Assembly: GCA_025353725.1 (NCBI GenBank)
Contig: JANXOF010000006.1
Span: forward strand, 1-51,642
Origin: Polyangiaceae bacterium
GTDB lineage: Bacteria > Myxococcota_A > Polyangia > Polyangiales > Polyangiaceae
Length of the DNA stretch: 51,642 nucleotides
Direction: 5' to 3'
In this document: piece after piece, positions 1-51,642 of the stretch
Numbering within the stretch: position 1 is the stretch's first letter
Layout of the letters: every line of letters begins with the position of its first letter
Position numbers and translations under genes: made by a program
The notes under the pieces: generated by a model
Seen by the model: only the letters and a program-made list of their open reading frames with translations
The model's database searches: none
Told to the model about the DNA's origin: nothing

Positions 1-64
<64 letters not shown>

Positions 65-227
65 CCTGCAACTGTCGCTTCGGTTTGCATGATGCGGAGG
101 GAGCGTACGGAATGGCTCCGACCTTTTTTGGAGTTAACGGAGCGACGCTAAAGCGAGCGGCCGTACTAGGCTCGCAGTGTGCATGCAACCCTGTATCGGC
201 CTAGCAAAAATACTTTTTTCGACCTAG

Positions 228-545
228 ATTAAGAGCAAGGTAGTTGCCACGCGGGCCGGTCGTATTTCCGAAGACTTCGTTCCGGTCAGTGACGTCAAGG
301 CACGAGCGGCGGATTGGTTGAAGCGACTCACCGAGACGGGACATCCGGTCGTGATCACGCAAAACGGAAAAACCGCCGATGTTCTGGTCTCGCCCGCAGA
401 GTTCGACCGGATGCGCGAACGAACAGGACCGCTCGAGGCGATCGATGCCGGTCTTGCTGATGAAAGGGCAGGCCGAGTGATCTCTCACGCTGCCGTCGTC
501 GCCGAGATGAAGCGGCTCGCGTCGAAACGTGTCTCGAAGCCATGA
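228..545 (+). CDS. Phd/YefM-family antitoxin, no canonical start codon
   Basis: Antitoxin of a type II toxin-antitoxin pair; it should bind and neutralise the toxin encoded next and repress their shared promoter. The family hallmark is the segment HPVVITQNGKTADVLVSP followed by EFDRM. The conserved N-terminal part, SEDFVPVSDVKARAADWLKRL, lies upstream of the only standard start (TTG at 318), so starting at TTG would remove the first strand and helix of the fold. In the same frame the open region reaches back to a TAG at 225-227 with no ATG, GTG or TTG. Candidate starts are ATT at 228 (used here) or ACG at 249, which sits 8 nt after AAGG (237-240). Its stop overlaps the toxin start. The family call is fairly sure; the start is not, and the gene may carry a start-codon mutation. 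Confidence 0.72.
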   Translation: MKSKVVATRAGRISEDFVPVSDVKARAADWLKRLTETGHPVVITQNGKTADVLVSPAEFDRMRERTGPLEAIDAGLADERAGRVISHAAVVAEMKRLASKRVSKP

Positions 546-886
546 CGCGACCCAAGCTACGTACGAAGAAAGAAAGCCTGGGTACGATCGAGTGGCCCCA
601 CCGAGCACGCGCCGATTTGCGTGCGATCGACAACTACATCGCCGCGGACGATCCCAGTGCAGCAGAACGTTGGGTGGGTCTGCTCGTTGCGAGAGCCGAG
701 GCTGCCGCACGACTTCCGCTGGCGGGTCGTGTCGTACCCGAAGAGGCACAAGCCGACGTGCGGGAAGTCGTTGCTCGGACTTACCAAATGATCTGCCGGG
801 TCCGCGAGGAAAGGACCGTTGTGCTCAGTCTGTTCGAGCGCCATCGTTTGTTTGCGCCGACCGGATCGGGGTCGACGGAAAAGTGA
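542..886 (+). CDS. ParE/RelE-superfamily toxin
   Basis: Small basic protein of 114 residues, partner of the antitoxin upstream. The start ATG overlaps the antitoxin stop (ATGA), so translation is coupled. The fold signature is visible: IEWPHRARADLRAIDNYIA is the N-terminal helix typical of ParE-like toxins, with AERWVGLLVARAEAAARLP as the second helix, then GRVVPEEAQADVREVVARTY and a terminal strand with a hydrophobic RTVVLSLFERHR. Family members poison either gyrase (ParE) or ribosome-bound mRNA (RelE); the sequence alone does not decide, though the shape is closer to ParE. The C-terminus has a short polar extension (PTGSGSTEK). If the antitoxin start is truly broken, toxin expression would fall as well through loss of coupling. 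Confidence 0.78.
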   Translation: MTRPKLRTKKESLGTIEWPHRARADLRAIDNYIAADDPSAAERWVGLLVARAEAAARLPLAGRVVPEEAQADVREVVARTYQMICRVREERTVVLSLFERHRLFAPTGSGSTEK

Positions 887-1246
887 TTCGCGAGACCGAG
901 GTTGACCGCTGCCGTCAAGGCGGCGGCTCCGCCAGATCCGTGGAGTTTGACGCCGTCGACGCCGCTTAGGGGGTCAAGATGTCGTCGTCGCGACCACGGG
1001 CAGCGCTGGAGCGCAAACCTCCTAAGACTCGGGGCTAAGCCGCATCGATCCGCGACGGCGCGAGAACCTCATTCCGCGAACGTTCATTGACGAGCTCTCG
1101 TGGGAGAGAACCGCGATCCGCGGCGGCGCCGTCGAACGCATACTCGAGGCTACTCCGCTCGCTGAAGCCGTGGTAGCCCGCAAGGCCGCAAAGCTGAGGC
1201 ATTGCGGCATGAGCCGTGCGCCGCGCTCCGACGAAGGATGGAAACC
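887..1246. other. 360-bp stretch without a supported gene
   Basis: No recognisable gene. A frame open from 1026 to the TGA at about 1248 reads through residues such as RRRENLIPRTFIDELSW and AVERILEATPLAEAVVARK, which look amino-acid plausible and might be the tail of a decayed gene. It has no start codon of its own near a ribosome-binding site and I do not recognise it. No RNA gene or clear terminator is visible. Confidence 0.4.
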
Positions 1247-2473
1247 ATGAAAAGTAGGTTATTTTTTGGCTGTGTTGTCTTGACTTCGGCAACCTGCGCG
1301 GGCGTCGCGCTCGGACTCGGCACGGGACTCGCGGGCTGCGCCGGCAGTACGGAGACTGAAGCTATCTCGAACTCCGAGCCGAACAGCCCAACCTTTGGCG
1401 CCCCCCCAACGACGGCTGACGTCGAAGAGCCAAACGGTGCGGCGGGTAGCTCAACGAGCCCGGCTTCTGCGGCGGACGCGGCGTCCACGCGTGACGCGAG
1501 TTCCGCCACGGACGCAAGTTCCGCCACGGACGCGGGGCTTAAGACTGACGCCAGTTCCGCAACGGACGCAGGAGCTATGGCCGATGCCGCTTCGGCCACG
1601 GACGCCGGCGCCGATGGTGGCAAGGTTTCGACGCTTGTCGCGGCGGTGAAGCGATACGACGCTGACGTCGCGAAGGCTATTTGCGCAAAGCTCACGAGCT
1701 GCTGTAAGCCGGGCGAGTATGCCGCGTACTTTCAGAGTTATCTCGCGACGCGAAATGGGGACACGAACGCGAATGCCCCATTCACGCTTCGTGCGGTTCC
1801 TCCGGAAAGCGAGTGCGCACCCGTGCTCGCCGAGCAACTTGACAAGCTCAATGTCGACAAGTGGACGCCCTCGATGCTCCGTGGCCGGATGAAGTTCGAG
1901 GCCGTGAAAGCCGAAGCGTGCGTCTCGAGCCTCGACCGAGCGACCTGCGGCGCCGCGCTCGGCAAAGCTCTTTACGACGAGACCTGCTTCGATCGGGCGC
2001 TTACGGAGGTGTTCGTAAAAACGGCCGCCACCGGCGATCACTGCCAGGACATCCAGGATGGGACGTTTACCGGCGAGTGCCGCCGAGACCAGGGATTTTG
2101 CGGCGAAGAGGGCGACGTGGGGACCCCCTTCGTATGCCGACCTTGGCAGCAAGAGGGCGATGTGTCCGGGACCTCGCCGCGGCGGTTTTGCGCGCCCAAC
2201 ACCAACAACGTCGAACGGATCTGCGTGAATCGAGCTCAAAAACGCATCGGTGATGCCTGCAACTATCAAAGCGACCAGTGCGAACTCGGCTCGTTTTGCG
2301 ACGCAGCTATTCTCAACCGAGCGGCCACGCGGACGTGCGTCGCGAACCGTGAGGATGGCGCGACCTGCTTCTCCGACGAGGATTGTAAGTCTTCCTACCC
2401 GTACTCTTGCGCCGGCGCGGGCGGTCCCGCCTCACGGACGTGCGCGGCGTCGCTTTTTTGCGGCGGTCGCTAA
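1247..2473 (+). CDS. Cys-rich lipoprotein with Asp/Ala/Ser repeat linker
   Basis: Predicted exported lipoprotein of unknown function, 408 residues. From ATG 1247 there is a basic start (MKSR), a hydrophobic stretch and a lipobox, LAGC, with the lipidated Cys at residue 31. AAGGA at 1233-1237 sits 9 nt before this ATG, which is why it is preferred to ATG 1238 or TTG 1202. Residues about 35-130 are a low-complexity Ser/Thr/Asp/Ala linker built from repeated SSATDA units. The remaining globular part has many Cys (for example AICAKLTSCCKPGEY and the tail CFSDEDCKSSYPYSC), expected to form disulfides outside the cytoplasm. Such Cys-rich lipoproteins are common in Polyangia. It converges with the hydrolase downstream. 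Confidence 0.8.
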   Translation: MKSRLFFGCVVLTSATCAGVALGLGTGLAGCAGSTETEAISNSEPNSPTFGAPPTTADVEEPNGAAGSSTSPASAADAASTRDASSATDASSATDAGLKTDASSATDAGAMADAASATDAGADGGKVSTLVAAVKRYDADVAKAICAKLTSCCKPGEYAAYFQSYLATRNGDTNANAPFTLRAVPPESECAPVLAEQLDKLNVDKWTPSMLRGRMKFEAVKAEACVSSLDRATCGAALGKALYDETCFDRALTEVFVKTAATGDHCQDIQDGTFTGECRRDQGFCGEEGDVGTPFVCRPWQQEGDVSGTSPRRFCAPNTNNVERICVNRAQKRIGDACNYQSDQCELGSFCDAAILNRAATRTCVANREDGATCFSDEDCKSSYPYSCAGAGGPASRTCAASLFCGGR

Positions 2474-2518
2474 GGCCGCCGGACGAAAAGCATCACGCTT
2501 CGACGCGGGCGAAAACGT

Positions 2519-2537
2519 CGCGTTACGTTTCAACGCG
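2519..2537. terminator. Small hairpin between convergent genes
   Basis: CGCGTT and AACGCG form a 6-bp stem around a 7-nt loop, 45 bp after the lipoprotein stop and overlapping the stop codon of the convergent hydrolase gene. No T-run follows on either strand, so a terminator role is only a guess. Confidence 0.22.
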
Positions 2538-3491
2538 AGCGACGACGTCGCCTAACAGGTCGGGCTCGTCGAGAAACGCGGTGACGTGCGAGGCTACCTC
2601 CGGCGAAAACAGAATCGCTAAGTGAGCAAGCCCGTTTACCTCGACGTCGCGCCCACCGCGAAGCGAAAGCGAGGAGCTCTCTTTCGGATGGACGACGTTG
2701 TCATGCGTCGAATACACGGAAAGCGTCGGCACCGAAACGGTGGTGCCGGCGTGGGCCAAAAGGAACTTCGAACCGCGCCGAAGCGCCGTCGAGCCAACGC
2801 CGAGAAACGGGCCCTTCCACATCACTCCCGCGTGAGGAGTCGCGATCGTGACGCAGCGACGTATGTTGAGCGAGTCGCGGCGGGCCTCGTCGCGCATCAT
2901 CTCCATCGCAATAAGGCCGCCCATGGAGTGGCAGACAAGGTCGACCGCGCGCGCCCCCGTTTCGTTGCACACCTTTTGCACAAATCGCTCAAGCCTTTTC
3001 GCATTCGACGCGAGAGGCAAAAACCACGGGTAATTAAACCCGAAGATGAGCCGAGGTTTGCGACGAGCCAGCGCACGCGCAAGACCTATAAAGCCGACTC
3101 TATTTTGCATGTAGCCGTGAACGAGAACAATCGGGACAGTGCCCGCGTCTCCGTCTGGATTCGCCTGCGCCCTCCCCTTATGCCATCGCCAGTGCCGAAG
3201 CCCGACGAGCAAGTCCATTCGGTAGCCCGCCCAGTAGAACAAGGGCAGTAGCGGCTGCGTGACTCCGGCGATCCATATCTCCCGGAGCAGCGCTCGCCAT
3301 TCATGGCCGCCCCTCCGAGGGTCAACGTACTTCCGCATCAGTAAAAAGGAGCCCGAAGCGTAAACGAAGATGACGACCGCTATCACGAGCCCGAGCAGCC
3401 CCACGAGACTGACCATCTCCCGCGCCGAGCCCGCGACCGAAGCCGAAACGAAACGCATCAACGAGACAGAACCATCGGCGCCGCGCACCAT
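2523..3491 (-). CDS. Membrane-anchored alpha/beta hydrolase (lipase/esterase type)
   Basis: 322-residue serine hydrolase, probably acting on lipid or other esters at the membrane. The N-terminal region has a hydrophobic segment (about residues 27-52, LVGLLGLVIAVVIFVYASG), followed by a basic stretch. The catalytic domain starts near 118 with IVLVHGYMQNRVGF (HG oxyanion motif). The nucleophile elbow is VCHSMGG with Ser189, where Cys replaces the usual first Gly. Likely Asp264 (STHDNVVHP) and His290 (GLAHLAILF) complete the triad. It resembles the PGAP1-like and triacylglycerol lipase branch. The ATG has GAAGGG six bases upstream. Natural substrate unknown. Confidence 0.82.
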   Translation of the reverse strand: MVRGADGSVSLMRFVSASVAGSAREMVSLVGLLGLVIAVVIFVYASGSFLLMRKYVDPRRGGHEWRALLREIWIAGVTQPLLPLFYWAGYRMDLLVGLRHWRWHKGRAQANPDGDAGTVPIVLVHGYMQNRVGFIGLARALARRKPRLIFGFNYPWFLPLASNAKRLERFVQKVCNETGARAVDLVCHSMGGLIAMEMMRDEARRDSLNIRRCVTIATPHAGVMWKGPFLGVGSTALRRGSKFLLAHAGTTVSVPTLSVYSTHDNVVHPKESSSLSLRGGRDVEVNGLAHLAILFSPEVASHVTAFLDEPDLLGDVVARVET

Positions 3492-3528
3492 TTCGATCCC
3501 TTCGTGGATACCATGCCTAAAGCTAGGT

Positions 3529-3534
3529 TACCCT
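3529..3534 (+). promoter_or_regulatory. -10-like TACCCT, leaderless-type promoter for the ACBP gene
   Basis: TACCCT (TANNNT) ends 6 nt before the ATG at 3541; an overlapping TAGGTT lies at 3524-3529. No Shine-Dalgarno sequence is present, so the transcript would start at or very near the start codon. Inferred by pattern only. Confidence 0.4.
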
Positions 3535-3540
3535 GGCGCG

Positions 3541-3801
3541 ATGTCCGACCCCTCCAGCAAATTCGATGACGCTCAGGTGCGTGTGAAAAAGCTCAGTGCG
3601 ACGCCCTCGAACGCACACCTCCTCGAGCTCTATGCCCTCTACAAGCAAGCGACCGCGGGCGATGTCAGCGGTTCCCGTCCCGGCATGCTCGACTTGAAGG
3701 GCCGAGCCAAGTTCGATGCCTGGAGCAAAAATAAAGGTCTCCTTCGCGACGAGGCCATCGTGCGGTACGTCACCCTCGTTGACTCCCTCACTCAAGGTTA
3801 G
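3541..3801 (+). CDS. Acyl-CoA-binding protein (ACBP)
   Basis: Small cytoplasmic carrier of 86 residues that binds medium- and long-chain acyl-CoA esters. The protein covers the whole ACBP fold and little else: FDDAQVRVKKL at the N-terminus, then the hallmark LYALYKQATAGDVSGSRPGM followed by LDLKGRAKFDAWSKNKG, which contains the Tyr, Lys and Trp positions used by the family for CoA binding. ACBPs are well known in eukaryotes and occur in a minority of bacteria including myxobacteria. The ATG at 3541 gives the standard family length. The stop lies 9 bp before the dipeptidase start, so the two are probably cotranscribed, although no functional link is obvious. Confidence 0.93.
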   Translation: MSDPSSKFDDAQVRVKKLSATPSNAHLLELYALYKQATAGDVSGSRPGMLDLKGRAKFDAWSKNKGLLRDEAIVRYVTLVDSLTQG

Positions 3802-3810
3802 GAAGCGCGC

Positions 3811-5154
3811 GTGCAAGCTATCGAACTCACCGAACTCTATCGAAACCATCTTCGCTCTGTCGAGGCGCGTTATGCGCGTGCCCTCGCCGAAGCGGAGTTT
3901 GATGCGGTCATCGTGCACTCGGGCACACCGAAGAAGCGTACCGACTTCGACGACCAGACGTTCCCGCTACGTCCAACCCCCGAGTTTCACCTCTGGGCGC
4001 CGCTCACGGAGCCGGATTGCTTCATCGTCTTCGAGACCGGCAAGCGGACGCAACTCGTATGGCCTAAATGCAAGAGCTTCTGGGAGCGACCGGCGCCGCC
4101 TGACGCTACGCATTTTCTCGAGACGCTCGACGTCAGACGCGTCGACGAGCCCAGCATCGACGAGTTCACCGGCAAGCGCGTCGCCTGGTACGGAGAGGAC
4201 ACCGCTCGGGCGAGAAGCCTTGGAATCCCCGACGCAGCTATGAACGTACCGTCTCTCGTTGCCGCACTGGATGGCGGTCGCGTGCTGAAAACGCCTTACG
4301 AACTTGCTTGTCTTGCCGAGGCGAATCGCCTTGCCGCGAAGGGACACGAAGCCGTGCGCCTGGCGTTTGCCGGCGGCGTTCACTCCGAACTCGAACTTCA
4401 TCTTGCGTTTCTCGGTGCGACTCGCCAGGACGATCAAGAAACCCCGTACAAGAACATCGTCGCCCTCGGTCGCAATGGCGCAGTGCTTCATCACGTGAGT
4501 TACGGGCGTGATGCGACGCGCGCGGGTTCATTACTTCTCGACGCCGGCGCGTGCTTTCTAGGATATTGTTCAGATATCACAAGAACGTGGGCGCGCCGCG
4601 AACCGGGGACCGACGGAAGCGCCGGAAGCGCCTTCGCCTCACTCGTCTTAGCGATGGAGGCGATGCAGCAAAACCTCGTCGCTCAAATTCGCGTAGGATT
4701 GCCCTACGAGGACCTGCATGACGCGTCGCATCGCGCACTTAGCGCACTCCTCGTCGAGGCAGGAATCGCGAAAGGCTCAGCGGAGGCGATCGAACAGATT
4801 GGCGTGAGTCGTGCATTCTATCCGCATGGACTCGGTCACTCCATAGGTCTCGTCACGCACGACGTTGGCTGCGCGAGCCTTAGCCCGCGCAAAGATAATC
4901 CGTTTCTTCGCAACACGGCGCTTATCGAGGAAAGCCAAGTGTTCACCATCGAGCCAGGCCTCTACTTCATCGAGCCCTTGCTCGCAGAATTACGCGCCAA
5001 GCCCGAAGGCAAACAAGTGAATTGGACGACTGTCGAGGCCCTTGCCCCGTTCGGTGGAATACGCATCGAGGACGACGTCGTGGTGCTCTCGTCGGGCCAA
5101 GGCGTTCGAAACCTCACGCGCGAGGTCCTTCCGGTCGGAGGCGCCGCCGTCTGA
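3811..5154 (+). CDS. pepQ: Xaa-Pro dipeptidase (M24B)
   Basis: Dimetal peptidase of 447 residues that splits dipeptides with proline in second position. The C-terminal pita-bread domain has all five expected metal ligands: Asp244 (LLLDAG), Asp255 (YCSDITRTW), His339 (YPHGLGHSIG), Glu381 (FTIEPGLYF) and Glu420 (GGIRIEDDV); spacing matches E. coli PepQ very closely. The N-terminal domain (1 to about 165) is the usual creatinase-like half. GTG at 3811 is chosen because GGAAG lies 5 bp before it and the family-typical opening ELTELYRNHL follows. Cytoplasmic, no signal peptide. Some members also hydrolyse organophosphates, which cannot be judged here. Confidence 0.93.
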   Translation: MQAIELTELYRNHLRSVEARYARALAEAEFDAVIVHSGTPKKRTDFDDQTFPLRPTPEFHLWAPLTEPDCFIVFETGKRTQLVWPKCKSFWERPAPPDATHFLETLDVRRVDEPSIDEFTGKRVAWYGEDTARARSLGIPDAAMNVPSLVAALDGGRVLKTPYELACLAEANRLAAKGHEAVRLAFAGGVHSELELHLAFLGATRQDDQETPYKNIVALGRNGAVLHHVSYGRDATRAGSLLLDAGACFLGYCSDITRTWARREPGTDGSAGSAFASLVLAMEAMQQNLVAQIRVGLPYEDLHDASHRALSALLVEAGIAKGSAEAIEQIGVSRAFYPHGLGHSIGLVTHDVGCASLSPRKDNPFLRNTALIEESQVFTIEPGLYFIEPLLAELRAKPEGKQVNWTTVEALAPFGGIRIEDDVVVLSSGQGVRNLTREVLPVGGAAV

Positions 5155-5237
5155 CCAGGAGGCAAGGTGAGGCGTGCGGCCCTGAAAGTCCGCGCTCGCC
5201 GACGCCGACACAGGCGGCGCTTCACGAGGGCTCGTTC

Positions 5238-5636
5238 CTAGACCTTTTTCTCGAAGTCTAGGGACGCTGAGTTGATACAGTACCGGAGGCCGCCTTGTTC
5301 GCGAGGCCCGTCGTCGAACACATGCCCGAGGTGGGCGCCGCAGTCCGCGCAGAGCGCCTCGGTGCGCGTCATGGAATGCGACCTGTCGACTTCGGATGCC
5401 ACGTTCGCCGAGGCGGCCGGCCTCGTGAAGCTTGGCCATCCGCTGCCGGACTCAAACTTATCTTCCGACGCAAAAAGCTCGGCCTTGCAACCTGCGCAAC
5501 GGTAGATGCCTTGGTCGTGGCAATCCCAGTAGGTGCCCGTAAAGGCTCGCTCTGTGCCTTTTTGCCTCAGAATTGCGTATTGCTCGGGGGTGAGCTCGGC
5601 TTTCCATTCGGCGTCCGATTTCGCGTTCTTTGTCAT
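5238..5636 (-). CDS. msrB: Peptide-methionine (R)-S-oxide reductase
   Basis: Repairs the R epimer of methionine sulfoxide in proteins. The 132-residue protein has both zinc CxxC pairs (Cys47/Cys50 in CAGC and Cys96/Cys99 in CADC), the GSGWPSF substrate motif, and the catalytic Cys120 in RYCIN. No selenocysteine is involved. ATG 5636 is preferred because AGGAG lies 7 nt upstream; a longer upstream open frame is not needed. The gene is divergent from the peroxiredoxin with 113 bp between starts, so both may respond to oxidative stress from one regulatory region. Confidence 0.95.
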
Positions 5637-5749
5637 CGTGACTCCTGTTTCGTCGCGGGCTGCCGCTTTCGGCCTGCGTCCCTGAGGCTCTACTTTATGA
5701 GTCCCTATCGCGCACCGAGGCATCGTAGGATGTGCGAAGGAGAATGACC
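5637..5749. promoter_or_regulatory. Divergent msrB / peroxiredoxin control region
   Basis: 113 bp between two oxidative-stress starts. On the + strand TAGGAT (5726-5731) is a possible -10, followed by AAGGAG (5737-5742) before ATG 5750. On the - strand AGGAG precedes msrB. I could not identify an OxyR- or PerR-type operator. Confidence 0.45.
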
Positions 5750-6403
5750 ATGAGTGACCTCTCGACCACGACGGTTTCGCTTCCGCGGCTCAACGAGCCC
5801 GCACCTCAATTCACTGCGACGGCAACGACGGGCTCGATTAAGCTCAGTGATTATAAGGGAAAGTGGGTCGTGCTGTTCTCCCACCCCGCCGACTTTACGC
5901 CCGTGTGCTCCACCGAGTTTGCTGGCTTCGCCGCCAAGCAAGCGGAATTCGACAAGCGCGGAGTGCAACTCATCGGTGTCAGCATCGACAGTGTCTATTC
6001 CCACCTTGCGTGGATCCAAAGCGTTGAAAAAAACTTCGCGATTAAGATCACTTTCCCCGTGATTGCGGACCTCGATACCAAAGTGGCTCAGGCCTACGGC
6101 ATGATTCACCCAGGCGCGAGCACGACGGCGACCGTGCGCGCGGTCTTCCTCATAGACCCGGCCCAAACCGTACGCGCGATGATTTACTACCCGATGTCGA
6201 CGGGTCGCAACATCGACGAAATCCTTCGCGTGATTGACGCGCTGCAGCTCAACGTGGAGAAAGGCCTCGCCACGCCGGCCAATTGGAAGCTTGGAGACAA
6301 GGCTATCGTCCCGGCCCCCGTTACGGCGGAGGGCGTGGAGAAACGATTGAAGGAATCAGGCGTCGAAGTAAAAGATTGGTATCTGACCTACAAGAAACTC
6401 TAA
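5750..6403 (+). CDS. 1-Cys peroxiredoxin (Prx6 type)
   Basis: Thiol peroxidase of 217 residues that reduces hydrogen peroxide and organic hydroperoxides. The active-site motif [11 protein letters not shown] carries the peroxidatic Cys53; the protein has no other Cys, so no internal resolving partner exists. Length and the long C-terminal part ([20 protein letters not shown] onwards) fit the Prx6 group rather than AhpC or Bcp. ATG 5750 is chosen because AAGGAG is spaced 7 nt from it and only 1 nt from the ATG at 5744. The stop is followed after 12 bp by a large kinase gene, a tight arrangement that suggests cotranscription. Confidence 0.94.
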
Positions 6404-6415
6404 ATTCGACGCCTC

Positions 6416-9400
6416 GTGGTTGAGCCTGGCACCACTCTCGCGGCGAGGTTCGAGGTCGAGCGACGCGTGAGCGCGGGCGGAATGTCAGCCGTTTTTTGCG
6501 CCTACGACACGCACCTTGGTGGTCAAGCGGCCATCAAGGTGCTGTACGGCCGTGACGCAGGAGAACACAAGCAAAGGCTCTACCGCGAAGCGCGTATCCT
6601 AGAGAAGCTGAGCCACCCCGGTATCGTAAAGCACCTCGCCCATGGCGAAACGGCGGATGGGATGCCGTATCTTGCGATGGAGTGGGTTACGGGAGAGACT
6701 CTCGGAAGGCGTCTCACGCGAACAGGGCTGACGATGGGTGAAAGCGTAGCGATGGTCACGCGCATCGCGGAAAGCCTTTCCGTCACCCACTCGAAAGGTA
6801 TCATTCATCGCGATATCAAGCCTAGCAACCTCTTGCTCCGTGATACCGACCTCGACCGACCCACGCTCATTGATTTTGGAATTGCACGGATGGGTCTTGG
6901 AGCGAGTGCACTCACGAAAACAGGAGTCATGCTCGGTACCCTCGGGTACATGGCTCCCGAGCAGGCGCGCGGCGCCAAACATCTCGATGCACGCGCCGAC
7001 GTTTTCGCACTCGGAGCCGTACTCTTCAAATGTCTGACGGGTGTACCTGCGTTTGCAGGCGACGACGAGATTGCCATCCTCGCGAAGATGCTCTTCGAGA
7101 CACCGCCACGGCTCCGCGAATTACGCAAGGACGCGCCTCCCCTTCTGGATAATCTGCTTTCGCGGATGCTTTCACGGGATCCGCTTCTTCGGCCGTCCGA
7201 CGCCGGAGTCGTCGCGGCCGAGCTCGCCGCACTCGGTAGTCTCGATACGACGGGAAGCTACGGCGCTCGCGAAGCCAGCCGTCACGCGGATATCATCACG
7301 CGCGGCGAGCAGCGCCTTGTGAGCGTGATGGCTGTCGCCTCGAGCCCATCGAGCGTGCAGGAGTCGATGGACGACGACGGTACGTGGAAGGATACAAAGC
7401 CCCTTTCGGCGAGACTTGCCTACGCGATTCATCCGTTTGGCGCGGGCCTCGAAGCGCTCGCGAACGGCATTCTCGTCGTCACGCTTCCGGGTCGGCATAG
7501 CGCGACAGATCAGGCAACGCGGGCGGCACGGTGTGTCCTCGCCATGCGCACGGCCGCGCCGGAGGCCATCATGGTCCTGGCCACCGGCCGTGCAGAGCTC
7601 GACGCACGCGTGCCCACCGGTGATGCCGTCGACCGAGCCCTTCGCATGCTCGAGGCACGGCCGGGCGACACGTCAGCATCGGCAAGCGCTCGTCCGCCGA
7701 TTCGCATCGACGGGGTAACGGCCGGGCTGCTCGACACGCGCTTCGTTGTGCGGACCGACGGCGCCGGAATCGAGCTCGTTTCTGAGCAGGCTGCAGTCGA
7801 CCCTGGGCGGATGCTTCTTGGCAAGCCTACGCCCTGCGTCGGTCGCGAACGGGAACTTGTCATGCTCGAGGGGTACTTCGCAGAATGTGTGGCTGACGAC
7901 GTCGCGCGCGTGGTGCTCGTGACGGCGCCCGCAGGAGTTGGGAAATCACGTCTTCGATACGAGTTGCTCCGCACGCTGCATCACCGCGGCGACCCCCACG
8001 AGGTCTGGACGACGCGCGGCGATCCGATGCGAGCAGGGTCACCGTTTGGCCTGCTGGCGCAAATCCTCCGCGCCGCGGCGGCCTCGCACGACGGCGAACC
8101 CGCTCGCGTCCAACGCGAAAAGCTTCGCGCCCGAGTTGGACGCCATGTCGCAGAAAGCGAGCAGGCGCGAGTCACGCAATTTCTCGCCGAAGTACTTAGC
8201 ATCTCCATGCTCGAAGGAGCGGATGTGCAGCTCCGAGCCGCCAGGCACGATCCACGGATCATGGGCGACCAGATGCGCCGCGCGTTCGAGGATTGGCTTC
8301 ACGCAGAATGCACCGCCCAGCCGATCGTCATCGTCCTCGAGGACTTGCATTGGGGCGACTTACCGAGCGTCACGTTCATCGATGCCGGGCTGCGTGCGGT
8401 TCAAGACAAGCCACTGATGGTGCTCGCGCTCGCGCGGCCCGAAGTGAAAGATCTCTTCCCCGAGCTATTTGCGGAGCGCGGTGTCCACGAGCTACGCCTC
8501 AAGGATCTTTCAAAAAAAGCAAGCGAACGGCTCGTCCGTCAGGTGCTCGGCAACTTCGTCACCGAACCGACGGTCGCGCAGATAGTGACGACGGCGGCGG
8601 GCAATGCCTTCTATCTCGAAGAGCTGATTCGAGCCGTCGCGGCCGCCGCTCCGGGCGCGCCGCTCGGTCTCCCCGAGACCGTGCTAAGCATGGTGCAGGC
8701 GCGTCTCGGAGCGCTTGAGCCAGAGGCGCGGCGCCTGCTGAGAGCCGCAAGCGTGTTCGGGCAAACGTTTTGGCGCGGGGGCGTCGTTGCGCTGCTGGCG
8801 GGTCAAGACGGCGAGGCGCACGTCACGGCTTGGCTCGATGAGCTCTGCTTACGTGAAAGCGTTACGCGCCGCGAAGAGACTAGGTTTCACGGCGAACAGG
8901 AATACGTATTCAGGCACGCTTTCATCGCGGAAGCCGCTTATTCGATGCTGACTGACAAGGACCGAAGCATTGGCCACAAGCTCGCCGCGGAGTGGCTCGA
9001 GAGCGTAGGTGAAAGCGAGGCTGTCGTGCTTGCCGAGCATCTCGCGCGCGGTGGCGAGCCCAAGCGAGCCATCGGTTTCTACCGGCGAGCGGCGGCGCAA
9101 GCGCTGGAGGGTAACGATCTCGAGGCGTGTCTTCAACGCGCGAATGCCGGCATGGCGTGTGGTGCCGAGGGCGAAGTACTCGGCCGGCTCGCCTTGCGAA
9201 AAGCTGAAGCCCATCGTTGGCGCGGGGAGCACATCGCGGCGAAAGCGTGCGCCGAACAAGCATTGAAGCTCCTTCCGCGCGGAGGTCAACGTTGGTTTCT
9301 CGCGGCAGGCGAAACCGTGGAGGCGTCGGCTCGCCTCGGTGACGAAGGCGACCTTCATCGCACGGTCGACGAGCTCTGCGAAGTCGGAGAACAAGGGACG

Positions 9401-10345
9401 GTCAGCCCTCCCCACCTTGTCGCTCTCGCGCGCGCCGCGTGCGTTCTCATGCAAGCAGGAAACTACCCTTCGGCCGACGATCTACTCCGAACGATAGACG
9501 CCGCCTTCGAGCCGTTGCGATCCGCAGGCGACGATCCGCGGTCGACCGCAAGCGTCTATCGAACGCGCGCCTACCGGGCTTCCGTCGCGGGAGACGCAGC
9601 CTCTGCGCTTTCCCTTTACAACGTCGCCATCGTTCAATTCGACAAAGCTGGAGACACGCGTTCCGCGTGCAGACATGTGGTTAGTGCCGCAGCGGCGTGT
9701 ATCGAGCTCGGGGCGTACGGGGACGCGGAACGCGCGCTCAACGACGCCCTCGTTTCTGCCGACCGCATGGGGCTATCGGGCGTAAGGGCCATCGCCGTTC
9801 ATCACATGGGCATGCTCATGTCGCGACTCGGCGAATCCGCCGCGGCTCTTGCGCTCGCCGACGAAGCCATCAAAGCGTTCAACTCGCAAGGGGATCACCG
9901 CATGGAGGGCGCGGCACGCATCTACCGCGCTCGCTTCGTCGCGACCGACGGAGAGCTCGACCGCGCACACGTCGAACTCAAAAGCACAATGCTCAACTTT
10001 GCCCTTACGAAGCCCACGCAAGCCTATGCACTCGCCATTCTCGCGCGCACTACGTTGAACGCCGGACGGCATGCCCTCGCGGAAGCACCGGCGCGTGAGG
10101 CGATGGAAATCGTCGACATCCTAGGCGGCGTAGAGGAGGGAGAATCGTACATTCGCTTAGCATTCGCGGAAGTCCTCCATGCCCTCGGGGATTACGACGC
10201 AGCCCGCGAGGCTATCGGAACCGCGCGCGTCCGCATTCTGGAGCGCACTTTGATGATTCACGACCCGACGTGGAGCGTGAGCTTCGTCGAATGCGTCGAC
10301 GAAAATGCGCGCACCTTAGAGCTCGCCCAGCGTTGGACGCTTTGA
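6416..10345 (+). CDS. Hybrid Ser/Thr protein kinase - STAND-like ATPase - TPR regulator
   Basis: 1309-residue cytoplasmic signalling protein. Residues about 12-275 are a eukaryotic-type kinase with catalytic Lys41, HRDIKPSN (Asp133), DFG at 153-155 and APE (PEQA) near 181. About 300-480 looks like a degenerate class III nucleotide-cyclase-like region (inference from pattern, catalytic residues not seen). A P-loop, APAGVGKS with Lys510, and Walker B VIVLEDLHWGD (Asp643) mark an AAA/STAND ATPase. The rest is helical TPR-like repeats to the end. No membrane segment. Such hybrids are a myxobacterial speciality; ligand and targets are unknown. The GTG start is 12 bp after the peroxiredoxin stop, and a TAAATT (6401-6406) could also give it its own start point. 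Confidence 0.88.
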   Translation: MVEPGTTLAARFEVERRVSAGGMSAVFCAYDTHLGGQAAIKVLYGRDAGEHKQRLYREARILEKLSHPGIVKHLAHGETADGMPYLAMEWVTGETLGRRLTRTGLTMGESVAMVTRIAESLSVTHSKGIIHRDIKPSNLLLRDTDLDRPTLIDFGIARMGLGASALTKTGVMLGTLGYMAPEQARGAKHLDARADVFALGAVLFKCLTGVPAFAGDDEIAILAKMLFETPPRLRELRKDAPPLLDNLLSRMLSRDPLLRPSDAGVVAAELAALGSLDTTGSYGAREASRHADIITRGEQRLVSVMAVASSPSSVQESMDDDGTWKDTKPLSARLAYAIHPFGAGLEALANGILVVTLPGRHSATDQATRAARCVLAMRTAAPEAIMVLATGRAELDARVPTGDAVDRALRMLEARPGDTSASASARPPIRIDGVTAGLLDTRFVVRTDGAGIELVSEQAAVDPGRMLLGKPTPCVGRERELVMLEGYFAECVADDVARVVLVTAPAGVGKSRLRYELLRTLHHRGDPHEVWTTRGDPMRAGSPFGLLAQILRAAAASHDGEPARVQREKLRARVGRHVAESEQARVTQFLAEVLSISMLEGADVQLRAARHDPRIMGDQMRRAFEDWLHAECTAQPIVIVLEDLHWGDLPSVTFIDAGLRAVQDKPLMVLALARPEVKDLFPELFAERGVHELRLKDLSKKASERLVRQVLGNFVTEPTVAQIVTTAAGNAFYLEELIRAVAAAAPGAPLGLPETVLSMVQARLGALEPEARRLLRAASVFGQTFWRGGVVALLAGQDGEAHVTAWLDELCLRESVTRREETRFHGEQEYVFRHAFIAEAAYSMLTDKDRSIGHKLAAEWLESVGESEAVVLAEHLARGGEPKRAIGFYRRAAAQALEGNDLEACLQRANAGMACGAEGEVLGRLALRKAEAHRWRGEHIAAKACAEQALKLLPRGGQRWFLAAGETVEASARLGDEGDLHRTVDELCEVGEQGTVSPPHLVALARAACVLMQAGNYPSADDLLRTIDAAFEPLRSAGDDPRSTASVYRTRAYRASVAGDAASALSLYNVAIVQFDKAGDTRSACRHVVSAAAACIELGAYGDAERALNDALVSADRMGLSGVRAIAVHHMGMLMSRLGESAAALALADEAIKAFNSQGDHRMEGAARIYRARFVATDGELDRAHVELKSTMLNFALTKPTQAYALAILARTTLNAGRHALAEAPAREAMEIVDILGGVEEGESYIRLAFAEVLHALGDYDAAREAIGTARVRILERTLMIHDPTWSVSFVECVDENARTLELAQRWTL

Positions 10346-10405
10346 AGCGACTCGGCGCGTGTTGAACACGTGGCTTACGCGAAGCCGAGCAAATTGAGCG
10401 ATGTT

Positions 10406-10414
10406 TGCTAGGGT
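10406..10414 (+). promoter_or_regulatory. Extended -10 (TGCTAGGGT) before ribA
   Basis: TGN-TAGGGT ends 7 nt before ATG 10422 and there is no Shine-Dalgarno sequence in between. The same spacing and near-identical motif precede the GNAT remnant at 51163. This favours ATG 10422 over the ATG at 10401, which lies upstream of the element. Confidence 0.5.
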
Positions 10415-10421
10415 GCGGCCC

Positions 10422-11195
10422 ATGACGCTTCCGTGCACCGCGACGCTCACCCCGGTTCGAGCCTTGGTGGACCTCGTCGAGCGTGACAAGGAGCACGATT
10501 GCGACGGCTTTGGAGCCCACGCCATCTGCGTCAAAGTCGACGCGGTGGCGGATCTCCCGACACGCTTCGGACGGTTTCGAATCGTCGCATTCTGGAACAA
10601 CCGTGATGGGAAGGAACATATCGCCCTCGTTCACGGGGACGTGCTCGGGGCGGAAAACGTCGTCACTCGACTCCATTCCGAGTGCCTGACGGGCGACGCA
10701 CTCGGTTCGCTTCGCTGTGATTGTCGCGACCAGCTCGGTGTCGCACTCGAGCGCATTGCGGCAGAGCCGTGCGGCATTCTTCTTTACCTTCGCCAAGAAG
10801 GGCGCGGAATCGGACTTTTGAACAAGGTGCGTGCCTATTCACTTCAAGATAGCGGACTGGACACTGTCGATGCCAACCTCGCGCTCGGGTTTCGCGACGA
10901 CGAGCGTGACTACGCGGTCGCGGCTCACGCACTCGCGAGCCTCACCGTAAAGTCGGTCCAGCTCCTGACGAACAATCCCAAAAAAGTGACCGAGCTCGAA
11001 CGCTATGGAATTACAGTTACCGCCCGTATTCCTCACGTGATTCCTGCGAACGAACACAACCGATTTTACCTCGAGACGAAGGCCAATCGCTCGGGCCATT
11101 TCATCGACTTGGACGGAAAACCTCACGTTGCTGAGCAAGGCGACCCGGTTGTCGTGGCTTCCCCATTTACACCGAAACGAGTAACGACCGAATGA
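10422..11195 (+). CDS. ribA: GTP cyclohydrolase II
   Basis: First committed step of riboflavin synthesis: GTP to 2,5-diamino-6-ribosylamino-pyrimidinone phosphate with release of formate and diphosphate. The zinc site HSECLTGDALGSLRCDC has Cys88, Cys99 and Cys101 with the family spacing of 11 and 2, and LRQEGRGIGLLNK is the classic catalytic loop. The C-terminal LLTNNPKKVTELERYGI is also diagnostic. It is a stand-alone enzyme, not fused to a RibB domain, with about 50 extra N-terminal residues compared with E. coli RibA. The stop overlaps the next start (ATGA), so a membrane protein is translationally coupled to it. Confidence 0.94.
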   Translation: MTLPCTATLTPVRALVDLVERDKEHDCDGFGAHAICVKVDAVADLPTRFGRFRIVAFWNNRDGKEHIALVHGDVLGAENVVTRLHSECLTGDALGSLRCDCRDQLGVALERIAAEPCGILLYLRQEGRGIGLLNKVRAYSLQDSGLDTVDANLALGFRDDERDYAVAAHALASLTVKSVQLLTNNPKKVTELERYGITVTARIPHVIPANEHNRFYLETKANRSGHFIDLDGKPHVAEQGDPVVVASPFTPKRVTTE

Positions 11196-11530
11196 TGATT
11201 GTCGAGATTGCCCGCACCTACTTGTTTGTCTTCGGCGCACTTACGATCGCTGGCGGTATCACAGGGTTTGTAAAAGCGAAGAGCCATCCGTCGCTGATTG
11301 CGGGCGGGATCTCAGGCGCGGCCCTCATCGTCGCTGGATTTTTGGTCGGCGCGCGCGAGCGCCCGCTCGCCGGACTTGCGCTGGGAATGATTCTCTCGAT
11401 GTCACTCGCAGGGCGATTCATCGGGGCCTACAAAAAGAGCGGAAAATTCATGCCCGCGGGTCTTATGTCGGTGCTCGGGATGACCGGGATCGTCGTCACG
11501 ATTCTCGCACTCGTCCTGCCCGGCGCATGA
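11192..11530 (+). CDS. TMEM14 / UPF0136-like small membrane protein
   Basis: 112 residues with four hydrophobic segments (about 7-27, 33-52, 56-75 and 88-110) and the Gly-rich pattern of the TMEM14 family: GALTIAGGITGFVKAKSHPS then LIAGGISGAALIVAGFL. Eukaryotic TMEM14 proteins are mitochondrial inner-membrane proteins linked to haem precursor or lipid handling; the bacterial members have no settled function. The gene overlaps ribA by 4 bp upstream and the sulfatase-like gene by 4 bp downstream, so all three are probably one transcript with coupled translation. Whether it moves a flavin-related compound is speculation. Confidence 0.82.
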   Translation: MMIVEIARTYLFVFGALTIAGGITGFVKAKSHPSLIAGGISGAALIVAGFLVGARERPLAGLALGMILSMSLAGRFIGAYKKSGKFMPAGLMSVLGMTGIVVTILALVLPGA

Positions 11531-12936
11531 GCCATTGTCGCGCGACCGCCTACGTTCTCGTGGCGGGCTTGGCGTGCGTTTCGTGCTCCAAGCGCGCTTC
11601 CTTTCAAGAGTCGGAGCGCCAGGCCGAACCGACGTCCTCATCCAGGTCGCCTCGCGAACGTGGGCTCGACGGAGCTGTTGGGCCTGCGCGTGGACTCGAC
11701 GCCGACGCCAACATCCTTCCAAGCGACGCGCGTGTTGGGTCGTGGAATATCCTTCTCATCAGCATCGACAGCCTGCGCGCGGATATGCCGTGGGCAGGGT
11801 ATTCGCGCCCGATAGCCCCTCGCCTCACGTCGCTACACGCGCAATCGATCTCCTACAGTCACGCGTACGCAACCTCCTCGTTTACGTCAAAAAGCATCGC
11901 AGGAATACTTAGTGGGCGCTATCCCTCGGAACTCCTCCGTACCGGCAATTTCTTCACAAAGTACCTCGCACCGTCTGAATTCATATGCACTTCACTCGCA
12001 GCGCAAAACGTCCCGTGCGTTGCTGCCCACGCACACGCCTACTTCGGTAAAGGTCAATCCGGTTTTGAATCTGGGTTTCAATCTTGGAAGCTCGTACCGA
12101 ACATCGCGTTCAACTACCAAACAGATCCGTACATCACTAGCGACAGACTAACCACGCTAGGTATAGAGATGCTCGGGCAGCTCGCGCAATCTTCGAGCAA
12201 CGGAAAGCCGTTCTTCGCATGGCTACACTATATGGATCCCCACGACGAATACCAGAGCCACAAGGAGAGCCCCCACTTCGGGACCCGGCCGCGCGATCTC
12301 TACGATGAGGAGGTATTTTTCTCGGATCTTTCGATTGGCAAACTACTTGATTTCGTCAACGCTCAACCATGGTCCGCGCGAACCGCCATCATCGTCACGG
12401 CGGACCACGGCGAGGCTTTCGGGGAGCACGGTGTAACGCGTCACGCGCACGAACTCTGGGAGGAATTGATCCACGTCCCGCTCTTCTTTTTCGTCCCGGG
12501 GCGGGCCGCGCGCGTCATCGAGGCTCCGCGTGGACATGTTGACCTAGCGCCCACGTTCGTGGAGTGGCTAGGCGCGACGCCTATTCAAGACCTGCAGGGC
12601 GGAAGCCTGTCCCCTGAAGTAGGAGGTGCTGTCGCTCCCTTACGCGACGTGATCTCGGACTTGCCGGAAGACGAGTACAATGAGCGGCGGCGCGCTCTCA
12701 TTCATTCTTCGCTGTCGCCGGCGGGCGCCCAAACCTTGTTCAAGCTCATCGCATACGGTGCTGATACGCGTTTTTCCCTCTACAATCTCACGGAAGATCC
12801 GAAGGAAGCCACAGACCTCGTGCGCCAGCAGCCTTCGCTCTTCGCCGAGATGCGCACTCTCTACCGCGAAGCGTCAGCGCGCATAAAGGACATCCCGCCC
12901 CGAGGCGGGATACCTTCGCACGCGCGCAAAGATTAG
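11527..12936 (+). CDS. Sulfatase-fold lipoprotein with Thr instead of the formylglycine Cys/Ser
   Basis: 469 residues of the alkaline phosphatase/sulfatase superfamily. The N-terminus is an export signal ending in a Cys-containing region (GLACVSC), so it is likely a lipoprotein although the lipobox is poor. The metal site is recognisable: LLISIDSLRAD (Asp81) and VTADHGEAFGEHG in the C-terminal half. At the nucleophile position the usual C/S-x-P-S-R is replaced by TSSFTSKSIAGILSGRYP, aligning Thr120 with the residue that true sulfatases convert to formylglycine. Thr is the nucleophile in related phosphoethanolamine transferases and phosphodiesterases, so the substrate may be a phosphoester. 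Envelope-located. The ATG overlaps the TMEM14-like stop. Confidence 0.82.
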   Translation: MSHCRATAYVLVAGLACVSCSKRASFQESERQAEPTSSSRSPRERGLDGAVGPARGLDADANILPSDARVGSWNILLISIDSLRADMPWAGYSRPIAPRLTSLHAQSISYSHAYATSSFTSKSIAGILSGRYPSELLRTGNFFTKYLAPSEFICTSLAAQNVPCVAAHAHAYFGKGQSGFESGFQSWKLVPNIAFNYQTDPYITSDRLTTLGIEMLGQLAQSSSNGKPFFAWLHYMDPHDEYQSHKESPHFGTRPRDLYDEEVFFSDLSIGKLLDFVNAQPWSARTAIIVTADHGEAFGEHGVTRHAHELWEELIHVPLFFFVPGRAARVIEAPRGHVDLAPTFVEWLGATPIQDLQGGSLSPEVGGAVAPLRDVISDLPEDEYNERRRALIHSSLSPAGAQTLFKLIAYGADTRFSLYNLTEDPKEATDLVRQQPSLFAEMRTLYREASARIKDIPPRGGIPSHARKD

Positions 12937-12971
12937 CATAACGACTTTGAGGTGACGGGCGAGGACCGAGA

Positions 12972-12990
12972 GGGCGTTAGCGTCACGCCC
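12972..12990. terminator. Hairpin between convergent genes
   Basis: GGGCGT and ACGCCC form a 6-bp GC-rich stem with a 7-nt loop, 36 bp after the sulfatase-like stop and about 80 bp before the DUF2171 stop on the other strand. TT follows but no long T-run, so it is a modest terminator candidate. Confidence 0.4.
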
Positions 12991-13073
12991 TTCCGGTACT
13001 CCTTCGCTTCGTCTCCCGTTTATGCCAATCTGGCTTCAGCTATGCTGAGTCGACGGGACGAAACCCAATAGCT

Positions 13074-13313
13074 CTATTCGGCGGACCCGCCTGGAGACGT
13101 TGTCCAAGCCTTCATGATCGCATCGCCTGGGCGATCCATGTGCACCTTGTCATCGACCGTCTTAACCCAGTCGAGTGGAATGTAGTGGTGCTCGCCCTTG
13201 GCGTCCTTCGTGAGCTTTAGCTTGTTGCCTTCGACGTGGTCGACTTTCGCAAACTGCTTGTCCTTCGAGCAAACAACGGGCATTTGGGGTCGAATCTGAG
13301 CTGGATTAATCAT
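13074..13313 (-). CDS. DUF2171 domain protein
   Basis: 79-residue protein that is almost entirely one DUF2171 domain: PQMPVVCSKDKQFAKVDHVE, then KLKLTKDAKGEHHYIPLDWV and VDDKVHMDRPG. The family has a PRC-barrel-like shape and is found in soil bacteria, often near stress genes; its role is unknown. The start is well supported by GGAGGT about 9 nt upstream on the minus strand. It follows the large ATPase-TPR gene on the same strand after 115 bp and may be cotranscribed with it. Confidence 0.85.
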   Translation of the reverse strand: MINPAQIRPQMPVVCSKDKQFAKVDHVEGNKLKLTKDAKGEHHYIPLDWVKTVDDKVHMDRPGDAIMKAWTTSPGGSAE

Positions 13314-13428
13314 ATCGAATACCTCCTAGTAGGGACGACCACCAAGCTGCAACGTGTATGCCTATCCCACCTCGACCATCTTTCGCGATCGTGGGTCGCA
13401 ACGGCCAGACGCCGCGCATCTCGTGAGC

Positions 13429-16191
13429 TCACGGAAGGCTCTTAGGTACTCCGGACCCGTGGGTACACCCTTTGATTTTAGCCAGTTTCGCACGGGCAAC
13501 GATATCTTGTGCACGTTTCGCAAATTGCTCGGCTTCCGCCAAGGCAGCCGCGTCATTCCGGACATCTGGGGAAGATCGCAACACCGTGGCATAGACGCTA
13601 CAACTCCTCGCGAGTTCCACGTCGTTACCAATTTCCTCGAACACCCAAATGGATTGGAGAAGATGCGTGCGCGCGCTCAGTGCGCTATCGGCCTCAGCAA
13701 CACCGGACGTCACCCGAGCAGACGCTATCTCTCCCAACGTGCGAAGCGCGACTCCTAACTGCACCTTGCACTGCAGCGTGCGAAAAATGTCGACGGCTCG
13801 CGTCGCGTCGCGGTGGGCACGAGCCGTTGCCCGCTGCGCGAGGTGCGCCTCGCTCAGGACGCGAAGCGCCTCACCCAGACCGAGCTTGTCGCCGAGTTCT
13901 TCGGCAATCGTGACGGCATGACCGAGGTGATGAACGGCTTGCGCAGGGTTACCAAGTCGTAGTTCGGTCGCTCCAAGATTCGTCAGAACAAGAACGAGGC
14001 GCCGTCGGCTACCGGATTCGTTCGCCACCTCGCGGGCCTCGAGAAAGAGCGTCAGCGCGCGCGCATCGTCGTGCTGGTCCTGAGCCACCGTGCCCAAATT
14101 GTTGAGGGAAACGGCAACGCCAACAAGGTCGGCTATCTCACGCCGAATGCGCAACGACTGCTCGAATGCGTCGAGTGCGAGTTTGAACTGGCCCGAGTCC
14201 TGGTAAACAAGGCCAAGGTTGTTGAGCGAACGCGCGATCGAGCGGCGATCGCCTAGCTTGCGACGCGCAGTCAGGCCGCGCTGGGTTGCTTGAAGGGCAA
14301 GCGAATGGTTGCCCCGAAGCAACCAGAGCTTTCCGATGTCGTCGGCCGTAGAGGCTACGCCGGCATCGCTCTTTACATCTTCGAATAACGCAAGCGCGGA
14401 TTCGAGATGTTGCTGAGCCTCATCGAGACGACCCGTATCACGGTAGAGGCGACCGATGCGCGTGTGCGCGGCAGCTCCCTCCGATCTGAGGTTAAGACGA
14501 TAAGCCCGGACCAGCATTTCATTGAAGGCATCGAGCGCCTCGTCGTTCTTACCCAAAACGTGGAGAACGTCACCGTAGTTGTGCAGCGCGCGGAGTTGCT
14601 GTTCGGTCGACCCCTCTGCGCCGTCGCGCAAGAGTCCAAGGCCCTTTATATAGTATTCGGAAGCCTTCGCTGTAGCGTGGCGCGAACGGGCGAGATCTGC
14701 GGCATCGAGAAATGTTGCGGCGGCCTGAACGACGAGGGAAGCGCTCGACTGATGGCGCGCTAACTGGCCAAGGTGCTCTTCGTGGGTGCGAACAGCCGGC
14801 TTGAAAGAAAGCCAATCCGCGACTGCCTTGTGAAAGCGGATGGCCTGACCGCGTGGGAGGAGCGCGAGAAGCGTCTCGCGCTCGAGATTGTGCTTGAAGG
14901 CGAACTCCTCCTCGTCCGGGAACGTGCTGTCCGGCAGCGTAAGAATGTAATCGCGCTCGCGAAGCTCCTTCAATGTCGCGCGAATCGCCGCGTCGTCCGT
15001 GACGGAGCCGCGGGTCCACATGTCTGGGGCGCTCGCGTCGAGGCGCGCGATCGAGAGGAGCCCACCCATCCAAAACACGCTGCCCATGGTCGCTGCACGC
15101 TCAAGAACATCGCGCTCATCGGCACTCAGCGCCGAAATTCGTGCTTGAACGGCATCGACAACGGTAAGTGGGAGACGCACCTCGGAAAGCCTTTCGGCGT
15201 GCACGCTCCACGTCTCGGGCTCGGCGAATTCGTCTCTAACCTGAAGGACGTTATGGTCTCGAAAGACGGAAACCATGCGTTCGAGAAGTGCCGGATTGCC
15301 ACCGGCCAACGTGACCGCCGCGTCGACCAGCTCCGCAACGCCTTCGGCGCCACCGCATGGCGCGAGGAGCGAGATCATCACGCGCGCCGCATCGGAGTCG
15401 TTCAGTGGCTCGAGATCGACGAGCCTATGGCGAGACCCGCCGGCTTTGGCCCAACCGCCTTGCGTGGCAAGAAGCTCGGGCCGCGCGAGGCAGAGGATCA
15501 AAACGGGTCCGACTAGGCTGTCGATCAGATGCTCGATGAGCGCCAGCGATTCGCGCGCCGCGACGTGAAGATCATCGAAAAGGAGGACGATCGGCGACTC
15601 GGCAACACCGACGGATCGGCTGACGCCACCCACCGCCGTCTCTGGTCGACGCGCGTCGGTCTCGATAAACTGCGTGAGCACGGAGCGGCGGAGCAGACTC
15701 ATCGCGGCCGCGTCGTCACGTACCGCATCGACGAGCGGTGACGAGGTGAACTCAAGGTGCATGAGTTGGCCGAGAAACATGCAGATATCATCCACTTGGC
15801 GATCCTGAAGGACGGCGCTCACGTGCTGGCGGACCTGAGCCCTGGCCGCATCATCATCGACTCCCTCAACGATGCCAAAGCGCGCGCGGAGGATGAGCGA
15901 GAACACCCCATAGGCCCCACTCCCTTCCCGTGCCGAGCCGCGGAAGACGCGCGGTGCACCCCGCTCGTTCGACAGCCGCTTCGAGAGAAAATCGCGAACC
16001 AAACGCGTCTTTCCGACCCCGTTTGCGCCGAGGAGCGTCACCACCCGCGGCTTGCCGTGGTCGCGCACGTCCTGGAGCGACTGTTCGAGAACCTGAATTT
16101 CGGCGACGCGGCCAACGAGTGCCGCCCGGCGGTCAATCGTCCCGAAGCCCGGAGGGATAACGCTAACAGGTTCGCTCTTGCCGGAATCCAA
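13429..16191 (-). CDS. STAND-type ATPase with TPR repeats (no kinase domain)
   Basis: 920-residue regulator-like protein. It opens with a short tail, then the ATPase: VGRVAEIQVLEQSL, Walker A GANGVGKT with Lys61, and Walker B PIVLLFDDLHV near 220. A helical linker follows, and about 500 to 850 consists of TPR units, seen clearly as repeated A-SLNNLG-VYQDSG-, ALDAFEQSLRI and similar. Layout and motifs match the C-terminal two thirds of the kinase hybrid at 6416-10345, so the two are probable paralogues; here no kinase or DNA-binding domain is attached. Start is TTG at 16191, since no ATG or GTG precedes the conserved region; this is uncertain. Ligand and partner unknown. Confidence 0.82.
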   Translation of the reverse strand: MDSGKSEPVSVIPPGFGTIDRRAALVGRVAEIQVLEQSLQDVRDHGKPRVVTLLGANGVGKTRLVRDFLSKRLSNERGAPRVFRGSAREGSGAYGVFSLILRARFGIVEGVDDDAARAQVRQHVSAVLQDRQVDDICMFLGQLMHLEFTSSPLVDAVRDDAAAMSLLRRSVLTQFIETDARRPETAVGGVSRSVGVAESPIVLLFDDLHVAARESLALIEHLIDSLVGPVLILCLARPELLATQGGWAKAGGSRHRLVDLEPLNDSDAARVMISLLAPCGGAEGVAELVDAAVTLAGGNPALLERMVSVFRDHNVLQVRDEFAEPETWSVHAERLSEVRLPLTVVDAVQARISALSADERDVLERAATMGSVFWMGGLLSIARLDASAPDMWTRGSVTDDAAIRATLKELRERDYILTLPDSTFPDEEEFAFKHNLERETLLALLPRGQAIRFHKAVADWLSFKPAVRTHEEHLGQLARHQSSASLVVQAAATFLDAADLARSRHATAKASEYYIKGLGLLRDGAEGSTEQQLRALHNYGDVLHVLGKNDEALDAFNEMLVRAYRLNLRSEGAAAHTRIGRLYRDTGRLDEAQQHLESALALFEDVKSDAGVASTADDIGKLWLLRGNHSLALQATQRGLTARRKLGDRRSIARSLNNLGLVYQDSGQFKLALDAFEQSLRIRREIADLVGVAVSLNNLGTVAQDQHDDARALTLFLEAREVANESGSRRRLVLVLTNLGATELRLGNPAQAVHHLGHAVTIAEELGDKLGLGEALRVLSEAHLAQRATARAHRDATRAVDIFRTLQCKVQLGVALRTLGEIASARVTSGVAEADSALSARTHLLQSIWVFEEIGNDVELARSCSVYATVLRSSPDVRNDAAALAEAEQFAKRAQDIVARAKLAKIKGCTHGSGVPKSLP

Positions 16192-16207
16192 GGGAGAACT
16201 ATACCCC

Positions 16208-16235
16208 GACCTTCGCCTCGCGGAACCCGCGTTAG
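16208..16235 (+). repeat. 28-bp direct repeat, copy 1
   Basis: Identical to 18132-18159 at 25 of 28 positions in the same orientation. It lies just upstream of the ATPase-TPR start, and the two copies bracket the decayed M4 protease. Contains a small CGCGG/CCGCG stem (16220-16232). The following bases 16236-16451 hold nothing else I recognise. Confidence 0.6.
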
Positions 16236-16451
16236 CTAAGCCAACCTTTCAAACGTCGGGGCAGGCGCGGCCCACGACGTGCCGTCATGCCGTCATGGGG
16301 GCCTAAAGGCCTTGGGCCAGACGTCGAAGTTGCAGCGGTCCGTTTGTCCATGTCGTACCTTCAGGAAGGCGTCAGGTTCGAGCGATAACGCGCACGGCGC
16401 GCGCCGCTTTCGGAGCCCGGGCGCTCGCGTGCCGATTGCGTCCCCCTTTGC

Positions 16452-17752
16452 ATGAAAGCGCAAGTGACCCGATGCGTTGTCGCGATGGCGCTCATCCCGG
16501 CGTGTGCCGCGAACTCCGACTCCGGCGACGAACAGGCTACGGACTTCGCCGCACTCGAAAAGGAGTCGGGGACGACGTGGACCGACCTGAGAGAACCCGA
16601 ATCAGGTTCGCTGAGTCTCCTCCTACCGATAGGCACTCCGCACGCGCTCGACGGCGCCGCGGAGGATCCCGGAAAGGCCGTGGTCGCCTTCTTGTTGCGG
16701 CATGCTCGCGTTTTTGAACCGGCAGGAGCGTTGGCGATCGAACTCGCATCGGTCACGCAAGGAGCGCTTAGAGACACGCACCTTCGACTCCAGCAGAACG
16801 TGCGCGGCGCCCTCGTCGAGGGCGGAGAGATCCACGTCCACCTAAATCGGAATCGTTCCGTCGACTACGTTAACGGAAGATACGTTTCGCGCCTACACGA
16901 CTTTGACGTGACGCCGCGTTTGAGCCCCCTCGCTGCCGAATCAGCGTCGCGTGTGGCGTTCGTTTCCGATCGAAATGGCGTCGATCGTGCGCAAGTGAAG
17001 ACGCTAGAGTTCCCCTCACTACTCGTGATGTTCCGCGAGCAAGACGGGGAACCAACATTGGCGTACCGAAGTGTCGTCGGACTCAGCACGAAGGATGCCT
17101 CTACGGTCTACATCGACGCCGCGACGGGGCGACGGCACGCACTTCTGCGGCAGATAGACGACTCACGGGAACAGGAGCACGTGTATTTTCGCACGAGTCT
17201 GACAACGCGGCGCTCACTCGCACGTTCCCCGCGAGGTCGACAGAAAACGGCGAATTCGTGATGATATCCGAACGCCGTGACGGTCTCCCTCTGGTCGAGA
17301 CGCGAGGGTACCTCGGAGACGGGAATCCTGGAGAGGTTGTAAGGAGTGCCAGTCTAGACCGCGGGTGGGACGAAACCGCTAAGTACGATAAGGGCGCAGC
17401 CGTCGATGCCCAAGCCAATGCTGACGCTATCGTGCGTTAATGCCAAACCAGGTTCGGACGAAATTCGATGGATGGCCGCGGGGGGCCGGTCGTATCTCTT
17501 GTGCATTTTGGCAGCACGAACGCGGGCTACAACACGCTCGAAGGAACGATGTACTTTGGAAGCGGCGGTTACGTGTTGGGTCGACCAACCAGCGGTATCG
17601 TGACAAATGCCTGGTACCTCATGACTTTTGGAAGAACGAATTCCGTTTCAAAACATCGCGCTCGTTGCGGCCTCGGCGTTCATATCGCCGAAGACATTTG
17701 GTACAATACCGTCGACCTGCTCTGCGAAGGCGAGGCGCTACTCCGGTCCTAG
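16452..17752 (+). pseudogene. M4 (thermolysin-like) metalloprotease, decayed and missing the catalytic core
   Basis: Remnant of a secreted zinc protease. ATG 16452 gives an export signal with a lipobox-like IPAC (Cys18), then FTP/PepSY-type propeptide sequence up to DASTVYIDAATGRR. Three lesions follow. Near 17190-17203 the frame changes: the protein-like reading continues as SDNAALTRTFPARSTENGEF in another frame. At 17438-17440 TAA interrupts that frame exactly where family members have Tyr before TRFGRNSMDGRGGPVVSLVH. Around 17575-17600 the text jumps from GYNTLEGTMYFGSGGYV to a C-terminal M4 segment, TSGIVTNAWYLMTFGRTNSV then AEDIWYNTV. The whole HExxH...E zinc region between them is absent. 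The C-terminus is also cut short. Inactive with high likelihood. Confidence 0.82.
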
Positions 17753-18155
17753 AGAATGCCGACGACGACGAATTCGTCGACGACTAAGACGCAGTGTCCG
17801 TGCCCTACCGTGATCGGCGCTCGTGCCGTGGTGCGGAAGCGCCCGAATCGCGGATAGTGGAGACGCTCGGTCAGCTGTGTTCGCGACGCGAGGGCCGATC
17901 TCGACTCCGATTGCCCAGGTTGGACAATCCACCGCTCGCTACCCCTTAGGCGTCGGGGGCGCACGTGCGACTGTCGATGGCTCCGGCAAGGTCGTAGCGC
18001 CGAAGCTCCTCGGCTATCGAGCATCGATGTCCGACGGAAGCGAGCGCGCGGCGAGGGTGCCGCCAGGCAGCATGCCGCGCGCGCGGAGTGCGTCCGTTCA
18101 CAACCTCCGTGACGCGAGCGGGTGACATGCTGACCTTCGCCTGGGGGAAGCCGCG
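17753..18155. other. 403-bp region with no supported gene
   Basis: Downstream of the protease remnant. Open frames here are short on both strands and none resembles a known protein; the part next to 17752 is probably eroded protease sequence. It ends at the second 28-bp repeat. No tRNA, hairpin with T-run or IS-like end was found. Confidence 0.5.
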
Positions 18156-18159
18156 TTAG
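18132..18159 (+). repeat. 28-bp direct repeat, copy 2
   Basis: Second copy of the element at 16208-16235 (three mismatches at unit positions 12, 14 and 19). It overlaps the stop codon of the murein endopeptidase gene. The 1.9 kb between the copies is the protease pseudogene and its eroded flank. Confidence 0.6.
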
Positions 18160-19403
18160 TCGTGCTCAAGCACTCCATCGGGGTCGGAGACTGGCGCGCG
18201 CGACGCGGGCCCTTGCTCTTTCGGCGATTCCCACCTGGGGCGAACTCCCGTAAGCGGTGTTGGAATTACCGCTGAATCGAGGCCCGGCACTGCGGGCGAA
18301 AGATTCGGAATCAGAGAATCCGTGTTCGCGCTTTCCTCCTCGTGATCTGCAGGCGGCCTATCCATCGGCTTCGTGGGCACCGCGTGCGCCATGGCGCCGT
18401 GGGCGGGCATGGGAACTGCCGCGTGCGGAACCGGCCCAGACGGGACGAGGCGCGTGGGCGGCGCGACGCGCACGGCAGCGGCCGAACGACCGTGCGTGGC
18501 CAATGCGCTGCCGCGACCGGCGAAACGGGCTCGCCCGGTCGGCTGCTCGATGCACTTGTCCATCCCCGCTGGACAGCCGATGCGAACGTGGAAATGATCG
18601 TCATGCGGTAAAGCGCCGCGCGGCTGGGCCAATACCTCGGACGCATGTACCCGCACCGCGAGAGGTGCGCCAACCTTCGCGGCGTAAGCGAGAAGACGCT
18701 CTCGAATCGGTGTCGCGACGAACACGTGGGTGACTTTGGCTTGACCATCCCCGACGACAGCCGCAACGAACGCCCAATTTCGCGCGTCGTCGAAGTGCGC
18801 CCCAGGCCAACTCGCGGCCGTACCGTCACCGGCGAAGGCGACCATCTGGTCACCGTACATCGGTTTACCCGATGCGTTTTTGACATAGAAACCGACGTCG
18901 GCATCGCGCCCGCTCTCGTGCGAGGCGTGCCGATCGAGTTCACCGCCCCCCGCTTTCGAGAGGTGCCCAACCGACAATACGGCGTCGGGGAACTGCTTAC
19001 GCACGCTTTTCGCCGCCCGATCGACGAGGCCGACCAGCACGCTGGTACCCCAGCGAACGTCCGAGCCGGCGTAAACCGGATAGCCGCGCAAGTACGGCGC
19101 GTCCGAGAGATGGACGCCGCCAAGGAGCTGCCCCTGCGTCGGGGAACCGATGCTTTTGCTCGGCATCAGGCGCAACGGCGTCGACGCCGCGCCTAAGCTC
19201 GCCGTCGTTCCGTGCACACGGACGATTGATGCTGGAGTGCCATTCGCCGCACCGTCGCGCCGTGAGTCCTTTGGCGCGGAAGGTGCGCGTTGCGACGCTG
19301 GCGTCGCCGACGCGGCGCCGGACGCAAGTGTGATCGAAAGAGCGAGCGAGGCTACCGCGAGGCGTGGGACTGCCGCGGGGCGTGGGATAGTGTGTGTCGG
19401 CAC
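18156..19403 (-). CDS. MepA-like penicillin-insensitive murein endopeptidase (M74) with long C-terminal tail
   Basis: Exported peptidoglycan hydrolase that cuts the D-Ala-mDAP cross-link. 415 residues: signal peptide (cleavage near ASA-TP, residue 34), then the LAS-type domain about 90-285. Zinc and active-site residues are visible: RHASHESGRDADVGFYV gives His162 and Asp169, and LPHDDHFHVRIGC gives His267, His270 and His272. E. coli MepA is about 270 residues; here about 125 extra C-terminal residues are rich in Pro, Ala and Arg with no recognised domain, perhaps a wall-binding or disordered tail. GTG start; no Shine-Dalgarno seen. Divergent from the CoA-transferase operon. Confidence 0.9.
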   Translation of the reverse strand: MPTHTIPRPAAVPRLAVASLALSITLASGAASATPASQRAPSAPKDSRRDGAANGTPASIVRVHGTTASLGAASTPLRLMPSKSIGSPTQGQLLGGVHLSDAPYLRGYPVYAGSDVRWGTSVLVGLVDRAAKSVRKQFPDAVLSVGHLSKAGGGELDRHASHESGRDADVGFYVKNASGKPMYGDQMVAFAGDGTAASWPGAHFDDARNWAFVAAVVGDGQAKVTHVFVATPIRERLLAYAAKVGAPLAVRVHASEVLAQPRGALPHDDHFHVRIGCPAGMDKCIEQPTGRARFAGRGSALATHGRSAAAVRVAPPTRLVPSGPVPHAAVPMPAHGAMAHAVPTKPMDRPPADHEEESANTDSLIPNLSPAVPGLDSAVIPTPLTGVRPRWESPKEQGPASRAPVSDPDGVLEHD

Positions 19404-19536
19404 GGTAGCGCGGAGCCCACCACGCAGCGCTCGGCTGGGCCAACTTCGCCGCCTCGGCTTGCGCGCGGTCGCGGCCTTCGATGTGTCCCTGGCCCGAAAG
19501 AAGAAGAGCGCTCGACGCTACGCGCACGTTTCAGAC

Positions 19537-19542
19537 TAGGCT
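19537..19542 (+). promoter_or_regulatory. -10-like TAGGCT before scoA
   Basis: TAGGCT ends 9 nt before ATG 19552 and no Shine-Dalgarno sequence follows, in line with the leaderless pattern at other genes in this window. Confidence 0.4.
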
Positions 19543-19551
19543 GCTGCCGCG

Positions 19552-20298
19552 ATGAACAAAGTCTTCAAAAGTGCGCGCGAGGCAGTCGCTGATATCCCGA
19601 GCGGCGCTACCGTGCTCGCAGGCGGCTTCGGACTGTGTGGCATACCCGAAAATTCGATTCGTGCGATAGCGGAGCTAGGGGTCAAGTCGCTCACGTTCGT
19701 CTCGAACAATTGCGGCGTCGACGACTTCGGGCTCGGCATCCTTCTGCGCAACAAACAGATTGAAAAGATGCTCTCGAGCTACGTCGGCGAAAACAAAGAG
19801 TTCGAGCGCCAATACCTCTCAGGCGAGCTCGAAGTCGAACTCTGCCCGCAAGGCACTCTCGCCGAGCGAGTTCGCGCGGGCGGCGCGGGTATCCCAGCGT
19901 TTTTCACGGCTACGGGCGCGGGGACGGCCGTAAGCGACGGCGGCTTGCCTCTCAAGTACGCGGCGGACGGAACGGTCGCGAAAGCGAGTCCGAAGAAGGA
20001 GACGCGCACGATCGACGGTCGTCTCTATGTGTTGGAAGAGGCTATCACCGGCGACTTTGCCATTGTGAAGGCGTGGAAGGGAGACCGGTTTGGTAATCTC
20101 GTCTACCGACATACGGCCATGAACTTCAACCCCATGATGGCGACAGCCGCGAAGGTAACCATTGCCGAGGTCGAGGAGCTCGTTGACGTTGGCGAGCTTG
20201 ATCCCGACCACGTTCATACGCCGGGTATCTTCGTCCACCGGATCTTCCGCGGCGACGCCTTCGAGAAACGTATCGAACGACGGACGGTGTCAACATGA
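19552..20298 (+). CDS. scoA: 3-oxoacid CoA-transferase subunit A
   Basis: Alpha subunit (248 residues) of a succinyl-CoA:3-ketoacid CoA-transferase, which moves CoA between succinyl-CoA and acetoacetate and so lets the cell use ketone bodies or leucine and lysine breakdown products. Family signature [13 protein letters not shown] lies at 24-36, with [15 protein letters not shown] and PGIFVHRIF near the end. Subunit B follows with a 4-bp overlap. Related CoA-transferases with other acids (acetate, butyrate, adipate) share the fold, so the exact acid partner is inferred from overall similarity. Confidence 0.92.
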
Positions 20299-20972
20299 CT
20301 ATGAATACGTCTCAAAAAGGACTTTCACGCGAACAGATTGCGCGGCGAGCGGCGCAAGAACTCCGAGACGGGTTCTACGTCAACCTGGGAATCGGTATGC
20401 CGACGCTTGTCGCAAACTACATTCCCGCGGGCGTCGAGGTCGTCCTGCAAAGCGAAAACGGGCTACTGGGGATAGGCCCCTACCCTAAAGAGAAGGACAT
20501 CGACGCCGACCTCATCAACGCGGGTAAAGAGACCGTCACGATGCTCGCGGGCTCAGCAATCTTTTCTAGCGCAGATAGCTTCGCGATGATTCGCGGCGGG
20601 CATATCGATCTCGCCATTTTAGGCGCTATGCAAGTTTCAGCGCGCGGCGATCTGGCGAACTGGATGATTCCTGGAAAGATGGTGAAGGGGATGGGCGGCG
20701 CCATGGACCTCGTGGCAAGCGCGAAGCGGGTCGTCGTGATCATGGACCACGCGGCCAAAGACGGCGCACCCAAAATACTTGCCGAATGCAATCTTCCACT
20801 GACCGGACGAAAGGTCGTTCACCGCATCATCACCGACCTCGCATGCATTGACGTGACCGACGACGGGCTCATCCTCCGCGAGGTGGCGCCGGGCGTCAGT
20901 GCGCGAGAAGTTCAAGAGCGAACGGAACCTACGCTCAGGGTCCCCTCCGACCTCATCGAAATGAAGGTCTGA
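20295..20972 (+). CDS. scoB: 3-oxoacid CoA-transferase subunit B
   Basis: Beta subunit of 225 residues carrying the catalytic glutamate, Glu54 in [11 protein letters not shown], which forms the covalent glutamyl-CoA intermediate. Other family marks are [29 protein letters not shown] and ADGLAN-like [20 protein letters not shown]. Overlaps scoA by 4 bp (ATGA), as expected for subunits made in equal amounts. No further catabolic gene follows, so the unit looks like a two-gene operon. Confidence 0.94.
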
Positions 20973-20979
20973 ACGAGAA

Positions 20980-20991
20980 TTCAAATTTGAA
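20980..20991. repeat. 12-bp AT-rich palindrome
   Basis: TTCAAATTTGAA, a perfect palindrome in the 30-bp gap between scoB and the LamG gene. It stands out in GC-rich surroundings and could be an operator for the gene that follows 11 bp later. Confidence 0.35.
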
Positions 20992-21002
20992 AAGATCAAC
21001 CC

Positions 21003-21626
21003 GTGAGCTTCGACGACTTGTCACCTCTGCGCACCCACGGAAGGTTCGTCGGTGCGATGACGTGCGGTGTGCCTGGGGCCATCGCGGGTGATCTAGACAC
21101 CGCGTGCAGATTTGATGGTATAGACAGCGCGGTGGTCGTGAGCGCCGCTAAGCTGGCATTCGCTGGAACGCGCGACTTCTCGGTCGAAGCCTGGGCACGA
21201 CCCACGGACTTGAGCGGAACGCCACGCCTCGTTGCAGGCGTCAGCGGGACGCCTTACCTCGATGGGTGGTCGATTACGTACGGCAACGGTCCCAGCGAAC
21301 GACCGAGCATCGAGCGCGATCGAGCGGGCGGAGCGGAAACCGCCTTCGCGGACGCGGGACCTCTGGGAGCTTACGTTCATCTGGTCGGGACTTACGACGG
21401 CGCAAACCTTTGCCTCTACGCGAATGGAATCCTCACGTCGTCCGTACCGTCGCCTCTACCGGTGCAAGGGTTATCCGGCAACGCCTTCACGATCGGCTCG
21501 GATGGCAATCTAGTAGACCAGCATTTTACTGGAGATATCGACGAGGTCGCTGTCTACGACCACGCGCTGCTCGCGAGCCGCGTGAAAGCGCACTTCGATG
21601 CCGCGACCTTGGGCGCAAAACCCTGA
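21003..21626 (+). CDS. LamG-type jelly-roll domain protein, probably N-terminally truncated
   Basis: 207 residues forming one concanavalin A-like/LamG domain: PGAIAGDLDTACRFDGIDSA, then FSVEAWARPTDLSG, a glycan-binding-type middle, and FTGDIDEVAVYDHALLASRV at the end. Family members usually have the first strand (a WRF or YYRL-type segment) before the DDLSP-like stretch and a signal peptide; here GTG 21003 begins directly at SFDDLSPLRTHG and an in-frame TGA lies only 13 bp upstream. It is therefore either a trimmed remnant or a rare cytosolic form. Role unknown. Confidence 0.68.
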   Translation: MSFDDLSPLRTHGRFVGAMTCGVPGAIAGDLDTACRFDGIDSAVVVSAAKLAFAGTRDFSVEAWARPTDLSGTPRLVAGVSGTPYLDGWSITYGNGPSERPSIERDRAGGAETAFADAGPLGAYVHLVGTYDGANLCLYANGILTSSVPSPLPVQGLSGNAFTIGSDGNLVDQHFTGDIDEVAVYDHALLASRVKAHFDAATLGAKP

Positions 21627-21790
21627 GTCGCACCGAACGTCATTGCGGAGTTTCCTCCTTGCGCCGACGAAATACAAGGTCGAGAACGCGAGCCCATCAG
21701 TGAACAAATGAACGGGCGGCGTGGGTGAACGATGCAAGGTCCTCCAAGGTCAGCCAATGGTTCGATAGGTTGAGTAGAGGCTTTGTGGCG

Positions 21791-21796
21791 TAGCCT
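21791..21796 (+). promoter_or_regulatory. -10-like TAGCCT that decides the acyltransferase start
   Basis: TAGCCT ends 7 nt before GTG 21804; no Shine-Dalgarno sequence lies near any of the candidate starts (21783, 21804, 21906). The spacing equals that at ribA and the Kelch gene. Confidence 0.42.
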
Positions 21797-21803
21797 TGGG
21801 GTT

Positions 21804-22637
21804 GTGGAAACACGCCAAGCACGCCAACCGAAGCGAAGGAGTGAGGTCACCGGAGGCACTCAAGCACCGGATTCGGAGGAGTGGTCAGCGCGCACGAATC
21901 TAACGATGGTGCACGCACTTCGCCCACTTGTTCGCGCCCTCGCACGGCTGCACCCCGTCACATTTGAGGGCACCGAGAACCTGCCGCAAGGGCCAGCTAT
22001 ACTGGTCGGAAACCACGGCACGCTCGGCTATGAGTCGCTCCTCTTTTTCGAGCGCATCTTTACGGAGTGCGGTCGTTTGCCCGTGGGTCTCGCGGATCGC
22101 TTCTTTTTCAAAATTCCGGGCGTGCGCGACGTTCTCGTGCGCCTCGGAGGAGCCCGCGGGACCATTCCGAACGGCCTCCGCGCGCTTTCTCAGGGCAACC
22201 TCTTGGTCATTTATCCCGGCGGCGCCCGGGAGACACTCAAGCATGAAAGTGACAAATATCGATTGCTTTGGGGCAAGAGCTTCGGCTTTGCGCGGCTCGC
22301 CCTCAAAGCGGGAGTTCCGATCATCCCGTTTGCAGGCGCGGGCGTGGACGACACCTTTCGTATCGTGGCGCACATCCCGGGATCGGGCCGGATGCTGATG
22401 GGCCACGCGAAATATGATCTGCCGCTCGTCTGGGGTCGGCGCGGGCTGCTTCCCGAGGCCGTGCCTTTCTCGTTCCGCTTCGGCAAGCCTGTCGTTCCCC
22501 CGACGGGGGCGAATGCCGATGACGACGGTGCCGTCCGCGCCTTCCACCACGATGTTTGGACGCGCACGCAAGCCTTACTCAGCGACCTTACACGAGACTG
22601 GTCAATAGCTAATCTTGGGGATCACCCCAAGTTATGA
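21804..22637 (+). CDS. Lysophospholipid acyltransferase-like (PlsC/DGAT-related) protein
   Basis: 277-residue acyltransferase, expected at the inner membrane and using acyl-CoA or acyl-ACP for glycerolipid or wax/triacylglycerol formation. Visible are GPAILVGNHGTLGYESLLFF (motif I; the usual HX4D Asp is not kept), FFKIPGVRDVLVRLGGARG, YPGGARETLKHESDKYRLLW and LKAGVPIIPFAGAGVDDTF. This set is typical of the TMEM68/DGAT-like branch. The N-terminal 30 residues are basic and probably disordered. It overlaps the patatin gene by 4 bp, giving a coupled acyltransferase and lipid-hydrolase pair, which suggests lipid remodelling or lipid storage turnover. Confidence 0.85.
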   Translation: METRQARQPKRRSEVTGGTQAPDSEEWSARTNLTMVHALRPLVRALARLHPVTFEGTENLPQGPAILVGNHGTLGYESLLFFERIFTECGRLPVGLADRFFFKIPGVRDVLVRLGGARGTIPNGLRALSQGNLLVIYPGGARETLKHESDKYRLLWGKSFGFARLALKAGVPIIPFAGAGVDDTFRIVAHIPGSGRMLMGHAKYDLPLVWGRRGLLPEAVPFSFRFGKPVVPPTGANADDDGAVRAFHHDVWTRTQALLSDLTRDWSIANLGDHPKL

Positions 22638-23473
22638 AGGTGCTTATTCTTGGAGGCGGAGGCACGCTCGGTGCCTTTTCGGCCGGCGCGTTGCGAGCGG
22701 TAGAAGAGTACGGCTTCGTGCCTGACATTCTCATTGGGTCGAGCGCTGGGGGTATCAATCTTCTTCGTTATACGGTGAACGGTCCCGAGGAGGCCGTCGC
22801 CTTCTGGGATTCCGTCGCCGAATTCGGAACCGTCGTACGAGGTCTACTTGGCGGAAGGAACTTCAGCGAAGGGCTGCTCGACGCGAAGTGGCTTCGCGCG
22901 CGCGTGGAGGCTGGCGTCGACTTCGAAGCACTGATGCGAGACCGACGAAACCTCGCGTTTTTGGTGGTAAACTTGAAGACTGGCAAAGTGAGCGTGAGGG
23001 GCAACCGCACCGAGGCAAACGCGGACGCGTTGCGCGCGGTCTCTCGCGGTGCCTATGCGTTGCCGCCCCTGCTCCCCCCGGTCGTGCTCGGTCAAGAGGT
23101 GCTTGCCGATGGCGGACTTCTCCACAACGCGCCACTCAACGCGGCAGTAAAGCTCGGCGCGACGGAAATTGTGTACTTGTGCAACGTCCGAGCAATTCCG
23201 AAAGACGGATTTAGCAAGACATCCACGGTGCGTTCCTCATGGCGATACGCCGAAATATTTTTTAGGCGTGCCTCGAACGTTGGATTCGTAGACGCGGAAA
23301 TCGTTGACGAGAGTTTTCGCGGCGTTCCGTTTCTTGCCATCGCTCCCCCTGCGACGCTCGGCTTCGGACACGTCATGCGCGTCATGCTTCCACGCGCCGA
23401 AGCCGCGCAATACCTTATAAGCACGGGCTACGACTGCGCAAAAAGAGCTCTCACTCAATGGCGCCCCAAGTGA
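22634..23473 (+). CDS. Patatin-like phospholipase
   Basis: 279-residue acyl hydrolase with a Ser-Asp dyad. The oxyanion loop is GGGGTLGAFSAGAL at the N-terminus, the nucleophile elbow is GSSAG with Ser37, and the dyad Asp159 lies in LADGGLLHNAP. No signal peptide, so it acts on inner-membrane or cytosolic lipids. The start ATG overlaps the stop of the acyltransferase gene, and the pair could make and break the same ester bonds. Confidence 0.91.
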   Translation: MKVLILGGGGTLGAFSAGALRAVEEYGFVPDILIGSSAGGINLLRYTVNGPEEAVAFWDSVAEFGTVVRGLLGGRNFSEGLLDAKWLRARVEAGVDFEALMRDRRNLAFLVVNLKTGKVSVRGNRTEANADALRAVSRGAYALPPLLPPVVLGQEVLADGGLLHNAPLNAAVKLGATEIVYLCNVRAIPKDGFSKTSTVRSSWRYAEIFFRRASNVGFVDAEIVDESFRGVPFLAIAPPATLGFGHVMRVMLPRAEAAQYLISTGYDCAKRALTQWRPK

Positions 23474-23548
23474 ACAGGACGTAAGTCGCTCCACACCAAG
23501 TCTGCTCTCGGCACATTGTCAAAGCGCTATCGCAAAATACATCTCGGG

Positions 23549-25468
23549 TCATTCGACCTTTCGGAGACGCTTTCGCCTAAGGACGGCAAGTGAACCCAGT
23601 AACATCAACCCGCTTAAGCAAACCGTCGTAGAGTTCGACGGCTTGCGCGCGCTAACGGCACAGCCTGACGCGTCGTCCACCCCCGCTCCAGGCGGTAACA
23701 CGCACTGCCGGGAGGCGTCGCAAACCGCCGGTGAAACACAATCGGAAGCCGTGGTACATAGCGAAAGGCATGTGCTCGCGTTGCACGCATAAGGCGTGCA
23801 GTCTGTCTGTTGCCCGTCCACGCCGGTTAGTGTGTGCTGACCGTCGCAAATCGCGCCACCGTTGGGGCACGTCGTCGATTTCCCATCGCAAACGAAGCCA
23901 CCCGAGCACCTTGGCGCGCCGGCGTACCCGCTACGAGCCGGGAAACAAGTTCCGTTTTCCGGAGCTCCCAAAGACTGCGAGCAAACTTCGCAGCCTTGGT
24001 TGCAGGCACTCGCGCAGCAGAATCCGTCGACACACGCTCCCGTGGCGCACTCGGCTCCGCCGTTCGAGCAAGGTTGCGCCTTTGCGAGTTTGCATTGTCC
24101 GGCTGCGTCGCAGGATTGCGTACCGTCGCAATTGGGAGGGTCGGGCGCACTGAGCACTGGCGCGCACTTCCCTGGGCTCAAAGCCGTGTTGCACGATTGA
24201 CACGTCGCGCAGCTCGCACTGTCGCAACAAACCCCGTCGACGCAGGAGCCTGAATCGCATTGGCTCCCCGTCGTGCAAGCACCGCCGCGCGACGCGAATT
24301 CCCAAGTATCCGATAATCCCTGGCCTAAGACGCTCGAACCACTAAAAAGAACGACTCGACCACGCCCGCGATCGAAAGCCAAAGGAAAGTAAAGCCGAAT
24401 GGAAGGAACTTTCGCGGTCGCTATCTTTTGCCATAGTACGCCATCCCACTCCCATGTTTCAGAGGACCCGGCGCCCCCGAACAGAATGGTTTTTCCGCGC
24501 GGCGTATCGTAAGTCATTCCAAAGCTGTCGCGCGGACTTGGGGCGACAGCCGGAATACGGTTTACCCACGTCGTCCCGTCATATTCCCATGTATCACCAA
24601 CTTCATTCTGTGGCGTGCATGAGGTATTGCTGCACGAGTAACCTCCGAAGAGAACCGTGACATGACGCGCGCTATCGTACGCCATCGCATGAGATTGTCT
24701 GGCGCTTGGAGCGGCAGCCGGCGATCGCTTTGCCCACGTTGCCCCGTCGTACTCCCAGGTGTCACCGAGGGTTTTGCCTGAGGCCGTCTCGCCGCCAAAG
24801 AGAACGATGACTTTCCTGAACGAGTCATAAGCCATCGCGTGTGAATCCCTCGACGTCGGCGAGGCCGCAGGCGAACGCTTTTGCCACTGGGAGCCGTCCC
24901 ATTGCCATGTATCAGAAAGGCTATTTCCCGTCTCGCACGCGGCGTTGGCACATAAATAGCCGCCGAAGAGAATTCCGACTTTCTGTGAGTCATCGAACAC
25001 CATCGCGTGAGCAAAACGAGCCTGCGGTTGGACAAGGGATGGATGGGAAAGCCAAGTTGCCCCGTCCCATGTCCAGGTATCGCCAAAAAGGGTCGTGTTT
25101 GCACAGTTGAGCCCCGCGCACTGCTCACCACCGAACAGTACGCTGTTCCCGCGAGCTGTGTCGTACACCATGACAGCAGAATCGCGCGCCGGCGGAGTCA
25201 CCGCGGACTTCACTTCTGCCCAGGAAGCGCTCTCCGACGAGGGACCTGCGGGGAGTTGCTGGCGACCTGCGCGGGTCTTCGGGTGACGGACTTCGGAGTC
25301 TTCAGTGCTCTCGCCTGTCGCGCTGCACGCGACCGCGATAGCAAGCGCCGCCGCTCCGAAAATACGTCCGTCAAATACGTTTGCAACGTTATCCACACTC
25401 GCTAGCAAACCGCTCGAGGTCATCCGCGTCAAGGCGGGCAAACCGCATCGCTGTGACGCTGAAGGCAT
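23549..25468 (-). CDS. Kelch-repeat surface protein with Cys-rich tail and MYXO-CTERM-like end
   Basis: 639-residue exported protein. The N-terminus has a hydrophobic stretch ending in a lipobox-like AVAC (Cys48). About 90-370 is a Kelch beta-propeller: five to six units of the form DTWEYDGATW...RSPAAAPSAR and LFGGY. Next comes a Cys-rich zone (CTTGSQCDSGSCVDGVCCDS and similar) to about 600, and the end is GCAVSARK, a hydrophobic segment LSGLMLLGSLAVL and RRKRLRK, which fits the MYXO-CTERM sorting plan. Having both a lipobox and a C-terminal anchor is unusual; one may be non-functional. Such proteins are typical of Polyangia surfaces. The start ATG 25468 has TAAGGT ending 7 nt upstream. Confidence 0.86.
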   Translation of the reverse strand: MPSASQRCGLPALTRMTSSGLLASVDNVANVFDGRIFGAAALAIAVACSATGESTEDSEVRHPKTRAGRQQLPAGPSSESASWAEVKSAVTPPARDSAVMVYDTARGNSVLFGGEQCAGLNCANTTLFGDTWTWDGATWLSHPSLVQPQARFAHAMVFDDSQKVGILFGGYLCANAACETGNSLSDTWQWDGSQWQKRSPAASPTSRDSHAMAYDSFRKVIVLFGGETASGKTLGDTWEYDGATWAKRSPAAAPSARQSHAMAYDSARHVTVLFGGYSCSNTSCTPQNEVGDTWEYDGTTWVNRIPAVAPSPRDSFGMTYDTPRGKTILFGGAGSSETWEWDGVLWQKIATAKVPSIRLYFPLAFDRGRGRVVLFSGSSVLGQGLSDTWEFASRGGACTTGSQCDSGSCVDGVCCDSASCATCQSCNTALSPGKCAPVLSAPDPPNCDGTQSCDAAGQCKLAKAQPCSNGGAECATGACVDGFCCASACNQGCEVCSQSLGAPENGTCFPARSGYAGAPRCSGGFVCDGKSTTCPNGGAICDGQHTLTGVDGQQTDCTPYACNASTCLSLCTTASDCVSPAVCDASRQCVLPPGAGVDDASGCAVSARKPSNSTTVCLSGLMLLGSLAVLRRKRLRKVE

Positions 25469-25475
25469 AAGTCGC

Positions 25476-25481
25476 ACCTTA
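25476..25481 (-). promoter_or_regulatory. -10-like TAAGGT before the Kelch gene
   Basis: On the minus strand TAAGGT is followed by 7 nt and ATG 25468, without a Shine-Dalgarno sequence. Confidence 0.42.
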
Positions 25482-25573
25482 CTGGCTAATGTCCGCGGTG
25501 TCGGTCGTGTGCAAATCGCCTCGTGCGGCCTGGCGGGTGGACCTCGCTCACGCAGAGGGCTACGGTGAGCCAC

Positions 25574-27235
25574 GTGACGGAGGAAGCTCTACCCTCGAAG
25601 TCTCTTGAGACAAGCGGCCTCGAATCGCGCACGTCGACGGTTCGATACCCGAGAGCGGTTGGGGACGTCGTAGCGGACAAGTACAGGCTTGAGAGTGTAC
25701 TCGGAGCGTCGGGGATGGGTGTCGTTTTCGCAGCGACTCATATGCAATTAGAGCAGCAGGTTGCGATCAAGTTCCTTCTCGGCAGCACTGTATCTGACGA
25801 TATGCGGAGTCGATTTGCGCTCGAGTCCAAGGTGATGGGAAAGATACGAAACCGTCACGTCGTTCAGGTTCTCGACGTAGGTAGCGTCGACGACGGAATT
25901 CCTTATATCGTGATGGAGCACTTGGCGGGCGAGGACTTGCTGCGCGTATCGAGACGCGGTGGGCTCACCATAGGCAATGCGATTTCTTACCTTGTCGAGG
26001 CATGTGAGGGTCTCGCGGCCGCGCACGCCGTCGGCGTTATTCATCGAGACATTAAACCTTCGAACTTGTTTTTAGCCAACGAACCTGACGGAACTTGTAG
26101 TGTCAAAGTTATCGACTTCGGCGTTGCAAAATTTCGGGGTGTCGACACGAATCCGGACGCAGGAGAGGGACCGCTCACTCAGACGGCCACCGTCATCGGG
26201 TCTCCGCGTTACATGTCGCCCGAGCAAGCGATTGATTCGAGGGGCGTCGATGCGAGGACGGACGTGTGGGCCCTTGGCGTGATTCTCCACGAGCTGCTCG
26301 TCGGTAAGCCGCTGTTCAAAGCGGCGAGTTTTGCCGAGGTACTCGTCAGTGTGTTGAGCAAGCCGATTGCCCACCCGTCGGACGTGTCTCCGCAGATTCC
26401 TCGTGGCCTCGGAGATGCTGTCTTGCGTGCACTTAGTCGCGATCGCGACACGCGGACGTCCAGTCCGCTGCAATTTGCTCGCGAAATTGCTGTCTTTGCA
26501 AGGTCCCTCGAGAACGAAGCGTTAGGTGACATGCGCCTCGCCGCGGTCTCGTCGGCGTCGCATCACGGGATTGGCGTCCCTCCGTCGAGCGCCGCTGCGT
26601 GCTTCGATACGCTGGCACAACCACAATGGGGGCTGTTGCAAGCGGGAAGCGTAGAGGTCAGCATCGTCGCGACCGTCGCTGCAGAGATGGATAAGCGACC
26701 ACGAAAGCGCTGGCCCGTGAAATTCGGGTTACCTCTTTGCATCGCGGTCGCCTCTGCTTTTGCGCTTTTTGCGCGCTTCACGCATGTCGCACGGACGACA
26801 AATGCCGCTGCCGTGTCTCCCGCGAAGCCAGAGGCCACCTTGGGCGCAACAGTCGAGCCATCGACGGCCGCGAGGACCGAGAGGACCGAGAAGACCGAGC
26901 GCATGCTCGAAGTCCATGTAACGGTACCGCCTGGAGCGAGTGTCATGGTCGACGGACGGCCCGACGTCGTAACGAATGGTACGGTGAGGTTACAAGGTAC
27001 GCTCGGGCACACGCACCACCTCAAGGCCACGTTGCAGGGACGGACCGTCGAAGCGGATATTGCGATTAGCGAAAACGGTCCGATCCCACCCGCGATTTTC
27101 ATGCCGCCTCCGATGGCCGCAGGAGGGCCGCAAGATGTGCGAGCAGGAGCGCGACAGGTGAAGGCGCCGAGCACGCTGCCACGCGTTGAGTCCGCTTCGA
27201 CGAAGAATCCAGATCTGGCAAGGTCCTTCGAGTAA
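25574..27235 (+). CDS. Membrane Ser/Thr protein kinase with C-terminal PEGA-like domain
   Basis: 553-residue transmembrane kinase. Kinase domain about 35-310 with GASGMGVVFAA glycine loop, Lys66, HRDIKPSN (Asp159), IDFGVAK (Asp181) and YMSPEQA. A single membrane segment lies near 383-401 (FGLPLCIAVASAFALFA). After a linker with RTERTEKTER repeats, a PEGA-like beta domain (about 444-500: VTVPPGASVMVDGRP) should sit outside the cytoplasm and may sense envelope or peptidoglycan state. GTG 25574 is chosen because TACGGT ends 7 nt before it; GTG 25565 is the alternative. Two bases after the stop a PEGA barrel protein begins, so both form an operon. Confidence 0.88.
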   Translation: MTEEALPSKSLETSGLESRTSTVRYPRAVGDVVADKYRLESVLGASGMGVVFAATHMQLEQQVAIKFLLGSTVSDDMRSRFALESKVMGKIRNRHVVQVLDVGSVDDGIPYIVMEHLAGEDLLRVSRRGGLTIGNAISYLVEACEGLAAAHAVGVIHRDIKPSNLFLANEPDGTCSVKVIDFGVAKFRGVDTNPDAGEGPLTQTATVIGSPRYMSPEQAIDSRGVDARTDVWALGVILHELLVGKPLFKAASFAEVLVSVLSKPIAHPSDVSPQIPRGLGDAVLRALSRDRDTRTSSPLQFAREIAVFARSLENEALGDMRLAAVSSASHHGIGVPPSSAAACFDTLAQPQWGLLQAGSVEVSIVATVAAEMDKRPRKRWPVKFGLPLCIAVASAFALFARFTHVARTTNAAAVSPAKPEATLGATVEPSTAARTERTEKTERMLEVHVTVPPGASVMVDGRPDVVTNGTVRLQGTLGHTHHLKATLQGRTVEADIAISENGPIPPAIFMPPPMAAGGPQDVRAGARQVKAPSTLPRVESASTKNPDLARSFE

Positions 27236-27237
27236 AA

Positions 27238-28989
27238 ATGGTGGCTCGATACGTAGGCTCCGTCGTTCTTGCGGTTGCCTTCTCCGCGGTGAGTTCGCAC
27301 GTTTTGGGTCAGTCCTTGCCACCCGGTTCGGTCGCGCCTCAACTGCGGACGGCTGAATCCGCGAAGGCCGAGGCCAGGGCCAGTTTCGACCGCGGGATAA
27401 CCCTTTTTGACAACGGTGCCTACGACGCCGCTCTCGTCGAATTTCAGCGGGCGCGTCGCCTTTTCCCAACGCGGTCAGCGAGCCGAAACGCAGAACTCGC
27501 ACTACGCAAATTACACCGCTTCGACGAAGCATTGGACATTGTCGAAGAGCTCCTGCGCGAGTCTTCTTTGAGCGATGCGGAGAGGCGCGGTCTCGTCCAT
27601 GAACTTCATGAGCTCACCGCGGTCGTAGGCACTCTCGCTGTCGGATGCGCTGAATCCGACGCTGCAGTTCTTATCAACGGTATCGAGCGAGGAAAGACCC
27701 CCTTGCCCCGACCGATTCGCATGTCTGCAGGAACGCACGTCGTTCGCGTGTTCAAGGAGGGTTTTTTGCCCTACGAAACGCGTGTCGAAGTGGCGGGCCA
27801 AGAAAACGCAACGGTCAGCGCGACACTTCATGCGTTCATGCAAGGCGGCCGCCTTGCGGTTTCGGAGGACCGCGGTGCGGCGGTTCACGTCGTGGTCGAT
27901 GGCATTGTCACGGGGACAACGCCGTGGGAGGGCACGCTGCCCGTGGGCCCTCACACCGTGTGGCTCAAAGGTGATGGCGATGTCGGCTCTCCCCCCGCAT
28001 CGATCGATGTCGCCCTGAATCGATTGAGCAAGCTTTCACTCGTTTCCGAACCGGTGCCGTGCGCGCTCCGTGTCGAGCCAACGCCAGTGAATGCGCGCGT
28101 AGCCCTCGATGGCGTCGATGTCGGCAGCGGAGTGTTCCGCGGTTCGCTTCGATGTGGAGGGCACGTGGTCGAACTCGCCGCCCCCGGCTTCTTGCCGACA
28201 AAAAAAACGCTATCGCTTTCGAAAGACATACCTTTCGTCTTCACCGATTCACTTGACCGCGACCCCAACTCAGCACTTTTTCGTGCCGCCAATCCGTCAC
28301 GCGTAACGTTCGACCTTCGCGCCGGTGTGCCCACCGGAGCATCTCTTGGAGGCTCACTTGCGGGAGGCTCGCAGGGGCCCGTGCTGGGATTAGCGGTTCA
28401 GGCTGGAGCAGGTTATCAGCTTGGATCCGGCTTCGGCCTCTCACTCGACGTGGGCTTTTTGACCGTCGGCCAATCGATCAACCAACGTTCGGCTTCCGCG
28501 TTCCCAATCGGCCTCGCGCCGCAACCGGGCGAAGTGAGGGACGAACTCGGGCTATCTGGGCCGATGCTCGGCGTGTCTCTCGCGCTTGAGCGAGGCGAGC
28601 GCGTAGTTTGGAGTGGGCGATTGGGTGCGGGGGCCTTTCTCGGCAGCTGGTCCGACGTGCGGTCGGGGGCGTTCACGACCGCTGGTGGCCTCGCCTACGC
28701 GGTGCCAGCGGTGACCGAGCGCGGGGAGGCGCGGTTCGCCTATTTGAATCCCGAAGTAAGGATTGGACTGAGACTCAGCAAACACATCGTCGCTCAAGTG
28801 GGCATTCAGGCACTTGCATTATTAAATACATCTAGCGCCACATGGAGCGATTCAAAGCCATTTTTAGCGGGACAATGCCCATCCCCGGACATAAGAGCGT
28901 GTGCCGGGCTCGCAGGATACGGAGCCTCAAAGGTTGTCGGAACATCACTTTTGGCACTTCCGCTCATCGGCGTACGCTATGAGCTTTAA
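27238..28989 (+). CDS. PEGA-domain outer-membrane barrel protein
   Basis: 583 residues, exported (signal peptide to about VLG-QS). About 40-100 is a TPR-like helical region (FDRGITLFDNGAYDAALVEF). At least two to three PEGA units follow, recognisable as AAVLINGIERGKTPLPRPIR, HVVVDGIVTGTTPWEG and ARVALDGVDVGSGVF. From about 355 to the end the pattern of alternating hydrophobic strands with Gly/aromatic ends (FDLRAGVPTGASLGGSLAGG onwards) suggests a small outer-membrane beta-barrel, and the terminal GVRYEL is barrel-like. It starts 2 bp after the kinase stop, so the two are translationally linked. A role as kinase partner in the envelope is inference. Confidence 0.84.
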   Translation: MVARYVGSVVLAVAFSAVSSHVLGQSLPPGSVAPQLRTAESAKAEARASFDRGITLFDNGAYDAALVEFQRARRLFPTRSASRNAELALRKLHRFDEALDIVEELLRESSLSDAERRGLVHELHELTAVVGTLAVGCAESDAAVLINGIERGKTPLPRPIRMSAGTHVVRVFKEGFLPYETRVEVAGQENATVSATLHAFMQGGRLAVSEDRGAAVHVVVDGIVTGTTPWEGTLPVGPHTVWLKGDGDVGSPPASIDVALNRLSKLSLVSEPVPCALRVEPTPVNARVALDGVDVGSGVFRGSLRCGGHVVELAAPGFLPTKKTLSLSKDIPFVFTDSLDRDPNSALFRAANPSRVTFDLRAGVPTGASLGGSLAGGSQGPVLGLAVQAGAGYQLGSGFGLSLDVGFLTVGQSINQRSASAFPIGLAPQPGEVRDELGLSGPMLGVSLALERGERVVWSGRLGAGAFLGSWSDVRSGAFTTAGGLAYAVPAVTERGEARFAYLNPEVRIGLRLSKHIVAQVGIQALALLNTSSATWSDSKPFLAGQCPSPDIRACAGLAGYGASKVVGTSLLALPLIGVRYEL

Positions 28990-29334
28990 TCGAGCGCAGG
29001 CTCCTACGGCTTGTCACAGTGACTCGCGACTCGTCGACCCGTAGCCATCTCAAAAGTCAGGCACAACCCCCCCCAGAGCCGATTCAAGTCGCACGGAATC
29101 TCCCTTCGGGCGATTCGGGTGGGAAGAGCGTCGTTCGCTCCAGCAAGGGCAGGCGTGAGAAGACCATTGGCTAGACCTTCGCCGAGCAAAAGCGACCTTC
29201 CGTGGTCGCGGCGTTTCTGAGCCCGCGGTTCGAGGATCAATCGACAATCGCGCGTTCTGCTGATAGCGCAGTCTATGCACGCTACGTCGAGGCAAGCCAG
29301 GCCCATGCTCCCGTCACGCCTTCTCACCGCTCAA
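28990..29334. other. Intergenic region, nothing identified
   Basis: 345 bp between the PEGA barrel stop and the cytochrome start used here. An in-frame ATG at 29275 could extend the next gene into it. No RNA gene or strong hairpin was noticed; a run of eight C lies at about 29068-29075. Confidence 0.4.
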
Positions 29335-32175
29335 ATGCTTTGCAAAGCGACGCTCGAGCGAGCGCTCCTCATGGGCGCTCTCACCGTTGTCAGCGCTTGC
29401 TCAGCGAACGCAGTCGTTCCGACATCCAACGTGCAAGCGACCTCACCCACGTCGGAAGACGCGGGCGCGGCCGACTGGTTCACCGCGATTCCCGAGGCAT
29501 CAACGGCGCTCGACGCGGAGGTCAAGCTCACCCTCGACACGCACCACGCCGCCCTCGCGACAACGCACCGCGAGCCGCAAGCTGGCCCCGTTCAGTCGAC
29601 ACGTATTCGGGGAGCGAGCGTCGATGTGACGGGGCGCGCAAAAACTATTGCGGCTCGGCCAGGCTGGGTTTGGGTCGACCTCTATCTGGAAAACCATGCC
29701 GACGTCGCGCTGCGGGACGTGACGTTTGCGCTCTCTTCGTCGAGTCCGCTCTTCGACGTCAATGTCGATCCGCTCACGGAGACGCCACTCCGTGCGTCGG
29801 CTCAGTCCAGCGACCCGCTCAGCGTTGGCGGCGTCGCCGCTCGCGGCGTTCTGCACGTCGCGTTGGCCGTCAAGGAGAGCATCAATCCGATCGACATCGG
29901 GCTCGTCATCCGTGGGACGACGACGACGCGGAGAGAGCAGCACTCGTCCGGCATCGCAGTCTCACCCGACGGCGAAGAGGTTTGGGCAGTCTCGAGCGAC
30001 GCGAATACCGTGTCGGTCGTTGACACAGCGAGCGATACAAAAATAGCGACCTTGCCCGTCCCCGCGAACCCGTCGAGCGTCGCCATCACGCCAGATGGCG
30101 CCTTAGTCCTCGTCGCGTGCGCGAACGACAATCGCGTCGTCATTGTGGATCGGAAGGAGAGGCGTGTTCTCCAAATACTCGGCGAATCGGGCGGAATGGG
30201 CCGCGACTTGCGCCACATCGTCGTGTCGCCGGACGGCACTCACGCGTATGTCAGCGCGTACGTTTCGGACCGCATCACGAGTTTGCGGCGCCGTGTCGAC
30301 GGGACCTACTCCGTCGACGGCGTACTCCCTGTCGGCCGTCGACCCGTCGGAATGGCCGCTACGGCGGACGGCGGCGCGCTCTACGTCGCGCACTTTCTTC
30401 CCCGGGGCACGGCGAGCGACAACGAGGGTTGGGTAAGCGTCCTGAGGCCTTCACCGCTCTCGCTATCGCGTGAAGCGATATGGCGTGATGCCGGCAATAG
30501 GAAAGAAGCCTCCTGTCTCGCACAGCGTTTCGGACAACCTGCGGATGCGCTTCTCTTTGAAGGTGTCTCCACGCAGCTCGCAGGCGTGTTCCTCGCTCCC
30601 GGCGGCGCACTCGCGTGGGTCCCAGGCTTACGGGTCGGCCCCACGGCCCTCTGGGAGTTAGCCTCAGGCAAAGTCTTACCGGGCATTACGCGGGCCACGT
30701 TTTCGCCGGCTTTCCTCTCGTTTATGGACACTCGAGATCCGGGCCGCGCGGCGCCAAAACTCAGCCCACTCGTTGTCGACGTTCCCGACGCAGATATCGA
30801 CTTTCTCCGTTGCGGAAAACTCACCTATGAATCCGAATCCGTGGTGCGAACGGCGGTCCCGGGCGAGGTCAACGCCATCTTCAGCAACGGGGCTGCCGTA
30901 CCGACGGGGTCGACCGCACTCTCCGAAGCGGGTGTGAGCCGTTTCGTCGCGTTCTCACGCGGTGGTCGACGCGCGCTTGTTCTTTCCTTTACGGCCGATG
31001 AACTGCAGCTTTTTGACACTGCCACACAGCACGCTTCGGCCCAGAGACAACTCAAACTAAGCGGCTCGAACCCCGTGAGCCTCGTGGTCACTCCCAACGG
31101 CGCGAAAGCGTATGTGCTTTATGAAAACTCCACGTTCCTGTCCGTACTCGATCTCAGCGCTCTCGCGGACCCAGAATCCCTGCCGGTCGCGAGCTTCGTA
31201 CCCTTCGAATACCGAACTACCGCGCGCGCCAACAACTCGTTTTTGACCTCGTCGAGGCTCGTGCGCTTCGTGGGGGAGGTGCCCGAACTGCCCCCCGTCC
31301 GCGAGATCAAACAAATCCGGGTCGCAGACGCGGATCCACTCGATCCCATCGTGCGCCGCGGACGCATCCTTTTCTCATCGTCGAACCCCGATAAGTACCC
31401 AACGCTCACCGCCTCGAGGCAGGCCGCTTGTGCCGCATGTCACCCGGGCGGCGGTCACGACGGCGCCGTCTGGGCCACGATGGAGGGCGAGCGCCGAACA
31501 TTGAGCCTGCGTGGCGGCGTCTTCGGGCGCGGCTGGCTTCATCAATCCGGAACCCATCGCGACATTCTCGAATTCACGGACACCATCGTCCCCGAGCGGC
31601 TCGGAGGAACAGGGTTGAACGCCTCCGACTCCGCGGCGATGGCGACCTACATCGCGCGCCATATTCCAAAGCTCCAAGCGCCCGAAGTCGACGACGCCAA
31701 GGCCGCACGCGGCAAGAAGATTTTCGCAACTTCGTGCGCCGGGTGCCATCAGGGCCCTGCATTCAGCGGCGGCGCGACCGATGGGAACGACCCTTGGGGA
31801 GGCGGGCTGGCGCGCGGCCCCGCGCTCTACGACGTGGGCACGGCGTCGAGCACGTCGAACGTAATCCTGCCGTCGTTTTTCACGTCTCGCCTGCCCCCGC
31901 TTTCAAGCCAGCTTTACGACTCCGTTCGTGGTGATCGCGACTTGGGCGACGGCGACGTTGCACAAACGACCCTCGATTTTCGCGCACGTCCCAAGCGGAC
32001 GCGCGGCTTCATCCGGCCACCGAGCCTCGTCAACGCCTGGGACTTTAGCGTCTTCTTTCACGACGGTCGCTACACCTCGCTCGATCAGGCCGTCCGCCAC
32101 CTCAACACTGCGCTCGCGTTAGGCCTTGCCGAGCCTGAGATCGACGACGTGGTCGCTTACGTTAAAACGTTGTGA
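29335..32175 (+). CDS. YVTN beta-propeller / di-haem cytochrome c peroxidase-like lipoprotein
   Basis: About 946 residues, envelope-located. From ATG 29335 the signal is compact (KATLER, hydrophobic ALLMGALTVV) with lipobox VSAC; ATG 29275 and 29305 are alternatives. About 180-600 is a beta-propeller of the YVTN type, seen as GIAVSPDGEEVWAVSSDANT, NTVSVVDTASDTKIATLPVP and VAITPDGALVLVA. The C-terminal third is a bacterial di-haem peroxidase/MauG-like part with haem motifs CAACH (Cys699, Cys702, His703) and CAGCH (Cys801, Cys804, His805), plus FHDGRYTSLDQAVRHLN. It may couple ligand binding by the propeller to a redox reaction; electron donor unknown. A palindrome 29 bp after the stop may end the transcript. 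Confidence 0.85.
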   Translation: MLCKATLERALLMGALTVVSACSANAVVPTSNVQATSPTSEDAGAADWFTAIPEASTALDAEVKLTLDTHHAALATTHREPQAGPVQSTRIRGASVDVTGRAKTIAARPGWVWVDLYLENHADVALRDVTFALSSSSPLFDVNVDPLTETPLRASAQSSDPLSVGGVAARGVLHVALAVKESINPIDIGLVIRGTTTTRREQHSSGIAVSPDGEEVWAVSSDANTVSVVDTASDTKIATLPVPANPSSVAITPDGALVLVACANDNRVVIVDRKERRVLQILGESGGMGRDLRHIVVSPDGTHAYVSAYVSDRITSLRRRVDGTYSVDGVLPVGRRPVGMAATADGGALYVAHFLPRGTASDNEGWVSVLRPSPLSLSREAIWRDAGNRKEASCLAQRFGQPADALLFEGVSTQLAGVFLAPGGALAWVPGLRVGPTALWELASGKVLPGITRATFSPAFLSFMDTRDPGRAAPKLSPLVVDVPDADIDFLRCGKLTYESESVVRTAVPGEVNAIFSNGAAVPTGSTALSEAGVSRFVAFSRGGRRALVLSFTADELQLFDTATQHASAQRQLKLSGSNPVSLVVTPNGAKAYVLYENSTFLSVLDLSALADPESLPVASFVPFEYRTTARANNSFLTSSRLVRFVGEVPELPPVREIKQIRVADADPLDPIVRRGRILFSSSNPDKYPTLTASRQAACAACHPGGGHDGAVWATMEGERRTLSLRGGVFGRGWLHQSGTHRDILEFTDTIVPERLGGTGLNASDSAAMATYIARHIPKLQAPEVDDAKAARGKKIFATSCAGCHQGPAFSGGATDGNDPWGGGLARGPALYDVGTASSTSNVILPSFFTSRLPPLSSQLYDSVRGDRDLGDGDVAQTTLDFRARPKRTRGFIRPPSLVNAWDFSVFFHDGRYTSLDQAVRHLNTALALGLAEPEIDDVVAYVKTL

Positions 32176-32204
32176 ATGGACAAGCGAGCGATGTCTTAGG
32201 GAAC

Positions 32205-32226
32205 GACCGAGAAGTACTTCTCGGTC
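32205..32226. terminator. Perfect 22-bp palindrome after the cytochrome gene
   Basis: GACCGAGAAGT joined to its exact reverse complement ACTTCTCGGTC, 11-bp arms with no spacer. It sits 29 bp after the stop codon. As RNA it would form a strong hairpin; no T-run follows, so it could also be a protein-binding operator. Confidence 0.45.
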
Positions 32227-32312
32227 GAGGCGGTGAAAGCATGCCGAGCCAAAGGTTCTCGACCCGTCTCTTTAGACATCTCGGCGCGCGGGAGGGTGAA
32301 TAGAGTCCAACT

Positions 32313-32450
32313 ATGGGTACCCACCCCAAGCTCCTGGACGCAGAGTTCCTAAAGCCGCTCGACAGTAACGAGCTTCTCATTCTTCACGACTTCCAAAACT
32401 CCGTTATCCGTACTTCACTCAGAATCGGGCTCGACGCCGAGCGCGCGTAG
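32313..32450 (+). CDS. Small open frame with leaderless-type promoter, possibly a gene start cut off
   Basis: 45 codons opening MGTHPKLLDAEFLKPLDSNE and ending in a TAG inside the antiparallel uma2 gene, which it overlaps by 36 bp. I do not recognise the protein. It is listed because TAGAGT (32301-32306) ends exactly 6 nt before the ATG, the same element and spacing as at the uma2 gene, and because its base composition is less GC-rich than its neighbours. It may be the 5' remnant of a gene that lost its rest when the uma2 region arrived. Confidence 0.3.
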   Translation: MGTHPKLLDAEFLKPLDSNELLILHDFQNSVIRTSLRIGLDAERA

Positions 32451-33269
32451 GCGTGCGGCGAGTCGATCGGCGCGAGACACGGCATCGTCGGCGCGGGACA
32501 CGGCATCGTCGGCGCGAGACACGGCATCGTCGGCGCGAGACACGGCATCGTCGGCGCGAATGCGTTCGATTTCGAGCTGACGCGCCGTCTCCTCCTCGCG
32601 GCTCACAACATCGTCGAGGATCGTGCCAAGCCGCACGATGAGCTCTTCGGCCTCGGGCAGGGCCGCCGAACCGCTATAGAATCTAACCCGCCCGGCTTCC
32701 ATGGCCAAGTCGAGGCCAAGCACCCGCGACGTCCACCTGCCCTCCTGGGGAAGGACCGGTTGATAGTCCGCGCGCTCCGGCACTAGGCGATATCCGTTCA
32801 AGCGCGAACGGAGAGGTTCGAAAACGAAGTACTCTGGGATCCCGAGCCGGGCGTACTTCGCTACGTTCTCTTCGAAGTCCTTCGCTCGGTTTCCAGACAC
32901 GTGAACCTCCAGGACGAAGTCGAGCCCTCGCTCCTCCGCAGAAACGACCCACCTCTCTCGAAGGCGAGGATCCACGTCCAAGACCGCCAGCACGTCGGGC
33001 CCAAACACCCGCTCATTGGGGTAGTAGACCGGCAGCTCCGACGACAAGTACACCCGGCGACGCAAGCGGCGGAAGTACTCGCGGAGGGACTCAAGAGCGC
33101 GCTCCTTCGGCAAGCGATGGCGATCGCCTTCGGGCGGATGAAGCCGAGGAACCTCCGAAGGAAGCGAGTCGGCAACGCGAACACGATGCTCGTCGCTCAT
33201 CGCCTCCCACTGCTCCGGCGTAGGGGCGCGCGGCTCGTCGGGATCCACCACGTAGGCTCCTGAAGGCAT
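32415..33269 (-). CDS. Uma2-family (DUF820) putative PD-(D/E)XK nuclease with heptad repeat tail
   Basis: 284 residues. The Uma2 core spans about 60-225: VYYPNERVFGPDVLAVLDVD (first acidic residue), LDFVLEVHVSGNRAKDF (Glu of the E-x-K-like motif) and YARLGIPEYFVFEP. Family members have a restriction-endonuclease fold, are abundant in cyanobacteria and Polyangia, and have no agreed function. The C-terminus (about 235-284) is a helical tail with four consecutive DDAVSRA heptads, predicted to form a coiled coil, encoded by a perfect or near-perfect 21-bp tandem repeat. ATG 33269 has TAGAGT ending 6 nt upstream. Confidence 0.86.
   Translation of the reverse strand: MPSGAYVVDPDEPRAPTPEQWEAMSDEHRVRVADSLPSEVPRLHPPEGDRHRLPKERALESLREYFRRLRRRVYLSSELPVYYPNERVFGPDVLAVLDVDPRLRERWVVSAEERGLDFVLEVHVSGNRAKDFEENVAKYARLGIPEYFVFEPLRSRLNGYRLVPERADYQPVLPQEGRWTSRVLGLDLAMEAGRVRFYSGSAALPEAEELIVRLGTILDDVVSREEETARQLEIERIRADDAVSRADDAVSRADDAVSRADDAVSRADRLAARLRALGVEPDSE
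32470..32553. repeat. Four 21-bp tandem repeats in the uma2 3' end
   Basis: Units at 32470-32490, 32491-32511, 32512-32532 and 32533-32553; only unit 2 differs, at one base. Each encodes DDAVSRA on the minus strand. Near-identity at DNA level, including silent sites, points to recent expansion and probable copy-number variation. Confidence 0.92.
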
Positions 33270-33527
33270 CGCTCGACTCTACGCCGACCGCCGAGCTGAA
33301 GCTACTCGCAGACCGTCAGTCACCGCACACGACGGAGCCGTAGGGTCAAACGGAGGCAACGCGGTCCCGCATCCCCAATCGATGGTTTTTGCTCTCAACC
33401 CGCGTGCGCGTATCCCCTCTCCCGCTTTGATCTAAGGAATGGCCTGGAACTTATAAGCGACGCTTTCGGAAGATCCCTTCACTTTCGAAAACCTCGCTGA
33501 TTCGCCAACGGACACCGTGTCAACGCG
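33270..33527. other. Intergenic region carrying the uma2 promoter
   Basis: 258 bp. On the minus strand TAGAGT (33276-33281) is the probable -10 of uma2. The remainder shows no gene, RNA or clear hairpin. Confidence 0.45.
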
Positions 33528-34560
33528 CTAGCGGTGTTGCGTGTCTATTTCGATAGAGTACGTGCCGGCGACGAGTTCGGCCACTCCAACGCTGTAGAGC
33601 CGTTGGAGCTTTACGCTTTCCTCATTCGTGACTACCTCGAAGTTGAGGTCAGGCTTCCCAGACTGGACACTGAGCACGGTGGTCTGTTCACCGACGGACT
33701 GCCACGAGAACTGCCCCGTCTTTCCTTGAAGGCTACCGTTGGGACGGGGTTGGATGCCGTCGGGCGTCACCGGCAAGACGAGATCAGCGGACAAGCTGGT
33801 AAGAGGCAGTTCTCCAGTCGACGCACTGGCATCGCGGAAGACCTTCTCATCCGTACCAACCGCGGTGCGAAAAGTTCGGACGCCCACCGCTGAGAGCTGC
33901 GCGCCTGCCAAGTTTGGCGCGCTCACGACGAACGAAGATACTTCGTCGCCAAATCCAAGCAAAAAAGGATCATGAAGTCCCGGTAAAAAAGCGTACACGA
34001 GAAGAGGTCCTGGGCCTTCAGGTAGCGTCGCCTTGAAATTGCCGATTAGCGGCACGGGGAGCAACGACGTCGTGAAGGCGAGGACTCCTTCCGGCGCCAC
34101 CGTAGTAGATAGCTTCGAATACCAAAAAGCACTTCCACTGTTTGTCGAGGCAAACACGTGAACGGCAACCTCTTTAGGCGCAGCCGCGCTCATAAAGGAG
34201 TGGTAAAGTGAAAGCGGCAACGTTGTCGTCCCCGATAGATAAGACATCTTCGTCTGACCAAATCCATGTGCCGATTCAGACTTTACGCTGACAGAACATC
34301 CCTCTACGTAAGGACAGCTCGCCGCGCCTACTGTCATCGATAGCTTTGCAGCGCCGGTGTCCCTGCCCCCTTCAGCACCTACCCGAATCGTCGGCGAATC
34401 GCTTGTGATCCCGAGAAATACGCGCGTGCGCCAGAACCCCTCCCGACCAAACGAAAGCATGCTTACGTCGTACTGCGGCTCGACATTCGAGAAGAGAAAG
34501 TGGCCCTCCGCTGGCACACAAGACACCAGAAGCAATCCTTAAGCGCCGTGCTTCATTCAT
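33528..34560 (-). pseudogene. Secreted/lipoprotein of unknown function, frameshifted in its signal peptide
   Basis: The main frame (33528 to 34535) encodes 335 residues beginning at LLLVSCVPAEGHFLFSNVEP, with no recognised domain; it is rich in Ser, Thr and Gly strands such as KMSYLSGTTTLPLSLYHSF and could be a beta-rich envelope protein. It lacks a proper start: a TAA lies just before TTG 34535 and nothing basic precedes the hydrophobic LLLVSC. Upstream in another frame, ATG 34560 has a strong GGGAGG and encodes MNEARRLRIA, an ideal signal-peptide n-region. Joining the two by a one-base shift near 34535-34545 restores a normal lipoprotein signal ending in LVSC. So either a recent frameshift mutation or a sequencing error. 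Confidence 0.62.
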
Positions 34561-34650
34561 GGACACCCTCCCGATTCGTTGACGGCACCGCTAGCAGAGA
34601 ATCCGACTGCGTGCCCGTAAGCGACCAGTTTATCGCGCAGAGAGCGTCGT

Positions 34651-35343
34651 CTAAGCGAGGTAGGCGCACGCGGTCTCGAAGCGTTTGAGCGCCGCTTCGA
34701 GGCGTTCAGGAGCGACGATCACCTTGGCTCGGACGCGGACCAACCGACTTTTTTGCCAGTCACAATAGCGCTTCGCCAGAGGGTCTTTGCGCTGCAGAAG
34801 GAGCGGGCCGACTTCGAGTTTCACGGCGTCGGGGCAGGCTATCGTCGCGTAGCTCGGGTCGGCACCGATACCGCGAACGAACGCGCAGAGCGTGTAATAC
34901 TGCCCATTCGTATGAATCATGCACTCTTCACGCAAATGCCAGCCGTGCTCACGTGCCCAACCTCGAACATGCTCCGGCGCGTAGTTCGGTTGGAGCACAA
35001 GCTGTGTGACGCACTCGAAGCTCTTCGGCGCGTCCTCACACACTCGGCGAATGAGAGCGCCGCCCATCCCCGCGATCACTACCGCATCGGCCGCGAGCGA
35101 CTCGAGCGCGCGAAGGCCATCGGCCTGGACGACGTGAATTCGGTCAACCAAGCCATAGCGCGCTACCGTTCGGCGCGCCTCGTCGAGCGGACGCTCGCGA
35201 AGGTCGGCGGCGATGGCCTTGCGGGCAACACGTCCCCGCACTGCGAGCACTGGAAGCAGCGCGTGGTCCGTGCCGACGTCGAGCAGAACGTCGCACGGCC
35301 GAAGCATCGAAAGAATCGCCTCGAGTCGCACGTTGGAAGCCAT
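34651..35343 (-). CDS. trmK: TrmK-family tRNA (adenine-22-N1)-methyltransferase
   Basis: 230-residue Rossmann-fold methyltransferase using S-adenosylmethionine. Family marks: RLEAILSMLRPCDVLLDVGT followed by DHALLPVLAVR (motif I with the TDHA box), then AIAADLRERPLDEARRTV, DAVVIAGMGGALIRRV and LVLQPNYAPEHVRGW. These fit TrmK (methylates A22 of tRNA Ser/Leu types), described mainly in Firmicutes and essential in some; a myxobacterial copy is less familiar. No Shine-Dalgarno is clear. It lies downstream of the S46 peptidase on the same strand, separated by a long hairpin. Confidence 0.88.
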   Translation of the reverse strand: MASNVRLEAILSMLRPCDVLLDVGTDHALLPVLAVRGRVARKAIAADLRERPLDEARRTVARYGLVDRIHVVQADGLRALESLAADAVVIAGMGGALIRRVCEDAPKSFECVTQLVLQPNYAPEHVRGWAREHGWHLREECMIHTNGQYYTLCAFVRGIGADPSYATIACPDAVKLEVGPLLLQRKDPLAKRYCDWQKSRLVRVRAKVIVAPERLEAALKRFETACAYLA

Positions 35344-35369
35344 CTCACCCTGTCGGTCTCTACGTAGAG

Positions 35370-35404
35370 CCGACGTCGACTCCGTTCACGGGGGTCGACG
35401 TCGG
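35370..35404 (-). terminator. 11-bp stem hairpin between the S46 peptidase and trmK
   Basis: CCGACGTCGAC and GTCGACGTCGG pair perfectly around a 13-nt loop, 12 bp after the peptidase stop (minus strand). No T-run follows, so termination would depend on the stem alone; it should separate the peptidase message from trmK. Confidence 0.55.
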
Positions 35405-35416
35405 ACGCTTCACGAC

Positions 35417-37741
35417 TCAGTTAACCTTCGGTTGAACGCCCATTTCGCGGAGAAGATGGTCGCCGTTGTCTACGGCGTCGAGCAGCCAAAGCACGTAGCG
35501 CACGTCGACGTGAATGCTGCGCGTCAACGACTTCGTAAAGACCCAGTCGGAGGCCATCGCCTCGTAATTGCCGTCGAAGACAAGGCCAACCAGCTCGCCC
35601 TTCGCGTTGAGCGTCGCGGAACCCGAATTGCCTCCGGTGATATGCAAGTCGGCAAGAAAGTCGACAGGCACATCACCGAGCTTTTCGTCCACATAAGCGC
35701 CGGTGGTCTTCGCGTCACGAGCCGCACGTAGACGCTCGGGCACGTCGAACGGCGCGACTCCCTTGTCCTTCGCGATAACCTCGGTGAGCGAGGTGAACGG
35801 CCGATAGGGCGCGGACTCCGCAGTGGGCTTGTAACCGCGCACGGTGCCGTACGTAATTCGGAGCGTACCGTTTGCGTCGGGCGCAAAGGGCTCCTTGCGA
35901 TAGGCACGCATTGCCTCGATGTATTGCGGCTTGAGCACCGACATCCGGCCCGCGAGCCGCTCCTGGCGCTCCTCAGCCTCGCGCGCAAGCGGCCTTAGCG
36001 TGAGCGCAAGAGCGACGATAGGGTCTTTGCTTTTGCGGAGATCGGCCGTTGTCGCTTTACGAAAGAGCTCGATTCGAGTCTTCGCGTCGCCGAGCGTCGT
36101 GGTGTCGTAGAGGCGAGCCACGCTCTTTTTGATGCCCTCGTTCGACGTCTCTTTCGCGTCGATAATTTTCGCGAACGCAGGACTTCTGTCGCGCACTGGA
36201 ACGCGCGCGGCGCGCTCAATCGCGAGACCGAGAAGGGCCTCGTCGACCTTTCGATTGTAGCTCGTGACAAGCCCATCAAGGGCCTGCTCGCGACGTGCCC
36301 AATTACGCTGCTGAAACTCCGGATCCCGGTCGGAATCAAGCTTTTCACGCTCCTCAGCCATGCGAACGATCGAAGCTGCGGCCGACATCAAACGAGGAAG
36401 GTTCAACTCCTCGCGCAGCTCAGCGTCGGCCTCGCGATGCGCCGCGTTCTTCTGCACTTCTGTGCCGATGGCGCCGAGCACACCCCCGAACTTCGCTTTT
36501 CGCGTCTTGTCGCCGTCGACGAATGCGCTGAGCTCCTTTTCCATACGCGCCTTGTCCTGCGCGAGCCCCCCCTTGACGAGCCCCTCGAGCTGGCCCTTCG
36601 TGTTCGTGAGCGCATTGCCAAATCCGCGTACGTAAGACGTCGCGCGAATCTGTGCCTCCTTGTCGCCCTTCGTCGCCTCGTCGAGCCGCGCGAGATATTC
36701 TTCGAGAAACTTCTGACGGCGCGGGTAACCCCAGGCGATCGTCTCGCTGACCTCGGCGCCCGTCTTCAACGATTGGGTACGCCCCGGATATCCCGCGACA
36801 AGAACAAGGTCGTTTTCGCGCAAGGGCTCTTTGGCAATCCGAAGCCAGTGGGGCGGCTTGTAGGGAACGTTGTCGGCCGCGAAATCCGCCGGCTGACCGT
36901 CTTTCCCTACGTAGGCACGGAAGAACGAAACGTCGCCCGTGTGCCTCGGCCAGCGCCAATTGTCGACCTCGCCGCCGTAGTTGCCGACGCTCTGCGGAGG
37001 CGCCCACACGAGACGCACATCGCGAATTTCAAGTTGTTCGATAAGAAAATGTTGCGCCCCCTCGTAGAAGCTCGCCACGCTGCAGCGCAGGCCCGTGCGG
37101 CCCTTCTCGCACGCGGCAACGGTCTCCTTTTGGCGCTTTTCGATCGTTTTGAATCGCTTGCGATCGTCGGGCAACGTCGCAATGCCGTCCATCACCTTCG
37201 CGGTCACGTCCGTGACGGCGCGGGTCACAAAGATTCGCGACTGCGGTCCGTTGTTTTTCTCCTCCGCGTGGGTCTTTGCGAGGAACCCGTCAACCAAAAG
37301 ATTTTGAGCTGGCGTGCTGTTGTGCTGGAGGGCGCCGGTGGCGCAGTGGTGGTTCGTCGCGACAAGTCCTTCGGGCGAGATGAACGACGCCGAACATCCA
37401 CCGAGACTCACGACGGCTGAAAGCAACCCTGAAGTCGGGTCGGCAAGCTCGCTCGGGTCGACGGCGAGCCCGAGCTCTTTGAGCTTTGTCGCGTGCGCGG
37501 TCATTTGATTCGGCATCCACATGCCGCCGGGGTTCTCGAATCGCGCGGGGGCAGGCTGGTACGCCTTCGCTTCAGGTGACTCGGCCACTTTCGGGACAGA
37601 ACCGAGCGCGGCGCCTGGTGCTTCTGGTGCCATCGGAACTGGCGGACGGTCGCCCGCGCACGAAAGTGCCGCGAGTGAACCGGTGATGCCAAACATGAAG
37701 AGGAAACACGAACTTAGGGGGGATGTGGGATTTCGTCGCAT
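35417..37741 (-). CDS. S46-family dipeptidyl-peptidase (DPP7-like) lipoprotein
   Basis: 774-residue exported serine peptidase releasing N-terminal dipeptides. Signal with lipobox LSC near residue 28, then the mature enzyme. The split trypsin-like triad is visible: His in LVATNHHCATG (131-132) and Ser706 in ITGGNSGSATL, with the large helical insert between them. Eighteen residues after the Ser, in LVFDGNYE, the position that separates DPP7 (Gly) from DPP11 (Arg) is Gly, which favours hydrophobic rather than acidic P1 residues (family knowledge, position inferred by count). Peptide scavenging from protein is a fitting role in a predatory or proteolytic lifestyle. Confidence 0.93.
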   Translation of the reverse strand: MRRNPTSPLSSCFLFMFGITGSLAALSCAGDRPPVPMAPEAPGAALGSVPKVAESPEAKAYQPAPARFENPGGMWMPNQMTAHATKLKELGLAVDPSELADPTSGLLSAVVSLGGCSASFISPEGLVATNHHCATGALQHNSTPAQNLLVDGFLAKTHAEEKNNGPQSRIFVTRAVTDVTAKVMDGIATLPDDRKRFKTIEKRQKETVAACEKGRTGLRCSVASFYEGAQHFLIEQLEIRDVRLVWAPPQSVGNYGGEVDNWRWPRHTGDVSFFRAYVGKDGQPADFAADNVPYKPPHWLRIAKEPLRENDLVLVAGYPGRTQSLKTGAEVSETIAWGYPRRQKFLEEYLARLDEATKGDKEAQIRATSYVRGFGNALTNTKGQLEGLVKGGLAQDKARMEKELSAFVDGDKTRKAKFGGVLGAIGTEVQKNAAHREADAELREELNLPRLMSAAASIVRMAEEREKLDSDRDPEFQQRNWARREQALDGLVTSYNRKVDEALLGLAIERAARVPVRDRSPAFAKIIDAKETSNEGIKKSVARLYDTTTLGDAKTRIELFRKATTADLRKSKDPIVALALTLRPLAREAEERQERLAGRMSVLKPQYIEAMRAYRKEPFAPDANGTLRITYGTVRGYKPTAESAPYRPFTSLTEVIAKDKGVAPFDVPERLRAARDAKTTGAYVDEKLGDVPVDFLADLHITGGNSGSATLNAKGELVGLVFDGNYEAMASDWVFTKSLTRSIHVDVRYVLWLLDAVDNGDHLLREMGVQPKVN

Positions 37742-37790
37742 GCTTGGGCGTCCTTAGCACTTCCGCGAGCGCGGATAGAGCACTGTAGAG

Positions 37791-40115
37791 GTGCGACAAT
37801 TGCCCACCTCGCTTGCGAAGTTCTCTTGCTTCTCGCGCGACCCACTGGCAACTCATCCGGCCGTGGCAGAACTCGAGACGACGCGCGAACCAAAACCGAC
37901 GCTAGACCCCGAATCGAGCGCACTCAGTGGGCTGGTGGCAGCGCTCCGAGCCGTGGCCAAACACTGGGCCATGGTGGTGGGGCTCGTGCTCCTCTGCGGA
38001 GCAGGCTCGCTGGCGTACTCGAAAACGCTCCCAAAGGTCTACGAGGCGCAGACGCTCCTCGAATTTGACCCCGACGTCATCAAACCGCTTGGCAACAAGG
38101 CCGACCCGATGATCGGCTGGAGCGCCATCTGGGATACGCGCGAGTACTACGAAACTCAGTACCGCCTCATGCAAAGCGACCGCGTGCTCTCCGCCGTCGT
38201 CCGCGATCTCTCGTTGCAGTCGGATGCAGGGTTTCTCGGCTACAAGCCCTCGGGCCCCGCGCCGCTCGAGGCGGCGGTCATGAACCTGCGCGGGCGGCTT
38301 GCGATCGAGCCGGTCAAGGGAAGCCGCCTCGTTCTCGTGAAGGTACAAAGCACCTTGCCCGACCAAGCGAGGCGCCTCTCGGACGCTGTCGCGCGGGCGT
38401 ACATCCAGCAGAATCTCGATAAGATGGTCAGTGCGACGGGCGACACCGTCGTCTGGTTGGCCGGCCAACTCGATCACTCGAAGCAAGACCTGGAGCAAAC
38501 CGAAAACTCGCTCCACGACTTCAAACGTCAAAACGACTTGCCGTCGAGCACCCTCGAAGACCTTTCGAAGCCGATTCGCCTCGAGATGCAAGAGTTCGAT
38601 TCCGCGCTTTCCCGGACCAAACTCCGGCGATCCGAACTCCTCGCGCGGCACTCTGAACTCGCGAAGATCACGCCCGAAAACCCGGACCAGGTACCTGCCT
38701 CGGAACTGCTCTCCAACACGTTTTTAGGCGGCTTGCGCACGCAGTACCAAGTCGCGATGCGCGAGCGAGCCGAACTCGTCGCCGAAGGCAAAGGCGAGAA
38801 CCACCCCGCGGTCCGCAAAGCCGACGAAAAACTTGGCCTCGCGCGCACGCACCTCATCGCCGAAGTGAAGAATATTCAAGGCGCCGTCGCCCGCGATCTG
38901 GCGATTATCGAGCGCCAGGAAGGCGGCGAAGCGGTTCTTCTGCGAGAAGCTCGAAAGAAAGCCGTCGACCTCAACTCCAAAGAAGTCGACTTTCACAGGC
39001 TCGATCGTATGCGCGCGCAAAACGAGAAGCTCTACGCCGTGCTTCTCGAGCAGATGAAGGAGGCCGACCTTCGCCGCATGATGAACACGAACAACATCCG
39101 CCTCGTCGACAGCGCAAAGGAGCCCGAGTCACCTATCGCCCCGCGCGTCGCGACGAACGTAGGCATCGCGCTGCTGGTTGGGCTGGTCCTTGGGCTTGGG
39201 CTCGCCATTCTTCGCGAGCAGCTCGACAACACACTAAAGACAGCGGAAGACGTTGAGCAAGGGCTTGGAGTCACCTTCTTGGGTCTCCTCCCGGACGTAG
39301 CAAGCCAAGACCAGGCGAAGGGCAGCGGCAAGCGCAAGAAGCGACGCGCGGACCCGTCCGAGCTTCCGCCCGAGCTACTCGTTCACGAGCGCCCGACGTC
39401 CGGAATGGCGGAAGCCGCGCGGTCACTTCGGACGAATCTCATGTTCATGAATCCCGACCATCCGTACAAGCGGCTGCTTGTGACGAGCGCGGCGCCCTCC
39501 GAGGGCAAAACGACGGTTGCCGTCAGCATAGCGATTTCGCTCGCCCAAGGCGGTCAGCGCGTTTGCATTATTGACTGCGACCTTCGAAGGCCACGGCTCC
39601 ATCGGGTCTTCGACCGGGCGGGGGATGTCGGCCTTATGAATGCCATCCTAGGCGAAGCGACTGTCGAGCAAGTCGCGAAGCCCACCGTCGTACCGAACCT
39701 TTATTGCATCCCGTGCGGTCCAATTCCGCCGAATTCGGCCGACGTCGTATCGTCCGAGAAATTTCGGCGCTTGCTCGACGAAATTTCATCAAAGTTCGAC
39801 CGCGTCGTCCTCGACAGCCCGCCCATCGTCGCCGTGACGGACTCTGCGATTATCTCGACCATCGTCGACGGCGTCGTGTTTGTCGTGAGGGCCTTCAGAA
39901 CAAGCGCGAACCTCTGTCGCTCCGGATTGCGCGCGCTGCGCGACGTCGATGCTCCCATCGCAGGCGTAGTCCTCAATGCCGTGAATCTGGACCGTCACGA
40001 ATATAATAATTATCACTATTACTATTACAAGCGCGAGGGCTACAGCCCCCTGCCTGCCACGCCGACAGTCGCCGCGGCGACCGACGAACGAGCGCGTTCC
40101 GCTCCGCTCAACTGA
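37791..40115 (+). CDS. Wzc-type tyrosine autokinase (BY-kinase) with Wzz domain
   Basis: 774-residue inner-membrane protein controlling export or chain length of a polysaccharide. A first membrane segment lies at about 62-82 and a second near 455-475, framing a Wzz and coiled-coil periplasmic part (about 85-440). The cytoplasmic kinase has Walker A SAAPSEGKTT (Lys573), Walker A' CIIDCDLRRPRLH and Walker B VVLDSPPI. The C-terminal tyrosine cluster HEYNNYHYYYYKREGY holds Tyr738, 741, 743-746 and 751, the autophosphorylation targets. Start GTG 37791; GTG 37863 is an alternative. No wza, wzx or glycosyltransferase genes lie nearby, so it acts with loci elsewhere. Confidence 0.93.
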   Translation: MRQLPTSLAKFSCFSRDPLATHPAVAELETTREPKPTLDPESSALSGLVAALRAVAKHWAMVVGLVLLCGAGSLAYSKTLPKVYEAQTLLEFDPDVIKPLGNKADPMIGWSAIWDTREYYETQYRLMQSDRVLSAVVRDLSLQSDAGFLGYKPSGPAPLEAAVMNLRGRLAIEPVKGSRLVLVKVQSTLPDQARRLSDAVARAYIQQNLDKMVSATGDTVVWLAGQLDHSKQDLEQTENSLHDFKRQNDLPSSTLEDLSKPIRLEMQEFDSALSRTKLRRSELLARHSELAKITPENPDQVPASELLSNTFLGGLRTQYQVAMRERAELVAEGKGENHPAVRKADEKLGLARTHLIAEVKNIQGAVARDLAIIERQEGGEAVLLREARKKAVDLNSKEVDFHRLDRMRAQNEKLYAVLLEQMKEADLRRMMNTNNIRLVDSAKEPESPIAPRVATNVGIALLVGLVLGLGLAILREQLDNTLKTAEDVEQGLGVTFLGLLPDVASQDQAKGSGKRKKRRADPSELPPELLVHERPTSGMAEAARSLRTNLMFMNPDHPYKRLLVTSAAPSEGKTTVAVSIAISLAQGGQRVCIIDCDLRRPRLHRVFDRAGDVGLMNAILGEATVEQVAKPTVVPNLYCIPCGPIPPNSADVVSSEKFRRLLDEISSKFDRVVLDSPPIVAVTDSAIISTIVDGVVFVVRAFRTSANLCRSGLRALRDVDAPIAGVVLNAVNLDRHEYNNYHYYYYKREGYSPLPATPTVAAATDERARSAPLN

Positions 40116-40133
40116 CCGCTGGCCCTTGCCTGA

Positions 40134-41138
40134 ATGAAGGCATTCGCCCAAGACAGATACGGGGGACCCGAGGTCGTCTCCCTTCGCGAGGTAACCGAAC
40201 CGAGGCCGGGGCCTGGAGACCTCCTGGTCGACATTCGAGCGGCAAGCGTCAATCCCGTTGACTTCAAGATACGATCGGGCACTTTAAAACGACTTATCAA
40301 GGACTCGTTTCCACTCATCCTTGGATGCGACTGCAGCGGCGAAGTCGTCGCTGTTGGTGACGGTGTGACCAAGTTCGTGCCTGGAGACCAAATTTTCGCG
40401 AGGCTTCGGAAGGAGCGCATCGGCACGTTTGCCGAGCGCGTGTTGGTCGATGCCGTATTCGCGGCCAAAAAGCCTGCGAGTCTGTCTCATGCCGAGGCCG
40501 CGTCAATACCGCTCGTCGGACTCACGAGCTGGCAGGCCCTCATCGGCATCGGCCATGTCGAGCCGGGTGCGCGCGTGCTCATCCACGCAGGCTCAGGAGG
40601 CGTGGGTACGTTCGCTATCCAACTGGCAAAACACTTGGGCGCGGTCGTAACGACCACGGCAAGCACCAAGCATCACGCGCTGCTCACTCGTCTGGGAGCG
40701 GCTCACGTCGTCGACTACCGCACCTGTAGGTTCGAGGACGCGGTGGACCTGTGCGACTTCATCCTCGACACCCAGGGCGGTGAAACGCTCGAGCGCTCGT
40801 TCAAGGTCGTCAAAAAGGGAGGCGTCGTAGTCACGATCGGCGGCAGCCCTGACGCGACATTCGCGAAAGCCTGGGGACTTCCCACATGGATCGTGTGGGC
40901 GCTTCGCCTTTTGATGCGAAACGTTACGCGTCTCGCGCGTGAAAAGAATGCACACTTCGAATACCTTTTTATGCGCCCCGATGGCGCCGAATTGGAGCGC
41001 ATTGCGGCGCTGCTGAGGAGCGGTGCGCTCGTACCCGTGATCGACCGCACGTTTCCGTTTGAAGAAACGCGAGAGGCTCTCGCTTACGTCGAATCGGGTC
41101 GCGCAGTGGGCAAGGTCGTCATCGTCCAGGAGAGGTAG
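40134..41138 (+). CDS. Zinc-independent MDR oxidoreductase (quinone oxidoreductase-like)
   Basis: 334-residue NAD(P)H-dependent reductase of the medium-chain family. GroES-like domain with SVNPVDFKIRSGTLK and GCDCSGEVVAVGDGV, then the Rossmann part with HAGSGGVGTFAIQLAKHLGA as nucleotide-binding loop and GGVVVTIGGSP. The catalytic-zinc Cys and the structural four-Cys lobe are not visible, so it belongs to the quinone-oxidoreductase/enoyl-reductase side. Substrate unknown. It starts 18 bp after the BY-kinase stop, perhaps by read-through, and ends 2 bp from the convergent rlmN. Confidence 0.9.
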   Translation: MKAFAQDRYGGPEVVSLREVTEPRPGPGDLLVDIRAASVNPVDFKIRSGTLKRLIKDSFPLILGCDCSGEVVAVGDGVTKFVPGDQIFARLRKERIGTFAERVLVDAVFAAKKPASLSHAEAASIPLVGLTSWQALIGIGHVEPGARVLIHAGSGGVGTFAIQLAKHLGAVVTTTASTKHHALLTRLGAAHVVDYRTCRFEDAVDLCDFILDTQGGETLERSFKVVKKGGVVVTIGGSPDATFAKAWGLPTWIVWALRLLMRNVTRLAREKNAHFEYLFMRPDGAELERIAALLRSGALVPVIDRTFPFEETREALAYVESGRAVGKVVIVQER

Positions 41139-41140
41139 AG

Positions 41141-42220
41141 CTACGAGCGCGCGGCGAGCTGTCCGCAAGCTGCCGCGACGTCGCTTCCGCCGCTATAACG
41201 CTTGTGGGTGAAGACCCCGCGCTCACTCAGCGTGTCGCGAAAGGTCTGCTCACGCGCGTCGGGTGAACGCGCGAACGGGTCGGCCTGCCCCTCCGCGCCG
41301 ACCTCGATGGCGTTATAGGGAATGACGGTCACGCGCGGGTTCTTTCCAGTCTTTGCGCGAAACGCGAGGACCTCATCGGCAAGCGCACGAGCGTCGTCGA
41401 CCGTATCGTTGACACCGTGAAGCAGCGTCACAGCCCACATCGGCGCAAGTCCCGTAACCGCAACGTGTTCCGCAGCGGCCGTGAGCACCTCACGAAGGTC
41501 GTGGGCGCGATCAATCGGCATAAGCGACCGACGCACCTCGCGGCGACCGGAAGCGAGGGACAGACCCAGCCGCACTTTCGGCGCCTCCACCGCGAGGCGC
41601 CTTATGCCTGACGGAAGCCCGGCAGTGCACACCGTGATGTTCCGCGCGTCAATCGCGAGCGCGCTCGGCTCGCTCATCACGCGGATGGCGCCGAGGACCC
41701 GATCTAGGTTTGCCATGGGCTCGCCCATGCCTTGGAATACGACGCCGTGGATTCGCCCCGACGTGACACCACGCTTCACCACACGTACCTGCTCGACGAT
41801 CTCCCACGTCTCGAGGTTACGTGTCAGGCCCATGCGCCCCGTCGCGCAAAACGTGCAGCCGAGCGCGCAGCCCACCTGCGAGCTTACGCAAACCACAAAG
41901 CGTCCGGGAACCTCGAGCGGAATGCGCACTGTCTCGACCACGTGGCCGTCGTGCGTGCGAAGGGCGTACTTCACGAACGCGTCGACGGAGCTCTTTCGTT
42001 CAGCCACGAGCTCAAGCTTCGGGACGTAACTGCGGGCTAAAACGGCTTCACGCGCACTCCGACGGATAGCCGAACTCGGAGCCGCGGGGCTCTCATCGCG
42101 ATGAACTTGGGCGATGATCCGCCGGGCGTCCTCGATGGCGAGGCCGCACACGGCCGCTCGCAGCTCTTCGCCCGTAACGCCCTGGAGCGGGATCAAAGAA
42201 GAGCCCGCGGCTTCCGACAT
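41141..42220 (-). CDS. rlmN: 23S rRNA (adenine-2503-C2)/tRNA A37 methyltransferase RlmN
   Basis: 359-residue radical-SAM enzyme that methylates A2503 in the ribosomal exit-tunnel region and A37 in some tRNAs. The cluster motif is CALGCTFCATG, preceded by CVSSQVG; GMGEPMANLD is the SAM-binding stretch, and the C-terminal AACGQLAAR carries the Cys that becomes methylated. GGAAGAAG lies a few bases before ATG 42220. Divergent from tatB. Confidence 0.92.
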   Translation of the reverse strand: MSEAAGSSLIPLQGVTGEELRAAVCGLAIEDARRIIAQVHRDESPAAPSSAIRRSAREAVLARSYVPKLELVAERKSSVDAFVKYALRTHDGHVVETVRIPLEVPGRFVVCVSSQVGCALGCTFCATGRMGLTRNLETWEIVEQVRVVKRGVTSGRIHGVVFQGMGEPMANLDRVLGAIRVMSEPSALAIDARNITVCTAGLPSGIRRLAVEAPKVRLGLSLASGRREVRRSLMPIDRAHDLREVLTAAAEHVAVTGLAPMWAVTLLHGVNDTVDDARALADEVLAFRAKTGKNPRVTVIPYNAIEVGAEGQADPFARSPDAREQTFRDTLSERGVFTHKRYSGGSDVAAACGQLAARS

Positions 42221-42265
42221 TACACTTCTTCCGCTCGTAGCAGAGGCCAGTCGCGGTGTCAGGTG

Positions 42266-42274
42266 TGTTACGAT
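42266..42274 (+). promoter_or_regulatory. Extended -10 (TGTTACGAT) that decides the tatB start
   Basis: TGN-TACGAT ends 8 nt before GTG 42283. This GTG also gives the usual TatB opening; the upstream GTG at 42256 would add nine untypical residues and lie above the element. Confidence 0.48.
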
Positions 42275-42282
42275 CGACGGCG

Positions 42283-42942
42283 GTGTTCGGCTTCAGCCTC
42301 TCGGAGCTCATCGTCGTGATCGTCGTGGCGCTCGTCGTCATCGGTCCGAAAGACTTGCCTAAAATGCTCCGCAAGCTTGGGCAGTACGCGGGAAAGCTTC
42401 GGCGTTTGGCCGCTGAGTTGCGCGCGCAAAGCGGCATCGACGACGCCCTTCGAGCCGAAGGGTTAGCGGACGACATCGCTGAAATCCGAAAGCTCGCGCG
42501 CGGCGAACTCGACTCCGTCCAGCGTGCCGCCTCTCTTGACGTCGCCGGCGGCAACGTCCGAGGGGGGCTGGCTGCAGCCGCAGTCGCGTCCTCGCTGTAC
42601 CACCGGACGAACGACACTACCGCTTACCGTGACGAATTTTACGTCGTCCGCGACCGCGAGTACCCACGTGACGGCGCGGATGGTTACGGAGCCCTGCCCG
42701 ACAACGCAATTGTCTACGCCGACGGCCTAGCGAAATCGAAGCTCGCGACAGATCCGCTCTACCTCCTCGGCGATCCGGACGGCTTAGTGCCGGAACCGCC
42801 GGCGGCGGCGCCCGAAAGCGTAGCCGACACGGCGGTCGTGCAAACCGAAGGAGCCGTGGCTTGCGTCAACGAGAGCGATGACCTCCCACCGGAGAACGCC
42901 TCCCCTCCTGACCACACGTCGCGAGCGAGCGAGACCCACTGA
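42283..42942 (+). CDS. tatB: Tat translocase subunit TatB-like
   Basis: 219 residues. From GTG 42283 the protein begins VFGFSLSELIVVIVVALVVI then GPKDLPKMLRKLG, the classic TatA/B transmembrane helix, hinge and amphipathic helix. The long helical stretch to about residue 80 and the long acidic tail favour TatB over TatA. It overlaps tatC (TGATG). The C-terminal 120 residues are variable. With TatC it binds twin-arginine signal peptides of folded proteins. Confidence 0.9.
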   Translation: MFGFSLSELIVVIVVALVVIGPKDLPKMLRKLGQYAGKLRRLAAELRAQSGIDDALRAEGLADDIAEIRKLARGELDSVQRAASLDVAGGNVRGGLAAAAVASSLYHRTNDTTAYRDEFYVVRDREYPRDGADGYGALPDNAIVYADGLAKSKLATDPLYLLGDPDGLVPEPPAAAPESVADTAVVQTEGAVACVNESDDLPPENASPPDHTSRASETH

Positions 42943-43781
42943 TGGCAACGAAAGAGCCACTAGAGTTCGGAGAGAGCGCGGAAGGCGACCCCGAAGACGA
43001 CATTAAAATGACCATTTGGGAGCACCTTGGGGAGCTCCGAAAGCGCGTGGTCCGAGCGGCCATCACGCTCTTCGCCGGAGCCCTCGTGTGCTGGAACTTC
43101 CGCGAACACCTGCTCGTGTGGATCGGCGAGCCCTACCGCGTCGCCTGGAAGGTTCGGTTCCCCGACACACCGATGGAGTTGCAGACACTCGCCCCTATCG
43201 ACGCGTTCGTCAACTACATGCAACTTGCATTGACTGGCGGTGTGGTGCTCGCGGCCCCGGTCATTTTCTACCAACTATGGGCCTTCATAAGCCCTGGGCT
43301 GTACTCCAAAGAGAAGCGGTACATCATTCCGTTCGTTCTCTTCTCGACAGGCTTGTTCGCAGCTGGAATCGCGTTTTGCTACTACGCATTCTTTCCATCT
43401 TTTTTCGCGTATTCGTTTTCGCTGCTCGGTCCGGTCGGAGGCGTTGGCGGACTGGTCCTCACCAGTCGACCAACGATGGAGTTCTTTCTCGACTTCGCAA
43501 CGCGCATGCTGCTCGCGTTTGGCTTCATTTTCGAGCTGCCTTTGTTCATCTCCTTTCTCGCGCTCGCGGGGATCGTGACCCCAATGCAACTCGTGCGGTT
43601 CAGCCGCTGGGCCATCATCGCGTCGTTCGTTATCGGAGCGTTCATCACACCCGGTCCCGAAATGTCGAGCCAGTTCATCGTCGCCTCGGCGCTTGTGGCG
43701 CTCTACTTTTTTAGCGTCGGTCTCTCCTTCCTCGTCGCGAAGCGCCGCGACCCGAGTGACGACTCGTCCACCACCACCTAA
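42942..43781 (+). CDS. tatC: Sec-independent protein translocase TatC
   Basis: 279-residue inner-membrane receptor with six transmembrane helices. Diagnostic segments: IWEHLGELRKRVVRAAITLF, APIDAFVNYMQLALTGGVVL, APVIFYQLWAFISPGLYSKE and FGFIFELPLFISFLALAGIV. An acidic N-terminal extension of about 20 residues precedes the family start. No separate tatA is present in this window. Convergent with the barrel gene after 15 bp. Confidence 0.95.
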   Translation: MATKEPLEFGESAEGDPEDDIKMTIWEHLGELRKRVVRAAITLFAGALVCWNFREHLLVWIGEPYRVAWKVRFPDTPMELQTLAPIDAFVNYMQLALTGGVVLAAPVIFYQLWAFISPGLYSKEKRYIIPFVLFSTGLFAAGIAFCYYAFFPSFFAYSFSLLGPVGGVGGLVLTSRPTMEFFLDFATRMLLAFGFIFELPLFISFLALAGIVTPMQLVRFSRWAIIASFVIGAFITPGPEMSSQFIVASALVALYFFSVGLSFLVAKRRDPSDDSSTTT

Positions 43782-43796
43782 CCAGGCCACCCAGGA

Positions 43797-44723
43797 TTAA
43801 GGTGAGATAATCGAGCCACGCCCCTCCACGGGTTTCAGCGCGTCATGAACCAAGTCGAAGCTACAGACAAATAGCGCGTAGACAAAAGACTGAACCTTGC
43901 CCGGACGATCGATGGGCATATCGCGTTCGTAGGCCAGGTGGAGCTCATAGCGCCCGGCATGACCTATCACCTCATACGTCGCGTCCAGCTCGGAGGGCAC
44001 GAGCGCAGTCACGCGTCGATCCGTGAAAAAAGTTGCGTCTAACCCGAGCGATACGCGATCTTGCCACACGCTTAACTCGGTGTGCGCCGCATAGCGAAGA
44101 AGCGCGCTCCCCGTGTTATCCGGGCGCGCGGCATACGACGGATTTACAGTAAACCAGCCAAGTCCGAAATAGCCTGAGATGTCGCCCGAGGCCAAATCGC
44201 GCCCAAGACTAGGTACAATCTCCGCGAGCGAATAAAGCGCGCGAACGCGGGTATCCGCGTACGTCTGCGTAAAACCGCCTCGGTCCGCAGGTCGGTCGTG
44301 CTCGACGCGGACGCCCACTTCGAGGTCGAGTCCCTCCCCGACGCGATGGGTCGTCGTTAGACCCGTAATTACGTCGAGCTCCGTCGGACTGAGCTTCTTC
44401 GCGCCAGATCGTTCACGGTCGGAAAAAAGGCTTACGTCGAGCGGAATCGAGAGCTTACGGCCGAGCAAGTCGATGTCCGCATGAAGCGCATAACGCATAA
44501 GGGCTGACCCCGTGTTGTCCGGGCGAGCCGCGTACGTCGGATTCACCAACGCGATCCCGACCATGAGTGCCCCTTCGATATCGAAGGAACTCTCCTCGCG
44601 AGTGTCGCCGACCTTTCCCCCATGCGCGCTCCCTTGCTTGTCGAGCGCGTAGGACGGACGAGGATTGAGCGAGATGCCCACCAGCAGCAGCGCAACCGAA
44701 GCCGCTCGCGCGAGATGAGCCAC
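43797..44723 (-). CDS. Outer-membrane beta-barrel-like protein with duplicated motif
   Basis: 308 residues from GTG 44723, which gives a clean signal peptide (AHLARAASVALLLVGI, cut at SYA-LD); an upstream ATG at 44795 would overlap rsfS by 52 bp and lengthen the n-region. The mature part is rich in alternating strands and should form a barrel. Two copies of a stretch NPxYAARPDNTGSALxRYA occur about 130 residues apart (near 70 and 200), each followed by a strand pair and ending in a D-x-x-FF/LFSDR segment, so the protein is an internal duplication. Function unknown; it follows rsfS after 20 bp. Confidence 0.78.
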   Translation of the reverse strand: MAHLARAASVALLLVGISLNPRPSYALDKQGSAHGGKVGDTREESSFDIEGALMVGIALVNPTYAARPDNTGSALMRYALHADIDLLGRKLSIPLDVSLFSDRERSGAKKLSPTELDVITGLTTTHRVGEGLDLEVGVRVEHDRPADRGGFTQTYADTRVRALYSLAEIVPSLGRDLASGDISGYFGLGWFTVNPSYAARPDNTGSALLRYAAHTELSVWQDRVSLGLDATFFTDRRVTALVPSELDATYEVIGHAGRYELHLAYERDMPIDRPGKVQSFVYALFVCSFDLVHDALKPVEGRGSIISP

Positions 44724-44743
44724 GTGTCGCAAGCGGACCGGTG

Positions 44744-45502
44744 TCAGCGAGCCGGTTCGCTCAGCGGCAGCGGTACGCGACGAGCGTCCATCCACAAGGC
44801 GTCGATGTCATAGGCCGAACGCGCATCGTCTTGGAAGACGTGAACCACGACGTCTCCAAAGTCCATGAGGACCCAGTTTGCGTGGGGAAGGCCCTCCACG
44901 GCCAAGGCTCGCTTGTTCCGCTTGCGCAACGCTTCTTCGATCGAGCTGGCAAGCGCGGCCACGTGCCTATCGCTCCGACCGGACATGAGCACGAGAAAAT
45001 CTGCGTAATCGACCCGGCCCGCAACGTCGATGACCTCGAGCCCGGAGGCCTTTTTCTCCAGCCCGGCCACGGCAATAAGGACGGCGACCTCGCGCGAGGC
45101 GTCGCTTGCAGCGCTCGTGGTGGCCGTGGAAGCGCGCCCTGCAGGAAGCTTTCGGAGACGCGAGCCGTCCTCCTCCGGTTCCTTGAGTTCAACGTCGTCG
45201 TGCTCGACCGCCTCGCTCAAGGCGCGCGACTTGCGAGCTCGCACAGCCTCGGTGCCAGCTAGGGAGTCTGCGCGAGTCTTGGAAACCGTTGGAGAGGCTG
45301 CTGTCCCCGCGACGGCTCGACGTGGGGTCGCGGCTTTCGGCGCCACGGCACCGGCTTTCGGCGCGCGCTTGGCGTCTGCCCGGACAGGTCGTGGAGCCCG
45401 CTCGGCGCCCTCGCCGGCTTTGCCGCGAGCGCTCGGCGCTCCGTGCGAGGTTCGAAGCATCGGCCGCTCTGGGCTCTTTGTCGTACGTTTTTTCGCAGCC
45501 AA
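44744..45502 (-). CDS. rsfS: Ribosomal silencing factor RsfS with long N-terminal extension
   Basis: 252 residues. The C-terminal 115 (about 130-245) is the Iojap/RsfS domain, which binds L14 and blocks subunit joining in starved cells: KKASGLEVIDVAGRVDYADF, VLMSGRSDRHVAALASSIEE and NWVLMDFGDVVVHVFQDDAR. The first 125 residues are Lys/Ala/Arg/Pro-rich and probably disordered. Start TTG 45502 is chosen because AGGAG lies 6 nt upstream and the product begins LAAKKRTTKS; a longer frame starting further upstream is unlikely. It is separated from proA by 65 bp on the same strand, a common neighbourhood for rsfS. Confidence 0.92.
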   Translation of the reverse strand: MAAKKRTTKSPERPMLRTSHGAPSARGKAGEGAERAPRPVRADAKRAPKAGAVAPKAATPRRAVAGTAASPTVSKTRADSLAGTEAVRARKSRALSEAVEHDDVELKEPEEDGSRLRKLPAGRASTATTSAASDASREVAVLIAVAGLEKKASGLEVIDVAGRVDYADFLVLMSGRSDRHVAALASSIEEALRKRNKRALAVEGLPHANWVLMDFGDVVVHVFQDDARSAYDIDALWMDARRVPLPLSEPAR

Positions 45503-45567
45503 GGGAACTCCTAGACTTGAGCGTGTATGCGAAGCGGACTCCGCGTCAACCGCGAATCCGAGCATTC

Positions 45568-46827
45568 TCAGAGTCGCAACTGCCCATCCCCCTCGAGAAT
45601 CCACTTCATGGTCGTGAGGGACTCGAGCCCCATCGGCCCACGCCAGTGCAGTCGGCTTGTCGCAATTCCGATCTCTGAGCCTAGTCCAAGCTCGAAACCG
45701 TCATGAAATCGCGTCGATGCGTTCACCACGACACACGCCGCGTCGACTTCGCGGCGCCAGCGCTCCGCGTGCTGCGGATCGGTGGTGAGAATCGCTTCGG
45801 TGTGCCCAGAACCGAACGCTGCGACATGGTCAAGCGCACCGTCAATCCCGTCGACGACGCGCACGGCCACGACAGCATCGAGAAATTCGCGGCCGTAGTC
45901 CTCGGGCGAGGCCGCAAGGGCTTCGGGAACAAGCGCTCGCGTCTGTTCATCGCCGCGAATTTCGCACCCTGCGGCGACGAGCGCCTCCGCGACGGGTCGC
46001 AGGAGTCGCGACGCCTCGCGCGCGTCAACGAGGAGGCACTCAAGCGCGTTGCAGACGCCTGGCCGCTGCATTTTTGCGTTCAAGACGATGCGCGCGGCAA
46101 GTGCAGGGTCCGTCCCAGCGTCAAGGTACAAGTGGCACACTCCTTTGTAGTGCTGCACCACCGGAACGCGCGCGTTCGACGTGACAAAGCGAATCAACGC
46201 CTCGCCGCCTCGCGGGATCGCGAGGTCGACCAACTCCGTTTGCTGAACGAGCGCACGAATCGCGTCGCGATCGGTAAAAGGAAGGATTTGGACGGCTTCG
46301 CGTGGAAGGCCCGCAGCCTCCAAACCGAGTCCAATGACCTCCCCAAGCGCGGTATTCGATCGCGTGGCCTCGGACCCGCCGCGGAGTACCACCGCGTTTC
46401 CCGCCTTTAGAGTGAGCGCGCTTGCCTCCACCGTCACGTTCGGCCTCGCCTCGTAAATCATGGCAATCACCCCGAGCGGCACGCGCAGCCGCGATACTTG
46501 AAGACCGTTCGGTCGAACACTGCGAGAGACGACCTCGCCCACCGGATCTGGCAGCTCTTTTATAACTCTTACGCTAGCCGCTATGGCCGCGAGGCGTCCC
46601 GGATCGAGCCTCAGCCGGTCCAGCATGGCGCTCGTCGACCCCTTCCCGCGCGCGACCTCGAGGTCGGCTTCGTTGGCGGCAAGCACCTCCTTTTCAGCCT
46701 CCCCAAGACTGCGAGCGATGGTCTCGAGCGCGGCGTCTTTCGCGTCGCGAGCCAGGATCCCCACGCTTCGCGCGGCCTTTCGAGCAGCCACGCAAAACTC
46801 ACGGACTTGAAGGTCGATCGTGGACAT
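45568..46827 (-). CDS. proA: Gamma-glutamyl phosphate reductase
   Basis: 419-residue NADPH-dependent enzyme of proline synthesis, second step, acting on glutamyl-5-phosphate made by ProB. The aldehyde-dehydrogenase-like catalytic Cys is in QRPGVCNALECLL; other marks are PLGVIAMIYEARPNVTVEAS, GNAVVLRGGSEA and RGGEALIRFV. Standard length. On the minus strand TAGGCT (46834-46839) ends 6 nt before the ATG with no Shine-Dalgarno. proB is not adjacent. Confidence 0.95.
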   Translation of the reverse strand: MSTIDLQVREFCVAARKAARSVGILARDAKDAALETIARSLGEAEKEVLAANEADLEVARGKGSTSAMLDRLRLDPGRLAAIAASVRVIKELPDPVGEVVSRSVRPNGLQVSRLRVPLGVIAMIYEARPNVTVEASALTLKAGNAVVLRGGSEATRSNTALGEVIGLGLEAAGLPREAVQILPFTDRDAIRALVQQTELVDLAIPRGGEALIRFVTSNARVPVVQHYKGVCHLYLDAGTDPALAARIVLNAKMQRPGVCNALECLLVDAREASRLLRPVAEALVAAGCEIRGDEQTRALVPEALAASPEDYGREFLDAVVAVRVVDGIDGALDHVAAFGSGHTEAILTTDPQHAERWRREVDAACVVVNASTRFHDGFELGLGSEIGIATSRLHWRGPMGLESLTTMKWILEGDGQLRL

Positions 46828-46833
46828 CCCGCC

Positions 46834-46839
46834 AGCCTA
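46834..46839 (-). promoter_or_regulatory. -10-like TAGGCT before proA
   Basis: Minus-strand TAGGCT, 6 nt before ATG 46827, same geometry as at uma2 and ribA. No Shine-Dalgarno sequence between them. Confidence 0.42.
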
Positions 46840-46930
46840 CCGCGCTCCGTCCGTGATCGTCGGCCCGTTCGACGCGAAAATCAGGTATACGAAACCGCCG
46901 ATGACGCTTTCCCTGCGCATCCGTTCGTTC

Positions 46931-46957
46931 TGTGAACGCTGTGAACGCTGTGAACGC
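46931..46957. repeat. Three 9-bp tandem repeats (TGTGAACGC)
   Basis: Exact copies at 46931, 46940 and 46949, upstream of the TPR gene start used here. They would encode CERCERCER only if the gene starts at ATG 46901. Either repeated operator half-sites or a slippage tract. Confidence 0.7.
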
Positions 46958-46987
46958 ACGAAACGCTTCGAGCGAGTCGCGCGCCAT

Positions 46988-47932
46988 ATGCGCTCCTTTT
47001 GTCGCGTCCGGCCTTCGGCGCTTCAGGGCTTGTCGCGGTCCTTCGTTCCCGTTGTATTGTTTGCAGTCCTCACGGGTTCACGTCCAGCGCTCGCGCAAGC
47101 AGGTACGGCGGATGGACACGAGCCCCAGCGCGAAACCAAGGTGGCGGCGCAGGCGCAGGCGCAGGCGCAGGCGCAAGCGGAAGCGCAAGGTCATTTCCTC
47201 CGCGCCAAAGACCTCTACCAAGCCGGCGCGTACCGCGAGGCCATCGGCGAACTCGAGCAAGCTCGGAGCCTTGACCCGAACGCCAAGGACCTTGTCTTCA
47301 ACCTCGGCGTTGTGCACGAAAAGCTAGGAAACTTCGACGACGCGTTGGTTTTCTTTCACCACTACTTGAGGATAGGGTCGATCACTCCGCAAGAGCGAGC
47401 GAAGGTCGAGACAAACATCAAGCGAATTGAAGGCGCGAAACGGGCGATGCCGCCTGCGCCTGTGATGTCTAGCGGACCTGAAGGTGGTTTATCGAACTCG
47501 GCCGCCGTTCCCGAGATTCCGACCACGTCACCGAGACAGCCAGCGACAAGCCAGAGCGACGGCGGAGCATCAGGGCGTATCGATGCCGCCACCGTGACGG
47601 CAGGCGCTGTCGCGTTGGTGGGCTTAGGCACGGGCGCTGTATTCGGTATTCTCGCAGCGACCCACAAGCCGGGCGCCAACGAATTCACGACGGGCCGCGA
47701 CGGGACTTACGACTCTTTCGCGACACGGGTACGCGACGCCCACGAGCTTGCCGTCGTTGCCGACGTTGGCTTTGGAGTCGGAATCGCTGCGGCCGTCGTT
47801 GCCACGTATCTTTTCCTGAGTCGACCGCGCGTGCTCGAGACGCCGCGACGTTCGGACTCGAAGCTTCCCGCTGGAACGCGCGCGAGTTGCGTTCCGGCGC
47901 GAGGAATGATGCTGCTGAAAGGTACGTTTTGA
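46988..47932 (+). CDS. TPR-containing exported protein with Gln-Ala repeat
   Basis: 314 residues from ATG 46988: signal peptide (FVPVVLFAVLTGSRPALA-QA), a short linker made of QA repeats (from (GCGCAG)n DNA at about 47139-47170), then two to three TPR-like helix pairs (HFLRAKDLYQAGAYREAIGE, DLVFNLGVVHEKLGNFDDAL). After a Pro/Ser-rich region there are two hydrophobic segments near 205-225 and 255-275, so it is probably anchored in the inner membrane. ATG 46901 (TATACG 9 nt upstream) would add 29 residues and is a weaker alternative. It overlaps the next gene. Confidence 0.75.
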   Translation: MRSFCRVRPSALQGLSRSFVPVVLFAVLTGSRPALAQAGTADGHEPQRETKVAAQAQAQAQAQAEAQGHFLRAKDLYQAGAYREAIGELEQARSLDPNAKDLVFNLGVVHEKLGNFDDALVFFHHYLRIGSITPQERAKVETNIKRIEGAKRAMPPAPVMSSGPEGGLSNSAAVPEIPTTSPRQPATSQSDGGASGRIDAATVTAGAVALVGLGTGAVFGILAATHKPGANEFTTGRDGTYDSFATRVRDAHELAVVADVGFGVGIAAAVVATYLFLSRPRVLETPRRSDSKLPAGTRASCVPARGMMLLKGTF

Positions 47933-49029
47933 GCACGCGTGCCGCGCGATTAATCGCTTTAGGTGGATCGATAGTCGCTACGGCAACCGCCGCGTGCAGC
48001 CTCTTAGTCTCTAGCGCAATCCCTGAGTTCGCGTGCGCAAGTTCGGCCCCAGACGCCTGTCCGAACGGCACGACGTGCGACCTCACGGCGCGCGTGTGCG
48101 TGAGTGTCAACCGCGACGCGGGCGAAGGCTCGACGGTGAACCTCGATGGCGGACCCGTCGATACGGGCCCCGCGGACGTCATGAGCCGCGTGCCGCGCGC
48201 CCTCGGCTCGAAGTGCCGCGTCGACCGCGAGTGCCAAAGCGAGCTGTGTGGTTCAAGCACGATCCTCACGACCACCATCACCGAAGCCACGGGCCCGATC
48301 TGCAGCACCCCGTGTTGCACCTCTATGGAATGCCCGGACACCTTCGTGTGTTTCAACGGCGGGACCGGGGGCGGCTATTGCGTCCCCGCGGCCCTTGCTC
48401 AAAGGCAGCCCGCGATGTCCGCCACAAAAATCGGCGGGGAGCTCTGTTTGGGGAACCAGGAATGCCGCTCAGGACTCTGCGAAACGTCCGACGCCGGTCC
48501 TGCGCGTTGCCTCGACACATGCTGTACGCAACCGGAGTGTAGCGCCGGCGCCATCTGCCGTCTCCGACGGGTGTCCGCTCCCGGTCCAAGCCACGTGATT
48601 TGGGCGTGTGCTCTGCCGGAGTCGACCGCAACCAAGCAGCCCGGCGAGTCCTGCACCGCGAGCAGCGAATGTACCTCGGACAGCTGCGTCGGGTACGGCG
48701 CGAGCCGTCTCTGCAGACCTTCGTGCGCGAGCACGGCAACGTGCAAGTCAGCGACCGGTTTCGCGAACGGTCGTTGTGGTTACGGCTCGGATGGCCCTGA
48801 CTCGCTCAAGCTTTGTTTTGCAGCTAGCGTCGATGCAGGGGCGCCGCCGGGTGTGCCCTGCGTCGACAAGAGCATGTGCCAATCGAACTACTGCGACGGC
48901 GAGCTCAAGACGTGCGCTAACGTTTGCGCGCGCGATGCGGACTGCGCGGTAGGCGAAGCGTGCCGACCGGCTGCCGTCAGCACACCCTATTTGCGCTGCG
49001 TCCCGAAGCTCAAGTCAACACCTGAATAA
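47929..49029 (+). CDS. Cys-rich lipoprotein
   Basis: 366 residues. TTG 47929 overlaps the TPR stop and has GAAAGGT six bases upstream, so translation is coupled. Signal: basic STRAAR, hydrophobic LIALGGSIVATATAA, then Cys (TAAC). The mature part is built of Cys-rich blocks with an EGF-like or follistatin-like rhythm: GSKCRVDRECQSELC, CTSMECPDTFVCFN, CTASSECTSDSC and CVDKSMCQSNYCDG. Six to eight disulfides are expected. Similar blocks occur in the Kelch protein tail here. Probably a surface or periplasmic binding protein; partner unknown, perhaps the TPR protein. Confidence 0.82.
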   Translation: MSTRAARLIALGGSIVATATAACSLLVSSAIPEFACASSAPDACPNGTTCDLTARVCVSVNRDAGEGSTVNLDGGPVDTGPADVMSRVPRALGSKCRVDRECQSELCGSSTILTTTITEATGPICSTPCCTSMECPDTFVCFNGGTGGGYCVPAALAQRQPAMSATKIGGELCLGNQECRSGLCETSDAGPARCLDTCCTQPECSAGAICRLRRVSAPGPSHVIWACALPESTATKQPGESCTASSECTSDSCVGYGASRLCRPSCASTATCKSATGFANGRCGYGSDGPDSLKLCFAASVDAGAPPGVPCVDKSMCQSNYCDGELKTCANVCARDADCAVGEACRPAAVSTPYLRCVPKLKSTPE

Positions 49030-49052
49030 GCCAGAAGAGAAAGAAGGGGCAT

Positions 49053-50378
49053 ATGGGATACAGCAAACCACAGGAGCTCCTCCGTGCAAGCTTTCGTTGC
49101 TTCGACGGGTGCGTCGGCGAATTCCCGCTAACTCAAGCGATTTATCGCTGTCCATCGTGTGACGGATTGCTCGAGGTCACACACGACCTCGACATCCTTC
49201 GTCGCACGAGTGGCGACGAGTGGCGCGCGCGCTTCGATGCGCGTTGGTCAGCCAGCGCGCAATCCGGTGTCTGGAGTAAGCGGGAGTGGGTCGCCCCCGA
49301 GGTTCCCGACAGCGCTCTCGTCACGATGGGTGAAGGCATGACCCCGCTCTACCCCGCGCGGCGTCTCGCGAACGAACTCGGGTTCGGCGACTTGCGCGTC
49401 AAGCAATGCGGCACGACGCATACGGGTTCGTTCAAAGATCTCGGGATGACCGTGCTTGTAAGCGTCGTCAACCACGCGGTGACCTGCGGTGCACTCACGC
49501 CGCGCGCGATAGCCTGCGCGAGCACGGGAGACACGTCAGCCGCACTGGCCGCCTATGGCGCGGCTGCAGGCTTACCCGTCGTCGTGCTCCTTCCGCGCGG
49601 CATGGTCAGCGTTGCGCAGCTCGTGCAGCCTCTCGCCCACGGAGCCAAGGTCCTCGCCCTCGAAACCGACTTTGATGGCTGCATGGCCGTGGTAGCTGAG
49701 CTCGCGCGGCGCGGACGGGTCTACCTTGCCAACTCTATGAACCCCCTTCGAATCGAGGGACAGAAGACGGTCGCTCTCGAAATCGCGCAGCAACTCGGGT
49801 GGAAGGCGCCCGATTGGGTGGTCATCCCGAGTGGCAATCTCGGCAACGCCGCCGCACTCTTCGCGGGCTTCTCGATGGCAAAGGAACTCGGTCTCATCGA
49901 TCGACTCCCGCGCCTTTGCGTCGCGCAGGCTGCGAAGGCGAACCCCATGTATCGCGCGTTTCTTGCGGGTGCCTCGAACGTCCTGCCGGTCGTTGCGGAG
50001 TCCACGCAGGCAAGCGCGATTCGTATTGGTAACCCCGTTAGCGCGAAACGGGCGTTCGCCGCTCTCCGCGGCATGGACGGCGTCGTCGAAGAGGCGACAG
50101 AGAACGAGCTCGCAGAAGCCGCAGCGCACGCCGACCGCACCGGTCTGTACGCTGATCCGCACACGGGCGTAGCCCTCGCGTGTGCTCTCAAGCTACGGCA
50201 CCGCGAGGTTATTCAACGAGGGGACGTGGTTGTCGTGGTGTCAACGGCGAACGCACTCAAGTTCACGGAGTTCAAACTTGGCTACCACGAGAGCCAACTC
50301 CCCGAAATCGACTCTCGCCTAGCGAACATTCCTATCGCGCTCCCACCCGACGTCGAGGTCGTCGCCGCAAACCTCTGA
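49053..50378 (+). CDS. thrC: Threonine synthase
   Basis: 441-residue PLP enzyme turning O-phosphohomoserine into threonine. The PLP lysine is Lys128 in HTGSFKDLGM; the N-terminus carries a small zinc-ribbon-like pair, CFDGC (Cys16, Cys20) and YRCPSC (Cys33, Cys36), as in the longer-type threonine synthases. Good Shine-Dalgarno (AAGAAGGGG) before the ATG. Also IPSGNLGNAAALFAGF as the phosphate-binding-type loop. Convergent with the GST gene. Confidence 0.93.
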   Translation: MGYSKPQELLRASFRCFDGCVGEFPLTQAIYRCPSCDGLLEVTHDLDILRRTSGDEWRARFDARWSASAQSGVWSKREWVAPEVPDSALVTMGEGMTPLYPARRLANELGFGDLRVKQCGTTHTGSFKDLGMTVLVSVVNHAVTCGALTPRAIACASTGDTSAALAAYGAAAGLPVVVLLPRGMVSVAQLVQPLAHGAKVLALETDFDGCMAVVAELARRGRVYLANSMNPLRIEGQKTVALEIAQQLGWKAPDWVVIPSGNLGNAAALFAGFSMAKELGLIDRLPRLCVAQAAKANPMYRAFLAGASNVLPVVAESTQASAIRIGNPVSAKRAFAALRGMDGVVEEATENELAEAAAHADRTGLYADPHTGVALACALKLRHREVIQRGDVVVVVSTANALKFTEFKLGYHESQLPEIDSRLANIPIALPPDVEVVAANL

Positions 50379-50391
50379 TAAGGTTAGCCAA

Positions 50392-51018
50392 TCATCCCAT
50401 CGCGCCGGCCATCACTTTTGCGTAAGCGGGCCGAGATGCGCAGCGCTTGCTCCACTCGTTTAGATTCGCGTAGCGACTCATGTCGGCGGCGTTGGACATC
50501 CGAATCCAGTCCACAAGTGAGTTTACGTGGGTGTCGACGAGAGAGTAATCCCCGACCAAAAACGACTTGCCTGTAAGCGTACTGTTGAGGATCTCGAGAC
50601 GCTGCTCGACGTCGGCCTTCGCCGCTTCTCCCGCTTTGGCGTTCTGCTGATCCTGCGGGTGCCACGAACTCGTGTGGCGCATCAGGCGACCGACGGCTTC
50701 GCCGAGAGTGACGTTCGCCCAGGTAATCCACGTCATCGCTTCGCCCCGCTTCGGACCTGCGGCCGGGTAGAGATTTTTCTCCACGCCGAACGTCTCGCCC
50801 AGGTACATCGTGATCGCCGTCGATTCGAAAATGACAGTTCCGTCGTGCACAATCGTCGGCACCGCGCCATTCGGGTTGTGCTTCAGAAATTCTGGTTTCT
50901 TCGTATCGCCTTTTTTGATGTCCATCCTTACGGTCTCGTGCGCAACGCCCAGCTCAGCGAGAACGACCGCGGTAATCGTCGCGGTGGACATGGGTGCGAA
51001 GTAGAATGTGAGGCTCAT
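50392..51018 (-). CDS. Glutathione S-transferase-like protein
   Basis: 208 residues with a thioredoxin-like N-terminal domain (MSLTFYFAPMSTATITAVVL, then NPNGAVPTIVHDGTVIFESTAI with the cis-Pro and the Glu-Ser glutathione motif) and an all-helical C-terminal domain (SFLVGDYSLVDTHV carries the usual structural Asp). ATG 51018 is chosen because AGGAG lies 7 nt upstream. Substrate unknown; detoxification is the general role. Confidence 0.9.
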   Translation of the reverse strand: MSLTFYFAPMSTATITAVVLAELGVAHETVRMDIKKGDTKKPEFLKHNPNGAVPTIVHDGTVIFESTAITMYLGETFGVEKNLYPAAGPKRGEAMTWITWANVTLGEAVGRLMRHTSSWHPQDQQNAKAGEAAKADVEQRLEILNSTLTGKSFLVGDYSLVDTHVNSLVDWIRMSNAADMSRYANLNEWSKRCASRPAYAKVMAGAMG

Positions 51019-51146
51019 TGGATTTCTCCTGTCGGGGGCAACGTAGTGTTGCGGGGATAAGACGCTATCGGTACCCACCCTCGCGGTCCAGCCACGCCTG
51101 CGTAACGGCTCTCAAGACCACCTCGGTTTTCTCGTCGAGCTCGTTT

Positions 51147-51155
51147 TGCTAGCGT
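51147..51155 (+). promoter_or_regulatory. Extended -10 (TGCTAGCGT) before the GNAT remnant
   Basis: TGN-TAGCGT ends 7 nt before ATG 51163. It matches the ribA element at eight of nine positions and has the same spacing. Confidence 0.48.
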
Positions 51156-51162
51156 CATCGGC

Positions 51163-51410
51163 ATGAGATCCGCCATCGAGCTCAGTTCCGACACGTCTAA
51201 GCTTCAACTCGACGTCGTGCACGATTGGCTCTCGGGCGCGCACTGGTCACCGAACGTACGGCGCGATGTTGTAGAGCAAGCGTTCGCGAGCTCGTTAATG
51301 TCCACGAGGTTTATCGCCCCATGGGGTTCGGCGAAACGGAGCCCGGACGTTTTATGGTTTTCAAGCCACCGAGCAGTCGCTGGCAAGCGTCAGGTCCCGG
51401 CACGTTGTAG
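51163..51410 (+). pseudogene. GNAT acetyltransferase remnant lacking its acetyl-CoA core
   Basis: The first 44 codons (MRSAIELSSDTSKLQLDVVH, DWLSGAHWSPNVRRDVVEQA) are the N-terminal part of a GNAT acetyltransferase of the common soil-bacterial type. About 51293-51299 the reading jumps to a different frame, NVHEVYRPMGFGETEPGRFM then VFKPP, which is the C-terminal end of the same family. The roughly 60 residues between them, with the acetyl-CoA-binding RxxGxG/A loop, are missing. The promoter-like element is intact. Read without a frame jump, the first frame runs on into unrelated basic sequence. Non-functional as an acetyltransferase. Confidence 0.75.
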
Positions 51411-51642
51411 AGGTCCGAAACGCCGGCGCAAACGAAGGCCGGTAGAAGCCGCCCACTAGCACTACTCCATCACTTTTATATGGGGATCATTGGACGCACG
51501 AGCGCACGAGCTCGCGGCATCGCGGACACGGACTCGGAGCGATAAAGCGAATCGCGATGAGCCGTCGTAGCGATGGCAGCGTCGGCTGCGACGAAGACGT
51601 CGCACGCCCTAGCTTTTTTTTCTGCTGCCACGCGTTGGTGCT
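51411..51642. other. Right-edge region without supported gene
   Basis: 232 bp after the GNAT remnant. No open frame of note; a T-run (TTTTTTTT) lies at about 51613-51620 near the window end. Confidence 0.35.

Follow-up and report, generated by a model that had tools for sequence, protein, structure and literature searches.

A Prx6-type peroxiredoxin gene beside a kinase–AAA_16–TPR gene in a Polyangiaceae bacterium: a patchy, lineage-bound association that may couple the two genes by co-expression

In actinobacteria, the genes glnX-glnH-pknG encode a cytosolic Ser/Thr kinase bearing TPRs together with an amino-acid solute-binding protein, and the rubredoxin-like domain of PknG in mycobacteria and most other actinobacteria is thought to transmit redox stimuli (PMC9769921, PMC8546545). 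Among myxobacteria, the kinase gene pktD1 (pkn4) of Myxococcus xanthus forms an operon with pfk, the gene of a metabolic enzyme that is the substrate of the kinase, in a region described as syntenic in seven myxobacteria (PMC2887360). The large genomes of this group can carry hundreds of eukaryotic-like kinases, with 317 in S. cellulosum, and the same source warns that gene proximity should not be over-read where about every thirtieth gene encodes a kinase (PMC2887360). Among the literature matches listed, which comprised titles and abstract starts with most subscription papers outside, we found neither a described bacterial unit of a peroxiredoxin (Prx) and a kinase nor a report of a Prx6-type peroxiredoxin encoded with a protein kinase.

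Here, we describe a locus in a stretch of 51,642 nucleotides (the window) of a Polyangiaceae bacterium (assembly GCA_025353725.1, contig JANXOF010000006.1), in which the Prx6-type gene prxB directly precedes the gene of a large hybrid kinase (table 1). The locus resembles pktD1-pfk in joining a myxobacterial kinase with a metabolic enzyme, and differs from it in that the Prx–kinase pair is patchy among relatives. Compared with glnX-glnH-pknG, the kinase has another architecture and a separate peroxidase takes the place of the rubredoxin domain; the binding protein found at the kinase locus of relatives is fused to a permease and accompanied by an ABC ATPase. The TOMM kinase/cyclase fusion model TIGR03903 is alike in uniting a kinase, a probable cyclase-like region and an ATPase in one chain, and was the best NCBIfam model for the kinase (253.8 bits over aa 37–899); the score falls short of its cut-off of 705.75 and the protein is not a member.

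Table 1. Positions of the features of the prxB–kinase locus within the window
Feature	Position	Strand	Evidence and remarks
pepQ-like M24 peptidase	3811..5154	+	syntenic landmark; close to msrB in G117, G121, G122 and G123
msrB, peptide-methionine (R)-S-oxide reductase	5238..5636	-	ATG at 5636, stop at 5238; SelR 6.9e-52; TIGR00357 182.6 bits (cut-off 113.05)
msrB–prxB intergenic region	5637..5749	.	likely prxB ribosome site AAGGAG at 5737-5742
prxB, 1-Cys Prx6-type peroxiredoxin, 217 residues	5750..6403	+	AhpC-TSA 6.3e-37, 1-cysPrx_C 1.9e-10; stop TAA at 6401-6403
prxB–kinase spacer, 12 bp	6404..6415	+	Shine-Dalgarno-like sequence not seen
Ser/Thr kinase, cyclase-like region, AAA_16 (STAND-type) ATPase, TPR-like; 1309 aa	6416..10345	+	domain matches; start GTG 6416, stop 10343-10345
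Protein kinase domain, aa 12-262	6449..7201	+	Pkinase 8.7e-40; AAIK, HRDIKPSN and DFG present
Middle region, aa about 281-470	7256..7825	+	candidate degenerate class III nucleotidyl cyclase-like domain
AAA_16 ATPase domain, aa 474-669	7835..8422	+	8.5e-17; APAGVGKS at aa 504, VLEDLHWGD at aa 640
C-terminal TPR-like region (C-terminal 481 aa)	8900..10342	+	weak TPR matches
AAA_16-TPR protein without kinase domain	13429..16191	-	orthologues near or next to the orthologous kinase in relatives

The layout given in a preliminary description of this DNA, with msrB divergent from a 1-Cys peroxiredoxin gene and a gap of 12 bp between its stop and the GTG of a 1309-residue kinase, agrees with our gene calls and domain matches. 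The prxB product scored over the curated cut-offs of both AhpC-TSA and 1-cysPrx_C, which places it among the Prx6-type proteins, and was also recovered by NF009668 (282.6 bits, cut-off 211). We read its start as ATG 5750, in preference to ATG 5744 or the in-frame GTG 5732 that the ORF list gives, because of the AAGGAG motif upstream and because the relative in genome G154 also begins M-S-D. The sole cysteine is Cys53 (TGC 5906–5908), within PVCSTE, so that the PVC(S/T)TE peroxidatic site stands without a second cysteine and the product is of the 1-Cys type; its relatives in G154 and G090 have three and two cysteines, respectively. The nearest solved chain is 5ovq. The best reading is an ordinary 1-Cys Prx6-type peroxidase, its activity being predicted, and it shares the fold family, the PVC(S/T)TE site and 1-cysPrx_C with LsfA of Pseudomonas aeruginosa, likewise a 1-Cys Prx6-type enzyme.

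The kinase has the marks of a Hanks-type Ser/Thr kinase, with the Pkinase domain, the catalytic Lys, HRD and DFG all intact. Its middle region produced no Pfam family over cut-off. The AlphaFold model of this region is of low confidence (mean pLDDT 59.5), and all 50 Foldseek matches listed for it are nucleotidyl cyclases or cyclase-containing proteins, none at E ≤ 0.001, the best being a class III cyclase at E 3.9e-3. Judged from the model, this part is probably a class III nucleotidyl cyclase-like domain in degenerate form. At the C-terminal end, TPR_12 and TPR_2 (6.9e-6) remained under their curated cut-offs and TPR_14 lay at its cut-off. The earlier label of a kinase-ATPase-TPR protein was thus right and probably incomplete, given the probable cyclase-like region.

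The MsrB assignment is supported by SelR and TIGR00357, both over their curated cut-offs. The divergent arrangement of msrB and prxB looks like a by-product, since in G117, G122 and G123 other genes, spanning 7.0–7.6 kb, separate msrB from the Prx gene, and a conserved divergent msrB–prx pair was rejected on the same distances. Further downstream, the AAA_16-TPR protein without a kinase domain has orthologues near or beside the orthologous kinase in G117, G123 and G124 (62–67% identity) and in G153 (51%). The reading frame is shared by prxB and the kinase gene, a one-in-three coincidence.

Searches of 183 genomes of the same order recovered matches to the peroxiredoxin query in 94 (E ≤ 1e-40) and to the kinase query, stripped of its kinase domain, in 112 (E ≤ 1e-50). 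The kinase orthologues number 15 and are at least 53% identical: those of this genome, of G117–G127 in the same genus, of G153 and G154 (g44) and of G074 (g9). Gene calls in the relatives were made by a codon-usage caller, with 16 genes from these loci as its training set; the kinase start of G118 was set by hand. A Prx6-type gene lies directly upstream of the kinase in five of the 15 (this genome, G154, G117, G122 and G123), and in G120 it is separated from the kinase by one opposite-strand gene encoding a hybrid histidine kinase. The upstream slot of the other nine contains no Prx6-type gene: it holds an ABC ATPase in G121, G125 and G127, ABC genes followed by four others in G126, another kinase in G153 and a small gene in G119 (PIN-like by eye), while G074, G118 and G124 have unrelated or no close genes there. 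The gene order that the preliminary description expected to find conserved in relatives thus recurs in four of the 14 other orthologues and is missing from nine, with G120 in between. In G154 the contig ends within the kinase gene, and the 63-residue fragment, closest to the G153 orthologue (65%), would be the start of the G154 kinase with the remainder on another contig. The spacers of the Prx-less loci gave no match to Prx remnants under E 3, and 18 kinases more distantly related within the family had no Prx in the DNA upstream. In four of the 15 genomes (G118, G119, G074 and G153) the kinase is present and the peroxiredoxin query found no match at E ≤ 1e-40; for G153, an assembly of 81% completeness, this follows from its absence from the set of 94 genomes with a match. 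Five others (G121 and G124–G127) carry Prx elsewhere, away from the kinase.

The Prx genes in the slot fall into two lineages. From 102 Prx matches, 98 were examined (G174:C513, G103:C246 and G176:C328 were not fetched, and L108 had no called gene), and a tree was built from 94 rows after leaving out four under 190 aa. The prxB of this genome groups with the prxB of G154 and G090 (support 86/96), whereas the prxA genes of G117, G120, G122 and G123 belong to the common Prx6 clade, and a branch of 1.53 changes per site (support 100/100) separates that clade from prxB; prxA products are 41–46% identical to the prxB product of this genome. On the kinase tree, the four prxA carriers form one 100/100 clade, and this genome stands with G121, G126 and G127 (98/99), all three without Prx in the slot, so that retention of prxB from an ancestor would need several losses and its gain would need a transfer. 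With the prxB group at the support given above, the trees do not choose between the two. The state of the slot, with or without Prx, changes at least three times on the kinase tree. Unrelated Prx6 genes thus appear to have reached the same kinase slot more than once, or to have replaced one another in place. In G090, whose prxB is a close relative (76%), no kinase adjoins the gene.

The frequency of kinase genes bears on how such adjacency is to be read. In this genome, 148 stretches match the kinase protein, some of them being fragments of one gene, and with such stretches so common adjacency in one genome means little; a PF00069 search scored about 13 candidates per genome and hence gives no exact kinase count. 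A called downstream gene is available at 92 Prx loci; it lies on the same strand in 52, and six of these are kinases (this genome, G154, G117, G122, G123 and G114), five of them in the orthologue set. Beyond the five adjacent loci, the downstream gene is a kinase at one of 87 Prx loci, that of G120 included, namely G114 with a different Pkinase-AAA_16 protein, a share close to the base rate; among the same 87, a kinase is the second gene in two (G081 and G120) and lies upstream in one (G130). A wider Prx search gave 44 matches, of which four had been read before, 26 correspond to loci L215–L240 and 14 are without a locus. A downstream gene was called in 22 of the 26, and the ORF list added that of L215; none of these 23 further Prx loci of the phylum, which lie outside the order or were otherwise read for the first time, has a downstream kinase. 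A Prx–kinase pair as a general rule of the order was ruled out on these counts (1/87 and 0/23 elsewhere). They support a real, though lineage-bound, association.

A reading without any function, in which the slot is a rearrangement hot spot where a Prx6 gene landed by chance, has in its favor the abundance of kinases and the published warning on proximity, the varied slot contents over the 15 orthologues (ABC ATPase, kinase, hybrid histidine kinase, small genes and Prx) and the Prx-less upstream regions of the 18 distant family members. It must, however, account for the fact that a single orthologue set has Prx6 genes of two unrelated lineages in the slot, which makes the link more than base-rate proximity. 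Given three independent Prx–kinase adjacencies, the probability that two of them fall on the 15-member set by chance is about 0.005, an estimate that ignores hot-spot effects and assumes more than 10,000 kinases in the 183 genomes, a rough figure from loose first-look counts. We regard chance placement as somewhat unlikely.

A promoter-like box is a further feature of the kinase loci. The motif TATNAT is located 9–13 nt before the kinase start in nine of the 15 orthologues, including all four prxA loci, and within 40 nt in ten, with the addition of G124 (33 nt); for G120 this requires the homology-based TTG start of the kinase, as the ATG of the caller lies inside the box. Among 181 other genes called at these loci, whose starts come from the codon-usage caller and may be misplaced, one had the motif in the same 40-nt interval, and letter shuffles gave 0.12 of 15. 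In the prxA carriers, the kinase is thus probably transcribed on its own, as a nearly leaderless mRNA, and co-transcription of prx and kinase is not a general rule, given a box directly before the kinase in most of the set. No box precedes the kinase in this genome, G125, G153, G154 and G074. The upstream gene ends 12, 12 and 1 bp before the kinase in this genome, G125 and G153, and 45 bp before it in G154; here, the prxB stop sits about where the box would be.

The commoner companion of the kinase is an amino-acid ABC importer, found upstream of it at nine of the 15 loci (G117, G120–G123, G125–G127 and G154) and composed of a fused SBP_bac_3 and permease protein plus an ATPase; where Prx is present, it lies between importer and kinase. 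The three permease halves tested scored best against a cystine permease model, at 150–163 bits with a cut-off of 300, which is suggestive at most of a cystine-type permease. The importer also occurs in other genera, at 22 of 30 loci read, with neither Prx nor this kinase in the 1.5-kb flanks. The ABC ATPase that precedes the distantly related kinase of L158 was considered as the same importer and discarded, its partner being an FtsX/MacB-type protein. In this genome, neither the importer nor a solute-binding protein gene was found, at the kinase locus or elsewhere, a result that in an assembly of 97.55% completeness and 98 contigs is no proof of loss; the locus differs in this from glnX-glnH-pknG with its solute-binding protein gene.

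The gene identities, the 12-bp spacing and the recurrence of the slot with two Prx lineages are observed directly, and importer and box were both not found here. We infer from sequence comparison co-transcription, promoter capture, translational coupling and any physiological gain. We give an even chance to a scheme in which prxB and the kinase gene became one transcription unit through the loss of intervening DNA. The kinase would be a lineage-bound regulator of the kinase/cyclase-like/AAA_16/TPR type, into whose slot a Prx6-type gene would have entered more than once, as prxB here and in G154 and as prxA in G117, G120, G122 and G123. In this genome, the loss of intervening DNA would have removed the importer genes and the start-proximal box of the kinase, leaving a two-gene unit read from a promoter ahead of prxB, so that kinase output would follow prxB expression and the two would be coupled by co-expression. 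Kinase translation may be restarted after the prxB stop, as no ribosome site was seen in the gap. A caveat comes from a promoter and terminator scan of positions 5100–6700, which found no sigma-70-type promoter before prxB either, and the kinase might be expressed from a site inside prxB.

A unit in which kinase and enzyme are co-expressed would also be expected if the peroxiredoxin were a substrate or target of the kinase, as in the myxobacterial operon of pktD1 and its substrate gene pfk. The intact kinase motifs are in keeping with this analogy, which would further explain how unrelated Prx6 proteins came to fill the same slot. The kinase nevertheless persists in the four genomes without a Prx match, and five more have Prx elsewhere; among the literature matches listed (titles and abstract starts) there was no case of bacterial Prx phosphorylation, which weighs little. 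We consider phosphorylation of the peroxiredoxin by its neighbor unlikely.

The preliminary description had proposed a redox-signalling unit, in which the oxidized peroxiredoxin passes its state to the kinase and alters its activity. What stands of it is the recurrence of the adjacency, with two unrelated Prx6 lineages in the slot; redox signalling between the two proteins found no direct support. The candidate relay draws on the need of a 1-Cys Prx6 enzyme for an outside partner for its reduction, on a suggested possible role of Prx6-type enzymes in sensing H2S and integrating H2O2 signals (PMC12697902), and on PknG, a TPR-bearing kinase that is influenced by redox through its own rubredoxin domain (PMC8546545). 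The kinase orthologues have 8 to 15 cysteines each, and four of these (206, 373, 474 and 915 in the numbering of this genome) are invariant in all 15, with or without Prx. Cys491 leans to Prx association, being present in 6/6 Prx-associated kinases against 5/9 others, and is not specific to it; none of the cysteines across the 15 orthologues is specific to Prx-associated kinases, and Cys28 and Cys1293 occur only in this genome and in no other orthologue covering those positions. The prxA–prxB identity is, moreover, so low that a shared docking surface for Prx is not evident. Against a redox unit stand also the nine of 15 loci without the pair, the four of 15 genomes without a Prx match, the prxB of G090 without a kinase and the promoter-like box before the kinase in nine of 15. 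On balance, such a relay appears very unlikely.

A broader variant would make the kinase the hub of a thiol/peroxide module comprising the importer with its cystine-permease-like half (below cut-off), a Prx6 recruited at least twice from unrelated lineages and the nearby msrB, in which the kinase would read or set the oxidation or persulfide state of Prx6 or its phosphorylation, and which would here be pared down to Prx and kinase under one promoter; this we hold to be distinctly improbable.

To our knowledge, the signal is known for few myxobacterial eukaryotic-like kinases. With Prx6-type peroxidases of two unrelated lineages in its upstream slot, this kinase is a candidate for a link to peroxide, and natural comparisons of the same kinase with and without Prx are available among its relatives. 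Prx6 enzymes are described as having no settled reductant (PMC12697902), for which reason a genetic partner would be useful. Returning to the possible co-expression of prxB and the kinase gene, the locus suggests a way in which a neighboring stress gene can capture a kinase that has its own promoter.

Upstream of the kinase gene, an amino-acid ABC importer, composed of a fused SBP_bac_3-permease and an ATPase, was observed at 9 of the 15 orthologous kinase loci (L090, L079, L080, L081, L087, L078, L077, L213, and L046 among the loci read in relatives). This arrangement resembles glnX-glnH-pknG, in which a solute-binding protein controls a kinase. Within the 40 nt inspected upstream of the kinase, nine loci (L090, L080, L079, L081, L087, L077, L088, L089, and L213) carry a TATNAT box 9-13 nt 5' of the start and show no obvious ribosome site, a pattern that would fit a leaderless kinase transcript.

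In the window, the peroxiredoxin gene prxB and the kinase gene share a reading frame, with one TAA and four sense codons between them (6401-6416). In the relative G114, a different Pkinase-AAA_16 protein is encoded 215 bp after another Prx6-type gene, which is a single case, at base rate.

Features and their positions
Feature	Position	Strand	Genome	Score
AAA_16-TPR protein, kinase domain absent	window 13429-16191	-		
Peptidase S46, 774 aa	window 35417-37741	-		730 bits
Prx6-type gene, then Pkinase-AAA_16 protein	L053 8377-12707		G114	

Orthologues of the AAA_16-TPR protein (51-67%) lie near or adjoining the same kinase in the relatives G117, G123, G124, and G153, so its association with the kinase may go back further than that of the peroxiredoxin.
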